A stretch of DNA of 64,000 nt from an uncultured Erysipelotrichaceae bacterium (GTDB taxonomy: Bacteria > Bacillota_I > Bacilli_A > Erysipelotrichales > Erysipelotrichaceae), in assembly GCA_944327105.1 (NCBI GenBank), contig CALVGN010000052.1:1-64000 (forward strand). Reading direction: 5' to 3'. Under the pieces are notes generated by a model. The model worked only from the letters and a program-made list of their open reading frames with translations, did no database searches and was not told the origin of the DNA. Every line of letters begins with the position of its first letter. The first letter of the stretch is position 1. This document shows positions 1 through 64,000 of the stretch, in pieces. The position numbers and the translations under genes were made by a program.

Positions 1-185
1 CGAAACCTAGCCAACCTCTTCGACCTAATCTACATTACCTGTTCCTGTTATCGACTTGAATTGCCTTGTCGTGGCCAGGGGAGGTTGTCTCTGAAGTATT
101 GATACCCATTCCTATTCACGAAGGCTCAAAAATTTCACATACGTTTCCTTCATATTCTCGTTCAGACCACGTAAAATATCTGCAT

Positions 186-2117
186 ATGAGTCAAACCAAT
201 CCCAATGTGGTCCAATCCCAAAAACGTAAAATATCCCCGGTACGGGCGAAAACCAGTGCGCGTAAACGTATGGTTCAAACCATCCTGTACATGGTCATTG
301 AATTGCTTTTTATTTTATCCATCGTCCTTTTTCTTACCTGGATCAAATCCACCTATTCCGTCGATGTAGCCTATGAAAAGCCCATCTTTTCCATGCTGGT
401 CTTTACCATCGTCTCCATTCTTTTGCTTATACCGGCCCCCTTTAACCGCATCGTTGGATTCATCCTTCCCGCTTTAGTGGCCCTTTATGGTGTGGCGCAA
501 CATGTTTATTATGATGCCTTCCATACCTATTTCCGTTTCAATACCGCCATGAGTTTGGCCAATGAAGTCACCGGAGCCAGCGAAAGCGTGATGGAGTTCA
601 TCCATTTTGAAACGTTTGTGCCATTCATTGTTCTGATACTGATCATCCTAATTTTCACCGTGATCTATTTTCTATTGCAGCGCAAACGGATCAAACGCAT
701 CATCCATCTGTATCATCTAATCGCATTTTTACCGTTGATCTTGGTCTGGAAAGATGCACAACGCTTTGATACGATGCTGGAAACCGCCCGTCACAGTGAG
801 GATGAATTCCAAGTGTACAAAACAGATTATTACATCTATGAAACCATCCCCAACAATATCCAGTTCGTCGATACTTTCGGTTTATATACATTTGCCTACC
901 GGGATGTTCAATCATTGACTGCTTCCCAACTATTAAGCGGAAACGAACGGGAAGAGATCGCTACATTTTTAGCGGATAAGCCGCAATGGGGCGATAATGC
1001 GATGAGTGGTATCTTTAAAGATAAAAACATCTTGATCGTTCAGGCGGAATCGTTTATCGACTGTATGGCCGATCCGGAACTGACGCCGACCATCTGGCGC
1101 TTAAAAACGCAAGGGATCGATGTGCACGGTTTCGATACACCGACATTGCCAGCCTCCACTTCCGACAGTGAGTTTATGGCCAACACCAGCCTGATCCCCA
1201 ATTCGGATGGCTATGCAGTATGCTATCGGTATGTGTACAACACGTTCCCGACGACTTTGGCGACACTGTTCAATTCGGCCGGGTATGGGACACTGGCTAT
1301 CCATAATAATTATGGAGATTACTACAATCGTGAAAATCTGTTCCCCAATCTGGGATACACCGATTTTTTCGATTGTACGGATCTATCGATGATGGATGAA
1401 GCCAGTGATTCACAGGTGATGAGTGTGCTCAAATACATCATCACATCGGCCGATTACAAGAATATGACATTCTGGATCACGTACAGTGGTCATCAGCCGT
1501 ATGATTATGGATCGGTTGGCGTCAGTCAGGAAAACGTGGATCGTATTTTGGCTAAGTATCCAAATCTGGATGAAAGCTATGTGGCGTATTTAGCCAAGAA
1601 TATGGATCTGGATCAGGCATTGAATGATCTGATCAGTGAACTGGAACGCATCGAGCAGTTGGATGATATGGTCATTGTTTTTTATGGCGACCATATGGTC
1701 AAAGGATTGGAATTTGGTATGGATGCCAATTATTACACGGCCACAGGACAGACGTATGATCACGTCAATCGGGATACCGGGTTATACATTTATAATCCAA
1801 CGATTGAACCCCGTGTGGTCAATATGCAATCCACGGCATTGGATATCTTGCCAACACTGGCGAACCTTTTTGGTATTGATTATGATCATTCCACCGTATT
1901 GGGACGCGATATTTTTGATCCGTCCTATCATGGATTTACGTTCAGTGAATGGGATGCATGGACCACCAATGATTATTCCTATGATTTCATCAAGGATACC
2001 TATAATCTGAATGGTTATGACCAACAAAGCGCTCAAAGTGAAATGGCATATTATATTCAAATGCAGGATATATCTGCCAATATATTGAAATTGGATTATT
2101 TCAAACCAGAAGAATAA
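186..2117 (+). CDS. LtaS-like lipoteichoic acid synthase / phosphoglycerol transferase
   Basis: Membrane-anchored sulfatase-fold enzyme expected to move glycerol-phosphate from phosphatidylglycerol onto a growing lipoteichoic acid chain outside the cell. About five N-terminal membrane helices are followed by a large extracellular sulfatase domain. Visible active-site elements are a metal-binding Glu in QAESFID, the nucleophile Thr in the ASTSDSEF segment (LtaS has a similar T-S-D-x-E-F context), and the Asp-His pair in FYGDHMV. The reading frame stays open upstream to a TTG at 66. I chose the ATG at 186 because it leaves a short cytoplasmic tail before the first helix, but no clear Shine-Dalgarno precedes it, so the start is uncertain. 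A bidirectional terminator follows. Family is clear; the exact substrate (LTA or another phosphoglycerol polymer) is inferred. Confidence 0.85.
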   Translation: MSQTNPNVVQSQKRKISPVRAKTSARKRMVQTILYMVIELLFILSIVLFLTWIKSTYSVDVAYEKPIFSMLVFTIVSILLLIPAPFNRIVGFILPALVALYGVAQHVYYDAFHTYFRFNTAMSLANEVTGASESVMEFIHFETFVPFIVLILIILIFTVIYFLLQRKRIKRIIHLYHLIAFLPLILVWKDAQRFDTMLETARHSEDEFQVYKTDYYIYETIPNNIQFVDTFGLYTFAYRDVQSLTASQLLSGNEREEIATFLADKPQWGDNAMSGIFKDKNILIVQAESFIDCMADPELTPTIWRLKTQGIDVHGFDTPTLPASTSDSEFMANTSLIPNSDGYAVCYRYVYNTFPTTLATLFNSAGYGTLAIHNNYGDYYNRENLFPNLGYTDFFDCTDLSMMDEASDSQVMSVLKYIITSADYKNMTFWITYSGHQPYDYGSVGVSQENVDRILAKYPNLDESYVAYLAKNMDLDQALNDLISELERIEQLDDMVIVFYGDHMVKGLEFGMDANYYTATGQTYDHVNRDTGLYIYNPTIEPRVVNMQSTALDILPTLANLFGIDYDHSTVLGRDIFDPSYHGFTFSEWDAWTTNDYSYDFIKDTYNLNGYDQQSAQSEMAYYIQMQDISANILKLDYFKPEE

Positions 2118-2118
2118 A

Positions 2119-2159
2119 AACACAGCCTGTGCGTATGCACAGGCTGTGTTTGTTTTTTT
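2119..2159. terminator. bidirectional terminator between convergent genes
   Basis: A perfect 13-bp stem (ACACAGCCTGTGC, loop GTAT, then its complement) is followed by a T-run on the plus strand and preceded by an A-run, so it can end both the LtaS-like gene and the convergent NifU-like gene. Confidence 0.9.
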
Positions 2160-2161
2160 GG

Positions 2162-2425
2162 TCATTGATTGTCGACCAGTTTGACTGCAGTGACTTCTGG
2201 AACTTCTTCCATCAGTATTGTGGCCACACCATCCTGCAGGGTGGAATCGATCATCATGCATCCCGCACATGCGCCAAGCATCTGCACGTAGACCGTGCCA
2301 TCCTTGTATGCGACGAATTGAAGATCACCACCATCCATATTGATATAGGGGCGAATCTTTTCAATGGATGCTTTGATATTGTAGATGACTTGTTCTTCAT
2401 TGGTTAACGTATTGGTTTGTTCCAT
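2162..2425 (-). CDS. NifU-like C-terminal domain protein (Nfu-type Fe-S carrier)
   Basis: An 87-residue protein made almost entirely of the Nfu/NifU C-terminal domain, which assembles or carries a [4Fe-4S] cluster between two subunits. The signature is visible as MDGGDLQF followed by GACAGCMMID, in which the CxxC cysteines bind the cluster. The minus-strand start has a good ribosome site (GGAAGGA) about 7 nt upstream. It stands alone between a terminator and the next minus-strand gene. A sulfur-donating desulfurase with thiI is encoded 10 kb away, but no suf operon is in the window. Confidence 0.9.
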   Translation of the reverse strand: MEQTNTLTNEEQVIYNIKASIEKIRPYINMDGGDLQFVAYKDGTVYVQMLGACAGCMMIDSTLQDGVATILMEEVPEVTAVKLVDNQ

Positions 2426-2466
2426 AGTGTTCCTTCCATGCCATTTCTTTCAATGGTACAACCATT

Positions 2467-2925
2467 TTATATCAAGAAAAGATAGACCACACTGCATGTG
2501 GTCAATCCCCATAATAAACCACCGGCGACTTCGATCCATTTATGGCCCAATACCGCTTTTAATTTGGTTTGATAAATCGGATCATTGAGCTGGATACGTG
2601 TCAGATTCTCGATATCTTTGATCAATTGCTGCGTCACTTTGATATTTTGTCCGGAGTAATAACGGACATTGGCTGCATCATAGCAGACCACCAGACACAT
2701 GATCACCGACACACTGAATGCCGTGGACGAAAAGTTATCCACAAAACCCGTTGCCAGTGCCAGTGCCGATACCGTGGCGGTATGGCTGGATGGGAAACCA
2801 CCACTTTCAAATACCATCTTCCAATCCCATTCGCCGCTTTTCAGATAGTTGAAAAACGGTTTGCACCCTTGAGCGATCAGATTGGCCAATATTGCGACCC
2901 ATAAGGGAAATAGTTCATTTATCAT
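2467..2925 (-). CDS. divergent PAP2 family (DUF212/YuiD-like) membrane protein
   Basis: A 152-residue membrane protein of the divergent PAP2 superfamily related to acid phosphatases and B. subtilis YuiD. The family hallmark GGFPSSHTA segment is present near residue 42, followed by YDAANVRYYSG and HKWIEV, which resemble the phosphatase motifs. Three to four membrane helices are evident. It probably acts on a lipid phosphate at the membrane, but the substrate is unknown. The gene diverges from the S1-domain/pgi reading frame, whose open frame overlaps its first codons. Confidence 0.85.
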   Translation of the reverse strand: MINELFPLWVAILANLIAQGCKPFFNYLKSGEWDWKMVFESGGFPSSHTATVSALALATGFVDNFSSTAFSVSVIMCLVVCYDAANVRYYSGQNIKVTQQLIKDIENLTRIQLNDPIYQTKLKAVLGHKWIEVAGGLLWGLTTCSVVYLFLI

Positions 2926-2992
2926 ACGGTTACAAAAAAGAGTATATCACAAGTTTTGGACGTGCTTTATAATTGTAGCGTCAGGTAAAGTG

Positions 2993-4633
2993 ATGCAGTA
3001 TCAGGTCGGACAGATCGTTTTGGCCCGCGTCAGCGGGATCCAGCCTTATGGTGCATTTGTCCAGCTGGATGAAAGCACCGCAGGCTTGATTCATATCAGT
3101 GAAATCTCCAACGGATTTGTCCGGGATGTTTCGGATTACGTCCACGTTGGGGATGAAGTGTATGTCAAGATCGTTGACATCGATGAATCCAACCATCAGG
3201 TACGCTGTTCGTTGCGGGCATTAAGTGCCCGAAAGAGTCGGCGTGGCCGCTCGATGAATGCCAAAGGGCTGTTGCCAAGCCATCGCTTGGGTTTTGCTTC
3301 ACTGCGTGATGCTTTACCGTTATGGATCAAACAGACAAAGGAGAAAATGACAATGATTACATTTGACACATCCCATGCATTTTTGGATTCTGACTTTTCC
3401 TCATGGCAAGGGAAGGTAACGGAAGCGCACAATGCATTGCATGCCCATACCTGTGCCGGAGCGGATTATACCGGCTGGGTGGAATGGCCGAGCAATTATG
3501 ATAAAGAAGAATATGTCCGTTTGAAGGAAGTGGCGGCCAAAGTGGCGCCATTGGCGGATGTGTTATTGGTATGTGGCATTGGCGGAAGTTATCTGGGGGC
3601 CAGAGCAGCGATCGAATTTTTACAAGGATTGTGGCCAACGCGCAAAACACAGGTGATTTTTATCGGTAATACGTTTTCTGCCAGCTACATCGCGCAGGTA
3701 TTGGAATACATCAAAGGCAAGAGTGTGGTGATGAATGTCATCAGTAAAAGTGGTACGACCACCGAGACCAGTGTTTCTTTCCGTATTTTCAAAGCATACA
3801 TGGAAAATACCTATGGCAAGGAAGAATGCAAGACCCGTATCATTGCCACAACGGATAAAAAACGCGGTGCTTTAAAATCCTTGGCGGATCATGAAGGATA
3901 TGAAACATTTGTGATCCCTGATGACATCGGCGGCCGATTCTCCGTCATCACACCAGTGGGCTTGTTGCCATTAGCCATCATGGGTGTGGATATTGACGCA
4001 TTGATGGATGGTTTAGCCAAGGCGGAAAAAGATTTTGGCAGTGATGATCTTCAAACCAACAGTGCATATCGCTATGCCGTGGCACGACGCATGCTACAGC
4101 AAAAAGGGTATAACGTTGAAATGTTGGTCACGTATGAAATGCAATTGGTCCAGTTGGCTGAATGGTGGAAACAACTGTTTGGTGAAAGTGAAGGCAAAGA
4201 TGGCAAAGGTATCCTGCCCGACAGTGCCTGCTTCTCAACGGATCTGCATTCATTGGGTCAGTTCATTCAAGAAGGCAACAAGGTATTGTTTGAAACGTTG
4301 CTGCTGGTCAAAAAACCGCAACGGGATCTGGTATTCCCCAGTGATGAAAATGATTTCGACCATATGAATTATTTGGCTGGAAAGAACATGAGCTGGATCA
4401 ATGAAAAAGCCATGGAAGGGACATTGGAAGCCCATGAAAAAAGTGGCAATGTACCGAATTTGGTCATCACCATCGAGAAAATGGATGAAACCAACCTGGG
4501 TTATCTGTTCTATTTCTTCTTCAAAGCCATTGCCATGACCACATTGCTCAATGGCAGCAACCCATTCAACCAACCGGGTGTGGAAGTGTATAAGAAGAAC
4601 ATGTTCCGCCTTTTGGGAAAACCCGAAAATTAA
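2993..4633 (+). CDS. S1 RNA-binding domain ORF fused in frame to glucose-6-phosphate isomerase
   Basis: One uninterrupted frame encodes a GSP13-like S1 domain (YQVGQIVLARVSGIQPYGAF through VRCSLRAL), a basic linker and the usual GSP13-type tail (GFASLRDALPLWI). It then runs without a stop into a complete glucose-6-phosphate isomerase. The frame is open back to 2882, but the ATG at 2993, just before the S1 domain, fits best; a TATAAT lies at 2968. In relatives these are separate proteins. The junction keeps an AAAGGAG ribosome site at 3337 and ATGs at 3347 and 3353, so the isomerase can also be made alone. Either a true fusion, in-frame stop loss, or two products from one frame. See the separate pgi entry. 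Confidence 0.7.
   Translation: MQYQVGQIVLARVSGIQPYGAFVQLDESTAGLIHISEISNGFVRDVSDYVHVGDEVYVKIVDIDESNHQVRCSLRALSARKSRRGRSMNAKGLLPSHRLGFASLRDALPLWIKQTKEKMTMITFDTSHAFLDSDFSSWQGKVTEAHNALHAHTCAGADYTGWVEWPSNYDKEEYVRLKEVAAKVAPLADVLLVCGIGGSYLGARAAIEFLQGLWPTRKTQVIFIGNTFSASYIAQVLEYIKGKSVVMNVISKSGTTTETSVSFRIFKAYMENTYGKEECKTRIIATTDKKRGALKSLADHEGYETFVIPDDIGGRFSVITPVGLLPLAIMGVDIDALMDGLAKAEKDFGSDDLQTNSAYRYAVARRMLQQKGYNVEMLVTYEMQLVQLAEWWKQLFGESEGKDGKGILPDSACFSTDLHSLGQFIQEGNKVLFETLLLVKKPQRDLVFPSDENDFDHMNYLAGKNMSWINEKAMEGTLEAHEKSGNVPNLVITIEKMDETNLGYLFYFFFKAIAMTTLLNGSNPFNQPGVEVYKKNMFRLLGKPEN
3353..4633 (+). CDS. pgi: glucose-6-phosphate isomerase (internal start)
   Basis: Interconverts glucose-6-phosphate and fructose-6-phosphate in glycolysis. 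From the ATG at 3353, which has AAAGGAG nine bases upstream, the protein is 426 residues, close to the usual length of Gram-positive Pgi (about 450). Seen directly: the SIS-domain phosphate-binding ISKSGTTTET, the catalytic Glu in FGESEGKDGKGI, the HSLGQ histidine, and the C-terminal PGVEVYKKN lysine. The reading frame continues upstream into an S1-domain protein with no stop codon, so an extended fusion product is possible. A strong hairpin terminator follows at 4641. Confidence 0.92.
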   Translation: MITFDTSHAFLDSDFSSWQGKVTEAHNALHAHTCAGADYTGWVEWPSNYDKEEYVRLKEVAAKVAPLADVLLVCGIGGSYLGARAAIEFLQGLWPTRKTQVIFIGNTFSASYIAQVLEYIKGKSVVMNVISKSGTTTETSVSFRIFKAYMENTYGKEECKTRIIATTDKKRGALKSLADHEGYETFVIPDDIGGRFSVITPVGLLPLAIMGVDIDALMDGLAKAEKDFGSDDLQTNSAYRYAVARRMLQQKGYNVEMLVTYEMQLVQLAEWWKQLFGESEGKDGKGILPDSACFSTDLHSLGQFIQEGNKVLFETLLLVKKPQRDLVFPSDENDFDHMNYLAGKNMSWINEKAMEGTLEAHEKSGNVPNLVITIEKMDETNLGYLFYFFFKAIAMTTLLNGSNPFNQPGVEVYKKNMFRLLGKPEN

Positions 4634-4640
4634 TCGAAAG

Positions 4641-4675
4641 AAAAAGGCGTTGATGGCTACCATCAACGCTTTTTA
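4641..4675 (+). terminator. terminator of pgi
   Basis: CGTTGATGG and CCATCAACG arms around a CTA loop, flanked by an A-run and a T-run, 8 bases past the pgi stop. Confidence 0.9.
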
Positions 4676-4685
4676 TATGGATGAG

Positions 4686-4819
4686 AAGGGGATTTTTATA
4701 AATCACATAATTTAATGTGAGATTGCCATAATGTAACGGGAAGTGATTGATATCGTATAGGTGTAAGTTGAAAGACGCCTGATAATACAATGTCTTTGCT
4801 TACAGACATAAGTCCCCTT
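4686..4819 (+). ncRNA. candidate structured RNA in the pgi-capA intergenic region
   Basis: The 329-base gap between pgi and the CapA-like gene holds no convincing ORF but several nested inverted repeats. AAGGGGA (4686-4692) can pair with TCCCCTT (4813-4819). Inside are a perfect TCACAT/ATGTGA hairpin (4703-4720) and a longer two-part stem (GTAAG with AAGAC pairing to GTCTT and CTTAC, about 4766-4804). A terminator follows at 4836. This could be a small RNA or a leader, but no known riboswitch signature was recognised and no clear promoter was found. Strand and ends are inferred. Confidence 0.3.
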
Positions 4820-4835
4820 TCTATAAAATACCTCT

Positions 4836-4884
4836 AAAGAAAAAGAGCGTTGGTGCCTCCCTAGATACGCTCTTTTTCTTTTTA
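4836..4884 (+). terminator. strong terminator upstream of capA-like gene
   Basis: A 15-bp perfect stem (AAAGAAAAAGAGCGT with its complement) around a 16-base loop, ending in a T-rich run. It lies 90 bases before the CapA-like gene, so it ends the candidate RNA or readthrough from pgi rather than a recognised gene. Confidence 0.8.
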
Positions 4885-4962
4885 TGGTAAAACCATTCGA
4901 TCGATGATTTCACCATTTTTCAAAGGGAAGGGATATACTGAAAGCAAGGAGATCTTCCTTTT

Positions 4963-6156
4963 ATGATGAAACAATGGATCCATGGATTGACCGGGTTAAA
5001 ACCATTAATGCTGATCGCACTTTTGTTCGTGGGTGGCTGTCAAGGTGAATCCGATCAACGAACAGATACGTCTGCACCATCTAAAGATGATGAAACCATG
5101 TATACATTGGTGGATTTGACCCCGAAAACCCGTTCGCTTTCCATCGTCGCACTTGGGGATCATTTGATTCACGGAGCAGTCTACAAAGCAGCCTATGATC
5201 CAACCATGGATACCTATGATTTTTCCAAGATGTACGCATCCATCTGCCCATTGATCGAAGATTATGATATCCGCTATATCAACTTTGAAACCCTGATGGC
5301 CGGGAAAGCCTACGGCTACAGCGGTTATCCGACGTTCAACGGTCCAAGCCAAGGTATCGATGATCTGGTGGAATGCGGATTCAATTGGATGTCGTTGTCA
5401 TCCAACCATTCCTTTGATAAAGGTGAACAGGCATTATTGGATGAGTATCACTATTTTGATCGATTTGACCATGTCATCACCACCGGTGTCCATGATTCAT
5501 TTGACGATCAATCCACGTATATGGTTCAAACCATCAATGGCATTGATGTTGGGTTTCTGGGATATACCTATGGTCTGAATGGATTTATCTTGCCGCAAGG
5601 CAAAGAATATCTGGTGGATCTGATCGATCCTGCCCGTATTGAAAATGATTTGACCAATTTATCGTTGATTTCCGATATCCAATTGGTTTCGATCCATTGG
5701 GGCAACGAATATGCCACATCCCCCAATGAAGATCAGATCAGACTGGCCAATGCCATGGTGGGATGGGGTGCCGATGTGATCATCGGCGCCCATCCCCATG
5801 TCATCCAACCATATGAATGGATCAAAGCTGACAATGGCAACCAGGGTGTGGTGTTCTATTCACTGGGGAATTTTCTGTCCGCTCAAGATCAACCTGATCC
5901 GATGTTGGAAGCCATGGCATGCATTGAATTGACCATGGATACAGAAAATTCCACCATTACATTCGATTCGATCGAAGCCAAACCATTGATCAACTGGATC
6001 GACCATGATTTCAGTGACTTTCGCGTCATTCCTTTTGATGAATATGATCAAGACCATGTCGATTCGCATGAGTTGACGTTGAATGGACTGGATGTATCCC
6101 GGCAATACTATATCGCGTTATGGAATGATATATTCCCAGCACATCCCATTGGTTGA
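4963..6156 (+). CDS. CapA-family metallophosphatase lipoprotein
   Basis: A secreted lipoprotein of the CapA/PgsA family (calcineurin-like fold, named for poly-gamma-glutamate capsule synthesis). The N terminus has a hydrophobic signal with a lipobox ending FVGGC, so Cys is the likely lipidated residue 28. Family motifs visible are ALGDHLIHG near the start of the mature domain, NFETLM, SSNHSFDKG, HWGNEY and GAHPHVIQP. The start is the first of two adjacent ATGs after an AAGGAG site. No capsule genes (capB, capC) are nearby, so its role is probably general envelope work rather than PGA capsule; this is inference. Confidence 0.88.
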   Translation: MMKQWIHGLTGLKPLMLIALLFVGGCQGESDQRTDTSAPSKDDETMYTLVDLTPKTRSLSIVALGDHLIHGAVYKAAYDPTMDTYDFSKMYASICPLIEDYDIRYINFETLMAGKAYGYSGYPTFNGPSQGIDDLVECGFNWMSLSSNHSFDKGEQALLDEYHYFDRFDHVITTGVHDSFDDQSTYMVQTINGIDVGFLGYTYGLNGFILPQGKEYLVDLIDPARIENDLTNLSLISDIQLVSIHWGNEYATSPNEDQIRLANAMVGWGADVIIGAHPHVIQPYEWIKADNGNQGVVFYSLGNFLSAQDQPDPMLEAMACIELTMDTENSTITFDSIEAKPLINWIDHDFSDFRVIPFDEYDQDHVDSHELTLNGLDVSRQYYIALWNDIFPAHPIG

Positions 6157-6197
6157 ACCATGGCATATAATGGTGTTACTGCTATAGGAGGATTGTT

Positions 6198-8003
6198 ATG
6201 TCAGAAATATTGAAACCCCGAAACGAAATGGATCCCAACTACCAATGGGATCTTTCTTCACTATTTGAAAACGATGCTGCCTGGAAGGTGGCAATGGATC
6301 AACTGAAACAGGATCTGCCGGATATATCCATTTATCAAAATCATTTAACGGATGGTTCGACCATTAAATCCGCATTGGATACTTACTATGGTCTTAACCG
6401 TCGTTTTGATCGGATCTTCTGCTATGCCTCATTGCGTCACAGTGAAGATATCACGGATTCTTGTGCCAACGCCATGTATAACAGCGCCATTGGTTTAGCC
6501 ATGATGTTTGAACAACGTTCTGCTTATATTCGTCCCCAATTGCTGGCATTGGATGAATCGACCATCCACGCTGTGTTATCGGATCGGAAATTGGATGAAT
6601 ATCATTTCATCCTAGAAAATCTGTTCCGTCAGAAAAGTCATACGCTTTCTGATGAAAATGAAGCACTGCTGGCTGGGTTTTCAGAAGTATTCCAAGGACC
6701 AGGCAATATCCAGGAAGCATTGAGTGATGCAGATCTACGATTTGATGATGCCATTGACAGTGATGGTTTGAACCATCCCTTAAGCAATGCCAGTTACATC
6801 AAACTGCAATCGTCAAGCGACCGTACACTGCGTCGAAGCAGTTTTAACAACTACTATGCATCCTATGGTGCGCATAACCACACCTATGCCGCGATTTATG
6901 CCAATCAGGTCAAAACCACATTGGCCAATGCGTTAGCGCATCATTATCCCTCCAGCCGCAATATGGTCATGGATGCGGATAATATTCCGGAAAGTGTTTA
7001 TGATACGTTGATCGATGCCGTACATGATCATCTGGACCTGATGCATCGCTATGTGGCGCTGCGCAAACGGTTGTTGAAGCTGGATGAAGTGCATTATTAT
7101 GATATTTATGCGCCATTGATCGATGATGGTTCAACCACTTACAGCTATGAAAGTGCACAAACGATGATCTTAGATGCTTTGCGGATCTATGGTGATGAGT
7201 ATGTCAGCACGGTCAAAAGCGGATTTGAAGATCACTGGATCGATGTTTATCCCAATAAAGCCAAAAGCGGTGGTGCGTATTCCAGTGGCTGTTACGATTC
7301 CAATCCATATATTTTGACCAATTTTACCGGAACACTGGACAGTGTCTCTACGATCGCCCATGAAATGGGCCATTCCATGCATACCCATTATTCCAATACG
7401 AATCAAGCGTATGCCAACAGCAATTATTCATTGTTTGTTGCGGAAGTGGCTTCCACGGTCAATGAGAACCTTTTGATCCATCATTTGCTGGATGGTTGTA
7501 ACGATGCGAAACAACGGTTGCGTTTGTTGAATCAGTATTTGGAAGGATTCAAGGGAACTGTGTATCGGCAGACGATGTTTGCGGAGTTTGAAAAGATCGT
7601 TCATCGTGATGCACAACAAGGAGTCAGTCTGGATGGGAATTATTTCAATGGGATTTATATGGATTTGACCAAGAAATACTTTGGTGAAACCATGATCTAT
7701 GATGATGCCATTCAGTATGAATGGAGCCGCATCCCACATTTCTATCGTCCATTTTATGTGTATGTGTACGCCTGTGGGTATTGCGCAGCCAATGCATTGG
7801 CATATGGCATGATCCACGATGGTTCGACCAAAGTCACGCCCTATCTTGAATTTTTGAAAATGGGTGGTTCGAAGTATCCTTTGGATGAATTGAATCATGC
7901 CGGAATCGATCTGACCAACCGCAGCTATATCGATACCGCATTGAATGAGTTCTCACGTATTCTGGATGAAGTGGAACAACTGGCCGATCAACTCGGTTAT
8001 TGA
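6198..8003 (+). CDS. pepF: oligoendopeptidase F (M3 family)
   Basis: Cytoplasmic zinc metallopeptidase that trims short peptides. At 601 residues it matches the normal PepF length. The zinc-binding HEMGH lies within STIAHEMGHSMHTHYS at about residue 390, with the downstream Glu in the VAEVASTVNE segment that completes the site. The N-terminal PepF domain is intact. The start has an AGGAGG site. A terminator hairpin at 8037 ends the unit. Several copies of the window-wide palindrome occur inside (an exact one at 6352, one-mismatch forms at 7126 and 7820), each encoding DGSTxK- or DGSTT-like turns. Confidence 0.95.
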   Translation: MSEILKPRNEMDPNYQWDLSSLFENDAAWKVAMDQLKQDLPDISIYQNHLTDGSTIKSALDTYYGLNRRFDRIFCYASLRHSEDITDSCANAMYNSAIGLAMMFEQRSAYIRPQLLALDESTIHAVLSDRKLDEYHFILENLFRQKSHTLSDENEALLAGFSEVFQGPGNIQEALSDADLRFDDAIDSDGLNHPLSNASYIKLQSSSDRTLRRSSFNNYYASYGAHNHTYAAIYANQVKTTLANALAHHYPSSRNMVMDADNIPESVYDTLIDAVHDHLDLMHRYVALRKRLLKLDEVHYYDIYAPLIDDGSTTYSYESAQTMILDALRIYGDEYVSTVKSGFEDHWIDVYPNKAKSGGAYSSGCYDSNPYILTNFTGTLDSVSTIAHEMGHSMHTHYSNTNQAYANSNYSLFVAEVASTVNENLLIHHLLDGCNDAKQRLRLLNQYLEGFKGTVYRQTMFAEFEKIVHRDAQQGVSLDGNYFNGIYMDLTKKYFGETMIYDDAIQYEWSRIPHFYRPFYVYVYACGYCAANALAYGMIHDGSTKVTPYLEFLKMGGSKYPLDELNHAGIDLTNRSYIDTALNEFSRILDEVEQLADQLGY

Positions 8004-8036
8004 TGGTTGAACCATTTTTGATCCACCAACACATCC

Positions 8037-8060
8037 AACCCGCCATATTGGCGGGTTTTA
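8037..8060 (+). terminator. terminator of pepF
   Basis: AACCCGCCA / TGGCGGGTT stem with a TAT loop followed by TTA-rich sequence. Confidence 0.85.
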
Positions 8061-8180
8061 TATTATGGTTAAAATCACATCATGGAATGGTTCGACCATT
8101 CGTAAACCATCTTGAAACCCATCCTGTTTTTGCATATCATTAGTACTGCTTTATTTTTAAATGAACAGGAGGGGAGAATC

Positions 8181-9389
8181 ATGTGTTCCAAAGGTCAGCG
8201 TTACGGTACAATCCTCTCTTTTACATTGATTTTCATTCTCGGTTTTGATTTGTTATCTTTTCTTAGCAGTGAAATTTTTTATGCATTGGAAACGGCCAGC
8301 GGCAGTTTCTTATCCATCAATTTCACCTCACCGCTTGGACCACTTTGCGTCTTTTTCTTTTTGATCCATTATGCCTTGTTGTATTTGGGTTATGCGTTAC
8401 CTTTTGTCATTGCGGTGATGGCCGCAATCAGTGCAATACTGGTTTTGATTGATTTTTTATCTTATAGACGATGCACATTGTTGATGGGTTTGACCATGGT
8501 TTCCCTGATGTGTGTCTTCGCTTATGGCATCACGGATTCCACTTTTTTACTGGTGGTGGCATTATTGATCGGCATCATCCTGTTTGATCAGACCTATTTC
8601 TTGAATAAATCCTATGATCAACCCTATGCCTTCGATGGATTGCTGGCCGATTACGGCGCATTATTTTTTGGTTTCACGGTGGAAGGGAATCAAGAAAATG
8701 ACGTCTTGCATCACCACGCGATGCAAGACGCGTCGATTCAACCGCAAAAAGTGCGGTTGATCGTCTTTTCCATCGCGACGTATGTTTTATCTGTCATCAG
8801 TTTGGGATTGGCGTATGGCTGGTGTGTGCATTTGAATATGAAACAAACCATCCGTTATCGTAAACTCAATGGTTGGACCATGACCTATGATGGGAAAGCG
8901 ATTTATTGGTTCATCAAGGGATTGAAATGGTGGCTCTTCACGGTTTTGACGTGTGGGGTATATTGGTTGATCGGATGTATTGCGTTGGATAAAACCGCGA
9001 CATTGGCGACGCAATGCCATATCGAAAATGGATCGAACCCGTCTTTCTTTGATGGAACCATGATGGATTATGGTCTGATCCATGTTTTCGGGATGGTCTT
9101 GACCATCGTATCCTTGGGTATGCTTTATCCGATCTATTCCACCATGAGTAGCCGGTATTTGATCAACCATACCGTCATTGACGGATATCGGCTGATCGAT
9201 CAACGCACGCTCAAATCCCAATGCATGCATTGGTTGTGGTGCTATCCCTTGTTGATCGTTAGCGTTGGATTGTTCAGTGGCTACGATGCCATTGGCAATC
9301 TGATCCATGACAATGCAATGATCGGCATTGATCACCAACCATTTCTGTATGCATCGGATGAAGTATTATCCGATGCATCCGTTTGTTAG
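8181..9389 (+). CDS. multi-pass membrane protein of unknown function
   Basis: A 402-residue integral membrane protein that I do not recognise with confidence. Roughly four hydrophobic helices form an N-terminal half, then comes a polar stretch containing a charged, His-rich loop (about residues 165-195). At least four more helices follow, with a paired pattern resembling DUF898-type membrane proteins (WWLFTVLTCGVYWLIG). The ATG at 8181 is preferred over an upstream in-frame start because it follows a strong AGGAGGGG ribosome site. The next gene, an ApbE lipoprotein, starts 13 bases after its stop, so the two are probably co-transcribed. This suggests, without proving, a role in an extracellular flavin or redox system. 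Confidence 0.7.
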   Translation: MCSKGQRYGTILSFTLIFILGFDLLSFLSSEIFYALETASGSFLSINFTSPLGPLCVFFFLIHYALLYLGYALPFVIAVMAAISAILVLIDFLSYRRCTLLMGLTMVSLMCVFAYGITDSTFLLVVALLIGIILFDQTYFLNKSYDQPYAFDGLLADYGALFFGFTVEGNQENDVLHHHAMQDASIQPQKVRLIVFSIATYVLSVISLGLAYGWCVHLNMKQTIRYRKLNGWTMTYDGKAIYWFIKGLKWWLFTVLTCGVYWLIGCIALDKTATLATQCHIENGSNPSFFDGTMMDYGLIHVFGMVLTIVSLGMLYPIYSTMSSRYLINHTVIDGYRLIDQRTLKSQCMHWLWCYPLLIVSVGLFSGYDAIGNLIHDNAMIGIDHQPFLYASDEVLSDASVC

Positions 9390-9397
9390 AAAGGAGG

Positions 9398-9410
9398 ATG
9401 GTATGACCAT
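9398..9410. repeat. iterated palindrome over the apbE start codon
   Basis: Exact ATGGT-N3-ACCAT copy. The second ATG within it is the apbE start codon, directly after the ribosome binding site. Confidence 0.85.
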
Positions 9411-10545
9411 CCGTAAATTAACGCTGACAGCAACGCTTTTACTTTTATGCGGGTGTAGCGATGGTTCAGCCATCGACTTCACAAAACCTACGGCTACTGT
9501 CAATACTGACACGATTTATTCCAATATGTCCATGGGGGATTTCAATACCGTATTGAGCTATTCTGCCTATGCGGTCGATGATGAAATCGGATCGGACCAG
9601 TTTGAAACGGTATCGTCCATGTTTTCATCCTTCAATGATTTAATGGATATCTACAACGATTATGATGGATTGACCAATATCAAAACCATCAATGACAATG
9701 CCGGGATCCAACCGGTGGTCGTGGATGAATCCATTTATGAAATGCTGCAGTTATCCAAACAATTGTATGATTTGAGCAATGGTGAATTTGATATCACCAT
9801 GGGTGCCGTATTCAGTATCTGGCACAACTATCGTGAAAATGGATTGATCCTTAACAGCAATGATGAATTGGCACCACTGCCCAGTAAGGAAGAATTACAA
9901 CAGGCATCTGCATGCCGTGGATGGGACCATATCATCATGGATGATGCCAACCACAGCGTTTACATCGATGATCCATGTATATCGTTGGATGTCGGTGGGA
10001 TCGCCAAAGGTTTTGCTACGGAAAAGATCCGTTATACCATGGCTGAAACTATTGATAATGGTGCCATTATCAACGCCGGTGGCAATACTGCATTAGTCCA
10101 TAGCAAACCCGACGGTTCCCCCTGGCGGGTCGGCATCGCCGACCCGGATTCCTCCAGCAACAGTTTGCTGGTGTTATCACTAAAGGGTGACCTTTCCGTG
10201 GTCACTTCCGGCGATTATGAACGCTATTTCGTCGCTGAAGACGGCCAAAGCTATGCCCATATCATCGATCCACAGACCTTGTATCCACCGCGATACTGGC
10301 GTTCTGTATCTGTGATCACCACGGATGGCGGGATCGCCGATGGTTTATCCACCATTCTATTTACGATGGATTATGAAGATGGTCAAACCATCCTTCAAAA
10401 AGCCAAGGAAACCTTTGATCTGGACATATTGGAAGCGGTATGGATCGCGGATGATGGTACCATCGTTGATGCAAATCATCATCTCGATCTTGGCAAATAT
10501 GAAGCCTTCTACACCGAAGGTCTTCACGATTCGATCGCACAATGA
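9403..10545 (+). CDS. apbE: FAD:protein FMN transferase, ApbE-family lipoprotein
   Basis: Exported lipoprotein that attaches FMN covalently to Ser/Thr of partner flavoproteins using FAD. A signal peptide with lipobox LLLLCGC precedes the domain. Family motifs seen are GEFDITMG, the glycine-rich DVGGIAKGFA, GAIINAGGNT, and the C-terminal YAHIIDPQT and TTDGGIADGLST (Mg-binding Asp and Thr). The start ATG follows AAAGGAGG and lies inside an exact copy of the palindrome ATGGTATGACCAT (9398-9410), so the repeat spans the start codon. No flavoprotein substrate (Rnf, Nqr, fumarate reductase) is in the window. Confidence 0.93.
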   Translation: MTIRKLTLTATLLLLCGCSDGSAIDFTKPTATVNTDTIYSNMSMGDFNTVLSYSAYAVDDEIGSDQFETVSSMFSSFNDLMDIYNDYDGLTNIKTINDNAGIQPVVVDESIYEMLQLSKQLYDLSNGEFDITMGAVFSIWHNYRENGLILNSNDELAPLPSKEELQQASACRGWDHIIMDDANHSVYIDDPCISLDVGGIAKGFATEKIRYTMAETIDNGAIINAGGNTALVHSKPDGSPWRVGIADPDSSSNSLLVLSLKGDLSVVTSGDYERYFVAEDGQSYAHIIDPQTLYPPRYWRSVSVITTDGGIADGLSTILFTMDYEDGQTILQKAKETFDLDILEAVWIADDGTIVDANHHLDLGKYEAFYTEGLHDSIAQ

Positions 10546-10557
10546 GTGGGTTTCAAC

Positions 10558-10570
10558 ATGGTTCAACCAT
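10558..10570. repeat. iterated palindrome ATGGTTCAACCAT, intergenic
   Basis: Exact copy in the short gap between apbE and ezrA, 32 bases before the ezrA ATG, next to a TAAAAT promoter-like element. Representative intergenic copy of the window-wide motif. Confidence 0.85.
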
Positions 10571-10602
10571 GATAAAATAATTACAAACAGGGAGGTTTTT
10601 CC

Positions 10603-12333
10603 ATGCAGCAGTTTGTCACACTGTTAACCAATTTCTGGTATATCCCCTTAGCCGCAGTGGTATTGATCATCATTTTGGTATTTTTCATCGTCCGCTCCGG
10701 CAAGAAAAACAATCTGAAACGTCATCTGGAAGATGCCCAGATCCGCTATAACGATTTAAAAACGACACCGCTTGGCTTGAAATTGAGCAAAGCCAAAGCG
10801 ATCGCCCGCATCAATCCAGAAGATCATGGCAACATTTTGGAAATCGAAAATCGCTATGAAGACTGCCAAAGCATTCTCAAGAATCTGGAAGAACTGCTCA
10901 TTGCCGCCGAGGATGGCTTGACGGTATCCCATTTCAAACAGGTGAAAAACGATTTGATCGAAGCGGATGCTTTATGCGAGGAAGGCAATGAAAAATTCAA
11001 AGCATTGGAAGCCTTGCTCGATAAGACGCTGGAGCAACAGACCCGTCAGCGCAGTGAAATCGTCGAATTAAAAGAAAAATTCCGCACCCTCAAGCAAGAA
11101 GCACTGGACAACAGTGCCAAGCTTTCCTTCGCCTGGGAAACGGTTGAGCGCAATATCAGCAACATCGAAAAAATGTTTGGTGCATTCGAAGACTGGACTT
11201 ATGCCGCCGAATATGAAAAAGCCAATGAGAAACTGGCGGAGATCAAAACTGGTATGGCAAATCTGGAAACGATCGTGCACCATTTGCCGGCATTGTTGGA
11301 ACAGGCGACCGGGACGATCCCGCAATATCTGGAAACGGTGGATAAAGCCTATAACACGGCATTGGCCAGTGGCATCAATATGAATGGTCTGACCATTCCC
11401 GATGATCTGAATACCATCCGCAATGGTTTGCGCGATGATTTATTGGCACTGAAAAACGGGGAAGGGGTCAATGTTGAAAATCATCTGGCCACTTACAAGC
11501 AACAGCTGATCAATATGGCCAAAGCCATTAAAGCAGAAGATGATGCCAACAAGACCATGCGCTCCCTTTATGATGAAGTCAATACATTGACGACCAACAC
11601 GTCCGATTTACTGGCGGCTGCCAAAGCACAAATGGATTCGGCCACCGTTAAATTCGATATCGAAAACGGTGAATCCATCATCAATACCGGCATCGATGAC
11701 TTAAAGCCGATGATCGAAGCCATGGATCGCATCCAAGTCGCCATGGACAACAAAGAATTATCGGCTTCGGATCTCGTTGGAAAATTAAAGATCATCCGTG
11801 AAAAAGTCCAATTGACCTACAATGACGTCAAGGAATTGAAAAATCAATTGGATACTGCCCGCAGTGATGAGGATCGTGCCAAGAAACAATTGTTGAAATT
11901 GCAGGTCGTGGTCAATGAAATGCAAGTGAAGATCCGTGAACGCAAACTGGTATCCATCAATACCAAGTATGAACAGGATGTCAATCAGGCATTTGAATAC
12001 ATTTATTCCATCGAACGTGCACTCAATGAACCCAATCTGGATCTTAACAAGATCAACATGACGATTTCGGAAGCCAATGATTTCATCTATCGGCTATATA
12101 ACGATGTCAATAACGTGGTCGGCACTGCAGTGATGGTAGAAAATGCGATTGTCTTTGGTAACCGTTATCGTTCCACCTATCGGGACGTGGATTCCGATTT
12201 GACCAGAGCGGAATTATGTTTTAGAAACGGTGAGTACACCAACGCATTGAAAATCGCGATCGCGACGATCGAAAAACTGCATCCCAATACATTCGAGAGT
12301 CTGATCAAGGGGAACGCTGCCAGTGCCGCGTAA
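10603..12333 (+). CDS. ezrA: septation ring formation regulator EzrA
   Basis: Membrane-anchored negative regulator of FtsZ-ring placement in Firmicutes. One N-terminal membrane helix (about residues 12-30) is followed by a long charged coiled-coil cytoplasmic region, the EzrA/spectrin-like arrangement. Length (576) matches the family (about 560). The ribosome site AGGGAGG precedes the ATG. The downstream cysteine desulfurase starts within its last codons, and thiI follows, a conserved Gram-positive gene order that supports the call. Confidence 0.92.
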   Translation: MQQFVTLLTNFWYIPLAAVVLIIILVFFIVRSGKKNNLKRHLEDAQIRYNDLKTTPLGLKLSKAKAIARINPEDHGNILEIENRYEDCQSILKNLEELLIAAEDGLTVSHFKQVKNDLIEADALCEEGNEKFKALEALLDKTLEQQTRQRSEIVELKEKFRTLKQEALDNSAKLSFAWETVERNISNIEKMFGAFEDWTYAAEYEKANEKLAEIKTGMANLETIVHHLPALLEQATGTIPQYLETVDKAYNTALASGINMNGLTIPDDLNTIRNGLRDDLLALKNGEGVNVENHLATYKQQLINMAKAIKAEDDANKTMRSLYDEVNTLTTNTSDLLAAAKAQMDSATVKFDIENGESIINTGIDDLKPMIEAMDRIQVAMDNKELSASDLVGKLKIIREKVQLTYNDVKELKNQLDTARSDEDRAKKQLLKLQVVVNEMQVKIRERKLVSINTKYEQDVNQAFEYIYSIERALNEPNLDLNKINMTISEANDFIYRLYNDVNNVVGTAVMVENAIVFGNRYRSTYRDVDSDLTRAELCFRNGEYTNALKIAIATIEKLHPNTFESLIKGNAASAA

Positions 12334-13465
12334 GGCCATTTATCTTGATTACGCATCCACAACACCTCTGCATCCAGAGGTGTTTGATGCGTATAGCGCA
12401 TTGCTGAAAGATCAGTTTTACAATGTGGATGCATTATATGGCAATGCGACAAAACTACGGGCATTGATGGAAACGTCCCGCGCTAAAATACTGGATTGCC
12501 TTGGTTTGACCAACGCATCATTGGTTTTTACCAGTGGCGCTTCCGAAGCCAACAACATGCTCATTCAGGGACTGATGATCCATCATCGCAATGATCCGAA
12601 AGCAACGTTGATCATTTCCAGTGTCGAACATTCCAGCATCAAAGCGTGCGCACGCTTTGTCCGTACATACTATGGTGTCAATGTCATCGAGATTCCCGTG
12701 ACACCGTTTGGTTTAGACATGGATGCATTGGAAAAAGCATTGGACAATCATACGGTATTGGTTTCCATCATGGCGATCAACAATGAGACGGGAATGGTTT
12801 TCGATATTCCCAAGATCGTGGAAATGGTCAAAACCAAAAGCCATGCGTCGATCCATGTGGATTGTGTGCAGGCCATTGGAAAAATGGCATTACCATGGTT
12901 GAACCAGGTGGATTATATTTCCTTAAGTGCGCATAAATTGCATGGTTTAAAAGGCAGTGGGGCATTGATCGGTCGACATATGGACCATTTGGTGGGATTG
13001 ATCCATGCCGGTCAGCAGGAAATGGGATTGCGAGGTGGAACCAGCAATGCATTGGTCAATATCATGCTGGCCAAGACCATGCGACTTGCATTGGATGAGC
13101 AAACGCGTGCCTATGATCATGCCAAAGCCTGCTTTGATTATTGCTACGGCGCATTTTGCAATGATTTGAATTTTCACATCAATTCCCCCAAAGACGGTTC
13201 TCCGTTTATCTTCAATTTTTCCGCCCGTCATGTCACTTCCCAGGTACTGCTCAATGCGTTAAGCCGCCGCAATATCGAAGTTTCGGCCACCAGTACCTGT
13301 GAAAGCAATCAGGGCCATTCCGATGTATTGGTAGCCATGGGGTATGATCAATGGATCACCACCGGCTCCTGCCGGCTCAGTTTTGATATCACCACATCAT
13401 TGGATGATCTTAAAACCGCCGTCGAAACGATCAAGGAGGTTTGCACAACCTATGCAACGCGCTGA
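12323..13465 (+). CDS. cysteine desulfurase supplying ThiI (NifS/IscS-like)
   Basis: PLP-dependent enzyme that takes sulfur from cysteine, here very likely for ThiI in 4-thiouridine (and possibly thiazole) synthesis. Motifs: DYASTTPLHPEV at the N terminus, SGASEANN, VEHSSIK (PLP-stacking His), and the PLP lysine in SLSAHKLHGLKGSG. The Cys in TSTCESNQGHS is the persulfide site. Starts at GTG 12323, overlapping the ezrA stop by 11 bases with AAGGGG upstream. Its own end overlaps the thiI start. This coupling to thiI mirrors B. subtilis NifZ. Confidence 0.92.
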   Translation: MPRKAIYLDYASTTPLHPEVFDAYSALLKDQFYNVDALYGNATKLRALMETSRAKILDCLGLTNASLVFTSGASEANNMLIQGLMIHHRNDPKATLIISSVEHSSIKACARFVRTYYGVNVIEIPVTPFGLDMDALEKALDNHTVLVSIMAINNETGMVFDIPKIVEMVKTKSHASIHVDCVQAIGKMALPWLNQVDYISLSAHKLHGLKGSGALIGRHMDHLVGLIHAGQQEMGLRGGTSNALVNIMLAKTMRLALDEQTRAYDHAKACFDYCYGAFCNDLNFHINSPKDGSPFIFNFSARHVTSQVLLNALSRRNIEVSATSTCESNQGHSDVLVAMGYDQWITTGSCRLSFDITTSLDDLKTAVETIKEVCTTYATR

Positions 13466-14642
13466 ATATATACTCGTTCGCTTTGGCGAATTGTCCACCA
13501 AAGGCAAAAATCGCAACGAATTCATTGCGAAATTGTTTCAAAACCTTAAAAAATCCTGCGAGGAATTCGATGGATTAACGTTTGAGAAGACCCATGATCG
13601 CTTGTTTATCCATTTGAATGGTTGCGACCAGGAAGCGGTGATGGCTCGCGCGTCCAAGGTATTCGGTATCTCTTCACTTTCCTTCGCATATAAAGTCAAC
13701 AGTGTGCTGGATGAAATATGTGCCAAGGCACTGGAATTGGTTTCGACCATGTCCGATAAGCATACCTTTAAGGTCAAAGCACATCGGCAAAATAAACAAT
13801 TCCAGCCCAACAGTGATGGGATCAACCGTGCGGTGGCCACTGTCATACTGCAAAATAGCGAATTGAAGGTGGATGTGCATCGTCCCGATATTCTGATCAA
13901 CGTCGAAGTGTCGTCTCCATATACGTACATCATGGTCGATAAATATCCGGGAGCCGGAGGTTATCCGGTCGGTGTCGCCGGGAAAGGGTTAGTACTGTTA
14001 AGCGGTGGGATCGATTCACCGGTATGTTCATATCTGGCGATGAAACGCGGCGTATTTCTAGAGGCCATCCATTTTGCCGCACCCCCCTATACCAGTGAGG
14101 GTGCGTTAGATAAAGTCAAGACATTGGCGACGTCTTTGTCGCATTATCAAGGTTACATGCGCTTGCATATCGTTCCGTTTACGGATCTGCAGCTGGCGAT
14201 TTATAAAAATGTCAATGAAAGCTATTGCATCACGTTGATGCGTCGCATGATGTTTCGTATCGCCAAACAGATCGCATCAAAGCGTCGTTGCAAGATCATC
14301 GTGACTGGAGAGTCGATCGGTCAGGTGGCCAGTCAGACATTGGATAGCATGCAATGCATCAATGCGGTGGTAGATATGCCGGTGATACGACCATGCGCTT
14401 GTATGGATAAATTGGAAATCATCGATATCGCCAAAAAGATCGAGACCTATGAAACATCGATCTTACCGTATGAAGATTGTTGCACGATCTTTACACCCAA
14501 AAATCCAGTGACACGACCATCCATTGAAAAGTGCGAATATTACGAATCTCGATTTGATTGGGAAAGTCTGTTGCAACAAGCGATCGAAACCACAGAAAGT
14601 GTGGTTTTACCATTAAAGAGTGAAACTGAAGATCTGTTTTGA
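13452..14642 (+). CDS. thiI: tRNA 4-thiouridine synthase ThiI
   Basis: Thiolates uridine 8 of tRNA, using sulfur from the upstream desulfurase. An N-terminal ferredoxin-like plus THUMP region is followed by the PP-loop ATP-binding motif LLSGGIDSPVCSYL near residue 180. The conserved Cys in YEDCCTIF lies in the C-terminal part. At 396 residues it lacks the C-terminal rhodanese domain of the E. coli enzyme, as usual in Gram-positives. The ATG at 13452 follows AAGGAGG and overlaps the previous gene by 14 bases, so translation is probably coupled. Confidence 0.95.
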   Translation: MQRAEYILVRFGELSTKGKNRNEFIAKLFQNLKKSCEEFDGLTFEKTHDRLFIHLNGCDQEAVMARASKVFGISSLSFAYKVNSVLDEICAKALELVSTMSDKHTFKVKAHRQNKQFQPNSDGINRAVATVILQNSELKVDVHRPDILINVEVSSPYTYIMVDKYPGAGGYPVGVAGKGLVLLSGGIDSPVCSYLAMKRGVFLEAIHFAAPPYTSEGALDKVKTLATSLSHYQGYMRLHIVPFTDLQLAIYKNVNESYCITLMRRMMFRIAKQIASKRRCKIIVTGESIGQVASQTLDSMQCINAVVDMPVIRPCACMDKLEIIDIAKKIETYETSILPYEDCCTIFTPKNPVTRPSIEKCEYYESRFDWESLLQQAIETTESVVLPLKSETEDLF

Positions 14643-14678
14643 TCGACTGGAATAGCTTGATCTTGAATACTGAAAACT

Positions 14679-14710
14679 GCCCTTATGAATGAAATCATAA
14701 GGGCGTTTTT
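14679..14710 (+). terminator. terminator of the ezrA-thiI unit
   Basis: GCCCTTATGA / TCATAAGGGC 10-bp stem with ATGAAA loop, followed by GTTTTT. Confidence 0.9.
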
Positions 14711-14856
14711 GATGGGAAATGGGTTCCGATGGATTATTTTTATGGTTCCATAAATAATTCCACTGTTATATTTGACTTTCACTGTAAACAAGACGATAAT
14801 GGCTTCGCATTTGGGTTAGTGAAGCATGGTTCAATCCCCCCTTGAAAGGAGCAGGT

Positions 14857-15648
14857 ATGGTATTGATATTTTTAGCAGTCAGTCTGCTTTCCTGTATTGC
14901 AGGTTCGATTTGTGGCATCGGCGGCGGAGTGATCATTAAACCAGTATTGGACGCCACTGGTGTGATGAGTGTCAGTGCCATCAGTTTTCTTTCAGGGTGC
15001 ACCGTTTTGGCCATGTCGATCGTTTCGGTTTATAAAAATCTGAAAGCCGGCAATACGAAGATGAATTTGAAGATTGCAACGGCATTGGCCATTGGCGCAG
15101 CCATTGGCGGGGTAGTTGGAAAAATCATGTTCCAATCACTGAAAGATGCCGTGGGCAATGAAAATGCCGTCGGCATGACCCAGGCCATCGTATTGATTGT
15201 GATCACCCTGGGTACATTGGTTTATACCCTGTATAAACACAAGATCCAAACCAAGCGGTTCGATCAGATCTGGTTATGTGTGCTGATCGGTCTTATTTTA
15301 GGCATCATGTCCAGTTTCTTAGGCATTGGCGGTGGTCCGATCAACTTGGTCGTATTGGCGTATTTCTTCTCGATGAGTACCAAGGAAGCCGCGTTGAGTT
15401 CACTATATATCATTCTCTTTTCCCAAATCACGTCCTTTTGTCAGACGGTATTTACCGGAACGATCCCGGATGTTTCCATCATTTATTTGGTTGTGATGAT
15501 CATCGGTGGTGTACTTGGTGGGACCATCGGTAGCAAGATCAACAAAAAGATCAATGAACAGGGTGTGGATAAATTATTCATTGCCTTGATGATCATCATT
15601 GTATTGATCAATATCTACAATGCCGTTAAATTCGGGATGGCATTATAA
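14857..15648 (+). CDS. TauE/SafE-family membrane transporter (sulfite/sulfonate exporter-like)
   Basis: A 263-residue polytopic membrane protein with the TauE/SafE (DUF81) two-repeat layout: GIGGGVIIKP in the first repeat and the matching GIGGGPINLV in the second. About eight helices are predicted by eye. Family members move small anions such as sulfite or sulfoacetate, but substrate cannot be read here. The ATG at 14857 follows AAAGGAG; an in-frame TTG at 14842 is less likely. The sulfur-related neighbours (thiI) are separated by a terminator, so the association is weak. Confidence 0.85.
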   Translation: MVLIFLAVSLLSCIAGSICGIGGGVIIKPVLDATGVMSVSAISFLSGCTVLAMSIVSVYKNLKAGNTKMNLKIATALAIGAAIGGVVGKIMFQSLKDAVGNENAVGMTQAIVLIVITLGTLVYTLYKHKIQTKRFDQIWLCVLIGLILGIMSSFLGIGGGPINLVVLAYFFSMSTKEAALSSLYIILFSQITSFCQTVFTGTIPDVSIIYLVVMIIGGVLGGTIGSKINKKINEQGVDKLFIALMIIIVLINIYNAVKFGMAL

Positions 15649-15660
15649 AAATCCATTTAT

Positions 15661-15691
15661 AAGTTGAATGGTTGATCCATTCAGCTTTTTT
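15661..15691 (+). terminator. terminator of the TauE-like gene
   Basis: AAGTTGAATGG / CCATTCAGCTT stem followed by TTTTT. The loop region (GAATGGTTGATCCATTC) resembles a degenerate copy of the iterated palindrome. Confidence 0.8.
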
Positions 15692-15771
15692 GTTTTGCAG
15701 ATGAAAGAAGATCAAATCGTCAACTGAACCATTGATCATCCAAGGATTCAAGCATTTGATAATATAGATGC

Positions 15772-16479
15772 ATGCAGCAAATATTTATCAATGACATATT
15801 TGAAAAAGGAAAGTTTTATCCATTGGATCAACAGCAGAAACATCATCTGATCGATGTTTTACGTTATAGCGATGGTAAAACCATCAAAGTCGTGGATCAG
15901 AATCATAACTGGAGTCTGGTATCACTGACCATTAATAACGATGTTTGTGGTTTTACCATTGAATCCCTGAATGCTTCATCTTCCAAAGGTTCGACCATAT
16001 TGGTGATGGCATTGATCAAAAAAGACAAGTGGGATCTGACATTGACCAAAGCCTGTGAACTGGGAGTGGATGAAATTTATCCACTGGTATCCAGAAGAAC
16101 GGTGGTCCGTTTGGATGAAAAGTCATTCAAGAAACAACGCTATCTTAAAATCATCGAAAGTGCCTGCAGTCAATGCAAGCGCAATGATATGCCGATATTG
16201 CATGATCCATTGGATATCCATCATTTACCATCCTTTGATGGGTATACCAAATTACTGGCGTATGAAAACGAAGCAGGTTTAGGGATTTGGGATGTCTCAT
16301 TGTCCGATGACAATGTCATTGTCATCGGACCGGAAGGTGGATTCGATCCCAATGAAGTGGAATGGTTCAACCAGAATGGTTATACCACGGTATCCCTTGG
16401 TTCAACCATTCTACGAGCAGAAACTGCAGCATTATTTGCTTTATCGGCCATTAAGTTGCATAAGGAGTCTTTTCAATGA
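15772..16479 (+). CDS. rsmE: 16S rRNA (uracil1498-N3)-methyltransferase
   Basis: SPOUT-fold methyltransferase that modifies U1498 of 16S rRNA. N-terminal PUA-like part, then the knot motifs VIGPEGGF and SLGSTILRAETAA that bind SAM. At 235 residues it is the usual length. No strong ribosome site precedes the start. The stop overlaps the mtaB start by 4 bases (ATGA). rsmE beside mtaB is a common Gram-positive pairing. Several palindrome copies occur inside (exact at 15872; one-mismatch forms near 16362, 16376 and 16398). Confidence 0.93.
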   Translation: MQQIFINDIFEKGKFYPLDQQQKHHLIDVLRYSDGKTIKVVDQNHNWSLVSLTINNDVCGFTIESLNASSSKGSTILVMALIKKDKWDLTLTKACELGVDEIYPLVSRRTVVRLDEKSFKKQRYLKIIESACSQCKRNDMPILHDPLDIHHLPSFDGYTKLLAYENEAGLGIWDVSLSDDNVIVIGPEGGFDPNEVEWFNQNGYTTVSLGSTILRAETAALFALSAIKLHKESFQ

Positions 16480-17753
16480 ATTTTTACATGGAAACATTAG
16501 GTTGCAAAGTCAATGCATTTGAAAGTGATGCTACAGCCAATACATTGATGCACCATGGTTATACCAAGGTCGATGCCCCAGATAAGGCTGATATCATCAT
16601 CGTTTATTCCTGTGCCGTTACCAATGTCGCTGAAGCAAAGACCCGTAAAGTTTTACGGGCATTGCGTCGCAATGCCCCTGAAGCATTATTGAGTTGTGTC
16701 GGCTGTTACACACAGGTCACGGATAGTAAGATTCGAGAAAGCTTACCAGTGGATTTATGGATCGGTAGTAATTATAAAAAAGATATTCTTTGCATCATTG
16801 AACAATGGTTCGATCAAGATAAGCATGATCCAACCACTTATATCGATCAAGATCCAACTAGTTCTTTCCAGAATTTAGGACCAGGCACTACGACGCATAC
16901 CCGTGCTAATTTGAAGATCCAGGATGGGTGTAACCAATTCTGCACATACTGTGTCATCCCGTACACTCGAGGCAGGGAAAGTTGTCTATCTGTCGAAGAA
17001 GTTTTAAAACAAGCCGATGTGTTATCCAAGGAACATGCAGAAATCATTTTGAACGGTATCCACACTGGTCGTTACCATGATGGAAGTGATGATCTTGCCA
17101 CGTTGTTGGATAATCTTGCCAGTGAATATCCCAATGTGCGTTTTCGCATCAGTTCCATTGAAATCACAGAAATATCCGATCGATTGCTCGATGTAATGGC
17201 CAAATATGATAATGTGGCCCATCATCTGCATATTCCTTTGCAAGCTGGAAACGATGCCACACTCTCACGCATGCACCGACCTTATACCACCACTCAGTTT
17301 TTAGATGGTTTGAACCATATCCGCTCTCGCATTAGCGATATTGCGATTTCAACTGACTATATCGCTGGTTTTGTTGGTGAAACCGATGATGAATTCAAGC
17401 GATCGCTTGAATTCATTCAATCCTGTGGATTCAGCTTTTTGCATGTCTTTCCGTATTCCCGAAAGAAAGGAACTTTAGCAGATCGAATGGAAGGACATCT
17501 AGATGAAACGATCAAAAAAGAAAGAGCTCAACGATTGTTACAACTGTCCGATCAATTGCATCAGCAATGGTTGAACCATTTTATCGATAAAACCGTGGAT
17601 GTCATCATCGAATCCTATGGTTTAGGCCACAGTCATGGTTATACCAGTGAATATGCGTATACCACCATCAACGGTTCTTATCCTAATGGTTCTCTGGTCA
17701 AAGCCAAAGTCACCCATATCGAAAAGGATCATTTGGATGCCATTGTGGAATGA
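16476..17753 (+). CDS. mtaB: tRNA ms2t6A37 methylthiotransferase MtaB
   Basis: Radical SAM enzyme that adds a methylthio group to t6A37 of tRNA. Domain order is N-terminal UPF0004 (METLGCKVNAFES, with the cluster cysteines of the domain), radical SAM with CNQFCTYC at about residue 150, then a C-terminal TRAM-like region. Length 425 fits MtaB rather than MiaB. The ribosome site TAAGGAG lies within the end of rsmE. An exact palindrome (17567) encodes WLNHF near the C terminus. Confidence 0.93.
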   Translation: MNFYMETLGCKVNAFESDATANTLMHHGYTKVDAPDKADIIIVYSCAVTNVAEAKTRKVLRALRRNAPEALLSCVGCYTQVTDSKIRESLPVDLWIGSNYKKDILCIIEQWFDQDKHDPTTYIDQDPTSSFQNLGPGTTTHTRANLKIQDGCNQFCTYCVIPYTRGRESCLSVEEVLKQADVLSKEHAEIILNGIHTGRYHDGSDDLATLLDNLASEYPNVRFRISSIEITEISDRLLDVMAKYDNVAHHLHIPLQAGNDATLSRMHRPYTTTQFLDGLNHIRSRISDIAISTDYIAGFVGETDDEFKRSLEFIQSCGFSFLHVFPYSRKKGTLADRMEGHLDETIKKERAQRLLQLSDQLHQQWLNHFIDKTVDVIIESYGLGHSHGYTSEYAYTTINGSYPNGSLVKAKVTHIEKDHLDAIVE

Positions 17754-17789
17754 TCCCTTGGTTCAAACCATCTATCGTACGATTTGTAT

Positions 17790-17815
17790 AAAAATCGGGG
17801 ACTTCCCCGATTTTT
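17790..17815 (+). terminator. terminator of the rsmE-mtaB unit
   Basis: AAAAATCGGGGA and TCCCCGATTTTT arms with a very short loop, self-complementary, so it may also act on the opposite strand. Confidence 0.85.
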
Positions 17816-17913
17816 ATATTTGTAATCAGAAATATGAACGAGTCTAATGATTGCTTTGAGTGAAACCATAGTAAAATATTTAACAGTTACCAGTATTGCT
17901 GGAATTAAAAAAT

Positions 17914-18822
17914 ATGAAGAAAATCGATCCATTAATGGATCTATCGGTTGATCGCATTATGGATGAACCGATGATCCCAATCTCCAAAGTCAAAGAAATA
18001 TCCAAGAAATATGAAGAAACCATCCATAAACTGATGGATTTATTAGAATCTTCTGGTAAGACCACGGATCAGTGGGGATCTGCCATTGATTCGATTGGTT
18101 CAACCAACCTTAACCAAGCTTCGATTTATCTATTGGACTATGAAAACATCGGGAATTTTCCGGCATTGCTCCATACCTGGACCAAACCATCGGATATCAT
18201 TTACTGTTTCATGAATAAAACCCAAGTCGTTCATTTTGACCATGAACTGACACGGTTGGAACCGTCATTATCCAAACGTATTCATCCTATCGTTCTATCC
18301 ACATCTGGATTGAATGCATTGGATATTGCCATTGGTATGTTTATCGGTTATATCACTGCACGTTACGAACCCAATGGTATCTTTGTGTATACCAATGATC
18401 GCGGGTATACGGTATTGATGGAAATTTGTCGTTTCTGGGGGATTCATAATATTGAGATCCGTCAGGCGATCAGTGTGGCGGAGCATCCAAAGACGATTGT
18501 TAAACTACCGGTAAAACCTGTGGTTCAACCAATTCATCCGACGGTTCAACCTCAACCAGGAAATTCCATTAAACCGATTAAACGTAAAGGCGATGCAGAT
18601 GAGCGCAAGAATCAAGTAGAAAAGCTGATCCACTGCATCAAAGATGAACCATGGTTTGATCAGCCACCTAAGTTTGATCAATTGATGGATCATTTATCCA
18701 AAATGTTTCCTGCAACCAAGTCGGATGATATCCGAAAACTCATCTCCAGCGGTATAACTTATGGATTTTTGATAAATCAAAAGGGTAAGTTACATCTGAA
18801 CGTTAAATTAATGTCGAGGTAA
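17914..18822 (+). CDS. NYN/PIN-like domain protein with C-terminal winged-helix-like region
   Basis: The central part (about residues 75-200) has the NYN/PIN-like ribonuclease fold signature: YLLDYENIGNF with an acidic start, STSGLNALDIAIGMFIGY (the internal acidic motif) and FVYTNDRGY. A Pro/Gln-rich linker leads to a C-terminal domain of about 80 residues that looks like a small helical, winged-helix/LOTUS-like domain. An RNase role is inferred from the fold. Start at ATG 17914; a TTG at 17896 is also in frame. Sequence style and palindrome content (TTGGTTCAACCAA at 18095) are native, while composition changes sharply right after its stop. The next gene starts 5 bases later. Confidence 0.65.
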   Translation: MKKIDPLMDLSVDRIMDEPMIPISKVKEISKKYEETIHKLMDLLESSGKTTDQWGSAIDSIGSTNLNQASIYLLDYENIGNFPALLHTWTKPSDIIYCFMNKTQVVHFDHELTRLEPSLSKRIHPIVLSTSGLNALDIAIGMFIGYITARYEPNGIFVYTNDRGYTVLMEICRFWGIHNIEIRQAISVAEHPKTIVKLPVKPVVQPIHPTVQPQPGNSIKPIKRKGDADERKNQVEKLIHCIKDEPWFDQPPKFDQLMDHLSKMFPATKSDDIRKLISSGITYGFLINQKGKLHLNVKLMSR

Positions 18823-18827
18823 TAATT

Positions 18828-19646
18828 TTGGAGAAGATTTGTAAATTGGTTTACTTTGATGAAGAATCAATCACGGATTATGTTCAAATTGTTGCGGGCG
18901 GAAAACTTGAAAATACAACAGAGTTATTGAATTCAAGGGATGCACAGGAATCGCAAGATGTCCAAGCTAATGGGAAAGTTGGCATTAGCGGCATTTTTAA
19001 AGCGTTATTAGGGTGGGAGGCTAGTACTTCTGCTGACGTAACTGGTGGTTTATCTTTTAATAGTAGCAAAATGGTGAAAAACATCGTTAAAAATACGATC
19101 TTGACAGATTTCTTAAAAACACTTGAGGAAGCCAGCCAAGAGAAAACAAATTCTCGGCTTCCTAAGGGTACTATTAAAAAGTTCAAAGGCTATCAAATCC
19201 ATGTCGAGGATAACTCTTTATCATACATGGTGATGGTATCTCCATATTTAAGCATGTTAAAAAGCGGAAGTTCTATTTCTGCTGGAGAGTATAATGTTGC
19301 AATTGATAAGCTTGACAATGCTCTAAGACACGCCAAAGGATATTATGAATTTGTTGGAATAAAAAGGAAAAGTAGAGTAATCTTGCGCTTCAATATCAAT
19401 TCTTTCCGAAATAGTTATAAGATAAGCGATTTACTGAAAATGGATTTGAGCATTTATGCTATAAAAGTAGGTAGAACCTCTTTGGAAAATCTCAATGTTA
19501 ACAAGGAATTAGGAATGAAGGTTTCTTTAATTCCAAAGGATAATCCGGCTTATAAGCCTAACACGGATATTGAAGAAGCTTCTGTAAACAGTCCAATCTT
19601 AGACGTCTACGATGTCTTACTCGCGGGAGTTGAAGCGTATGATTGA
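18828..19646 (+). CDS. DUF6414-like protein
   Basis: A 272-residue soluble protein. The N-terminal KLVYFDEESITDYVQIVAGG pattern resembles DUF6414 proteins, whose function is not established. The middle carries a small glycine/serine-rich segment (STSADVTGGLSFNSSK) and the C-terminal half looks beta-rich. The start is TTG at 18828 with GAGGT located at the end of the preceding NYN gene. It overlaps the AAA+ ATPase gene by 8 bases, so the two are translationally coupled and probably act together. The gene is AT-rich, lacks the window-wide palindrome, and marks the left edge of the accessory island. Confidence 0.5.
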   Translation: MEKICKLVYFDEESITDYVQIVAGGKLENTTELLNSRDAQESQDVQANGKVGISGIFKALLGWEASTSADVTGGLSFNSSKMVKNIVKNTILTDFLKTLEEASQEKTNSRLPKGTIKKFKGYQIHVEDNSLSYMVMVSPYLSMLKSGSSISAGEYNVAIDKLDNALRHAKGYYEFVGIKRKSRVILRFNINSFRNSYKISDLLKMDLSIYAIKVGRTSLENLNVNKELGMKVSLIPKDNPAYKPNTDIEEASVNSPILDVYDVLLAGVEAYD

Positions 19647-20766
19647 TAGAATTATTGTTTTTTATGGATCAAAAAAAGATTTTGAAGAATTGATATTAAA
19701 TAGTACGAATGAGTCACAGGTTATAATTCCGTTTATGGAACTTATTCAGCGCTATAATGCTCGCTTGCGTCCTAATGAGTCTGGAGTAAGAGAATCTGCG
19801 CTTGGTCAGAACATTCAAGTAGATAATTGTATCGTCAGAGCTGATGATTATGGTTCTGTTCTAGAGCATGTTCTCTCCAATTTTGTTAATGTAGTTACGC
19901 TAAATCATGATATTGGTACTTTATTGGTTCATAATCCTCCAAGAAGAGTTAAAGAATCCTTGCGTTCAACCTACGCAGATAAAATAAAATATTTGGAAAC
20001 TCGTTATCCAAATTTATCAAGAGAAAAACTTAAAGAAGTCTATTCAAATCTCGAGGTTGACATTGTTGGGCAATATAATTGTAAAAAGCAGATCATCAGT
20101 GGTTTGTATAGGCTGATAACAAAGACAAATAATAAGCCTGTTGTTTTAATGCTTTACGGTCCATCTGGTGTTGGTAAAACCGAGAGTGCAAAAAGTATAA
20201 GTAGAACTTTGGGCGGTGAACTTTTAAGAATTCAGATTTCCATGATGCAGACTACCGAAGCATATAACTATATATTTGGGTCTGATCATTCCAAAGGCAG
20301 TTTTGCAAAAGATATGATGGCAAGAGAGTCAAACGTCATTTTAATTGATGAGTTTGATAAAGTTAATCCGGCTTTCTACAATGCATTTTATGAATTATTT
20401 GACGAAGGTAGCTATGTTGATACAAATTATGATGTGAACTTGGGACAGGCCATTTTTCTTCTAACCTGTAATTTTGCCAGCGAGAAAGAAATCATAAAAG
20501 TTCTAGGCCCGGCTATGTATTCAAGAATAGGATGCTGTGTTGCATACGAAGAACTACTTACAGAACAAAAAAAGAGCATTATTAGCAATTGGTATGAAGC
20601 AATTTTGTCCTCACTTAAAGAGGATGAAAAGATGGTAATTCAAACAACAAACATTTTAGAATGGTTTCTTAAAAATGACGAAAGATATGATAATATTCGT
20701 ATTCTGAAAACAAAATTGGAAAACGCAATATTCGATAGGTTATCAGAAACATTTATCATTTCTTAA
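19639..20766 (+). CDS. AAA+ ATPase (ClpA/B-like core)
   Basis: A 375-residue protein with an uncharacterised N-terminal region of about 170 residues and a single AAA+ module. Walker A is GPSGVGKTES near residue 178, Walker B is VILIDEFDKV near 236, followed by a sensor-1-like LLTCNFAS and a possible arginine finger in SRIGCC. The style matches the second ATPase domain of Clp/HSP100 chaperones, but no peptidase-binding loop or partner peptidase was seen. It overlaps the DUF6414-like gene (ATGATTGA), forming a two-gene unit. A defence function is inferred from position beside a restriction-modification locus. Confidence 0.75.
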   Translation: MIDRIIVFYGSKKDFEELILNSTNESQVIIPFMELIQRYNARLRPNESGVRESALGQNIQVDNCIVRADDYGSVLEHVLSNFVNVVTLNHDIGTLLVHNPPRRVKESLRSTYADKIKYLETRYPNLSREKLKEVYSNLEVDIVGQYNCKKQIISGLYRLITKTNNKPVVLMLYGPSGVGKTESAKSISRTLGGELLRIQISMMQTTEAYNYIFGSDHSKGSFAKDMMARESNVILIDEFDKVNPAFYNAFYELFDEGSYVDTNYDVNLGQAIFLLTCNFASEKEIIKVLGPAMYSRIGCCVAYEELLTEQKKSIISNWYEAILSSLKEDEKMVIQTTNILEWFLKNDERYDNIRILKTKLENAIFDRLSETFIIS

Positions 20767-21230
20767 CAGTTGCAAAACTTTGGCAACTATAAATCAGATA
20801 ACCCATATTATCTTAATATTGGAAATAATGCCGAAAAGATGAGGTAAATTTCATGAGGAAATCTGCTTTGAATATTATGTTTATGAGCAATTTGGGTCGT
20901 TCTATTTCGTATTTTGGTAATAATTATTTTTGATCCTAGGTTACGGTAATGATAATTGAATTGGAATAAAAGACATGTATGAATGGAAGATAAAAGAATA
21001 TCAAGTAAAGTTACTAATTAACTTGATTGACCATAAAGTTGGTACTAGGCCTAATCGAACAAGTCAGGATCCAAATATTGTCCCAATAGAAACGTTAAAA
21101 TGCCATTTGATGTTATATTGAATAATGTAGTTCTACGATTCTGGTCAATCGGCTATTTAAAGATGAGTTTGATTGTTATAAAAATTGTTAAACACATGTT
21201 TTTTTTAATATTATTAGGGTGATTATTTAA
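20767..21230. other. AT-rich spacer inside the defence island
   Basis: 464 bases between the ATPase and methyltransferase genes. Two small frames are visible: 20853-20933 (26 codons, after a GATGAGG-like site) and 20975-21121 (48 codons, weak ribosome site). Neither resembles a known family, and they may be noise or remnants. A GTTGCAAAAC/TTTGGCAAC hairpin just after the ATPase stop may terminate the first unit. Promoter-like T-rich DNA precedes the methyltransferase gene. Confidence 0.4.
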
Positions 21231-23267
21231 ATGAGAATGAGTTTTGATTTTAGCGAATATCCAGTGTCGATAGTTTTAAATCGATTGCTAATCGATAAAA
21301 CAACTGGGAAAAATATATTATGGGCAACCGATTCTTACAGTGAATTAGGCGAAGGCTTTACTTCAAAAGACGAAATACAACCTTCACAATTAGAATTATT
21401 GTCAAATAGTTTATTAATACCACGAATAATGAAATCTGTTGATTTGCAAATACAACGCACTAAAAAACATGCTGAGGTTTTTACTCCTGGATGGATTGTT
21501 AATCAAATGGTGAATACAATTGATGAATCTTGGTTTAATCATGGGTCACCTTTTAATGTAGTAAGTGGTAAAGAATGGGAAACAGTAGAGACACAAATCC
21601 CATTTGATCAAACTCATTCATGGCAAGATTATGTCGCATTAAAGATACTAGAAATCACGTGTGGCGAGGCTCCATACCTAGTGTCTCGTTACGATGTAAC
21701 TAATGGTGAAACTATAAAGCTTTATAATCGCATTGGTGTTTTAGATAGAAAGTTGCGTGTAATTACGGAAAATACAGATGATTTCGGAGAGTGGCTTCAG
21801 TGGGTACAGATTGCATATCAAAGTGTATATGGATATGAATATCAAGGGGACAATTTATTAATTGCACGATTGAATTTGTTCATGACATTTATTGATTATT
21901 ATCGAAAAAAGTGGAATAAAAATCCTGACAATCATGAATTACGTAAAATTGCGACTATAATTTCTTGGAATCTCTGGCAAATGGATGGATTGAGTTTTAC
22001 GGTTCCAGGTGGTCCTTTAGTTAAAACATTTGAGTTACAAACTTTAGATTTATTTGAAGATATGGTTGAATTAAGCAGGGCTCCGGTTGGACCATGTAAA
22101 ATATATAATTGGCGTAGTAAAGCGTCGGTATATTTTAAAGATTTAGGGGTAAAAACAATGGGGAAAAAGTTATTTGATTTTGTTATAGGTAATCCACCAT
22201 ATCAAGATTCGGAATCTGTAAATAATCGTTCGGGTGCAGTTTATAATTATTTTTATGATTCTGCAAAAGTATTAGCGAATAAATATATATTAATTTCACC
22301 CGCAAGATTTTTATTTAATACTGGACTTACTCCAAAAGATTGGAATACAAAAATGCTTCATGATCCCCATCTTCTGATTAAAGAGTATTTTAAAAGATCT
22401 GAAGAGGTTTTTCCAAACACTGATATAATGGGCGGTCTGGTCATTGCTTATTACGATCGGGAACGGGATTTTGGTATTATAGATACTTTTATACCCAATC
22501 CCCATTTGCGGTCTATATTTAATCATTTTAAACGAATGCAGATATCTGATTCTTTGAGCTCAATTATGTACGGTGGAAGATCAGATTTAAAGTTTAATGA
22601 TAAGTTTTTGAATGACTATCCAGAAGTACCATCAATATTGTTAAATAAAATTAAAGATAAACACAAAAATGTTTCTAAACTTTCTCCAAACGAAGAATAC
22701 GAATTAAAATCTTCTTCATTTGACACCTTAGGTTATTATTTTTTAGATAAAAAACCAAATAATGATTTTGAATATTATAAAATCATAGGATTGCTCAATG
22801 GAAAACGAGTTATCCGATGGATAAAAAAAATATATATGGATCCAAGATATCCAGAAAACAATAATATTCTAAATTATAAGGTTTTTGTACCAGAATCCAA
22901 TGGTTCAGGTGCTATTGGTGAAGTTTTGAGTACTCCCTTGATTGGTACACCCTTGATTGGTACTCCCTTGATGTCAAGTACTCCAACCTTTATAAGTATT
23001 GGTAAATTCAATTCTGAATTTGAAGCATCAGCTTGTCTCAAATATGTCAAATCAAAGTTTTTGCGTGTGCTTTTAGGAGTTCTCAAAACGACGCAACATA
23101 ATCCTGTTTCTTTATGGAGACTAATACCGCTTCAAGATTTTACATCTAACTCAGATATTAACTGGAATCAATCAATACATGATATTGACCATCAGTTATA
23201 TAAAAAATATGAATTTAATGAGGATGATATTAATTTTATTGAAAGCAATGTCAAGGAGATGAGTTGA
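21231..23267 (+). CDS. N6-adenine DNA methyltransferase (Eco57I-like)
   Basis: A 678-residue adenine methyltransferase. Seen: a motif-X-like AEVFTPGWIVNQMV at about residues 81-94, a variant SAM-binding motif I (ILEITCGEAPYLVSRYD, 139-155) and the catalytic NPPY at about 320-323. The C-terminal 300 residues are the likely target-recognition region. Three tandem 15-bp units at 22931-22975 encode TPLIG-TPLIG-TPLM between the catalytic and C-terminal parts. The gene is AT-rich and lacks the native palindrome. It is followed one base later by a GTG-started helicase gene, so they form a restriction-modification operon. It probably protects host DNA; the sequence recognised is unknown. Confidence 0.88.
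   Translation: MRMSFDFSEYPVSIVLNRLLIDKTTGKNILWATDSYSELGEGFTSKDEIQPSQLELLSNSLLIPRIMKSVDLQIQRTKKHAEVFTPGWIVNQMVNTIDESWFNHGSPFNVVSGKEWETVETQIPFDQTHSWQDYVALKILEITCGEAPYLVSRYDVTNGETIKLYNRIGVLDRKLRVITENTDDFGEWLQWVQIAYQSVYGYEYQGDNLLIARLNLFMTFIDYYRKKWNKNPDNHELRKIATIISWNLWQMDGLSFTVPGGPLVKTFELQTLDLFEDMVELSRAPVGPCKIYNWRSKASVYFKDLGVKTMGKKLFDFVIGNPPYQDSESVNNRSGAVYNYFYDSAKVLANKYILISPARFLFNTGLTPKDWNTKMLHDPHLLIKEYFKRSEEVFPNTDIMGGLVIAYYDRERDFGIIDTFIPNPHLRSIFNHFKRMQISDSLSSIMYGGRSDLKFNDKFLNDYPEVPSILLNKIKDKHKNVSKLSPNEEYELKSSSFDTLGYYFLDKKPNNDFEYYKIIGLLNGKRVIRWIKKIYMDPRYPENNNILNYKVFVPESNGSGAIGEVLSTPLIGTPLIGTPLMSSTPTFISIGKFNSEFEASACLKYVKSKFLRVLLGVLKTTQHNPVSLWRLIPLQDFTSNSDINWNQSIHDIDHQLYKKYEFNEDDINFIESNVKEMS
22931..22975 (+). 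repeat. three tandem 15-bp repeats in the methyltransferase gene
   Basis: Units TACTCCCTTGATTGG, TACACCCTTGATTGG and TACTCCCTTGATGTC. The length is a multiple of three, so copy-number changes keep frame and alter a short TPLIG linker. Confidence 0.85.
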
Positions 23268-23268
23268 A

Positions 23269-26200
23269 GTGAAAGATATCGAGTTAGCGGTTAGTTCCTT
23301 TGCTATTCCTGTTATTTATGCCTATTCAACACCCACTATTCCTGATCACAGTGGTTGGCTAAAAATAGGATATACTGAACAGAATATCAAAACACGGATT
23401 GATCAGCAAACACATACTGTTGACGTTCCATATGTTGTTGAGTGGTTTCGTACAGCGATTTACACAGGGGGCACCAAAACAGGGCAGGTATTTGATGATA
23501 AGGCATTCCATCGTTATTTGCGGGTATTTCAATACGAAAATGATCCGTCGAATGAATGGTTTAAAATCACTAAAGAAGAATCGTTATCGCTTTTTGAACA
23601 GTTTAGTCGTAGCAGTGGTGATGACTTTTCTGGTTTAAAGGATATGACGATTCCTTATAAATTACGATCAGAGCAAGAATCTGCAGTTGAACAAACCATT
23701 AGTTATTTTAAAGATCATTCGTATGCCGAATATCTTTGGAATGCAAAACCACGTTTTGGAAAAACCTTAGCAACATATGATTTAATCCAAAAAATGGGGT
23801 TTGAGCGAGTTTTAATCTTAACAAACCGTCCTGTTATTGGAACCTCCTGGTACGATGACTATATTCACTTTGTTGGTGTAAAATCACCATATTGTTTTGT
23901 TTCGCGTTCATCACGGCTCGTCAATCGAGATTTTGTTATTCATGATTTGGAAAATGCACCATCAGGAAACAAACGGATTATAGAATTCGAATCTTTGCAA
24001 GATGTAAAAGGTGCAAGATGTTTTGGTGGTGGCGACACAGATAAGTTTTCTCAAATTCCATTTATTGATTGGGATCTTTTAGTACTTGATGAAGCGCATG
24101 AGGGAGTAGATACCGACAAAACCAATCGTGTTTTGGAATTGATTAAACGCCGGTATACTTTGCATCTTTCAGGTACGCCTTTTAAGCAGTTGGCAAATGA
24201 AAAATTTGATCCGCAAGCAATTTTCTATTGGACTTATGCCGATGAACAACGAAAAAAGAAGGATTGGCATCCTACTATTGATGAATTGGAGAACCCATAT
24301 CGAAATTTGCCTCAGTTGAATTTATATACATATAAAATGTCAGACATTATTGAGGCAAAAATATCTGAAGGAGCTTCTATTGATGATCAAACCTATGATT
24401 ATGCGTTTGATTTAAACGAGTTTTTTGCTACTAAAGATGATGGACACTTTAAACATCGTGATGCCATCGATAAATTCATTACTGCACTAACTACAAATAA
24501 AAAATTCCCCTATTCGACATACGAATTAAGACAGCAAATTCGTCATTCCTTTTGGTTGTTAGATCGGGTTGACTCGGTTCGGGAATTGGCGAAAATTCTA
24601 CGCAAATCTGTTGCTTTTGAACAATATCGTATTATTGAGGCTGTGGGTGATTTTACTGAAACAGGAAACGGGAAAAGGGCTAATGCTTATGATCAGGTTA
24701 TTCAAGCTGTAAAAAGTAACGATAAACCGACGATTACACTTTCTGTTGGTCAATTGACGACAGGCGTAACTATTCCCCAATGGAGTGCAGTGTTAGTGTT
24801 ATGTAATGTGGCATCCGCTTCACTTTATATGCAAACTGCATTTCGTGCACAAAATCCTTGCTTATATTACGATTCAGATAAAAATGAATACTATCGAAAA
24901 GAAAATGCGTATATTTTTGACTTTGATCCGGCGAGAACATTGAGTTTATATGAAACATTCGCAAATGATCTTGGACCAGATTCAAATAATAGTTATGTTT
25001 CATCGGATCAGGTAAAATCCAATGTTAAAGAACTTCTGAATTTTTTTCCGGTTATAGCTGAGGATAGTCAGGGTGAAATGGTATCTTTGGATGCTACTCA
25101 AGTTTTAACTGTGCCGCGAAAGATGAAGTCAACGGACGTTGTTCGACGTGGATTTATGTCAAATTATCTCTTTAAAAATGTTGCTAACGTATTTGCGGCA
25201 TCTTCTGAAATATTGACAATTATTAATAAGTTTCAACCAATTCGTGAGACAAAAGATTTCCATGATATCCAGAAGGATGATATTGATGATTTACCATTAG
25301 ATAATCAGGGAAATGTTGATGTTAATAAAGATTTAATTATCGGTGTCTCTCATGATGTTTTTGGTGAAAAAATATATGGTGATAACATTCAATCGGTAAT
25401 AAAACCAATAGTATCAACTATAAATGTAACAGAACCCTCGCTACCAAAAGCTTTGGATGAAAATCGTGAGCAAGTTAAGTCTATTATCAATCAACAAATT
25501 GTCCAGCCTTTACTGGAAACCGCCAAAGAAAACTATGGTGAGGAATTACCTCGTTCTCTTTCAAATCAATTAGAAAAACGGTTAAGTGCGCAAGTTAATT
25601 CGCATATTGATTCTGCTTTCGCAAATGCGAAAAAAGATATTGTTCTTGCTGAGAAACAGTATAAGGATGGATTAAACCAAAGCACTGATAGTGAGACAGA
25701 TAACAGAATTCAATCTGAATATCACGAACGTTTAAGTCGTACAATTTCATCTATTGGCTCGACGATACAAAAGTCGCTCGATCAGCTAACACCGAATTTA
25801 CAAGAAGAAATTGTTACTGAAATTGAAACGCATAAAGTTGAGAAGAAACGTGATGAGACAATGGATCAAATTCGAGATCATTTACGTGGGTTTACCCGAA
25901 CAATACCTTCTTTCATTATGGCATATGGATCGACTAAAGATTCAATTACATTAGCGAATATTGACACCATTGTTCCAGATAATGTTTTTAAAGAGGTAAC
26001 ATCGATTTCGTTAAAAGAATTTCGTTTATTACGTGATGGCGGTGACTATACAGCTGCTGATGGCTCAACACAATATTATTCAGGCCATCTGTTTGACGAA
26101 ACGGTCTTTAATGACTCAGTAAATTTGTTTTTAGAGAAAAAAAGAGAATTGGCAAATTACTTCGACGAGGCTAATGGTGAAGATATTTTTGACTATATTC

Positions 26201-26619
26201 CACCTCAAAAGACGAATCAAATTTTTACACCGAAACGTGTTGTAAAGCAAATGGTTGATTTGCTAGAACAAGAAAATCCGGGCTGTTTTGATGATCCGAA
26301 TAAAACATTTGCGGATCTTTATATGAAATCTGGTTTATATATAACAGAAATCGTAAAACGATTGTTTAACAGTCCAAAAATGAAAGCGTTGTATCCTGAT
26401 GATGATCTACGGTTAAAACATATCTTTGCTAATCAGATGTATGGCTTAGCACCTACCGAGATTATTTATCGTATCGTAATTAGCTATGTTCTTGGATTTA
26501 CCAGTGATCCAAGTGTTTTTACGCACCATTTGTGCTTATTAGATTCACTCGATTCGATCAAGAAAGATGAATTAGAATCGACCTTGAGCAAGCTCTTTCC
26601 AGAGTTGAAAGGTAGGTAG
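23269..26619 (+). CDS. GIY-YIG-like nuclease / DEAH helicase / methylase-like fusion protein
   Basis: An 1116-residue restriction-type protein. The N terminus (about 1-120) resembles the T5orf172/GIY-YIG nuclease fold (VIYAYSTP, WLKIGYTE). A superfamily 2 helicase follows, with Walker A in AKPRFGKTLATYD (about 160-170), DEAH in LVLDEAHEG (about 273), HLSGTPFKQL, and motif VI-like FRAQNP. A charged, probably coiled-coil region lies around 700-880. The last 150 residues resemble the start of an adenine methylase (IFTPKRVVKQMV, ADLYMKSGLYITEI), but motif I lacks the usual GxG, so it may bind rather than methylate. GTG start with AAGGAG upstream. Probably the DNA-translocating, cutting partner of the upstream methyltransferase. 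Confidence 0.8.
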   Translation: MKDIELAVSSFAIPVIYAYSTPTIPDHSGWLKIGYTEQNIKTRIDQQTHTVDVPYVVEWFRTAIYTGGTKTGQVFDDKAFHRYLRVFQYENDPSNEWFKITKEESLSLFEQFSRSSGDDFSGLKDMTIPYKLRSEQESAVEQTISYFKDHSYAEYLWNAKPRFGKTLATYDLIQKMGFERVLILTNRPVIGTSWYDDYIHFVGVKSPYCFVSRSSRLVNRDFVIHDLENAPSGNKRIIEFESLQDVKGARCFGGGDTDKFSQIPFIDWDLLVLDEAHEGVDTDKTNRVLELIKRRYTLHLSGTPFKQLANEKFDPQAIFYWTYADEQRKKKDWHPTIDELENPYRNLPQLNLYTYKMSDIIEAKISEGASIDDQTYDYAFDLNEFFATKDDGHFKHRDAIDKFITALTTNKKFPYSTYELRQQIRHSFWLLDRVDSVRELAKILRKSVAFEQYRIIEAVGDFTETGNGKRANAYDQVIQAVKSNDKPTITLSVGQLTTGVTIPQWSAVLVLCNVASASLYMQTAFRAQNPCLYYDSDKNEYYRKENAYIFDFDPARTLSLYETFANDLGPDSNNSYVSSDQVKSNVKELLNFFPVIAEDSQGEMVSLDATQVLTVPRKMKSTDVVRRGFMSNYLFKNVANVFAASSEILTIINKFQPIRETKDFHDIQKDDIDDLPLDNQGNVDVNKDLIIGVSHDVFGEKIYGDNIQSVIKPIVSTINVTEPSLPKALDENREQVKSIINQQIVQPLLETAKENYGEELPRSLSNQLEKRLSAQVNSHIDSAFANAKKDIVLAEKQYKDGLNQSTDSETDNRIQSEYHERLSRTISSIGSTIQKSLDQLTPNLQEEIVTEIETHKVEKKRDETMDQIRDHLRGFTRTIPSFIMAYGSTKDSITLANIDTIVPDNVFKEVTSISLKEFRLLRDGGDYTAADGSTQYYSGHLFDETVFNDSVNLFLEKKRELANYFDEANGEDIFDYIPPQKTNQIFTPKRVVKQMVDLLEQENPGCFDDPNKTFADLYMKSGLYITEIVKRLFNSPKMKALYPDDDLRLKHIFANQMYGLAPTEIIYRIVISYVLGFTSDPSVFTHHLCLLDSLDSIKKDELESTLSKLFPELKGR

Positions 26620-26621
26620 TT

Positions 26622-27566
26622 ATGAATATATTAAGTTTACCTGTTAGCGAAAGAGAGTTAGCCTTAATGAAACCCATCGTCGCTGAATTATTAGCAGCGG
26701 GTGGTCAGTTACAACGTTCCGAAATAAAAACTCGAATTATTGCGAATAATGAAGACATTGCCGAATTTGCAAATGTTGTGCGAGAAAGCAAACAGTCAGG
26801 AAAGAAATATCGTCCTTTTGATTTCTCGTTTAATTTCGCAATAAAAAATCTTGTTATTGCTGAAATTATTGAATCCTTCAAACGAGGGGGAGTCATTCAA
26901 TTAACGGAAAAAGGTCTTAATATTGATATTTCTACATTTGATGCCAAAAAAGATATTTATCCCATTACAAATGAATTTTGGCTGAACCATCGTCAACAAA
27001 TTTTAGAAAATCAAAAAGAGGATGGTTCGGTTTCTGCTGATTTGACCACAGAAGAAACCGCATCGACAGAATCGAATAGTGAAACCTATATGGATGAATT
27101 GCGTTCCAGTATTTTGGATGCAATATCCAAAATGTCACCGAAACGGTTTGAGATGTTTTCTCGTCAATTGATTTCGGAAATGGGAGTTACCTTTGACGAA
27201 GTAAAAGGTGTCAATATTAGCAATGACGGCGGTATTGATGGTTACGGATATCATATGGATCCCAATGACTTTCGTACGACTCGAGTAGTGATTCAATGCA
27301 AACGTTACAATTCAGGATCCGTATCGGAACCGGAAATGAATCAATTTTTAGGTGCCATGAGTAAATATCGCGCGGACTATGGAATTTTCATTACCAACAG
27401 TCGCTTTACTGAAGCGGCAAAGAAAGCTGCAACTGCAGGTGTTCCGGTCACAATGATTGATGGCGAACGCTTAGTTGATTTGATATTAAGACTTCAATTC
27501 CATGTCACTCCGGTCACGGTTTATGAAATGGATGATAGCTTTTATTATGAAGAAGAACGCATTTAA
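26622..27566 (+). CDS. Mrr-family restriction endonuclease
   Basis: A 314-residue protein with an N-terminal winged-helix Mrr_N-like domain (about 1-110) and a C-terminal Mrr catalytic domain. The PD-(D/E)xK-type site is visible as GGIDGYG followed by VVIQCKRY, with the downstream YGIFITNSRFTEAA typical of Mrr. Mrr enzymes cut modified or foreign DNA. Here the gene follows the helicase with only 2 bases between them, so it is the third member of the restriction operon. It ends 15 bases before the murE start, marking the right edge of the island. Confidence 0.88.
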   Translation: MNILSLPVSERELALMKPIVAELLAAGGQLQRSEIKTRIIANNEDIAEFANVVRESKQSGKKYRPFDFSFNFAIKNLVIAEIIESFKRGGVIQLTEKGLNIDISTFDAKKDIYPITNEFWLNHRQQILENQKEDGSVSADLTTEETASTESNSETYMDELRSSILDAISKMSPKRFEMFSRQLISEMGVTFDEVKGVNISNDGGIDGYGYHMDPNDFRTTRVVIQCKRYNSGSVSEPEMNQFLGAMSKYRADYGIFITNSRFTEAAKKAATAGVPVTMIDGERLVDLILRLQFHVTPVTVYEMDDSFYYEEERI

Positions 27567-27581
27567 TTAGAGGTTTTGTTT

Positions 27582-29033
27582 ATGTTGCTTTCCGAAATGG
27601 TCGAAGGAGCCCCTCAGATCCAAATCGCATCCTTGATGGTGGACTCCCGAAAGAAAATGCCCAATGCTTTGTTTTTCTGTATCAAAGGCATGGCCAACGA
27701 TGGCCACAAATACATTGATCAAGCCATTCAAAATGGTGCCATTGCCATTGTTTACAGTGAAGAACTATCCACGAAAGTCAATGGGATCACCTATATCAAA
27801 GTGGACAATGTCCGCCAGGCACTGGCGTACATTGCCAATCTGTTTTATGAACATCCATCGGATAAACTCCGTGTATTCGGTGTGACGGGAACCAATGGGA
27901 AAAGTTCCATTACCACCATGATCAAAAATTTATATGGTCAATACCATGCGACGGGTTATATCGGGACCATTTCCATCGAATATGGAAATATCAAAAAACC
28001 ACCGTTATTGACCACACCGGATATCGTGGATCTACAATCCATTCTGCATGATATGGTTTTAGCCAATATGAAAGCCGTGGCATTGGAAGTTTCCAGCATT
28101 GGTTTAGACCAACATCGTGTGGATGGGGTGGATTTTGATATCGCCATTTTTACCAATTTGACCCATGATCATCTGGATTATCATGGCAACATGGAATCGT
28201 ATTTCAGTGCGAAAAAGCTCTTGTTCCAGATGATCAAACCATCGGGAACAGCGATCATCAACATCGATGATGAATATGGAAAACGCTTGGTGGATTCCAC
28301 CAAAGCCCATGTGGTGACGTATGGTATCACCACCCGCAGTGATTACCAAGCCAAAAATATCAAGGAATACGGGAATAAGACCACCTTCATTTTGATGCAT
28401 GATGATCATGAATACTTTGTGGAAACCAATCTTTTAGCCCGTTTCAATGTTTATAATCTATTAGCGGTCATGGTGGCATTGCATCAAAGTGATATCCCCA
28501 TGGATGATATTCTTCAATTGGTCAAAACCATCCCTCAGATCGAAGGACGAATGGAATATATCGATGAACATCAACCATTCCATGTCATCGTGGACTTTGC
28601 CCATACTCCCGATGGTTTGACCCAAGTCATGTCCTTTGCATCCAAGATCACCCCTAAAGAAAATCGTATCATCGCCGTTTTCGGCTCTGCCGGAAAACGC
28701 GATGTGATCAAACGTCCCATCTTTGGCGAGATCGCGGATAAATACTGTGACATGATCATCCTTACCGAAGATGATCCTCGGGATGAAAATGTGTTAGACA
28801 TCGCCAAACAGATCGCTTCGGGTATCCATCACACCAACTACATCGTGATCGAACGACGCATCGATGCCATTCGTCAAGCCATCGAACTGGCTCAACCCAA
28901 TGACACCGTGTTATTACTGGGAAAAGGCGATGAAGTATTCATTTATGGCCAATTCGGTCGTGAAAAATACTTAGGTGACAACACCGTAGCCCGACAATGC
29001 ATCAAATTATTTCGTCGGCAGATGAACCAATAA
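27582..29033 (+). CDS. murE: UDP-N-acetylmuramyl-tripeptide synthetase MurE
   Basis: Cytoplasmic Mur ligase that adds the third amino acid to UDP-MurNAc-L-Ala-D-Glu. ATP-binding GVTGTNGKSS lies near residue 108, followed by LEVSSIGLDQHR and the C-terminal substrate loop TEDDPRDEN. Diaminopimelate enzymes usually have DNPR here, and DDPR is found in some lysine-adding enzymes, so a lysine-type wall is suggested. The ATG at 27582 follows a TTAGAGG site; an in-frame TTG at 27576 is less likely. Only 15 bases separate it from the Mrr gene, leaving no room for a promoter. Native base style resumes exactly here. Confidence 0.93.
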   Translation: MLLSEMVEGAPQIQIASLMVDSRKKMPNALFFCIKGMANDGHKYIDQAIQNGAIAIVYSEELSTKVNGITYIKVDNVRQALAYIANLFYEHPSDKLRVFGVTGTNGKSSITTMIKNLYGQYHATGYIGTISIEYGNIKKPPLLTTPDIVDLQSILHDMVLANMKAVALEVSSIGLDQHRVDGVDFDIAIFTNLTHDHLDYHGNMESYFSAKKLLFQMIKPSGTAIINIDDEYGKRLVDSTKAHVVTYGITTRSDYQAKNIKEYGNKTTFILMHDDHEYFVETNLLARFNVYNLLAVMVALHQSDIPMDDILQLVKTIPQIEGRMEYIDEHQPFHVIVDFAHTPDGLTQVMSFASKITPKENRIIAVFGSAGKRDVIKRPIFGEIADKYCDMIILTEDDPRDENVLDIAKQIASGIHHTNYIVIERRIDAIRQAIELAQPNDTVLLLGKGDEVFIYGQFGREKYLGDNTVARQCIKLFRRQMNQ

Positions 29034-29034
29034 T

Positions 29035-29049
29035 CTTGGTTGAACCAAG
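29035..29049. repeat. palindrome CTTGGTTGAACCAAG between murE and deoC
   Basis: A 15-base TTGGT-N3-ACCAA variant of the iterated palindrome directly after the murE stop. Confidence 0.75.
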
Positions 29050-29084
29050 TCTGCATATGATCAAAACCATAAAGGAGCTTAATT

Positions 29085-29723
29085 ATGATTGCAACCAACA
29101 AACTGATTGACCACACGTTACTCAAACCCGATGCAACGATCGATCAGATCCAATCCCTCTGTGATGAAGCGAAAGCTCATGATTTCATGAGTGTTTGCAT
29201 CAATCCATGTTGGGTTGCTGTGGCCAAAAATGAATTAAAGGACAGTGATGTCAAAGTCTGCACCGTCATCGGCTTTCCATTGGGTGCCAATACCCCGGAG
29301 ATCAAAGTGGCGGAAACGAAACAAGCCATCGATAACGGTGCCGATGAAATCGATATGGTCTTAAACATCGGCCAATTGAAAGCCGGAAATCTCGATTATG
29401 TCACCAATGAGATCGCCATGGTCAAACAAGCCTGTGGGGATCATATCCTGAAGGTGATTTTGGAAACCTGTCTGCTTAGTGACGAACAGATCGTAACGGC
29501 TTGTCATTGTGCCCAAAAGGCCAAAGCCGATTTTGTCAAAACCAGTACCGGTTTCTCCAGTGGCGGCGCCACAGTTGAAGCGGTAAAACTGATGCACGAT
29601 ACCGTTGGTAACACCATGGGTGTCAAAGCCAGTGGTGGCGTCAAGACCAAGCAACAACTGCAAGAAATGGTCGATGCGGGTGCGACCCGCATCGGGACCA
29701 GTAATGGAACGAAGTTAGTATGA
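29085..29723 (+). CDS. deoC: deoxyribose-phosphate aldolase
   Basis: Class I aldolase that splits 2-deoxyribose-5-phosphate into glyceraldehyde-3-phosphate and acetaldehyde in nucleoside breakdown. The Schiff-base lysine is in [12 protein letters not shown], and the second active-site lysine in [18 protein letters not shown] is also typical. 212 residues is full length. AAGGAG precedes the ATG. Its stop overlaps the amylase start (ATGA), so the two are coupled. Confidence 0.95.
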
Positions 29724-31186
29724 CCATGACAAAAAAAGATGTCATGATCCAATATTTCCAATGGTATTTGCCCGATGATGGCAACCATTGGAACCGTGTC
29801 AAAGAAAACGCTAAAGCCTTGGCCGATGCCGGGTTCACCATGATCTGGCTACCTCCGGCTTATAAAGGCAGCAGTGGTATCCATGATGTCGGCTATGGTG
29901 TCTATGACATGTACGATCTGGGTGAATTTGATCAAAAGGGGACCATCAAAACCAAATATGGTTCCAAAGACGAATACCTAGCAGCCATCGATGCGTTGCA
30001 TCAAAATGGATTTTATGTATTGGCAGATATGGTCTTCAATCACAAGATGGGTGCCGATGGGATCGAAAACGTGATGGCGGAAAAAGTCAATGCAACCAAT
30101 CGGGATCAGATCATTTCTGATCCGACCATGATCGAGGCGTGGACCCGATTCGACTATAATGCACGCAATAATAAATATTCCGATTTCAAATGGAACGCTT
30201 CCTGCTTTGACGGTGTCGACTTTGATGATCGAAAAGATGATCATGCCATTTATCAATTCGAAGGGCGCAAGTGGGATGATGGTGTGGATGATGAAAACGG
30301 CAATTATGATTATTTGATGGGTGCCGATGTCGATTTTGGTAACCAAAGCGTCATCGATGAGTATCATCGCTATGGCAAATGGGTCAAAGACTTTACACAT
30401 GTGGATGGGTTTAGACTGGATGCACTGAAACATATCGATAATTCCTTTTTCAAAGGATGGTTGGATGATCTGCGAAGCAGTTATGGTGAAACCATCTTTA
30501 CCGTGGGAGAATATTGGTCGAGCGACTTAAACGACTTATTGAATTATCTGTATAAAAACGCGCATTGCATGTCCTTGTTCGATGTCCCGTTGCATTATCG
30601 TTTTTCTCAAATTTCCACAGCCAATGGCTTGATGGATATGGCGGATATTTTTGCGGATACATTGGTGGCCAAACGTCCCGGCAACGCCGTGACGTTTGTT
30701 GAAAACCACGACACGCAAGCCGGTCAAGCATTGCAATCTGTGGTGGGCGATTGGTTCAAACCCATGGCCTATGCCTGTATCTTGTTACGCCATGAAGGGA
30801 TCCCATGTGTATTCTATGGGGACTATTACGGGATCGAACAATACAATGTACCTTCCTACAAAGAATTGATCGATTTGATGATCAAACTGCGCAATGATTG
30901 TATGGATGGGTATCGTTACAATTACTTTGATTCCGATCGCATGATCGGCTGGAGCTATGAAGGAAGTGATCGCAACCATGGTATGGTGGTCTTGTTCACC
31001 GATGAGACCGGTGGGCATAAGATCATGTATTGCGGTGTTTCTCATGCATATCAGGAATATATGGATATCCTGCATCCGGATAAACCCCATGTCAAACTCG
31101 ATATTGCCGGTAATGGTGAATTTGTCGTCGATGGTGGATCCATGGCTATCTATGTCCCGGTCGAATATGGTTCGACCATTCAATAA
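29720..31186 (+). CDS. cytoplasmic alpha-amylase (GH13)
   Basis: A 488-residue GH13 enzyme without a signal peptide, like the intracellular AmyS/MalS-type amylases that degrade maltodextrins or glycogen. Motifs: ADMVFNHK (region I), [10 protein letters not shown] (nucleophile Asp), TVGEYWS (acid/base Glu) and FVENHDTQ (third Asp). The start overlaps the deoC stop. A strong bidirectional terminator follows. An exact palindrome copy (31167) encodes YGSTIQ at the C terminus. Confidence 0.93.
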
Positions 31187-31192
31187 ACAAAG

Positions 31193-31222
31193 TGAGCGTT
31201 CCTTTTGGAACGCTCACTTTGT
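31193..31222. terminator. bidirectional terminator between amylase and the 90-residue ORF
   Basis: AGTGAGCGTTCC and GGAACGCTCACT arms around TTTT, flanked by A-rich and T-rich sequence; serves the convergent genes. Confidence 0.9.
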
Positions 31223-31230
31223 TAAAAAGC

Positions 31231-31503
31231 TCAATCACATACATTGAAGTTGGTATACCGGTATTTCATCAACGTATCGGCCATTTCTTGACCATACTCA
31301 GCCGTGAAATCCTCCAATACTTCTTCAACGACTTTTTTGCCTTCCGCTTTGAAGATCGCTTCGCACACTTCCACATATGCCCAGAATGAATGAGCACAAT
31401 GGAATTCCAAACTATACAGACCTTCCGGTCGTTTTGGATGCTTTTCACCTTCCTTGAAGCAAACGTTTTTGATCAAGTGTTTGCAATGATCGATTTTATG
31501 CAA
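31231..31503 (-). CDS. small His/Cys-containing protein of unknown function
   Basis: A 90-residue frame with protein-like composition (LEFHCAHSFWAYVEVCEAIF, then an acidic helical region ending NFNVCD). I do not recognise the family. Several Cys and His (HCKH, NVCF, FHCAH, VCD) could bind a metal. The only start in the free interval is a TTG with no clear ribosome site. The frame stays open upstream into the end of xpt, so the true start may lie earlier and translation may be coupled to xpt. Probably co-transcribed with xpt. Confidence 0.5.
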   Translation of the reverse strand: MHKIDHCKHLIKNVCFKEGEKHPKRPEGLYSLEFHCAHSFWAYVEVCEAIFKAEGKKVVEEVLEDFTAEYGQEMADTLMKYRYTNFNVCD

Positions 31504-31543
31504 ATTGAGAGTAAGACAATGTCGGATTTTGCTGTGTCGTTGC

Positions 31544-32113
31544 TTACTTAAAGGTGATGGTGGATGAGTCCATCCGTTTGATCGATGTCAGCGCATAGAC
31601 ATCATAGCCTTTTTCCTTGAGTAGCTTTCGTCCGTTTTGGAAGGCTTTTTCGATCACGATGCCAATACCGACCAGTGAAGCGTTGGTTTGACCAATCAAA
31701 TCGATAACACCGAATGCAGCTTGACCGTTGGCTAAAAAATCGTCAATGAACAGGATGCGATCTGTGTCATGGATCAAAGATTTTTCAATGGTCAAATCAT
31801 AAGTATTTCCTTTGGTGAACGAGGTGACTGTGGCATGAAGCAGATCATCACTCATGGTGCTACTCATATTTTTCTTGAGTATGACCATCGGTACACCCAA
31901 ATACAGTGCACTCATCAATGCCGGAGCGATACCACTGGATTCGATGGTATAAACCACGGTGATCTCGTTGTTTTTAAAATGATCGGCAAATGCTTTGCCG
32001 ATATGGTCCATCAATATCGGGTCTACACCATGGTTGAGAAAGGAATTCACTTTCAGCACGTCCGGTTCAATGACTTTGCCGTAATGGCGGATCTTTTCTT
32101 CCAGTTCTTTCAT
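31544..32113 (-). CDS. xpt: xanthine phosphoribosyltransferase
   Basis: Salvages xanthine to XMP using PRPP. A 189-residue Xpt-type protein with the PRPP-binding motif ILFIDDFLANGQA and the flexible segment YTIESSGIAPA. ATG at 32113 follows AAAGGAG on the minus strand; an upstream in-frame start is less likely. No purine riboswitch was recognised in the short leader. The gene is divergent from padR, and the intergenic inverted repeat could affect its promoter too. Confidence 0.92.
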   Translation of the reverse strand: MKELEEKIRHYGKVIEPDVLKVNSFLNHGVDPILMDHIGKAFADHFKNNEITVVYTIESSGIAPALMSALYLGVPMVILKKNMSSTMSDDLLHATVTSFTKGNTYDLTIEKSLIHDTDRILFIDDFLANGQAAFGVIDLIGQTNASLVGIGIVIEKAFQNGRKLLKEKGYDVYALTSIKRMDSSTITFK

Positions 32114-32179
32114 ATGCGTTGCTCCTTTTGTAGTTTTAATCATTATATCGATGATTTTATCATTTTTTACTTGCTAATT

Positions 32180-32222
32180 ATATCGAACCTCGATATAGTA
32201 TGGATGTATCGAGGTTCGATAT
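32180..32222. promoter_or_regulatory. inverted-repeat operator between xpt and padR
   Basis: Two perfect 16-base arms, ATATCGAACCTCGATA and TATCGAGGTTCGATAT, separated by 11 bases and lying 20 bases before the padR ATG. The size and position fit an autoregulatory PadR operator. Because xpt diverges from here, both genes may be controlled. Identification is by position; binding is inferred. Confidence 0.7.
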
Positions 32223-32241
32223 ATTTAACGGGAGGTACGGT

Positions 32242-32562
32242 ATGGATGAACACATTCGAAAAGTATATGTTCCCATGACGGAAACTGCTTTTTATATCCT
32301 GTTGTGTTTGCAAAAACAAAACCATGGTTATGGCATCACGGCGATGGTTGAAACCATGACCAATGGACAAATTCATATTGCACCGGGAACGATGTACGGT
32401 ACATTGGCAAAAATGGAAAAGGACGGGTTGATCCGTTTGATTAAAGAAGAAAACAAGCGACGGATCTATACCATCACATCCCTTGGTTCAACCATACTGG
32501 ATATGGAAATCCGTCGCATCCATCGTCTATATCAAAACAGCAAAGGAGAAATCGCATTATGA
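32242..32562 (+). CDS. PadR-family transcriptional regulator
   Basis: A 106-residue winged-helix repressor of the small PadR type. Visible: FYILLCLQKQNHGYGI, then APGTMYGTLAKMEKDGLI, the recognition helix and wing of the family. ATG 32242 follows GGGAGG. It lies directly after a long inverted repeat that it probably binds. The stop overlaps the next gene (ATGA). PadR with a DUF2812 partner is a recurrent Firmicute pair, often controlling envelope or membrane proteins. Confidence 0.93.
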   Translation: MDEHIRKVYVPMTETAFYILLCLQKQNHGYGITAMVETMTNGQIHIAPGTMYGTLAKMEKDGLIRLIKEENKRRIYTITSLGSTILDMEIRRIHRLYQNSKGEIAL

Positions 32563-33098
32563 AAACCACCAAAATCGCATTCCGCTATTATACCATCAAT
32601 GATGTCGATGCCGAAGAACACTGGCTAAGAAATATGGCGAAACAAGGGTGGATGCTCGATCATGTTTATTTTCCAGGTTTCTATCACTTTTATGCCATTG
32701 AACCGACGGATATCATTTATCGTTTGGATTATCATCCACTTTCTACGAAACAGAAGAACGCATATATACAGATGTATGCTGATTATGGTTGGACCATGAT
32801 CACATCGTTATTCGGATATCACTATTTTCAAAAACCCGCTGCATTGTGTCACGGCGAAGAAACATTATTTTCCGATACACTGTCCAAAATCGACATGGTG
32901 AATCGATTGATCCAAGGTCGTCTTGTTCCATTGTGTGGTGTGATCATTATTATTTTGGTTTTCATCTGGGCATCCACACTGTTCGATGGTATGACCATTG
33001 AGGAAGCCCTTGGTTTGACCATCTTCGTTTTGGTTGTTCTTTTCTTAACCGCATTGCTTTTTTTCATGCAGTACAGGCAGATCCATCGGTCACATTGA
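32559..33098 (+). CDS. DUF2812 membrane protein
   Basis: A 179-residue protein beginning with the DUF2812 domain (FRYYTINDVDAEEHWLRNMAKQGW) and ending with two membrane helices (about residues 125-145 and 152-170). Function unknown. It is coupled to the upstream PadR regulator and is likely its target. Three palindrome copies (exact at 32785 and 32986; one mismatch at 33010) fall within the gene. Confidence 0.85.
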   Translation: MKTTKIAFRYYTINDVDAEEHWLRNMAKQGWMLDHVYFPGFYHFYAIEPTDIIYRLDYHPLSTKQKNAYIQMYADYGWTMITSLFGYHYFQKPAALCHGEETLFSDTLSKIDMVNRLIQGRLVPLCGVIIIILVFIWASTLFDGMTIEEALGLTIFVLVVLFLTALLFFMQYRQIHRSH

Positions 33099-33137
33099 AC
33101 CTTCCGAAACCCCATAGGACAATCCGATTGATTTTGC

Positions 33138-33166
33138 TTGCTTAAGCCACCCCAATCGTATATACT
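33138..33166 (+). promoter_or_regulatory. rpsU promoter
   Basis: TTGCTT (-35, 33138-33143), 17-base spacer, TATACT (-10, 33161-33166), 30 bases before the rpsU ATG. Confidence 0.65.
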
Positions 33167-33196
33167 ATCCGAGTAAAAACGAGGGGAGGGTAGAAA

Positions 33197-33376
33197 ATGG
33201 CTCGCGTTGTAGTGAAAGAGAATGAACCGCTGGATGACGCCCTGCGCAGATTCAAGCGCCAGGTCACCAGAAATGGTACCCTTGCTGAAGCACGTAAGAG
33301 AGAATACTACGTGAAACCCGGCGTTAAAAGAAAACTGAAGTCCGAAGCAGCTCGTAAGGCCCGTCGCGGTAAATAA
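33197..33376 (+). CDS. rpsU: 30S ribosomal protein S21
   Basis: A 59-residue basic protein reading [20 protein letters not shown] and ending in [12 protein letters not shown], an unmistakable S21. GGGGAGGG ribosome site, good promoter upstream and a U-rich terminator after it, so it is a single-gene unit ahead of phoH. Confidence 0.97.
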
Positions 33377-33383
33377 GCAAATA

Positions 33384-33420
33384 AAAAACTAAATCTGTTC
33401 AATGGGTTTAGTTTTTTTTA
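33384..33420 (+). terminator. terminator of rpsU
   Basis: AAAACTAAATC pairs with GGGTTTAGTTTT around an 8-base loop, followed by a T-run. Confidence 0.85.
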
Positions 33421-33450
33421 TAGAATAGAAGCTAGGAGGAAAGCGTCAAA

Positions 33451-34425
33451 TTGGATAAATACATCGATGTATCCATGCTCTCCATGGATCAATTACAACA
33501 GTTATTGGGGATCAATGATAATCATCTCAAGCTGCTGGAAGCGACATTCCATGTCACCATTACTTACCATCAAGGCCAGATCCATTTGGTCAGTGAAAAC
33601 AAAGATGCACTCAATGCCGCCACTATGGCAATGCAACGCATGGTCAATGACATATTGGCCAATGTTGAACTAACAATGGATGTGGCCCGCTATGAAGTCA
33701 ATCATGATGATACGGCTCTGGCAGTGGCCAAACTCAATGAAATCAACATTGGTCGAACCATTTCCGGAAAACTGATCCATCCCAAAACTCAAGGACAGTA
33801 TCAGTTCAATATCATGATGGATGAAAAGCCAATCACGTTTGCGTTAGGACCGGCCGGAACCGGGAAAACATATCTTGCAGTCGTCAAAGCGGTCACCGCA
33901 CTCAAACATAAAGATGTCGAGCGGATCGTCTTGACGCGACCAGCCGTGGAAGCCGGTGAAAATCTTGGTTTTTTGCCGGGTGATTTGAAGGAAAAGGTCG
34001 ATCCGTATTTGACGCCACTTTATGATTGTCTTAATGAAATGCTGGGCTTTGAAGCGGTGGAAAATTATATCGAGAAAAACATCATCGAGATCGCACCATT
34101 GGCGTATATGCGTGGTCGAACGCTGAATAAAGCGTTTGTGATTTTGGATGAAGCACAGAATACGACCATCCATCAGATGAAAATGTTTCTGACCCGATTG
34201 GGATTTGGTTCACGGATGGTCATTACCGGGGATCCCAGTCAGATCGATCTGGATTATAAAGTCACCAGTGGATTGATCGATGCGGTAGCGGTATGCCGTA
34301 ATATCGATGAGATCGGGATCATTGAATTGACCAGTGATGATGTGGTCAGAAACCCCATCGTGGCTAAGATCATTGATGCCTATGCCCGCCATGAAAGGAA
34401 GAAGCAACATGCTAACCATCGTTGA
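33451..34425 (+). CDS. phoH: PhoH-family ATPase
   Basis: A 324-residue PhoH-like protein: short N-terminal KH-like region, then an ATPase core with Walker A GPAGTGKTYLAV near residue 138 and Walker B FVILDEAQN near 235. The start is TTG at 33451 with AGGAGG upstream. Gene order phoH-ybeY-dgkA-cdd-era-recO is conserved in Firmicutes. PhoH is thought to work with RNA and ribosome quality control beside YbeY; its precise role is uncertain. Confidence 0.93.
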   Translation: MDKYIDVSMLSMDQLQQLLGINDNHLKLLEATFHVTITYHQGQIHLVSENKDALNAATMAMQRMVNDILANVELTMDVARYEVNHDDTALAVAKLNEINIGRTISGKLIHPKTQGQYQFNIMMDEKPITFALGPAGTGKTYLAVVKAVTALKHKDVERIVLTRPAVEAGENLGFLPGDLKEKVDPYLTPLYDCLNEMLGFEAVENYIEKNIIEIAPLAYMRGRTLNKAFVILDEAQNTTIHQMKMFLTRLGFGSRMVITGDPSQIDLDYKVTSGLIDAVAVCRNIDEIGIIELTSDDVVRNPIVAKIIDAYARHERKKQHANHR

Positions 34426-34873
34426 GATGTGTGATGCCAATGGTTTAAACCAGTATTATCCCTTGGTTGAAACCATTTATAAAAATGTGTTGGATCACTT
34501 TGACAAGGATGATCACACCATGGAGTGTTCCTTGATCCTTGTGGATGAAACCACCATGCATCACTATAACCTTCAATACCGCAATATGGACCGACCAACG
34601 GATGTATTGACCTTTGCTGCTTTAGAAGGAGAGCAATTGGCCGATGAAAATGAACTGGGTGATATTTTCATCAATACCAAAGCTGTTTTTGATCAGGCCC
34701 AAAGCTATCAGCACAGCATCCGCAGAGAATTCGCATTTTTGTTCATCCATGGCTTGCTGCATACGCTGGGTTATGACCATATGAATCCTCATGATGAAGC
34801 CATCATGTTTGCCTTACAGGATGAATTGTTAGACCCGTTGGTACCCAAAGATGAACCTTATCAAAAAATTTAA
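34409..34873 (+). CDS. ybeY: endoribonuclease YbeY
   Basis: Zinc-dependent RNase acting in 16S rRNA maturation. The metal-binding HGLLHTLGYDH lies near residue 120, and RPTDVLTFA is also present. The ATG at 34409 follows AAAGGAAG and overlaps phoH by 17 bases. The end overlaps dgkA. 154 residues is the usual size. Confidence 0.95.
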   Translation: MLTIVEMCDANGLNQYYPLVETIYKNVLDHFDKDDHTMECSLILVDETTMHHYNLQYRNMDRPTDVLTFAALEGEQLADENELGDIFINTKAVFDQAQSYQHSIRREFAFLFIHGLLHTLGYDHMNPHDEAIMFALQDELLDPLVPKDEPYQKI

Positions 34874-35192
34874 GCCAGCCATTCATGGGTTGAAGCTAGC
34901 ACTAATGGATCCAAGTATTCGATTGCAATGCGCCATTGCCTTGATTGCACTGCTTCTCGCATTTCTAGTTCACTTGGATGCAATCAGCTGGCTCGCCTTG
35001 ATCAGCGCCATCGCCATGGTGATCATCGCGGAAACCATCAACACGGCGATCGAAAGAGTCTGTGATCTGATCCAGCCTGGATTGGATCAACGGATCGGCT
35101 ATATCAAAGATCTATCTGCCGGATTTGTCATGATGGCAGCGATTTATGCGCTGTTTATTGCGATCTGGATCATCATCCATACCTGGTTTTAA
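34851..35192 (+). CDS. dgkA: diacylglycerol/undecaprenol kinase (DgkA family)
   Basis: A 113-residue membrane kinase with three helices. The signature ETINTAIERVCD is the catalytic Glu region, and KDLSAGFVMM follows. In Gram-positives this family mainly phosphorylates undecaprenol for wall synthesis. It overlaps the end of ybeY by 23 bases. Placement between ybeY and cdd matches other Firmicutes. Confidence 0.92.
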   Translation: MNLIKKFKPAIHGLKLALMDPSIRLQCAIALIALLLAFLVHLDAISWLALISAIAMVIIAETINTAIERVCDLIQPGLDQRIGYIKDLSAGFVMMAAIYALFIAIWIIIHTWF

Positions 35193-35221
35193 CCACTTGA
35201 TTTTAAAAAAGGAGAAAAACG

Positions 35222-35620
35222 ATGACACAACAAGAATTGATCGATATTGCGTTCAAAGCCAGTGAAAACGCCTACGTTCCGTATTCGCATTTTCCCGTCG
35301 GTGCAGCCGTTTTATGCAAAGACGGATCCGTTTATAAAGGCTGTAATATCGAAAATGCCGCATACCCTAGCGGAATATGTGGCGAACGCGTTGCTATTTT
35401 CAATGCGATCAGCGATGGCAAGCGAGCGGATGATATCCAAGCCATCGCCATTGTCGCCCATGGTAATACCATTGCCTACAGTTGCGGTGCATGCCGACAG
35501 GTTCTGGTAGAATTATGCCATTTGGATACGCCAGTCTATTTCAGTAATGGTCAAACCACATTAACGACTACAGTCGGCGAAATGAGTCCCCATCCGTTTA
35601 CCGCAAAGGATCTGGACTGA
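35222..35620 (+). CDS. cdd: cytidine deaminase
   Basis: Zinc enzyme converting (deoxy)cytidine to (deoxy)uridine. Small homotetrameric form (132 residues) with zinc-binding CGERVA (catalytic Glu) and SCGACRQ. AAAAAGGAG precedes the ATG, and the stop overlaps the era start (TGATG). An exact palindrome variant (35460) lies within it. Confidence 0.96.
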   Translation: MTQQELIDIAFKASENAYVPYSHFPVGAAVLCKDGSVYKGCNIENAAYPSGICGERVAIFNAISDGKRADDIQAIAIVAHGNTIAYSCGACRQVLVELCHLDTPVYFSNGQTTLTTTVGEMSPHPFTAKDLD

Positions 35621-36510
35621 TGAAAAGCGGATTCATTGCATTGGTCGGCCGTCCCAATGTCGGCAAAAGTACATTATTGAATACCCTGGTCAATGCCAAG
35701 ATCGCCATCGTTTCCGATAAAGCCGGAACGACCCGTAATACGATCCGGGGTATCTATAATCGGCAAGACGTTCAATTGGTATTCATCGATACTCCGGGTA
35801 TCCATAAACCATCCCATGAACTGAATACCCGGATGAATAAACTGGCTTACAGTGAACTGATGGGGTGTGATGTGGTCTATTATTTAGTGGACGCCACGCA
35901 AGCTTTTGGTAAAGGGGATCAATTGATCGTCGAGCGGCTTTCAAAAATCGAACAACCGATCTTTTTGTTATTGAACAAAACCGATGCGCTGAGCAAAGAA
36001 GCGATTGGTGAATTGTTGATGCAATGGAGCCAACGGCTCCATTTTGCCGAAATCTTTCCGATTTCGGCATTAACGGGTTACAACACGTCAGATCTGGTTG
36101 AAACCACCTTGAACTATTTATCCGATGGTGTGGCCTATTATGATACGGATGCCAAAACCGATGCCTCCACGTCATTCCAGATCAAGGAACTGATCCGTGA
36201 AAAGATCCTGTATTATACGCAACAGGAAATCCCGCATTCGGTTGCCATCGTCTTGGATGAATACAAAAAAAGTGGCAATACGATCAATGTATCCGCCACC
36301 ATCGTGGTGGAACGTTCCAGCCAGAAAGGCATATTGATCGGAGCCGGCGGGAAGATGATCAAACGCATCGGTACAGCTGCTCGTAAAGATATCGAAACCT
36401 TATTGGGCGATCATTTGTTTTTGCAATTATATGTGCGTGTCGAAAAAAACTGGCGAGACAATCCCAATAAGCTATATCAGCTGGGATATCTGGACATTGA
36501 CGACGAGTAG
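35620..36510 (+). CDS. era: GTPase Era
   Basis: Ribosome-assembly GTPase that binds 16S rRNA. G1 GRPNVGKSTLL, G3 DTPGIHKP, G4 NKTD, then a C-terminal KH domain with GILIGAGGKMIKRIG. 296 residues is full length. It starts at the cdd stop and lies 14 bases before recO. Confidence 0.97.
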   Translation: MKSGFIALVGRPNVGKSTLLNTLVNAKIAIVSDKAGTTRNTIRGIYNRQDVQLVFIDTPGIHKPSHELNTRMNKLAYSELMGCDVVYYLVDATQAFGKGDQLIVERLSKIEQPIFLLLNKTDALSKEAIGELLMQWSQRLHFAEIFPISALTGYNTSDLVETTLNYLSDGVAYYDTDAKTDASTSFQIKELIREKILYYTQQEIPHSVAIVLDEYKKSGNTINVSATIVVERSSQKGILIGAGGKMIKRIGTAARKDIETLLGDHLFLQLYVRVEKNWRDNPNKLYQLGYLDIDDE

Positions 36511-36514
36511 GAGG

Positions 36515-36525
36515 TGGTTCGACCA
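36515..36525. repeat. palindrome core TGGTTCGACCA at the recO start
   Basis: The core sits between the AGGAGG-like ribosome site and the recO ATG, whose A is the last base of the repeat. Confidence 0.75.
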
Positions 36526-37259
36526 TGAACAAACCATTAGAACATGGGCAAGCCATTGTTTTACGATTGCAGGATTATAAAGACAATGCGGTATTGATCA
36601 CGGTATTGGTCAAACATATCGGTCAATTGCGGCTGATCGGCAAAGGTCAACTCAAACCCACCAGTAAACTGGCTCCCATCTGTCAGCCATTCAATACATT
36701 ATTGATCGGTTATATCCGTGCTCATGATTCATCATTGGGTCAATTGATCCAGGCATCTTGCCTGGATTCCAGAGTGGATCTGACATTTGATTTATACCAA
36801 AGCATCTATGGTCAGATCATCACGGAATTGATCGAAAAGATCACCTTTGATATGGATTACGCCCATGTGGATCTCTATGATTTTACCAATGACGCCCTCA
36901 ATGATTTGTTTGAAGACAATATCCATGATGTGATGATGTTCTATTTATTGCATCTCATGGATGCATTGGGCTATCGCATCGATATCGATTTGCCGGATGA
37001 AAACCGCAATATTCTGTATCGATTCAATATCGAAGCCGGACGGATCGAACCATTTGTTGAAGATGGTTCAAACCATCCCACACTCTCATTGATGCAACTG
37101 TATACGATCATGGCTTTTTTGAATGCATCATCCTATCATGATCCTTTATTGGATGAATTTGACCCGATCGATCCCGCTTTGATCATGGATATGCTGCATT
37201 TTATCCATTATCATTTGGGATTTGAGCTCAAAAGTGCACGATTATTGCAATCATTATAG
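36525..37259 (+). CDS. recO: DNA repair protein RecO
   Basis: Recombination mediator that loads RecA with RecR. N-terminal OB-fold (GQAIVLRLQDYKDNAVLITVL) then a helical C-terminal domain. 244 residues. The zinc-site cysteines found in many RecO proteins are not evident. Start chosen at ATG 36525, right after TAGGAGGTGG; the iterated palindrome spans the start site. Position after era is conserved. Confidence 0.9.
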   Translation: MNKPLEHGQAIVLRLQDYKDNAVLITVLVKHIGQLRLIGKGQLKPTSKLAPICQPFNTLLIGYIRAHDSSLGQLIQASCLDSRVDLTFDLYQSIYGQIITELIEKITFDMDYAHVDLYDFTNDALNDLFEDNIHDVMMFYLLHLMDALGYRIDIDLPDENRNILYRFNIEAGRIEPFVEDGSNHPTLSLMQLYTIMAFLNASSYHDPLLDEFDPIDPALIMDMLHFIHYHLGFELKSARLLQSL

Positions 37260-37280
37260 CCATTCCATTGGTTTTGTGGT

Positions 37281-37371
37281 TTAATAGTACACGCTTTCAG
37301 GCTATGGAGTCGGTTGTCTTCCCAGACCACTTGCGCAGCTTGGAAGGACAGAAAAGAAAAGGGAGAAAACA
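37281..37371 (+). promoter_or_regulatory. rpsO leader region
   Basis: The 112-base gap before rpsO contains a probable promoter (TTAATA near 37280) and a purine-rich leader with GGTTGTCTTCCCAGACCAC capable of local pairing. It could be an S15 autoregulatory leader, but no known S15 leader pattern was recognised. Confidence 0.3.
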
Positions 37372-37638
37372 ATGTTAACCAAGGAAGAAAAGAATGTCGT
37401 GTTGAGCAAATTCGCTCAAAAAGACGGCGACACCGGTTCGGTCGAAGTGCAGGTCGCTTTATTGACCTATCAAATCAACAAATTGACCGAACACATGAAG
37501 CAGAATCCGAAGGACTACCATTCCAACCGTGGTCTTTTGAAGATGGTCGGCCGTCGTAAAAACTTCATGCGTTATCTGATGAAGCACGATGTCAACCGTT
37601 ACCGTAAACTGGTTGCGGATTTAGGTTTGAGAAAATAG
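37372..37638 (+). CDS. rpsO: 30S ribosomal protein S15
   Basis: An 88-residue S15 (DTGSVEVQVALLTYQINKLT, then HMKQNPKDYHSNRGLL, and RKNFMRYL). Strong ribosome site AAAAGGGAG. Short inverted repeat GGCCAATGGCC plus T-run just after the stop acts as terminator. Confidence 0.97.
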   Translation: MLTKEEKNVVLSKFAQKDGDTGSVEVQVALLTYQINKLTEHMKQNPKDYHSNRGLLKMVGRRKNFMRYLMKHDVNRYRKLVADLGLRK

Positions 37639-37660
37639 GCCAATGGCCTATTTTCTTTTT
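37637..37660 (+). terminator. terminator of rpsO
   Basis: AAAATAGGCC / GGCCTATTTT stem around a short AAT loop, ending in TTTTTAT. Confidence 0.8.
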
Positions 37661-37697
37661 ATCGTGGTTGATGAAAGAAAAAAGGGGGGGTTGAACC

Positions 37698-38591
37698 ATG
37701 CGTTATCAAATCATCAATGATCATTTGATCATCGATCAATTGAAGGTCGATACGGATTTGATCAGTCAGATCAAATCCGCATTTCCGATGCGTTTGGTTC
37801 AACCATTGATCAATCAGAAAATGGTAAGTTTCAATGATCATGTCTTGACTACGACGATCATGGTTCGATCCATTCATGATCGTCTTATCATTCCTTTGAT
37901 TGAACCCGCGATTCCTTATGGTTATCACCATGATCCATTGAAAGTATTATATGAAGATGCATTGTTTTTGATCGTATCTAAACCCAAAGGGTTGATCATT
38001 TATGATCCAATTGATCTTAAAAATCCCCATACTTTGGTGGCAATGATCCACGGGTATTATCAAACCCATGGAGTGAATGGTGGCATCTATTATCTGCATC
38101 GCTTAGATAAAGATACCAGTGGGATCGTGGTCTGTGTCAAACATGCGGTGTTTGTTGGGATGTTAACGGACTATTTCACTAAAAATCATATCCATCGTCA
38201 ATATACGGCATTGGTAAAAGGGGTGGTCGAACCAAAGCATATCGTGATCGATCAACCCATTGGTAAAAATCGTCATGCCAGTAATCGGTATTTGGTTTTA
38301 CCATCTGGTAAGTCTGCAAAAACACAAATCGATGTGATCAAATATGGGTCTTACCATAAAATACCGGTCAGTGTGGTTCAAGCCACATTGCATACGGGTC
38401 GGACCCATCAGATCCGAGTCCATATGGAATATATCCATCATCCGATCATCAATGATCCATACTATGGTTCGACCATAGATACATTCGGCTTGAAATTGCA
38501 TGCATCCCATATCGATTTCATCCATCCATTGACCAATGATCTGTTATCCATCGATGATCCGATGGATTTTCAACTGGATACCATCCATTAA
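37698..38591 (+). CDS. RluA-family pseudouridine synthase
   Basis: Isomerises uridine to pseudouridine in rRNA or tRNA. The catalytic Asp is in YYLHRLDKDTSGIVV near residue 137, followed by HTGRTHQIRVHM. The N terminus is short and lacks a clear S4 domain, so the exact family member (RluD, RluA or YlyB-like) is not settled. The ATG ends a palindrome half-site (GGGTTGAACCATG) right after a poly-G ribosome site. Several other copies lie inside (37794, 38464). The 3' end overlaps the convergent metallophosphoesterase gene by 4 bases. Confidence 0.88.
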   Translation: MRYQIINDHLIIDQLKVDTDLISQIKSAFPMRLVQPLINQKMVSFNDHVLTTTIMVRSIHDRLIIPLIEPAIPYGYHHDPLKVLYEDALFLIVSKPKGLIIYDPIDLKNPHTLVAMIHGYYQTHGVNGGIYYLHRLDKDTSGIVVCVKHAVFVGMLTDYFTKNHIHRQYTALVKGVVEPKHIVIDQPIGKNRHASNRYLVLPSGKSAKTQIDVIKYGSYHKIPVSVVQATLHTGRTHQIRVHMEYIHHPIINDPYYGSTIDTFGLKLHASHIDFIHPLTNDLLSIDDPMDFQLDTIH

Positions 38592-39448
38592 TCCGTACGG
38601 GTTGGATCATTGCCATTATGGAAGGTATATAAAATAAATCCGGCTGGTGCACCAAAACGGGCATCCAATATGGTCGTACCCGCCCCATTATTGATATCCA
38701 ACACCGTATTGCTTAACGTATAGGAACCATGCTGGTAATACGAGCATCCTTGCGTTTCATAGATCCCGCCGATAAAGGGGATATAAATCTGTCCGCCCAA
38801 TGAATCCCCGGCGACCACTCGATCCACATTGACACTGATCTTTGAAACGATATCCGGGGTATGGGTCACCACCAAGGTATACATGGTCGGAGAAAGTGTA
38901 TTGAGCAAAGCGATATCGGGGGTTTCATTGATCATATTGGCTAATCCGACCAATTGGATGGCAGAGGTATTCTTGTTGCGTATGGTGATACCACGGTTGG
39001 TGATGTTTTCAAATTGAGAATTGGTAAGGATCGTATCCACACGAGCCGAATCCCCGTTGATCACATCATGTTCACCATGGACATAGAATTTACCCAATGG
39101 TGCCTCCAGTTGATTCAATGCACGGGTCAGCGAATCAATGGTTTCACCATCGATCTGCGCTTTCTCCGAAAACAGATCCCCGCCAAATATGATCACATCC
39201 GGATCATCCGCATTGATGGCTTCAACCAATTTATCCAGTCGATCATCATCAAAATATTCCCCATAATACAAATCTGAAAAGAATGCAATCTTCACCCCTG
39301 AAAAATCATCACTGATTTTGTTAGAATAGATTGCAATGGAACGGGTCTTAAACGTTACCGGTGCGATCCACACACTGTGGCCGATCATCAGTAACAATCC
39401 CACCAGTATCCCACCGGTGATCACCAACAGTTTCCACACTGTTTTCAT
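38588..39448 (-). CDS. metallophosphoesterase-like protein with degraded active site
   Basis: A 286-residue protein with one N-terminal membrane helix and a calcineurin-like phosphoesterase fold similar to YkuE/YaeI. The usual metal ligands are altered: DxH reads DLY (FFSDLYYG), GNHD reads GEHD (VHGEHDV), and the GHTHGGQ loop reads GDSLGGQ. GGDLF and THTPD remain. At least three histidines or asparagines expected to bind metals are replaced, so catalysis by the normal mechanism is doubtful. It may be a pseudoenzyme or use a different ligand set. Convergent with the pseudouridine synthase gene. Confidence 0.75.
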   Translation of the reverse strand: MKTVWKLLVITGGILVGLLLMIGHSVWIAPVTFKTRSIAIYSNKISDDFSGVKIAFFSDLYYGEYFDDDRLDKLVEAINADDPDVIIFGGDLFSEKAQIDGETIDSLTRALNQLEAPLGKFYVHGEHDVINGDSARVDTILTNSQFENITNRGITIRNKNTSAIQLVGLANMINETPDIALLNTLSPTMYTLVVTHTPDIVSKISVNVDRVVAGDSLGGQIYIPFIGGIYETQGCSYYQHGSYTLSNTVLDINNGAGTTILDARFGAPAGFILYTFHNGNDPTRTD

Positions 39449-39495
39449 GACGATTATTTTACCATCATTGATCCACGATGGTTAGAAGGGAAAAC

Positions 39496-40260
39496 ATGGC
39501 TGCATTTTTAATTGATCTGGACGGGACGATGTACCGTGGCATCGATCCGATCGACGGCGCGATCGAATGGATCGATACCCTCAATGCCTTCAATGTCCCG
39601 TATTTATTTTTGACGAACAATTCTTCGCGCACTCCCAAACAAGCCGCAGCCCATATGAATAAGATCGGCTTTCATGTGACGCCGGATAAATTCTATACAT
39701 CGGCCATGGCGGCCGTCTCGACGATCAAAGCGGAAGATCCACTGGCGAAAACCGCAGCGTATATCGGTGAAGGTGGCATGTATGAAGCGTTGGTCGAAGG
39801 GGGATTTGAATTGGATTATCATCATCCCCAATATTTCTTTGTTGGATTGAATCGGGAAGCGACGTATTCGGATTATTCCGAAGCTGCGCGATTGATCTTA
39901 AACGGCGCAAAACTGGTTGGAACCAATAATGATCGAATATTGCTTTCGGAAGCCGGCGCCAATGTGGGAAATGGTTCGATCGTGGCGATGTTGGAATATT
40001 GTACCAGCAAGGTGGCCATTAAAATCGGTAAACCGTATTCCCCGATATTTATCGGCGCCTTGAAGAAATTGAAAGTCAATGCGGATGAAGTGTTTATGGT
40101 CGGGGACAATCTGGAAACGGATATTGCCGGGGCAACACGTGCCGGATTGAAATCGATCTTTATCGATAGTGGGGTCCACCATTTGGAAGATATAGCAGAT
40201 TTGGGCATCCAGCCGACGTATTATTGTAAAAACGTATTGGATATTGCGACGTTGTTTTAA
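39496..40260 (+). CDS. HAD-family phosphatase (NagD-like)
   Basis: Cytoplasmic HAD hydrolase of the NagD/AraL subgroup. Motif I FLIDLDGTMYRG (nucleophile Asp), motif II FLTNNSSRTP, Lys in KIGKPYS, and motif IV MVGDNLETDIAGA are all intact. Likely dephosphorylates nucleotides or sugar phosphates. ATG 39496 follows AGAAGGGA. 254 residues is typical. Confidence 0.9.
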   Translation: MAAFLIDLDGTMYRGIDPIDGAIEWIDTLNAFNVPYLFLTNNSSRTPKQAAAHMNKIGFHVTPDKFYTSAMAAVSTIKAEDPLAKTAAYIGEGGMYEALVEGGFELDYHHPQYFFVGLNREATYSDYSEAARLILNGAKLVGTNNDRILLSEAGANVGNGSIVAMLEYCTSKVAIKIGKPYSPIFIGALKKLKVNADEVFMVGDNLETDIAGATRAGLKSIFIDSGVHHLEDIADLGIQPTYYCKNVLDIATLF

Positions 40261-40323
40261 GCATCGATGTATCGCATTTATCGGATGTATGATATACAGT
40301 GGAAAATTCTTGATGGAGGCAAT

Positions 40324-40542
40324 ATGAGTATAAGATTTCATGATTTAGCGTTAGTTTTGATCATTATTAGGTTTGTCTATGTTTTGGTTTATTTGAAATC
40401 GGATCCAAGTTTACTCAGTATGGCGACCGATAATGAAAATTACGCTCTAATGGATATTCTCAAAATTCGCAATATCGGGATCGGTGCATTAATTGCTGGG
40501 GCTGTTTGCTTTGTTGCAGGTATAAAAACGGGTTCAAAATAG
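40324..40542 (+). CDS. small two-helix membrane protein, unknown
   Basis: A 72-residue protein with hydrophobic segments at about residues 5-22 and 48-66 and a short polar middle, ending KTGSK. ATG 40324 follows GATGGAGG at good spacing, and a terminator follows, so it is likely translated. No family recognised. Confidence 0.6.
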   Translation: MSIRFHDLALVLIIIRFVYVLVYLKSDPSLLSMATDNENYALMDILKIRNIGIGALIAGAVCFVAGIKTGSK

Positions 40543-40556
40543 AACCCATTTTTTTG
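40524..40556 (+). terminator. terminator after the small membrane protein
   Basis: GGGTTC / GAACCC stem with AAAATA loop and T-run, overlapping the end of the gene. Confidence 0.75.
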
Positions 40557-40655
40557 TTTTGGTTTAGGATAACTATAGTTTGTTCAAACCGTAGTATGAC
40601 TTCTTTCTTGTCATTGGTGGTGTTTATCTGATCATTGAAGGAATGATAATGCGGA

Positions 40656-41516
40656 TCATTTAAGGGTTTCGAGTTTATCCTCGATCACCTGGATCGCGAC
40701 GCATCCTGGACCACCTTGTACGATACAGGTTGGACATAATGGCAATACTTCCACGATGTGGTTGGGGAAACGGGTATTGATGGCTGAAACCATCTGCAAT
40801 GCCATCAATTCATTATCGGCATGGACGACATAGAAGTGCTGTGGTTTGTTGATATCCACCTTGGATTGGATATCATCCAAAATCTTTTTGGTCATGGCTT
40901 TGACTGTACGGGTAATCGCAAATTTATCCAGATGGCGACCATCGCTTGTAATGGTCACGGCCACCTGTAAATTCAACAATCCACCCAATTTAGCTGTGAC
41001 GGCATTGCAACGTCCACCTCGTTTTAAAAATTGGAAATCCTGAGGGATCAGGTAACTCCAGGTGGTTTCTCTGATTTCATCCAGTTTTTCGATGATTGCA
41101 TCCATGGTCAAACCAAGATCTGCCAGTTTACGGGCATAACGGACCATGTAGCGTTGAGGTCCGGCAATGGTTTTACTGTTATATACGGTGATATTTTCCG
41201 GATGGTCATACCCAAGACGCATCGTGGAAAAACTGTTGAACGTACCACTTAATCCATCAGCGATGGTAATGGCGATCCCTTGTTCTCCTTCATTCAATGC
41301 GCCATAGGCATTTTTGATGTCATAGGGCGAAGGTTGGGAAGAAGAGGGGACCACATGGTCCACGACGATTTTGGATAACAGGGTCTCTGGTGATAATTCC
41401 ACATATTCCTTGAATGATAATCCATCATAAAGGATCTGCATGGGGACTGCGACGATATCGACTTTTGAAGCAGCTTCCGGAGAATACTGGCAACATGTAT
41501 CGGTAAATATTTTCAT
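40656..41516 (-). CDS. DegV-family fatty-acid-binding protein
   Basis: A 286-residue DegV protein, a family that binds fatty acids and supports the FakA kinase. Visible features are FTDTCCQYSPEAA at the N terminus, VPSSSQPSP and the glycine-rich LKRGGRCNAV. ATG 41516 follows AAAGGAG; a longer in-frame start is less likely. An exact palindrome sits in its 5' leader (41536). Confidence 0.9.
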   Translation of the reverse strand: MKIFTDTCCQYSPEAASKVDIVAVPMQILYDGLSFKEYVELSPETLLSKIVVDHVVPSSSQPSPYDIKNAYGALNEGEQGIAITIADGLSGTFNSFSTMRLGYDHPENITVYNSKTIAGPQRYMVRYARKLADLGLTMDAIIEKLDEIRETTWSYLIPQDFQFLKRGGRCNAVTAKLGGLLNLQVAVTITSDGRHLDKFAITRTVKAMTKKILDDIQSKVDINKPQHFYVVHADNELMALQMVSAINTRFPNHIVEVLPLCPTCIVQGGPGCVAIQVIEDKLETLK

Positions 41517-41535
41517 GAAAGGGGTCTCCTTTGAA

Positions 41536-41548
41536 ATGGTTGAACCAT
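41536..41548. repeat. palindrome ATGGTTGAACCAT in the degV leader
   Basis: Exact copy within the larger AAATGGTTGAACCATTT; a second (N4) copy lies at 41579. Confidence 0.85.
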
Positions 41549-41649
41549 TTAACAAATTGATTATATCAATGTTGAAGGATGGTTAAAACCATAAAGAACC
41601 ATAAAGAATCATTGTTATTCCATCGTTTCATGATAGACTGTAGCAGCCC

Positions 41650-42834
41650 ATGAAAAAACTAAATTGCTTCCTGCTGATGCTTTTGGTGTGCATCCTGCAG
41701 ATCAATCCGCTGGTTCATGCTGAAAATACCCATAGTATGGTCCATGAACTGGATATTCCCATTCTCTATGGTGATACCACGATCACCAATACCATCGATG
41801 CGTTTCGTGATCTGCAATCCACGATCATCCATCGTCCCAAAGTCAATACCCATGGCATCTATTACACGGCTTACAGTGCTGCCAGTGAAAACATGATCGA
41901 CTGGTTGATCGATATATCCCGTGTTTCATCCATCAATGCCGTGGTGATCGATATCAAGGATGATTCCGGATATTTGACCATCGACAGTGATGATCCTTTG
42001 ATCCAATCCATCGGTAGTTCGATCGATATCATCGATGATATCGAATCCACCATCCAACGCTTGCACAACAATGGCATCTATTGCATCGCAAGGATCGTGA
42101 CATTCAAAGATCCATATTTGGCGAATGTACGACCACAATGGGCACTGTATACCAATGATGGACAATTGTATAAAGATGACAGTGGTCTAGCATGGATCGA
42201 TCCCACCAATCATGAAGTGTGGGATTATATACTGGCCTGTTGCAAAGCGGCCGTTGATGTTGGTTTTGATGAGATCCAATTCGACTATATCCGCTTTACC
42301 ACCGAAGGGAAGATCTGGGAAATCAACTACAACGGGATGAGTGATGCCCAAAAGATGGCCGTGATCTGCGAGGCGGTGGATTATTTTACCGATTATCTTA
42401 AACCATTGGGGGTGTATGTCTCCGCGGATGTGTTTGGTTCGATCATCGGCAGTGAGATCGACAGTGCCATCGTTGGTCAAAATTATGTCCAACTGGCCAA
42501 GGAATTGGATTACATCTCTCCAATGATCTATCCCAGTCATTACGGCAATGGTTTTTTTGGATTGGATGTACCGGATCTGTATCCCTATGATGTGATCTAT
42601 AATGCACTGAGTCAATCCAATGCATTGTTGGATCCATTACGTCACGATGGTCAAACCATTGCTTTGATACGACCATGGCTGCAGGACTTTACGGCATCTT
42701 ATTTACGAAAATACCGGGAATATGAAGATGAAGAAGTGGGTCTTCAAGTCCAAGCGAGTTATGATTGTGGTTCCATGGGATGGTTATTGTGGAATGCCTC
42801 CAATACATACCATGTCGCATCATTTTATGACTGA
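41650..42834 (+). CDS. secreted putative glycoside hydrolase (DUF4015-like)
   Basis: A 394-residue exported protein. The N terminus is a classical signal peptide (basic MKKLN, hydrophobic core, cleavage near VHAEN). The body resembles the DUF4015 putative glycoside hydrolase family: INAVVIDIKDDSGYLTI, ARIVTFKDPYLA, FDEIQFDYIRFTTEG, and SADVFGSIIG with an acidic catalytic-like pattern of a TIM barrel. Substrate is unknown; a wall or capsule polysaccharide is plausible. A palindrome-based terminator follows. Confidence 0.85.
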   Translation: MKKLNCFLLMLLVCILQINPLVHAENTHSMVHELDIPILYGDTTITNTIDAFRDLQSTIIHRPKVNTHGIYYTAYSAASENMIDWLIDISRVSSINAVVIDIKDDSGYLTIDSDDPLIQSIGSSIDIIDDIESTIQRLHNNGIYCIARIVTFKDPYLANVRPQWALYTNDGQLYKDDSGLAWIDPTNHEVWDYILACCKAAVDVGFDEIQFDYIRFTTEGKIWEINYNGMSDAQKMAVICEAVDYFTDYLKPLGVYVSADVFGSIIGSEIDSAIVGQNYVQLAKELDYISPMIYPSHYGNGFFGLDVPDLYPYDVIYNALSQSNALLDPLRHDGQTIALIRPWLQDFTASYLRKYREYEDEEVGLQVQASYDCGSMGWLLWNASNTYHVASFYD

Positions 42835-42843
42835 ATGTTTTTT

Positions 42844-42871
42844 ATACGATGGTTGAACCATCGTATTTTTA
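42844..42871 (+). terminator. terminator built on the iterated palindrome
   Basis: ATACGAT-GGTTGAACC-ATCGTAT is a 23-base palindrome containing an exact ATGGTTGAACCAT, followed by TTTT. The repeat here forms the stem of the terminator of the upstream gene. Confidence 0.8.
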
Positions 42872-42957
42872 TATGGACATCCATTGTATTAATATTGCCC
42901 ATTCTCAACGTTTAGGTGTACAACAAATACAGTGAAAAAGGAAAGGAAGTACGCTTT

Positions 42958-44196
42958 ATGCCAACACAAAAACAACTCGCTCAATTTGCTAAACTTGCCA
43001 TTAAATTAGGGATCAATCCATCCAAAGGACAACCGGTGGTGATCAACGCCCCGGTCGAAGCGTATGCATTCGTCCGCTTATGCGTCCAAGAAGCATACCG
43101 CTTAGGCAGTGGCAAAGTCAGCGTGTATTGGAGTGATAATGATCTGACTCGGCTTGATTATGAAAATGTCGCGACAGATCAATTGAAGGTTGTGCCCAAC
43201 TGGCGCATCGAACGGATGAAAGACGATCAAGAAAAGGGCATCTGCCGCTTATCGATTTCCTCACCCGATCCGGATTTGCTCGATGGGATCGATCCTTTTA
43301 AAATCAAGACCGTATCGATGGAAAACATGAAAGCGGCCATGCCGTTTCAGAATTATTTCATGAATAATGAAGGACAATGGTCCATCGTGGCTTATCCCAA
43401 TGTCAAATGGGCGCGCAAAGTGTTCCCGGATGAAACGGATGATCAAGTCGCAGTCGATAAACTGTGGGATGCGATCCTTTCCGCTTCCCGTGTCTTTGAT
43501 GACATGGATGTCGAGGATGCATGGAATCAACATAATCAAACCATCCATCATCATGCCGATTTATTGAATCACTACAACTTCAAATCGCTGCATTTTAAAA
43601 ACAAGTATGGCACGGATCTCACCGTTGGTTTGATCAAAGACCATATCTGGTGTGGTGGGGATGAAAAAAGCAGCAAGGGCGTGATCTTTAATGCCAATAT
43701 CCCAACCGAAGAAGTCTTTACCATGCCAGATCGCTATCATATCGATGGGACGGTGGTTTCGACCAAGCCACTCAATTACAACGGTCAATTGATCCATCGA
43801 TTCAAACTGACATTCAAGGATGGTGTGGTCATCGATGCCGTATCTGACGATAATCAGATCGTATTGGATCAATTGTTGGATAGTGATCAAGGAAGTCGCT
43901 CGTTGGGTGAGGTGGCGTTGATTTCGTATGATTCGCCGATCTCCAATTCAGGGTTGTTGTTCTATAACACGCTTTTTGATGAAAATGCATCGTGTCATTT
44001 AGCGCTGGGTGCGTGTTATCCGACCACGGTCAAAGGTGGTGAAACCATGAGTCGAGATGAATTGTATGCATTGGGTGGCAATGATTCGATGAATCATGAA
44101 GATTTCATGTTTGGCAGTGAAGATATGTCTGTGGTCGGTACGACATACGATGGTCAAACCATTGAAGTGTTCAAAGACGGGAACTTCTGCATTTAG
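42958..44196 (+). CDS. M29-family aminopeptidase (AmpS/PepS-like)
   Basis: Cytoplasmic metal-dependent aminopeptidase of the M29 family, 412 residues. Metal-ligand regions visible: NIPTEEVFTMPD, the paired Glu of SLGEVAL, CHLALG, and SMNHEDFMFG. ATG 42958 follows AAAGGAAAG. Palindrome copies at 44150 and 44200 fall at its end, the first encoding YDGQTIEV. Confidence 0.92.
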   Translation: MPTQKQLAQFAKLAIKLGINPSKGQPVVINAPVEAYAFVRLCVQEAYRLGSGKVSVYWSDNDLTRLDYENVATDQLKVVPNWRIERMKDDQEKGICRLSISSPDPDLLDGIDPFKIKTVSMENMKAAMPFQNYFMNNEGQWSIVAYPNVKWARKVFPDETDDQVAVDKLWDAILSASRVFDDMDVEDAWNQHNQTIHHHADLLNHYNFKSLHFKNKYGTDLTVGLIKDHIWCGGDEKSSKGVIFNANIPTEEVFTMPDRYHIDGTVVSTKPLNYNGQLIHRFKLTFKDGVVIDAVSDDNQIVLDQLLDSDQGSRSLGEVALISYDSPISNSGLLFYNTLFDENASCHLALGACYPTTVKGGETMSRDELYALGGNDSMNHEDFMFGSEDMSVVGTTYDGQTIEVFKDGNFCI

Positions 44197-44224
44197 TCTA
44201 TGGTTCAACCATGATATTTCATGT

Positions 44225-44230
44225 TATAAT
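44225..44230 (+). promoter_or_regulatory. -10 element of the leuS T-box leader
   Basis: TATAAT, about 10 bases before the expected start of the T-box transcript. No good -35 was seen, since the palindrome at 44200 occupies that region. Confidence 0.45.
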
Positions 44231-44236
44231 CACTTT

Positions 44237-44495
44237 CGCGTATGACGCGAAGTAGTAATCAATTGGATCGTGTTTAGAGAGCTTTCGGAAGGTGCAAGAA
44301 AGTCAATGATCCTTGATGAACTCGTCGCTGAGCAGGGAAAACCCCGGTTCGTTGCCGTTATCCAACGAAAATCAAGTGCATGGTTCAACCATGAAGATGA
44401 ACCATGAATCAAGGTGGTAACACGCTTATTTCAGGCGTCCTTGAATCCGTATGGTAATACCATACGCTTCAAGGACGCCTGTTTTATGGTTTGAC
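44237..44495 (+). promoter_or_regulatory. T-box leader controlling leuS (leucine tRNA)
   Basis: A classic T-box riboswitch. The conserved T-box GTGGTAACACG occurs at about 44414, a Stem I with specifier region GAACTCG gives the Leu codon CTC at about 44320, and the terminator stem (GGCGTCCTTGAA with TTCAAGGACGCC, then GTTTTAT) follows. Uncharged tRNA-Leu would favour antitermination and raise LeuRS. Two exact iterated palindromes are embedded, at 44380 between Stem I and the T-box and at 44451 at the tip of the terminator hairpin. Confidence 0.92.
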
Positions 44496-44524
44496 CACAC
44501 ATAAAAATAAGAAAGGAAAACTCT

Positions 44525-46927
44525 ATGGCCAACGCATTCGATCATCGAACCATTGAAACCAAATGGCAGCACTATTGGCAAACGCATCAATCGTTTAAAA
44601 CCGATACCCGTGATTTCAGCAAACCCAAATATTATGTTTTGGATATGTTCCCTTATCCAAGTGGACAGGGACTTCATGTCGGTCATCCGGAAGGCTATAC
44701 CGCCAGTGATATCGTCGCCCGTAAAAAACGCATGGAAGGCTACAATGTGTTGCATCCCATGGGTTTTGATGCATTTGGTTTGCCAGCCGAGCAATATGCC
44801 ATCAAAACCGGTAACAATCCGATGGGCTTTACCCAACGTAATATCGATAACTTTACCCGGCAATTGAAAGCATTGGGCTTTTCCTATGACTGGGATCGTG
44901 CCATCTCTACGGCAGATCCATCCTTTTACAAGTGGACCCAATGGATCTTCATCCAGCTGTTTAATGCGGGTTTGGCCAAATGCGTGGAAATGCCGGTCAA
45001 CTGGTGTGAAGAATTAGGCACTGTATTGGCCAATGATGAGATCATTGACGGCAAAAGTGAACGCGGCGGCTATCCGGTCGTGCGTAAAAACATGCGTCAG
45101 TGGATCATGGATATCCCAGCGTATGCTGAAAAACTATTGGATAATCTGGATGAGTTGGATTGGCCGGAATCAACAAAAGAAATGCAACGCAACTGGATCG
45201 GTAAAAGTGTCGGGGCCAATGTGATCTTCACCGTGGATGGTAGCGACCATACCTTTACGGTATTTACCACCCGTTGCGATACATTGTTTGGTGCCACATA
45301 TTGTGTGCTTTCCCCGGAACATCATCTGGTCAATACCATCACGAGTGCTGATCAAAAAGAAGCGGTCGAAGCTTATCAGAAAGCGTGTGCACTTAAAAGT
45401 GAACTGGAACGCACGGAATTGAATAAAAACAAGACCGGTGTGTTTACCGGCGCGTATGCAATCAATCCGGTCAATGGTAAAAAGATCCCGATCTGGATCG
45501 CCGACTATGTGTTAGCCACTTACGGAACTGGTGCGATCATGGCCGTTCCGGCCCATGATGAGCGGGATTATGAATTTGCCAAGAAATTCAATATCGATAT
45601 CATCCCAGTCATCGAAGGTGGAAATGTTCAAGAAGCGGCGTATACCGGAGATGGGATCCATATCAATTCCGGTTTTATCAATGGTTTGAACAAGCAAGAT
45701 GCCATTGACACGATGATCGAATGGTTACATCAGCATGGTTGTGGTGAAAAGAAGATCAATTATCGTTTAAGAGAATGGATCTTCGCCCGTCAGCGCTATT
45801 GGGGTGAACCGATCCCCATCATCCACTATGATGATGGCACCATCGGTGTCGTGGATAACGGCGATCTTCCACTGGTCTTACCTGAGTTGGATGATTATGG
45901 ACCAAGTAAGACCGGTGCCCCATTGGATAAAGCCACGGATTGGGTCAATGTGACCTACCATGGCAAAACCGGTAAGCGTGAAACCAGCACCATGCCGGGT
46001 TCTGCTGGCAGCAGCTGGTATTTCATGCGCTATATCGATCCCAATAACGATCAAGCCTTTGCGGATAAAGAACTATTGGATCATTGGCTGCCGGTCGATC
46101 TATATATCGGTGGCAGTGAGCATGCGGTCGGCCATTTGCTGTACTCCCGATTCTGGACAGAATTTTTGCATGATCAAGGTTATACGGATGTGAAGGAACC
46201 ATTCCATAAACTGGTCCATCAAGGCATGATCTTAGGCGCCAATGGCGAAAAGATGAGTAAATCCAGAGGCAATGTCGTTAATCCGGATGAGATCATCAAT
46301 GAATATGGTGCCGATACTTTACGTGTCTATGAAATGTTCATGGGTCCATTGCAGGCTTCCAAACCCTGGAGCGAACAAGGCGTGGAAGGGGCACACCGCT
46401 GGCTTGAACGTGTCTATCGTTTGGTGGAAGATACCAATCAAAAATTGGTTGAAACCAATGATGGCAAGTTAGATCGCAGCTTTAACGTGATGGTGGAAAA
46501 AGTATCCAAGGATATCGATAATCTGGATTTCAATACCGCCATCAGTGCAATGATGATCTTTGTCAATGACTGCTATAAACAGGAAACCATCTATAAACCC
46601 TATATCGTGGATTTTGTCACCATGCTTTCTGTGTTTGCACCACACTTAGGCGCTGAGATGTATGAAATGTTAGGTGGCAACGATGATTTAACTTATTGCA
46701 AGTGGCCAAGTTATGATCCAAGTAAATTGGTGGTCGATACCCATACGGTAGTGGTACAGGTCAATGGTAAAGTCAGAGGTAAATTTGATGTCAGCAATGA
46801 TACCGATGATACAACCATTGAAACCATGGCCAAACAATTGGAAGCTGTGAAGAAGTATACCGATGGTCAAACCATCAAAAAGGTAATCGTGGTCAAATCC
46901 AAGATCGTTAATATCGTTCTCGTTTAG
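44525..46927 (+). CDS. leuS: leucyl-tRNA synthetase
   Basis: Class I synthetase charging tRNA-Leu. HIGH-type motif [15 protein letters not shown] near residue 45, an editing domain with [12 protein letters not shown], and KMSKS in [12 protein letters not shown] near 575. 800 residues is full length. Downstream of the Leu T-box; AAAGGAAAA site before the ATG. An exact palindrome at 46863 encodes DGQTIKK near the C terminus. Confidence 0.97.
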
Positions 46928-46948
46928 TTAAACCATAATAATGAATCA

Positions 46949-46985
46949 AAAGCGATGTTCAGCGATTGAACATCGCTTTTATTAT
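46949..46985 (+). terminator. terminator of leuS
   Basis: AAAAGCGATGTTC / GAACATCGCTTTT stem with AGCGATT loop, followed by ATTATT. Its 3' arm is part of a 25-base direct repeat (46973-46997) found again at 48658. Confidence 0.85.
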
Positions 46986-46997
46986 TGAAAAATACGT
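46973..46997 (+). repeat. 25-bp direct repeat, left copy
   Basis: TCGCTTTTATTATTGAAAAA followed by TACGT, identical to 48658-48682. The similarity continues more loosely on both sides. The two copies bracket 1.66 kb that contains the frameshifted lipoprotein gene. Confidence 0.85.
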
Positions 46998-47535
46998 GCA
47001 ATCCTTGTTGTACAAGTATCGTTGAAAATGTTTTCAAATATAATCATTATAAGAGGTATCTAAACTTCCGAAATATGTTAAAAACGAAGGTAAGAGCACA
47101 TCGTTGACTCTTTTCTTTAAATTGGTCCAACCATATAACCCGCATTTGTTCTATCGAACATTTCCAACAATCAAAAATTGAACAGAATTCAATCAATACA
47201 TACGTTAATTGACGTCGATTTCTATTGATATGCCATTTTTCAACGGTATTGAAGTATCGATGGCCATGTAATTTGACTTCTTTTGGTTGGCACCATGGGT
47301 GGATGCAGTAGACGAAATATAATCATGGCTGTTCAGACAGTAGGTTCACATCAAGTTAATACGTTTTTAAATCGTTAACAGACTAAACGACTGAATAGGA
47401 AATCCGTGGTTTTGATAAAAGTAAGGGATTTACTCATCTGAAAGGAGCCCTGGTTATTAAAAATGTCGCGGGTCATTCAATTTGCCTTCAGCTATTTATA
47501 ATTCGGCTTTAACATATCCTGCGGAGGTTCGAGAA
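46998..47535. other. AT-rich intergenic DNA with a cre-like site
   Basis: About 540 bases with no convincing gene. A palindrome TGAAAATGTTTTCA (47023-47036), close to the CcpA cre consensus, is followed at once by TATAAT (47039-47044). It also contains one near-copy of the iterated palindrome (TTGGTCCAACCAT, 47122). Otherwise nothing recognised. Confidence 0.5.
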
Positions 47536-48527
47536 GTGGAGCCTAAACGAATTTTAAAGGTACTGGTTTGCTTCAACTTTATTTTATTCGGCTGTCAAAC
47601 TCACCAACAATTAAATGGTTCTGTTGACTTTGATTCGGCATATTATTTTTCCTACTATTGGCCATACGAAAATGATGATTCAACTTACACATTTGCATCG
47701 TTTGACAAAGCTGGCGAGATGGTACAATCCAGACTTTTAAATTTAACGGAGATATTGCCAATAACAGTTTTTTTCCATCCAAAGGCAAAATCTATATGCA
47801 CGCCTTTGGAGGATTAGTTGAATATGATATTTTAAAAGGAAAACTTTCTGTTTTGGTTTCCGATGATGTGGTATCGCATGTTTTTCTTTCGCACAATGAC
47901 TCATTGTACTACATCATTCAACGTGTTAGAACTGCGGATGATCCGTTGCAATTTGAATTCTATGAATATAATTTAGAAAAACAACGCCACGTGTTGCTTC
48001 ACACATTTGATTTTATTGTTTCCAATTATGTGGTTGCGAATGAGTATGTCTATGTTATTGAATCGGCATCCGATCAACAACAAAATCGTTTATATCAGTA
48101 CGCATTGGCTGATTTTACTTTACTCGACGTAAAGAATGTTGAAAGCTCTTCAAATTTAGGTTGTGTTGATGAGGAGGTTTATCTATGTGAGTCGGATTCA
48201 ATCACTGATCTTGGGTCAAATGAAGTGTACACTATGATCGATCCAGTGATATATACTGATCAATTACTAAAACATTATGATCAGGCACTCTATAGTTTGG
48301 AAGATCCGATGAGTGGAACTTGTATACTGCGCAAAAATGGAGAAACAGTGCGAACTTTTGAGCAGTGTGATGGATATCAAGATGTTGCCGGGGATTATAT
48401 TATGATTCAATTGGATAAAATTTATTATCGCTATGATTTAAGTACTGACTCGTTGCAGCAATTAGAATTGGATGATCCAAATATCGATATTCATCACACT
48501 TATATCGTGAACAATCTTGATATGTAA
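47536..48527 (+). pseudogene. frameshifted lipoprotein gene
   Basis: A GTG at 47536 after GCGGAGG begins a short lipoprotein signal (lipobox ILFGC). The frame runs to 47817, but from about 47730 the +2 frame reads sensible protein (FNGDIANNSFF, PSKGKIYMHAFGG) and continues to 48527, whose apparent ATG start is at 47796. One indel near the TTTTAAATTT run would join them into a protein of about 330 residues. The body has repeating Gly/Tyr/Asp-rich strands like a beta-propeller. No family recognised. Bracketed by the 25-bp direct repeats. Confidence 0.6.
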
Positions 48528-48657
48528 TGCAGACGATGGAAACTTATATTGATTATTTTTAGCATCGTTTTTAAAAGATGAGCATATGGCTTGACCAAAA
48601 TATATAGCAATATACACAACTTTCAACACCGGTGAAAATGTGTCGTATATTTGAATC

Positions 48658-48682
48658 TCGCTTTTATTATTGAAAAATACGT
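48658..48682 (+). repeat. 25-bp direct repeat, right copy
   Basis: Identical to 46973-46997, which includes the leuS terminator arm. This copy has no gene terminator context, suggesting it is a duplicated remnant of the leuS 3' region. Confidence 0.85.
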
Positions 48683-48694
48683 AGAAATGATGTT

Positions 48695-48811
48695 GTGAAA
48701 GAAACTATTTGGTCTTCATTTGCAACAAATCTGCACTCTGCTATTTCTGGAATGCTAATAATGTCTATACTCGCATTTATCTGGACATTGAAGTTGCATA
48801 AAGAATTCTAA
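48695..48811 (+). CDS. possible 38-residue membrane peptide
   Basis: A GTG-started frame encoding a short N-terminal polar part, one strong hydrophobic segment (ISGMLIMSILAFIW) and a basic tail ending KLHKEF. The layout is like small toxin or holin-like peptides, but the ribosome site is weak and there is no family match, so it may be chance. The rest of the 48528-49075 gap shows nothing else except the cre-like site and promoter of the peptide gene. Confidence 0.2.
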   Translation: MKETIWSSFATNLHSAISGMLIMSILAFIWTLKLHKEF

Positions 48812-48995
48812 ACATGCACTCTGATTAAAGTTAAACAATGTAAATTTACTTTGAATGTATATTATTTTGATGTAACGATTATTGGCTTTTGCTTTGAAAG
48901 TCGTTGCTTCCTTTTTCTGTTATTTGCTGAATTAATCAACTTCTCTATCTGTGCCATTTGAGTTGTTTGTTAATAGATAAATTACACCAACAGAA

Positions 48996-49009
48996 TGAAA
49001 ACGTTTTCA
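48996..49009. promoter_or_regulatory. cre-like palindrome upstream of the precursor peptide
   Basis: TGAAAACGTTTTCA is a perfect palindrome matching the CcpA cre consensus. It lies about 40 bases upstream of the -10 TATAAA (49049-49054) of the peptide gene, so carbon-catabolite control by CcpA is possible. Binding is inferred. Confidence 0.55.
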
Positions 49010-49048
49010 TAACGGTTTCGATTTCTTATTTTGTCCCTTTATTTCTGT

Positions 49049-49054
49049 TATAAA
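49049..49054 (+). promoter_or_regulatory. -10 element of the precursor peptide gene
   Basis: TATAAA 21 bases before the start codon; the -35 (TTATTT region near 49026) is poor. Confidence 0.4.
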
Positions 49055-49075
49055 ATATCCACAGGAGGTTTCTAT

Positions 49076-49153
49076 ATGTGCGAGTTCATTGAAATTGTGG
49101 TAGATGATGGCGAGATGGATTATGCATGCACCATCCGTACCCAACGCGCATAA
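49076..49153 (+). CDS. probable RiPP precursor peptide (25 residues)
   Basis: A 25-codon gene with an excellent ribosome site (ACAGGAGG, 8 bases upstream). The peptide starts MCEFIEIVVDDGEMD and ends YACTIRTQRA. The N-terminal half is hydrophobic/acidic, like a leader. The C-terminal part has Tyr17, Cys18, Thr19 and Thr22 as candidate modified residues. The second residue is also Cys. It lies 41 bases before a radical SAM/SPASM gene and is followed by a strong hairpin terminator, a layout typical of ribosomally made, modified peptides. The precursor call is inferred from context; no known precursor family recognised. Confidence 0.7.
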   Translation: MCEFIEIVVDDGEMDYACTIRTQRA

Positions 49154-49156
49154 TTG

Positions 49157-49188
49157 AATAATACTGCTATATAGCAGTATTATTTTTT
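49157..49188 (+). terminator. attenuator-like terminator between precursor and maturase
   Basis: A 28-base perfect palindrome (AATAATACTGCTAT and its complement) followed by a T-run. It would leave most transcripts carrying only the precursor, with partial readthrough into the maturase. Confidence 0.8.
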
Positions 49189-49194
49189 AAGAAT

Positions 49195-50499
49195 ATGATT
49201 GAATACGATTTACATAACTGTATCACTTACAGAGACGAACAATATTACTATATTTTTAATCCTTATACAATTGGAAGTATTCGAATTCCTAATGTGGGTT
49301 CTGTTACCGAAAGCATAAAGAATTTTGGCGTACCTACACTTTATGAAAATGGTATTCTAATAGACGGCAACTTAAATGGTAATTCGATAGCGAAATTTCT
49401 ACTTAATAAAGCAAAATATGATAAAAAAAGATTGTATTTAACCGATGCAATTACGTATAAGTGTAATTTGAACTGTGTTTACTGTATGCAACAAAACACA
49501 TTTAAAGGTATTAATCGCATTACACCAGTAGAAAAAGTTGCTATTTGGGAACGTCTATTTAAAATGAGTAACTGCGAACTGCTAAATGTTTGTCTGTTTG
49601 GAGGAGAGCCTTTCTACGATTATAATTATCTTTTTACTTTGCTAAATCAGGCAAAAAGTAAAAATTTAAATATCCAATATTCTGCTGTTACAAATGGAAC
49701 ATTGATTAATGATGATACAATATCTTTAATTAATAATTACTCCATTAATCATATTCAAATTACAATAGATGGTCCAGCTTATGTCCACGACAAAAGAAGA
49801 ATCGGTAATAAAGCAAAAAATACATTTGAGCAAATAATTAATAATATTTTAAAGCTTCTTGAAAATACTGAATGTGAAATTGTATTAAATACGGTATTAG
49901 ATCGTAATAATAAAGATACTTATATTGAATTAGTTAAATTTTTAAATTCAAAATTTTCAAAATTTTGTTTTTCAAGTCAAGCTCGTATTATTTTTAATTT
50001 AGGAATGGAATGTCATCCATATAACAAGAGTGATTATACAAATGAAAGTATTATTAAAGATTTGATAGAGTATCACAAAATATATTTGAAGTACTTACAA
50101 GAGCTTTTATCATTAGGAAACACTATTCGTTTTGTTATGCCAAATGGTTTATGCATAGCAAAGCATAGATATGAGTATCTTATTGCTCCTGATGGGTGTA
50201 TTTATAAATGTATTACAGGTTTAGGACTGAAAGAGTTTAGACTAGGATATTTGAATGATATCTATAAGGATGCCTTACCATTGTTGCTTAAGGAAAGTCA
50301 GTTCATAGAAAAAGAATATGCACAATGCAATAATTGCAAATATCAAGCTCTTTGTAATGGTGGGTGTTATTACAGCGCTTTTATAAACCAAGCTAGTATT
50401 GATTGTCGTAAACAATTATTTGATGCAGTGCTCGAAGAATACGTAAAACTGTCTTGTAGTGTAGTGAAAACGAAAAATGGATATTACAAGGGGGTATAA
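49195..50499 (+). CDS. radical SAM/SPASM peptide maturase
   Basis: A 434-residue enzyme expected to modify the upstream peptide by radical chemistry (for example thioether or carbon-carbon links). An N-terminal region of about 80 residues may bind the leader. The SAM cluster motif CNLNCVYC is at residues 90-97. The SPASM region has C335, C339 and the diagnostic C378-x2-C381-x5-C387-x3-C391 pattern plus a final Cys near 404, for auxiliary Fe-S clusters. The gene is very AT-rich and lacks the native palindrome. No strong ribosome site precedes the ATG just after the attenuator, in keeping with low expression. Product chemistry cannot be predicted. Confidence 0.92.
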   Translation: MIEYDLHNCITYRDEQYYYIFNPYTIGSIRIPNVGSVTESIKNFGVPTLYENGILIDGNLNGNSIAKFLLNKAKYDKKRLYLTDAITYKCNLNCVYCMQQNTFKGINRITPVEKVAIWERLFKMSNCELLNVCLFGGEPFYDYNYLFTLLNQAKSKNLNIQYSAVTNGTLINDDTISLINNYSINHIQITIDGPAYVHDKRRIGNKAKNTFEQIINNILKLLENTECEIVLNTVLDRNNKDTYIELVKFLNSKFSKFCFSSQARIIFNLGMECHPYNKSDYTNESIIKDLIEYHKIYLKYLQELLSLGNTIRFVMPNGLCIAKHRYEYLIAPDGCIYKCITGLGLKEFRLGYLNDIYKDALPLLLKESQFIEKEYAQCNNCKYQALCNGGCYYSAFINQASIDCRKQLFDAVLEEYVKLSCSVVKTKNGYYKGV

Positions 50500-50506
50500 G
50501 AACCAA

Positions 50507-51193
50507 ATGCTCCCGTTAATTGAGATTAATAATATTTCTAAGTCATTTAAGGACAATACTATAATTTACAACTGTAGTTTTGAATTCCGTGGCAGCAATA
50601 TGTATCTGATTCATGGAGATAATGGCAGTGGTAAGTCTACTTTGATCCGCATAATGACTAATCTGCTTTCTCCTGATGAAGGTCATGTGTATTATAATCA
50701 TTTCACTTTTGAAAAAGATCAGAAAAAAATCCTGCAATCGCTTGGTGTGATTCTCAATGATGATCGTTGTCTATATTACAAATTGTCTGCTTGGGAGAAT
50801 GTGTACTATGCCGGGCGAATCTTTGGTGTTTCAAAATCCATACTTCACTCGCGTATGACAACCTTGTTTGATTTGTTTGATTTGCCAAAGGATAAAACGC
50901 TCATCGAAAATTTTTCGTCTGGTATGAAGCGAAAAGTTGCCATTGTTAGAGGTTTAGTTCATCAGCCGTTATTTCTTCTGGCGGATGAGCCATTGAATAA
51001 TTTGGATGAAGAATCTCGATTTAAATGCATCCAAGTTTTCAAGCAACTGGCACTTAACGGATCGGTAGTTATCGTTGCCTCTCATATTATCGATGAGGGC
51101 TACCGGGATTTATTCGATGTGATTTTAGAAATGAAAGATGGGAAACTGCATGATTTATCTTTACAAGGAAATTCTGGAATCACTTCGTTATAA
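50507..51193 (+). CDS. ABC transporter ATPase of the peptide locus
   Basis: A 228-residue ABC ATPase: Walker A GDNGSGKST, signature NFSSGMKRK, Walker B LFLLADEPLNNLD, H-loop ASHII. ATG 50507 is chosen because it follows an AAGGGGG site; a start at 50477 overlapping the maturase is possible. It powers the two permeases that follow, probably to export the modified peptide or give self-protection. Confidence 0.9.
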   Translation: MLPLIEINNISKSFKDNTIIYNCSFEFRGSNMYLIHGDNGSGKSTLIRIMTNLLSPDEGHVYYNHFTFEKDQKKILQSLGVILNDDRCLYYKLSAWENVYYAGRIFGVSKSILHSRMTTLFDLFDLPKDKTLIENFSSGMKRKVAIVRGLVHQPLFLLADEPLNNLDEESRFKCIQVFKQLALNGSVVIVASHIIDEGYRDLFDVILEMKDGKLHDLSLQGNSGITSL

Positions 51194-51866
51194 AGTTATT
51201 TGGATCAATCTGTTTTTGATTCCGTTCTTTCAGTTTGCGCCTTTTGTTTTGATGAGTGCCGATCCCACGCAGGTGTTGATTGGACTGATATGCTGGTATG
51301 TTTTGACACAGTACTTTTTTGTGATTCCCAATTGCTTTGAGGATGAACGGATTAATGGTACGATCGTTAACTTATTGACGTTTCCGGTTTCGGTCGTTCG
51401 TTTACTCATAAGCAAAGGGATATGGCTGGCCTTTCAGACGATTGCCATTGTTACTTTTACTTTATTTCTATTTTTGCTTTTCAATATCACAGTCAAAGAT
51501 CTTCCATTATTGTTGGCTTTGGTGGTTTTTGACTGTTTTGCGATGTTTTGTTGTTCGGTTTTTTATCTTGGACTGGTGTTGCATATCCAACGGTTTTCGC
51601 GAATCAATGGATTCATTCAGGATGTACTAGGCTTTTTTAGTGGATATACTTTTGATATCCGTAAGTTCCCAATCGGTTTGCGTTTGATTTCCTATCTGAT
51701 TCCATTGACGTATATCATTATCATTGCACGTCACTCAACCGTTTTTACACCAGTTGCTTTGATGATGGTTACCATTTTGTCTTTGATGCTTTTGTTTTTA
51801 GGGCTTCATATGGTCAATCAGAAAATTCAGAAACTGAGATCGAGTGGGGAATGGAACGTATGGTAA
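51150..51866 (+). CDS. ABC-2-like permease subunit 1
   Basis: A 238-residue membrane protein with about six helices and a periplasm-side FEDERINGTIVNLLTFPVS motif typical of ABC-2 permeases. The gene overlaps the ATPase by 44 bases, so it is coupled. A reading from 51138 is also possible. Confidence 0.85.
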   Translation: MIYLYKEILESLRYKVIWINLFLIPFFQFAPFVLMSADPTQVLIGLICWYVLTQYFFVIPNCFEDERINGTIVNLLTFPVSVVRLLISKGIWLAFQTIAIVTFTLFLFLLFNITVKDLPLLLALVVFDCFAMFCCSVFYLGLVLHIQRFSRINGFIQDVLGFFSGYTFDIRKFPIGLRLISYLIPLTYIIIIARHSTVFTPVALMMVTILSLMLLFLGLHMVNQKIQKLRSSGEWNVW

Positions 51867-52657
51867 AACATTTTGCGTTATTCATCATTTCTTTGAAGAC
51901 CAGTATTCGCTATAAGACGACTTATCTTTCATGGCTGTTGAATCTGATCAGCATGATATTGCCTGCTTTGGCTATTCTTTTTTTCGGTGATTTGGCATTG
52001 CGGTTATTGGGTTATGTAAATGCGGATCAATATTTGATGTTTTTAGTGATATCGCTTGCCTATTGGGGATTCATCGAATCCTTTTGGAGCGGTGTATTTG
52101 ATCTTAGAGACATGATGCGAAGCGGGATCATTGAACAGGTATTGCTCTATCCTTTGAATCCAATAGAATTTGTGTTTTCGAATTCCATTCAAAGCATTAT
52201 TTCTGCATTGATTCAATCGGTCCCATTATTGATCATTAGCTGTATTTATTATTCGGTCACGGTTAGTTTTGGACATATTTTGATTTGCGGTGTCGTTGTG
52301 ATCCTATCATTGTTTGCCAATATGGTCATGACATTATTGCTTTGTTCGATTGGATTAGAGACAGCAGAAAGTGATCAAGTTATCTCCATCATCGCCAATA
52401 TTGCACCGTTTTTATGTGGCCTTTTCATTCCGATTTCGATGCTTCCTCAATTGTTTCTTCCCGTTTCCTTGTTGTTTCCTTTTACCTATGCATTGGAACT
52501 ATTACGTTATTATGTTTTTGATGTCCCAACGTTTTTAATGGTTGATCAAACGTGGATTGCGATGATTACGACAACGATGCTATTTCTTGTGATTGGAATG
52601 ATTTTATACCGATTGTATTTGAATAAAGCACGAAAGAGAGGGTTCAACAAATTTTGA
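51851..52657 (+). CDS. ABC-2-like permease subunit 2
   Basis: A 268-residue membrane protein with about six helices, including LRDMMRSGIIEQVLLYPLNPIEF, which parallels the motif in subunit 1, so the two probably form a heterodimer. It overlaps the first permease by 16 bases. The start may instead be the ATG at 51860. No protease gene is present in the locus, so leader removal, if any, must use a host protease. Confidence 0.85.
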   Translation: MERMVKHFALFIISLKTSIRYKTTYLSWLLNLISMILPALAILFFGDLALRLLGYVNADQYLMFLVISLAYWGFIESFWSGVFDLRDMMRSGIIEQVLLYPLNPIEFVFSNSIQSIISALIQSVPLLIISCIYYSVTVSFGHILICGVVVILSLFANMVMTLLLCSIGLETAESDQVISIIANIAPFLCGLFIPISMLPQLFLPVSLLFPFTYALELLRYYVFDVPTFLMVDQTWIAMITTTMLFLVIGMILYRLYLNKARKRGFNKF

Positions 52658-52703
52658 TTTGTAGTCCTACACCAATTGCTTTGAAAATTCTTTGAAACTC
52701 ATT

Positions 52704-52731
52704 TTGTAAAAATCGATCAAAATCTTATTGT
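52704..52731 (+). promoter_or_regulatory. possible promoter of the lysine riboswitch transcript
   Basis: TTGTAA (52704-52709), 16-base spacer, TATTGT (52726-52731), about 35 bases before the aptamer. Confidence 0.35.
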
Positions 52732-52765
52732 CAATCAAACCAAGTTGTGGTTTACTGAAACCACC

Positions 52766-52946
52766 TTGCAATAGAGGCGCGAATGATAAGAGTAGTGCCG
52801 GGAGAGAAAGGTCGTTACTTTCGTTACCATCCCGCTTGCATGAAAGGAGATTTCGCCGAAACCATCCATGGATACGACCAATGGATGAAGTTGGGCTGTC
52901 AATGAACAATTGGCAGACTCTCACGAAAGTGATGGAGCTATTGTCT
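52766..52946 (+). promoter_or_regulatory. lysine riboswitch (L-box) aptamer
   Basis: Conserved L-box blocks are visible in order: AGAGGCGCGA then AAGAGTA, AAAGGAG with CGCCGAA, GGGCTGTC with GGCAGACT, and a closing GAAAGTGATGGAG. P1 can form from GCAATAG (52768-52774) and CTATTGT (52938-52944). It precedes a terminator hairpin and an AGCS-type symporter gene, so lysine should switch that operon off. Family identification is strong; transport of lysine by the target is inferred. Confidence 0.9.
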
Positions 52947-52968
52947 ATGATTTGGTATAGACCATGTA

Positions 52969-53008
52969 TGGAGCAATAGCATTCGCTGTTGCTCCATTTT
53001 CACATTTT
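52969..53008 (+). terminator. expression-platform terminator of the lysine riboswitch
   Basis: TGGAGCAATAGC / GCTGTTGCTCCA stem with ATTC loop and T-rich tail. Its 5' arm repeats the GCAATAG of P1, suggesting competition between P1 and the terminator. Confidence 0.85.
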
Positions 53009-53051
53009 CGTTTTATCCCTTGAACGGCAAGGCAGGAAAGGATAGAACATC

Positions 53052-54530
53052 ATGACTCAGTTTCTCAACACACTCAATGACCTGCTTTGGGGTCCACCAC
53101 TCATCATTTTGATGTTATTTACCGGTGCCTACTTCACCATTCGCAGCGGCTTCTTCCAGGTCGTCCATATCAAAACCATCTTCTCCCATACGTTAGGGAT
53201 CCTATTCAAAGGCAAAGATGATGCGGATGAATCCAAAAAGGGTTTACTGACTCCCTTTGAAACCATTGCGACCGCAGTCGGTTCCACCGTGGGTTATGGG
53301 AATATCGCTGGTGTGGCCACCGCAGTGACCACCGGTGGTCCCGGTGCTGTGTTTTGGATGTGGTTGACCGCATTTTTAGGAATGATGATCAAACAAGTCG
53401 AAGTGACCTTAGCCGTCTATTTCAGGAGAACCGATGAAGAAGGCAATCCTTATGGCGGCCCGACCTACTACATGGAACGAGGGTTAGGTCAAGTGCATCA
53501 TTGGGGAAAGAAGTGGATCATTCCGGCGGTGGTTTTCGGTTGCGGGATATTCTCTACATTCTTCATTACCGCCAGCAACTATACCACCAGTGAAGTGATC
53601 GCCAATTCATTCCATATCCCGCAGGAAATCGCTGCATTTGGCATCCTATGTGCCGTCTATTTTCTCGTTTGGGGTGGTGCAAAACGCCTCAGTCGGATTT
53701 TCACGAAACTGGTTCCGATCATGAGTATCGGATATTTGATCGCCGGTTTGATCGTGATCGGCATGCATATCGATAACTTACTTCCAACATTGTCAGCGAT
53801 TTTTACCAATGCCTTTACCGGCACAGCTGCCATGGGCGGGTTTGCCGGTGCGGCCGTGGCACAGGTCATTTCCACCGGTATGGCGCGCAGTGTTTACAGC
53901 AATGAAGCCGGTTGGGGTACCAGTCCGATGGTCCATGCTTCCGCCAAGACTTGGCATCCGGTAGAGCAAGGTTTATGGGGCAGTTTTGAAGTGTTTGTCG
54001 ATACATTTATCGTGTGCTCCATCACCGCGTTGACGGTATTGATCAGCGGGGAATGGACCTCTGGTGCGACCAATGCCACATTGGCACTGAATGTATTTAC
54101 CGATTCGTTTGGCACGATCGGTATGGTCTATATCGTTGCGACCATGCTGGTATTCCAGTTGACCACCAGTGGTGGATGGTATGTCTATTACCAAGCAGTA
54201 TTGCGTCATCTGGCGAAAAACAATCCCAAGCTGAAGAAAACATTATTGACGATCTTCCGTAATTTCTATGCGATCCCTGGTTTTTTGATCACGTTATTCA
54301 TTCTGCATGTTTCTGATCTTTCGATCTGGACATTGGTGGATATCACATCAGCGATCCCGACATTTATCAATGTGGCAGTGATCCTGCTTTTGAGCAATAC
54401 GTATTTCAAATTACTCAAAGACTACAAGGCACGAGTGTTCCATCAAGGGGAAGTGGATCCAAATTTTGCATTATTCTACGAAGATAAGCCGGAAGTCAAA
54501 GCAGCGTTACAACGCGGGGAGGATATTTAA
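53052..54530 (+). CDS. AGCS-family amino acid:cation symporter
   Basis: A 492-residue sodium/amino-acid symporter of the alanine or glycine:cation family. About ten helices are present, and family motifs GSTVGYGNIAGVATAVTTGGPGAVFWMW and ARSVYSNEAGWGTSPM are seen in part. AGCS proteins classically carry Ala or Gly. Here the gene sits behind a lysine riboswitch, so lysine or a related compound is a plausible substrate (inference). The downstream amidohydrolase begins at the next base after its stop, so they are one operon. Confidence 0.93.
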   Translation: MTQFLNTLNDLLWGPPLIILMLFTGAYFTIRSGFFQVVHIKTIFSHTLGILFKGKDDADESKKGLLTPFETIATAVGSTVGYGNIAGVATAVTTGGPGAVFWMWLTAFLGMMIKQVEVTLAVYFRRTDEEGNPYGGPTYYMERGLGQVHHWGKKWIIPAVVFGCGIFSTFFITASNYTTSEVIANSFHIPQEIAAFGILCAVYFLVWGGAKRLSRIFTKLVPIMSIGYLIAGLIVIGMHIDNLLPTLSAIFTNAFTGTAAMGGFAGAAVAQVISTGMARSVYSNEAGWGTSPMVHASAKTWHPVEQGLWGSFEVFVDTFIVCSITALTVLISGEWTSGATNATLALNVFTDSFGTIGMVYIVATMLVFQLTTSGGWYVYYQAVLRHLAKNNPKLKKTLLTIFRNFYAIPGFLITLFILHVSDLSIWTLVDITSAIPTFINVAVILLLSNTYFKLLKDYKARVFHQGEVDPNFALFYEDKPEVKAALQRGEDI

Positions 54531-56162
54531 ATGGTGACGTTATATACCAATGGTCATATTTTTGATGGAAATGGATGGATCGAAGCGTTTGCAGTGGATG
54601 GTTCGACCATTGTTGCGACGGGTCGTACCACTGCATTGATCCAACAATATCCAAAAGCTACCATTGTCGATTTGAATCATCATTTTGTATCGGCTGGTTT
54701 CAATGATTCCCATATGCATGTACTCAACTATGGATATGGTTTGGCTTCATTGCAACTTGCTGAACATACACAATCGTTGAAACAATTGCAACAATATGTT
54801 CGCGATGAGATCCATCATCGCAATATCCCATCCGGACGATGGGTGAGGGGACGTGGTTGGAACCATGATTTCTTTGAGGATGACCAACGTTTTCCAACCC
54901 GATATGATCTTGATCAAATTTCGACGGATCATCCCATTTGTCTGGTACGTGCCTGCGGGCACGCCTGTGTGGTCAATTCGTTAGCATTGGAGTTGATCCA
55001 TGTCACAAAAGATACCCCTCAACCAAACGGTGGTGCATTCGATGTGGATGAACATGGAGAACCATTGGGGATTTTCCGAGAAAACGGATTGGATATAGTC
55101 TATCAAGCGTTACCGAAACCCAGTATCGACGAATTGGAAGAGATGTTGGAAAATGCGATGCATCATCTCAATGCCTATGGTGTGACCAGTGCGCAAACGG
55201 ATGACTTCGTCGTTTTCCATGGTTTAGACTATCACGATGTCATTACCGCGTATCAAAACTTGGAAGCCAAAGGGAAGATGAGTGTACGGATCTATGAACA
55301 GAACCATTTCACCAATCCCCACGATTTATCTCAATTTTTGAGTGAAGGACGCAATACCGGGATCGGATCCTTTTGGTTCAAATATGGGCCATTGAAAATG
55401 CTGGGAGATGGCTCATTGGGTGCTAGAACGGCTTATTTATCTCAACCTTATGCAGATGATGGTTCAACCCATGGCATTGCTGTTTATGATCAAACCACCT
55501 TCAATCAAATGATCGATCTAGCGCATCGAAGTGGCATGCAGATCGCGATCCATGCCATTGGTGATGCGATCATGGATCGCATCATGAATGCCATGGAATC
55601 GTCCATGACTTCCCATCCACGTTGCGATGCCCGTCATGGGATCATCCATTGTCAGATCATGCGTCCGGATCAATATCAACGCATGAAGGCCTTGGATCTG
55701 CATGCCTATATCCAATCCATCTTCCTGGATTATGATATCGGGATCGTCAACCAACGTGTCGATCCGTTATTGGCAGCATCCTCCTATGGTTTCCATACGA
55801 TGCAACGTATCGGATTGCATGTGTCCAATGGTAGTGATTGTCCGGTCGAATTACCCAATGGTATGGTAGGGATCCAATGTGCCGTTACACGCAAGTCGGT
55901 CCATCATGATTATGGTGTTTATCGACCGGAAGAGGCCATGAGTGTGGCGGATGCTATTCGCTCATTCACCATTGAAGGCGCACATGCCTCGTTTGAAGAA
56001 GGGATCAAAGGATTGATCGCACCGGGATATCTGGCAGATTTTGTGATCTGGAGCGATGATCCGTTTATGGTTGAACCACAGCAGATCCATACGATCCATC
56101 CATTACAAACGTATGTCAATGGAACATGTGTCTATGGTCAAAACCATATTGACAATCAATAG
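54531..56162 (+). CDS. YtcJ-like amidohydrolase
   Basis: A 543-residue metal-dependent amidohydrolase 3 family enzyme. The barrel's metal site shows DSHMH near residue 60, IHAIGDA near 340 and NGSDCPVE near 435. Substrate is unknown. It starts immediately after the AGCS symporter stop, within the lysine-riboswitch operon, so it may hydrolyse an imported lysine-containing or N-acyl compound; this is a guess from context. An exact palindrome (54598) encodes DGSTIVATG. Confidence 0.85.
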   Translation: MVTLYTNGHIFDGNGWIEAFAVDGSTIVATGRTTALIQQYPKATIVDLNHHFVSAGFNDSHMHVLNYGYGLASLQLAEHTQSLKQLQQYVRDEIHHRNIPSGRWVRGRGWNHDFFEDDQRFPTRYDLDQISTDHPICLVRACGHACVVNSLALELIHVTKDTPQPNGGAFDVDEHGEPLGIFRENGLDIVYQALPKPSIDELEEMLENAMHHLNAYGVTSAQTDDFVVFHGLDYHDVITAYQNLEAKGKMSVRIYEQNHFTNPHDLSQFLSEGRNTGIGSFWFKYGPLKMLGDGSLGARTAYLSQPYADDGSTHGIAVYDQTTFNQMIDLAHRSGMQIAIHAIGDAIMDRIMNAMESSMTSHPRCDARHGIIHCQIMRPDQYQRMKALDLHAYIQSIFLDYDIGIVNQRVDPLLAASSYGFHTMQRIGLHVSNGSDCPVELPNGMVGIQCAVTRKSVHHDYGVYRPEEAMSVADAIRSFTIEGAHASFEEGIKGLIAPGYLADFVIWSDDPFMVEPQQIHTIHPLQTYVNGTCVYGQNHIDNQ

Positions 56163-56177
56163 TTGAATTATCAAACT

Positions 56178-56217
56178 GAAATGCAGGTGGTCCAACCACC
56201 TGCATTTCAAGTTTTAA
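56178..56217 (+). terminator. terminator after the amidohydrolase
   Basis: A 14-bp stem (GAAATGCAGGTGGT with its complement) around CCA, followed by AAGTTTT. The centre GGTCCAACC matches the iterated-palindrome core. Confidence 0.75.
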
Positions 56218-56230
56218 AGGAGCAGTAGAC

Positions 56231-56956
56231 ATGATCGAAATCCAACATGTATCCAAACAATACGTAGCCAATACCAAAGCCGTCGATGATCTGGATTTCA
56301 CCGTCCATAACGGTGAAATCTTCGGTTTTATCGGAGAAAACGGTGCCGGTAAAAGTACCACCATCCATATGATCAGTGGCATTCTTGAACCCGATGCAGG
56401 GGACATATTGCTCGATGGTCATTCCATCATCACCGATCCAGTCGAAGCCAAACGCACCTTTGGTTATGTATCCGATAACCCGGACTTTTTCATGGGCATG
56501 AAAGCCATCCAGTATCTCAATCTCGTTGCCGATATTTATAATGTCGATGCAACCACCCGAAAAACCAATATTCTTTCTATGGCGCAAACATTCGAACTGG
56601 ATCAATTGCTCAACAATCCCATTTCTTCATATTCGCATGGGATGCGCCAGAAACTAATGATCATTGCCGCATTATTGCATGAACCCAATAACTGGATCAT
56701 GGATGAACCGTTAGTTGGACTGGATCCAAAAAGTCAGCATGATACCAAGCAGATGATGAAAGATCACGCCGCCAAAGGTCACAGTGTGTTTTTCAGCACC
56801 CATGCTTTGGAGGTGGCTGAAAAACTATGTGACCGTATCGGCGTGATCCATCATGGTAAATTACTCTTTATCGGTACATTGGAACAATTGCGTGCGCAAT
56901 ATGATGCCACCATGTCGTTGGAAGATCTGTTTTTGGAGATGACGGAACATGCATAA
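56231..56956 (+). CDS. ABC transporter ATPase
   Basis: A 241-residue ABC ATPase: Walker A GENGAGKST, signature SYSHGMRQK, Walker B WIMDEPLVGLDP, H-loop FSTHAL. The class resembles the ATPases of ABC-2 exporters or bacteriocin/drug efflux. AAAGGAG precedes the ATG. It overlaps the permease gene by 8 bases. Substrate unknown. Confidence 0.92.
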   Translation: MIEIQHVSKQYVANTKAVDDLDFTVHNGEIFGFIGENGAGKSTTIHMISGILEPDAGDILLDGHSIITDPVEAKRTFGYVSDNPDFFMGMKAIQYLNLVADIYNVDATTRKTNILSMAQTFELDQLLNNPISSYSHGMRQKLMIIAALLHEPNNWIMDEPLVGLDPKSQHDTKQMMKDHAAKGHSVFFSTHALEVAEKLCDRIGVIHHGKLLFIGTLEQLRAQYDATMSLEDLFLEMTEHA

Positions 56957-58631
56957 TATCCTGTTATTAACCAAAGTATTGCTCAAAGGCCAGTTTCAAG
57001 GGATGGTCAATGCCACAACGATGCATGGTGCAACCAAGAAAAAACCATCGAAGGGTGCAAAGATCGCCATGGGTGTTGCGTATGTCGTTCTGTTTGGCTA
57101 TTTGATCGCAGGATTTACGTTTTTGTTCAGTGGGATCAATACCATGGCCATCACCTATCAATTGCCGCAACTATCCCTGATGATCTTGTTGATCATGGTG
57201 TTATCCATCGGTTTGTTCATGATGGTTTTTGCGATGGTATCCACGTTATATTATGATCAAACCACCTCCATATTGCTGCCACTCCCTTTAAGTGCAACAC
57301 AAATACTGGCAGCGCGAAGTATCGTATTGCTGATCGATGTCTGGATGCTTGTGATATTGCTTGCGATCGGCCCCTTGTTGATCAGCACAATTCAACTTGG
57401 TTTAACCATCGTTCAGTTTGTTTTATTGGTATTCATGATATTCACCATCTGCATCATTCCAAGTTGCATTTTAGGTATTTTATTGATGCTGATCATGCGC
57501 TACAGTCGGATTTTTTACAATAAGAAACGTGTTCAGCTGATCGCATTTTTATTATTTTTCGCTATTTATTTTATCTTCTTGAATCAACTTGGTTCTTCCA
57601 CCACTGCCATGGATGATGCATCCGTCTCTGTCACACTGTTATCCACGATATCCCAAACCATCGGATCTTGTTATCCACCGCTTCGTTTGGCGTTAAATAC
57701 CGTGATGGCACCATCGTTTATCGATGGTTTGACCAAGTTTATGATCTACATTGGTTTAACCATTGCAACAGTATGGATCTACTTCAAAGTTGGTCAAACC
57801 ATTTATCTTAAAGGTTTGGTTGCCTCCATGCTCAATGGTGGCAAACGAAAAGTCAGCCGTGTCAGGGATCGTCTGTTTCAAAAACATCACCCAATCTATG
57901 GGTATATCCAAAAAGAACTCCATACGATCTTTTCTTCTGCAACATTCATTATCCAGATGGTCGCACCAGTATATCTTCTGACAGGGATCATGTTGGTGAG
58001 CATCGGTATTGGAATTACCCAAGGTGAGACCGACCTGTTTGAATTGATTACAATGCTACGCAGTTTAGGTATCGATCAATGGATCGCATTTATGATCTGT
58101 GCATTTGTTTTATTCATTGCCAGTATGGATTATTGTGCCGGTGTGATGATCAGCAAGGACGGACAATGCGCATCCTGGATGCGCACGATCCCGATGAGCG
58201 CATTGGATCAAAGCATTGCCAAACTCATTACGGCCATGTTGATCCGCATGCCCTTGATTTTATTAGCTTGTGTGGTCGCACCATTATTTCAAGTGGTTGA
58301 ACCATTGAGCGCTTTGACGATGTTTTTTATCCTGGTCGCCCATATGGTGGTTTGTGATGTCTTTGGATTATGGAACGATGCGCGAAAACCCTATCTCAAC
58401 TGGACCAGTGAGATCCAAGCCGTCAAAAACAATACCAAGGTGTTGGTCGGCATGTTGTTCAATTTACTGGCTGCATTGATTTTTGGCGGTGTCTATTATC
58501 TGCTTTTATCAATGATATCGAAACGTCTGATGGTTGAAACCATGATGATGCTTTTGGCTACTGTTATCATTGTGCTCACGCTTTTGATCCAGCGAAAAGT
58601 CGGGTCTCATCTGCTCGATGCCGTACACTAA
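56949..58631 (+). CDS. ABC transporter permease, large ABC-2-like
   Basis: A 560-residue polytopic membrane protein with about twelve helices arranged in two sets, separated by a basic cytoplasmic loop (about residues 290-320). It pairs with the upstream ATPase through an 8-base overlap. Size and layout match large Firmicute permeases of unknown substrate. Five palindrome-related copies lie in the gene (57397, 57724, 57751, 57790, 58530). Confidence 0.85.
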   Translation: MHNILLLTKVLLKGQFQGMVNATTMHGATKKKPSKGAKIAMGVAYVVLFGYLIAGFTFLFSGINTMAITYQLPQLSLMILLIMVLSIGLFMMVFAMVSTLYYDQTTSILLPLPLSATQILAARSIVLLIDVWMLVILLAIGPLLISTIQLGLTIVQFVLLVFMIFTICIIPSCILGILLMLIMRYSRIFYNKKRVQLIAFLLFFAIYFIFLNQLGSSTTAMDDASVSVTLLSTISQTIGSCYPPLRLALNTVMAPSFIDGLTKFMIYIGLTIATVWIYFKVGQTIYLKGLVASMLNGGKRKVSRVRDRLFQKHHPIYGYIQKELHTIFSSATFIIQMVAPVYLLTGIMLVSIGIGITQGETDLFELITMLRSLGIDQWIAFMICAFVLFIASMDYCAGVMISKDGQCASWMRTIPMSALDQSIAKLITAMLIRMPLILLACVVAPLFQVVEPLSALTMFFILVAHMVVCDVFGLWNDARKPYLNWTSEIQAVKNNTKVLVGMLFNLLAALIFGGVYYLLLSMISKRLMVETMMMLLATVIIVLTLLIQRKVGSHLLDAVH

Positions 58632-58642
58632 CCTGCACATTG

Positions 58643-58656
58643 ATGGTTGAAACCAT
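58643..58656. repeat. palindrome ATGGTTGAAACCAT upstream of greA
   Basis: N4 form of the iterated palindrome between the ABC permease and greA, just upstream of the presumed greA promoter. Confidence 0.8.
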
Positions 58657-58723
58657 TGCAATCCATGCCCACAATGCAAAGAGCTATGCTAAAATAGTCG
58701 CGCAAAACAAAGGAGAGTAACCC

Positions 58724-59209
58724 ATGAGTGTCAATACAAACCAGGATGAAAAGATTTATGTCACTGCCGAAGGTCTGGCCGATCTTCAAAATGAATACGA
58801 TAATCTCGTTCACGTCGAACGTGCACATGTCATCGAAGAGTTGAAAGAAGCACGTGCCCAGGGTGACTTGAGTGAAAATGCGGACTACGATGCCGCGCGT
58901 GACAAACAAGCCCATATCGAAGAGCGCATCAAACAGCTGGAAAACATGCTCAAACATGTCGAGCTGATCGATGAAAAGCAAAAAGGTGCCAAGATCGTGC
59001 GTATCGGTTCCACGGTGACGGTGGAAGAGCTGGATACCCAAAGCGAATATACCTACAGCATCGTGGGCAGTGTCGAAGCCGATCCGTTAAACGGAAAACT
59101 GAGCAACCAGACACCGTTAGCTGCAGCGATTTTGGAACATAAAGTCAATGATGTGGTCACGGTGAATGTGGATGAACCGTATCAGGTCAAAATCATAAAA
59201 ATCAAATAA
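58724..59209 (+). CDS. greA: transcription elongation factor GreA
   Basis: Binds RNA polymerase in the secondary channel and stimulates cleavage of backtracked RNA. The coiled-coil tip carries GDLSENADYDAA with the key acidic residues; a C-terminal FKBP-like domain follows. 161 residues. AAAGGAG before the ATG. Terminator follows. Confidence 0.97.
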   Translation: MSVNTNQDEKIYVTAEGLADLQNEYDNLVHVERAHVIEELKEARAQGDLSENADYDAARDKQAHIEERIKQLENMLKHVELIDEKQKGAKIVRIGSTVTVEELDTQSEYTYSIVGSVEADPLNGKLSNQTPLAAAILEHKVNDVVTVNVDEPYQVKIIKIK

Positions 59210-59226
59210 TTTTCACCGTCCGAATC

Positions 59227-59265
59227 AACACCCTTCGTCTCTTAAGAGATGAAGGGTGTTTTGAT
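59227..59265 (+). terminator. greA terminator whose 3' arm carries the comEA ribosome site
   Basis: ACACCCTTC / GAAGGGTGT stem plus an inner TCTTAAGAGA loop stem and then TTTT. The GAAGGGTGT arm also lies 9 bases before the comEA ATG at 59267. Confidence 0.8.
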
Positions 59266-59266
59266 T

Positions 59267-59725
59267 ATGGGATATTTGTTTATCATTGGTTTGACCATTG
59301 CATTGACATTGGTTTCGTTTACACCGATTTCCACCAGTGGATTGAATCGTAAGACCATCGATATCACCATTGCACCATGCAATGGGGATATCGAAATCAA
59401 AACGGTCGATGCCTATACCACATTGGATCAGTTGATCGATTTTCATGATTCAAATTATGATCTTTCATCACTGAATCCTTCCATGATCCTTTCCCATGGG
59501 GATTACATCACATTGCCCTGTGTGGTTGAAACCACTAAAATATCGATCAATACCGCAGATTTGGAAACATTGATGCAATTGCCCGGGATCGGGCAATCCA
59601 CCGCACAGGCGATCATTGATTATCGTAATGCCAATGGTTTGTTTCAAACTATTGAACAATTGATGGAAGTACCGGGGATCAAGGAAGGGAAATTTGAACC
59701 ATTGAAGGATCAAATATGTCTTTGA
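59267..59725 (+). CDS. comEA: ComEA-like competence DNA receptor
   Basis: Membrane-anchored DNA-binding protein of the competence pathway. An N-terminal membrane helix, then a spacer with SLBB-like features, then a helix-hairpin-helix DNA-binding domain (ISINTADLETLMQLPGIGQSTAQAI and following VPGIKEGKF). 152 residues from the ATG at 59267; an ATG at 59249 lies inside the greA terminator. It overlaps comEC. Confidence 0.88.
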   Translation: MGYLFIIGLTIALTLVSFTPISTSGLNRKTIDITIAPCNGDIEIKTVDAYTTLDQLIDFHDSNYDLSSLNPSMILSHGDYITLPCVVETTKISINTADLETLMQLPGIGQSTAQAIIDYRNANGLFQTIEQLMEVPGIKEGKFEPLKDQICL

Positions 59726-61632
59726 AACGATGGTTCGACCATCAATTGGATGTGGGGTTATATCCATTAACGTTGATCAGTGTCTTCTTGTGCATGGTTC
59801 ACCCCCAGGCATATTGGGTGGTTTGGGTCATTGGATGCATCTATTGGATCTATCGAAAGATGAGTTTGATGATGCTATGCTGGACGTTGATCGGATTATG
59901 GTTTCGACCACAGGATGTTTTGGTTGAAACCACTCAACTCAATAATGATCCTGTCACAGTCGTGTCTATCCATACCTCCAGTGTATTGGTGAACAGTGAG
60001 TATGGATATTGCTATGTCATCAGTGATGATTTTTATCCGATTGGTACCCGCTTGTTGATCCATGGTGAATTGACCCCATCGAATCAATCGTCTTCGTTTT
60101 ATGGATTTGATTCATCCACCTATAATCGCAAGAAAGGGATCGTGGGATCTGTCTTTGATCCCACGATCATGACCAATGGTTCGACCATCTCCATCGAAGG
60201 ATCGATCCAAACCAAATTGATCGAATGGTTGGGTGAAGAAAAGGGAAGGGCACTTATCGATGTATTATGGTTCAACCAAACCCAGGATACATTATGGTTA
60301 TTTGCTTCGTCGTATGTCTATATTACCTTGATCCATGGATTGATCCGTTTATTGTCCTTTGGTTTAACCAAAAAATACTGTGATCGTATTCAGATGATCT
60401 TAACCATAACCTGTGGGCTTTGTTTTGGGTTTTCTTTTGTATTGATCCGTCAACTTGTTCGTTTGGCATTATCCTTTATCCAGATGGATCGCATCCATCG
60501 CTTTTCAATCACCATTCTTGTATGGTTAGTGATATGCAATGGTTATACCACCGCCATCGGTTTTCTCTTCCCGTTTCTGTATTATTGGCTTTCGTTGATG
60601 GGCAAGTTGGATCGAAGCAAATCGATGCTGGTCTCTTTATTCATCCAAGGGATCACATTGCATCAGATCAATCTTTTGTCGATCCTTTCATTTAAAATCA
60701 CCCGAGTCATCACCGCGATGGTTTTTGTCATGGATATTTTCAATATCTGCAGTGGCAATGGTATCGACCATTCAAGTTTGAATCGATTCAACGATAGTTT
60801 GATCTTGTATGGATCACCATTGGGATATGGTTTGATCATTTATCTTGCGATTTATGGTCTATTTCAACGGATGAAATATCACCCGATGCTGATGGTATGC
60901 ATTTATCTTCTCTTTACATATCAGGGATGGTTTCAACCAACAGTATCCATGTATTGCATCAATGTTGGACAGGGCGATGCGACGTTGATCAAGGATAAAT
61001 TCAATCAAACGGTCATACTGGTGGATACTGGAAAAGCCAGTGCATATGATGATCTGACCACTGCGCTATATGGTTATGGCATTACCCATATCGATGCACT
61101 GTTCATTACCCATGATGATGCTGACCACAGTGACAACAAAGAAGCCATTATCCAAGATTTTGATGTGGATCAATGCATCGATACGGCATTTGATACCGTG
61201 ATGATCAACACCATACCGGTAACCAATCTCAACCCAGGTGGGTATGATAATGCCAATGACAATTCTTTGGTCCTTTTATTTGAAGTCAATGGTCAAACCA
61301 TATTGCTTCCCGGTGATATATCCGCTTCTGTGGAAGCGGATATATTCACCAATCTGGATATAAACGTGGATATTTTCAAAGCCAGTCATCATGGTTCATC
61401 TACCGGTAACAGTGAATTATTGATCCATACCATAAAGCCCCATTACATCATTTATTCCGCCGGTTCTCCCGCTTATTATGGCCATCCCGCACAATCCGTG
61501 CGACAGATCGCTCAATCGAATAAAATAGTGCAACTGAATACCTATACAGATGGGGATATACAATTCCATTTCTTCCATGGTTTGACCATGGTATGGACTT
61601 CAAGTGGACAATATGATGTCTATCTTTCTTGA
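59716..61632 (+). CDS. comEC: ComEC/Rec2 DNA channel protein
   Basis: Polytopic membrane channel thought to carry single-stranded DNA into the cell. An N-terminal part with helices and an OB-like soluble region is followed by the Competence domain (about residues 190-390). A C-terminal metallo-beta-lactamase-like domain carries INVGQGDATLI, VDTGK, THDDADHSDN and SHHGSSTGNS. 638 residues is a little shorter than many ComEC proteins. It overlaps comEA by 10 bases. Palindromes are very dense here (59730, 60176, 60768, 61289, 61577 and one-mismatch copies). Confidence 0.93.
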   Translation: MSLKRWFDHQLDVGLYPLTLISVFLCMVHPQAYWVVWVIGCIYWIYRKMSLMMLCWTLIGLWFRPQDVLVETTQLNNDPVTVVSIHTSSVLVNSEYGYCYVISDDFYPIGTRLLIHGELTPSNQSSSFYGFDSSTYNRKKGIVGSVFDPTIMTNGSTISIEGSIQTKLIEWLGEEKGRALIDVLWFNQTQDTLWLFASSYVYITLIHGLIRLLSFGLTKKYCDRIQMILTITCGLCFGFSFVLIRQLVRLALSFIQMDRIHRFSITILVWLVICNGYTTAIGFLFPFLYYWLSLMGKLDRSKSMLVSLFIQGITLHQINLLSILSFKITRVITAMVFVMDIFNICSGNGIDHSSLNRFNDSLILYGSPLGYGLIIYLAIYGLFQRMKYHPMLMVCIYLLFTYQGWFQPTVSMYCINVGQGDATLIKDKFNQTVILVDTGKASAYDDLTTALYGYGITHIDALFITHDDADHSDNKEAIIQDFDVDQCIDTAFDTVMINTIPVTNLNPGGYDNANDNSLVLLFEVNGQTILLPGDISASVEADIFTNLDINVDIFKASHHGSSTGNSELLIHTIKPHYIIYSAGSPAYYGHPAQSVRQIAQSNKIVQLNTYTDGDIQFHFFHGLTMVWTSSGQYDVYLS

Positions 61633-61646
61633 TGTATAATGAATCC

Positions 61647-62597
61647 ATGAATCATGTGTTGATCGGAGATGATGATTATTTGATCGAACAGGCATTGCAA
61701 AAGTGTCTGGATGATGAAAATCAAAGTGAAGCGGATATTGAATATTACGATGGTTTGACCATGCCATTAACCATTGAAGATATCATGGAAGCCATCAGTA
61801 CCGTTTCATTATTTTCAAACAAAAAGATCGTAGTCGTCACCCATCCATTATTTGTCAACACCAAGGATGAAAAAGGCACTGCCGCTCTTCAACGTTATTA
61901 TTTGCATCCAGATTACAGTGTTTCCTTGATCTTTGTATTCAAAGATGGAATCGACCAGCGTAAAACCATGGTCAAAACCATCCTGAAACATTCCAATGTC
62001 ATCCATCTGGACAGTGTGGATGACATTGGAAAGCGCAAACTGGTTTCAACCATGCTCAACGATAAAGGCATCCATCTTTCCCAACCTTTAAAAGAAGCGT
62101 TGCTTTCTCGACTCGCGAACGATGGTTATACCATTGCCAAAGAAATCGATAAATTATCGTTATATGGTCCAATCCATACCATCGACGAAATCAACACCCT
62201 GATATCCCCGCCATTGGAAAGCAGTGCCTATGCGTTAAGTGATGCCATTGCTTCCCGTGATTTTGCCAAAGCCATTTCCATTTATCGTGATCTGATCCGC
62301 CAGGGCAACCAGGCGGTTGCCCTGGTGGCTTTACTGGCCACCAATTTCCGCTTTTATTACCAGGTATTGGTACTTCAAGACCAAAATATGGATGATGCGA
62401 CCATCGCGGATGTGTTGCATATCAAAAAAGGACGCATTTTCTATGCATCCAGAATCTTGAATCACTTAACTGTTTTTAAAGCCGATACTGTGATCCGCTT
62501 ATTGGCAGATCTGGATCAATCCATCAAACAAGGGCGCATCGAGCCCAATTTCGGTTTTGAAGTGATGTTGCTTAAACTCAAAGAGGCCTTAATATGA
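61647..62597 (+). CDS. holA: DNA polymerase III delta subunit
   Basis: Clamp-loader delta subunit. Family features: N-terminal NHVLIGDDDYLIEQAL, KKIVVVTHPLF, and the typical C-terminal helical domain (ALVALLATNFRFYYQVLVLQ). About 316 residues. The ATG at 61647 is preferred over upstream starts, though no strong ribosome site is seen. Located directly after comEC, as in many Firmicutes. Exact palindromes at 61750 and 62122. Confidence 0.92.
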   Translation: MNHVLIGDDDYLIEQALQKCLDDENQSEADIEYYDGLTMPLTIEDIMEAISTVSLFSNKKIVVVTHPLFVNTKDEKGTAALQRYYLHPDYSVSLIFVFKDGIDQRKTMVKTILKHSNVIHLDSVDDIGKRKLVSTMLNDKGIHLSQPLKEALLSRLANDGYTIAKEIDKLSLYGPIHTIDEINTLISPPLESSAYALSDAIASRDFAKAISIYRDLIRQGNQAVALVALLATNFRFYYQVLVLQDQNMDDATIADVLHIKKGRIFYASRILNHLTVFKADTVIRLLADLDQSIKQGRIEPNFGFEVMLLKLKEALI

Positions 62598-63817
62598 AAT
62601 CCATTGCCACGATCTATCGCATCGGTCCCGGTCCAAGCTCCAGTCATACGCTGGCTTTGAAACGGGCGTGCGAATGTTTTAAAACTCATGTATCTTCTAT
62701 TCATTCCATCCACGCGACGTTGGTGGGATCTTTGGCATTGACCGGTAAAGGCCATTTCAGTGATGAGATCATTCGCTCTTGTTTTAAACCCTTGGATTGT
62801 CCGGTGGATTTCAAACTGGAATGGGACCAGTCGTATCCCCATGGTTTTATTCTGGATGCATCGACCGATCATGGTCATATCATCTGGCATATTTTTTCCA
62901 TTGGTGGTGGGGCATTTGAAGTCGCCGAACATCCGGAACTCAACGAAAAGGAGATCTATGATCTTTCCACGCTGAGTGCGATCAATCAAATCTGTGAACA
63001 AAAAGGGTGGCAGTATTTGGATTATATCCATTCCATTGAAGCGGATCTGGATCAGCCACTCAATGAAGCACTGGATGCCATGCTGGCATCCGTGGATCGT
63101 GGTTTGACCAAAACCGGCTATTTGCGGGGCAAACTCAACGTCAACCGTTGTGCCATGGGTCTTTATGATCAAGCCATCAAATGTAAAGACCTAAAAGAAA
63201 CGGTGGATCTTAAATTGATGGCCTATGCGTTTGCCGCTGCCGAAGAAAATGCCGATGGCAAAGTGGTCGTAACGGCACCAACATTAGGATCCTGTGGGGT
63301 AATGGCTGCATTGATGATGTATGCTAGCCATGATTTGAAAATGGAGCGGACCACGCTCATCAATGGGTTGAAAGTCGCCGGGCTATTTGGCAATATTGCC
63401 CGTGAAAACGCATCGGTATCCGGTGCCATCGGCGGCTGCCAGGCCGAAATCGGCGTGGCATGCGCGATGGCTGCTGCCGGATATAGTGCGATGCTGGGAT
63501 GCGACAATCGCGTGGTTGAAACCAGTGCCGAAATCGCAATGGAACATCACCTGGGTTTGACCTGTGATCCGGTGGACGGGTATGTGATCATTCCCTGTAT
63601 CGAACGCAACTCCCAGGCGATCTTACGTGCCTTGGATGCTTCCCTGTTAGCCAGAAATATCGTCGCGCTACGTCAAAACAAAGTCAGCTTTGATGCGGTG
63701 ATCGATACCATGCGCTATACCGGAAGCATGTTACCGAAGGAATTAAAAGAAACATCATTGGGTGGTCTGGCCACTGTGATTGGTCAAACCAATGGAGATA
63801 CCTTATGCCATCAATAG
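62594..63817 (+). CDS. sdaA: L-serine ammonia-lyase (iron-sulfur dependent, single chain)
   Basis: Converts L-serine to pyruvate and ammonia with a [4Fe-4S] cluster. The N-terminal beta domain begins IGPGPSSSHT. The C-terminal alpha domain carries PTLGSCGVM and SGAIGGCQAEIG with the cluster cysteines, plus MLGCDN. Both parts are fused in 407 residues, as in E. coli SdaA, whereas many Firmicutes encode them separately. Overlaps the holA stop (ATGA) and, at its end, the next gene by 13 bases. Confidence 0.92.
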   Translation: MKSIATIYRIGPGPSSSHTLALKRACECFKTHVSSIHSIHATLVGSLALTGKGHFSDEIIRSCFKPLDCPVDFKLEWDQSYPHGFILDASTDHGHIIWHIFSIGGGAFEVAEHPELNEKEIYDLSTLSAINQICEQKGWQYLDYIHSIEADLDQPLNEALDAMLASVDRGLTKTGYLRGKLNVNRCAMGLYDQAIKCKDLKETVDLKLMAYAFAAAEENADGKVVVTAPTLGSCGVMAALMMYASHDLKMERTTLINGLKVAGLFGNIARENASVSGAIGGCQAEIGVACAMAAAGYSAMLGCDNRVVETSAEIAMEHHLGLTCDPVDGYVIIPCIERNSQAILRALDASLLARNIVALRQNKVSFDAVIDTMRYTGSMLPKELKETSLGGLATVIGQTNGDTLCHQ

Positions 63818-64000
63818 AAATACTTGCTCCAGCCGGTTCCATGGAATCATTGGATGCGGCATTAGCTGCCGGTGCGGATGCGATCTATTGCGCTGGAAAA
63901 AACTTCGGCGCCCGTGCGTTCGCAGCGAATTTTGACCATGATCAGCTCATTGAAGCCGTGGATAAAGTCCATTTATACGGTGCCAAGTTATATGTCACCA
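63805..64000 (+). CDS. U32-family peptidase / tRNA hydroxylation protein, partial
   Basis: The first 65 codons of a gene cut by the window end. ILAPAGSMESLDAALAAGAD followed by YCAGKNFGARAF is the U32 N-terminal signature (TrhP/RlhA/YrrN type), proteins now linked to hydroxylation of tRNA or rRNA. The gene overlaps the L-serine lyase end by 13 bases. Confidence 0.88.
   Translation, partial: MPSIEILAPAGSMESLDAALAAGADAIYCAGKNFGARAFAANFDHDQLIEAVDKVHLYGAKLYVT

Follow-up and report, generated by a model that had tools for sequence, protein, structure and literature searches.

Among the described systems closest to the locus analysed here, the Clo7bot, CefB, TIGR04463 and geopeptide group combines a radical SAM maturase of ~430-450 aa carrying a seven-Cys SPASM domain with a precursor gene directly upstream and transporter genes downstream. 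For PqqA, mycofactocin and streptide, SPASM enzymes act on very short precursors. In the ranthipeptides, i.e. the SCIFF system CteA/CteB and freyrasin (PapA/PapB), Cys32 of CteA is linked to a downstream Thr (PMC8326336), and PapB accepts Cys before Asp but rejects the reverse order (PMC9413430). The NxxC RaS-RiPPs of streptococci are formed from a short precursor with a single β-thioether, the acceptor being three residues before the Cys (PMC8326336, PMC13361665); NxxcB joins Cys23 of NxxcA to the β carbon of Asn20 (PMC8326336). Other reactions include linkage of Arg to Tyr in the RRR and of Thr to Gln in the TQQ peptides (PMC8326336) and the formation of cyclopropylglycine by TvgB (PMC9062424). 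A recent rumen survey found ranthipeptides via the SCIFF precursor model TIGR03973 (PMC13289728).

We analysed a stretch of 64,000 nucleotides (the window) in which a short precursor gene adjoins that of a maturase carrying the CX3CX2C motif and the SPASM cysteines, as is typical for a RiPP made by a radical SAM/SPASM enzyme. Our data suggest, with a probability of roughly 0.7, a minimal RiPP pathway composed of a 25-aa precursor and a SPASM maturase, most likely forming a Cys18-Asp15 β-thioether, followed by ABC-2 type export without a dedicated protease. We found no description of this RiPP in NCBIfam or in the open literature searched. As its layout recurs in distant relatives, the locus seems genuine, representing a small and rare new branch within a class of modified peptides that is already known.

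Comparison with described systems

The locus shares the layout of the Clo7bot/CefB/TIGR04463/geopeptide group, and the profiles of these maturases align over most of the maturase encoded in the window. The precursors of this group are longer and Cys-rich, the Clo7bot peptides in the related locus L079 having 41-54 aa, whereas the precursor in the window has 25 aa and only one core Cys. The ranthipeptides resemble it in that CteB, a thioether maturase, is the closest solved enzyme by sequence and in that a non-α thioether is the favoured reaction; however, the PapB motif Cys-x3-Asp has the Cys first, whereas the Asp comes first in the window precursor. Its single CX3E motif (C2-E6) sits in the presumed leader. 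Compared by precursor and locus features, the NxxC systems show the same spacing, Asn20-Cys23 corresponding to Asp15-Cys18, but the window has Asp15 instead of Asn and does not derive from a streptococcus. The NxxC loci are linked to an Rgg/SHP regulator, and no Rgg-like gene is present among the ORFs of 47-53 kb; we do not assign the locus to this family. Unlike PqqA, mycofactocin and streptide, the precursor lacks the E-x3-Y (having E-x2-Y instead), C-terminal VY and Lys-x3-Trp motifs.

A 25-residue precursor gene with its own ribosome binding site

The precursor gene (49,076-49,153, + strand) encodes the 25-aa peptide MCEFIEIVVDDGEMDYACTIRTQRA with D15-Y-A-C18 as the proposed core. It contains exactly the two cysteines, Cys2 and Cys18, given in the original prediction, which had numbered the Tyr as residue 17; it is residue 16. 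A perfect Shine-Dalgarno sequence, AGGAGGT (49,063-49,069, + strand), lies 6 nt 5' of the ATG. There are 20 instances in the 64-kb window of a 6-nt Shine-Dalgarno sequence combined with a start codon and an ORF of 15 aa or more, nearly always at real large genes, and the precursor is the sole short ATG ORF in this set apart from one 66-aa ORF running antisense to a gene. In dinucleotide shuffles of the upstream region, a Shine-Dalgarno-led ORF of at least 20 aa arises by chance at a frequency of 0.4% when ATG is required and of 0.9% when any start is allowed. Moreover, among the 42 ORFs in the window that reach 200 aa, the maturase alone has a Shine-Dalgarno-led, Cys-containing ORF of 12-35 aa within 150 nt upstream. 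The start signal, the shuffle rates and this uniqueness together argue for a genuine precursor gene rather than a chance ORF. An alternative TTG start at 49,031 was rejected as it has no ribosome site and begins upstream of the -10 element.

The peptide has no family match in NCBIfam, Pfam or PHROGs, in line with the earlier statement that its family was not recognised. The 25-mer was not found in a second genome, an order-wide search returning weak matches only; two of them (in G098 and G162) have short open frames but were rejected because these run antisense to ordinary genes, and the others are mostly inside long frames. Searching plasmids and phages with the precursor gave no meaningful match, and a YACTIRTQR DNA pattern had zero matches in viral contigs.

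Between the precursor and maturase genes lies a terminator-like hairpin followed by a T-run (49,156-49,188, + strand; -14.5 kcal/mol, z -3.8 to -5.6), which is probably a leaky terminator.

The maturase has complete catalytic motifs and falls into no named family

The maturase (434 aa; 49,195-50,499, + strand) matches the radical SAM family in Pfam (PF04055, 1.4e-16). Its CX3CX2C motif (CNLNCVYC) comprises residues 90-97, and the seven-Cys SPASM domain (Cys320, 339, 378, 381, 387, 391 and 404) is complete in the arrangement C-x13-G-x4-C, C-x2-C-x5-C-x3-C, C. All three radical SAM and seven SPASM cysteines are invariant across six relatives (alignment A7), bearing out the original description of a full radical SAM/SPASM enzyme.

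The comparison with profile models of known SPASM maturase groups, proposed with that description, placed the enzyme far below every cut-off. The best NCBIfam model is CefB (NF038107; 138 bits, cut-off 600), the precursor showing no Cys at every fifth position as in CefB substrates. It is followed by Clo7bot (TIGR04334; 116.5 bits, cut-off 600, a true member scoring 727), the two cysteines of the precursor not making it Cys-rich, by TIGR04463 (114 bits, cut-off 525) and by the geopeptide model (107 bits, cut-off 400). PapB (NF047865) reaches 92 bits (cut-off 340), the Cys-x3-Asp/Glu repeats of its substrates being absent, and SCIFF (TIGR03974) 80 bits (cut-off 425), SCIFF precursors having six Cys in ~45 residues compared to two in 25 here. 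We therefore rejected membership in the CefB, Clo7bot, PapB and SCIFF families. These six nearest models all describe peptide maturases, several of them thioether-forming, and the scores place the enzyme broadly among the Cys-peptide maturases, yet in no named family.

A structure model of moderate quality (pLDDT 67, pTM 0.72), in which residues 1-75 are unmodelled, has CteB (5why/5wgg) as the first Foldseek match of the predicted barrel. The A7 profile also matches TigE (8vpo), from position 4. The N-terminal 75 residues align with the N-termini of related maturases, and as this region is unmodelled it is solely this colinearity that suggests a putative precursor-binding (RRE) domain here; a PDB profile search for an RRE with the N-terminal region alone returned no match. 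The GC content of the maturase gene is 28.6% compared to 41.6% in the window.

A three-gene exporter and no protease

Three exporter genes follow on the + strand. The ATP-binding subunit (50,507-51,193; PF00005, 1.9e-23) is best matched in NCBIfam by a DrrA-type model with 124 bits and has an alternative start at 50,477 overlapping the maturase. It is followed by two ABC-2 type permeases, permease 1 (51,150-51,866, alternative start 51,138; weak match to Pfam ABC2_membrane) and permease 2 (51,851-52,657; PF01061, 4e-11). The three-gene ABC exporter had been recognised correctly, as had the lack of a protease gene, none being present within 47.5-53 kb. The exporter probably pumps out the peptide.

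Distribution of the maturase-exporter block

The maturase is kept in three of the 316 genomes of the order, the other two (G031 and G202) belonging to the same family as the window genome but to a different genus. Both carry the same three exporter genes 3' of the maturase, including orthologues of both permeases with that of permease 1 in the neighbourhood of the maturase, and the maturase, ATPase and permeases share 27-42% identity with those of the window. The maturase-exporter block is thus conserved. In G031 the maturase is stop-broken and cut near its start, and the copies are duplicated; in G202 (OMXQ01000080, RUG054) the contig starts inside the maturase gene, and the N-terminal half was not found on another contig. 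As both maturases lack the 5' end, neither close relative can reveal a precursor. The maturase copies of genus g32 are decayed or cut.

The exporter without an adjoining maturase occurs in three genomes (G080, G102 and G113), the last of which has a Shine-Dalgarno-led 9-aa ORF upstream. A scan of GTDB contigs had zero matches with the window maturase and, with alignment A4, a single one, RUG054; viral contig scans with both queries had zero matches. Judged by its relatives, the source is presumably a gut-type bacterium.

Plasmid and provirus relatives share the layout

Whether related maturases have a short ORF beside them had been set beforehand as the test by which the original prediction could be refuted. 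Such ORFs are present at three maturase relatives, supporting the RiPP reading. The two top-scoring plasmid relatives (27-29% identity) are encoded on plasmids p5 and p8 of Sarcina sp. JB2. On p5 (L077), GGGGTGA and an ATG precede the 20-residue peptide MIILNEKKPLVLIDKCPARA, followed by a hairpin, the maturase and an ABC transporter, for which no peptidase domain was found in Pfam; on p8 (L078), GAGGTGA and an ATG precede the 20-residue peptide MKLIGKSGLEVDSICGVQIG, followed by a hairpin, the maturase and an MFS transporter. Both precursors are unannotated in their records. In a provirus contig (UViG 2600255062, L100), a peptide of 59 aa with the C-terminal end ...DDHDVCIIQVGH precedes a hairpin and the maturase. 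The order of a Shine-Dalgarno sequence, an ORF with one Cys near its end, a hairpin and a maturase is therefore common to the window and these three loci, the maturases being 27-31% identical and the hairpins in equivalent positions.

The precursor association is conserved in layout, not in sequence. The four peptides are so short and divergent that they neither align with confidence nor prove homology. An Asp at position -2 or -3 of the Cys is present in all four (DYAC in the window, DKC, DSIC and DVC) and is, with this Cys, the sole feature common to them; this D-x(1-2)-C pattern was noticed post hoc on three loci and matched by the fourth found later. The p8 and provirus peptides end alike (CGVQIG and CIIQVG), and Arg-Ala forms the C-terminus of the window peptide and of that from p5. 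Further maturases of the group are preceded in the equivalent position by precursors that are longer and Cys-rich, among them the Clo7bot peptides (Paraclostridium), the SCIFF peptides and a 46-aa peptide encoded in an Enterococcus phage record. Two other relatives (L006 and L016) show no obvious precursor directly upstream of the maturase.

We tentatively propose, at somewhat less than even odds, that the window, the two Sarcina plasmid and the provirus loci represent an undescribed RiPP subfamily with precursors of 20-25 aa (up to 59), one core Cys in a D-x(1-2)-C motif, a single small thioether ring and export without a dedicated protease, its precursors being missed by annotation because they are so short. 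If true, present gene callers and the usual cluster rules would overlook some of the smallest known RiPP precursors, and a substrate of 20-25 residues would offer a convenient, easy-to-synthesise system for studying thioether radical chemistry.

Proposed pathway and alternative explanations

Our data are consistent with a model according to which a strong ribosome site of its own drives translation of the precursor, and the leaky terminator behind the precursor gene would result in more precursor than enzyme. The maturase would bind the acidic-hydrophobic N-terminal part of the precursor and modify the C-terminal part, the 5'-deoxyadenosyl radical abstracting a hydrogen from the acceptor. By comparison with described systems, the likeliest product has the sulfur of Cys18 joined to the β carbon of Asp15 within D-Y-A-C, corresponding to a loss of 2 Da. 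As PapB rejects an acceptor preceding the Cys, this chemistry would have to be NxxC-like rather than PapB-like. Cys2 and Tyr16 are absent from the relatives and are less likely to be modified, so that of the cross-link sites suggested originally, Cys18 is retained, with Asp15 as its partner in D-x-x-C, and Cys2 and the Tyr are disfavoured. The modified peptide would leave the cell via the dedicated ABC-2 exporter, and any trimming would be left to host peptidases. Its role is probably intercellular, a signal or a narrow-spectrum antimicrobial both being possible.

The same precursor and enzyme might also support a different chemistry, e.g. a Tyr16-Arg21 linkage, a Thr-Gln ether, a Cys18-Thr thioether or a Val/Ile C-C cyclisation, which we consider less probable but a serious competitor. 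Tyr16, Thr19, Arg21, Thr22 and Gln23 are all located in the C-terminal part of the precursor, CteA, the RRR and TQQ peptides and TvgB provide precedents, and the match of the maturase profile to TigE points in the same direction. However, the p5, p8 and provirus peptides have no counterpart of Tyr16, those of p8 and the provirus have no Arg after the Cys, and the Cys with its upstream Asp is all that the four peptides share, which favours the Cys18-Asp15 thioether.

The short ORF could instead encode an attenuator leader peptide whose translation controls whether transcription passes the hairpin to reach the maturase-exporter genes, the true substrate being encoded elsewhere. The order of a short Shine-Dalgarno-led ORF, a hairpin with T-run and an operon would fit, as would the 9-aa ORF upstream of the maturase-free exporter in G113, but the predicted fold shows no competing antiterminator, the SPASM maturases in this group depend on a peptide, Cys-containing precursors lie directly upstream in the Clo7bot, SCIFF and Enterococcus relatives, and no other candidate precursor is present nearby, rendering this explanation unlikely. 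Similarly improbable is a horizontally gained relic now producing nothing, as suggested by the low GC content of the maturase gene, the broken and duplicated G031 copies and the retention in so few genomes of the order, since here the five genes are intact, the catalytic motifs are complete and the start signals are good.

Candidate regulatory elements upstream of the precursor

Reading of the sequence identifies a candidate extended -10 promoter element, TGTTATAAA (49,046-49,054, + strand), which is absent from the consensus-scan list. Upstream of this promoter lies a cre-like perfect palindrome, ATGAAAACGTTTTCAT (48,995-49,010, no strand assigned), which fits WTGNNARCGNWWWCAW as the single such site in the window and is a possible CcpA/LacI-family operator. 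Near copies with up to two mismatches occur at ten places in the genome compared to zero for the reversed control. The palindrome, the extended -10 element and the hairpin with its T-run had all been overlooked in the original prediction.

Base composition and flanking genes

The maturase has a GC content of 28.6% compared to 41.6% for the window overall, suggesting that the low-GC stretch surrounding it (window 46900-52700) was gained by transfer. Unlike the maturase, the precursor ORF reaches 46% GC. On its 5' side, two overlapping frames of 111 and 243 amino acids (47482-48527), the first carrying a lipobox (LFGC), look like either a single lipoprotein gene broken by a frameshift or two genes. 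They are followed by a 38-residue ORF with a GTG start, MKETIWSSFATNLHSAISGMLIMSILAFIWTLKLHKEF (48695-48811), which has an apparent membrane-spanning stretch and for which no clear ribosome site was seen. On the 3' side of the exporter, a lysine riboswitch (RF00168; 52764-53051; 69 bits) lies directly upstream of the gene for an AgcS-type sodium:amino-acid carrier (53052-54530), suggesting that the carrier is lysine-regulated, although the AgcS name refers to alanine/glycine.

Candidate precursors and relics at related loci

In G031, a same-order genome of another genus, a well-led 31-residue ORF, MVVLKKGEVVKVHCYSIFVCGPCSHLGGCRG, without an NCBIfam match, lies upstream of another radical SAM/SPASM gene (locus L076, 1080-1175; G031:C1:593185). 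A candidate 37-residue precursor, MRIIKNGSDVLDQADCLTINCCSGAVGAFPDEVEDEL, is located upstream of a related maturase in MT839674 (L102, 684-797). Record PQ520162, labelled Enterococcus phage IME_EF3, holds both a SPASM maturase and a 46-residue Cys-rich precursor (L080, 1038-1178) and may represent bacterial instead of phage DNA.

G031 also retains the C-terminus of a second, decayed maturase copy (L018; G031:C1:546266-546508), accompanied by a truncated ATPase. In G113, of the same order, the related exporter without a maturase is preceded by a strongly Shine-Dalgarno-led 9-residue ORF, MSTFTDKNA (L048, 2996-3025, minus strand), which may be a decayed precursor, a leader peptide or a chance occurrence.
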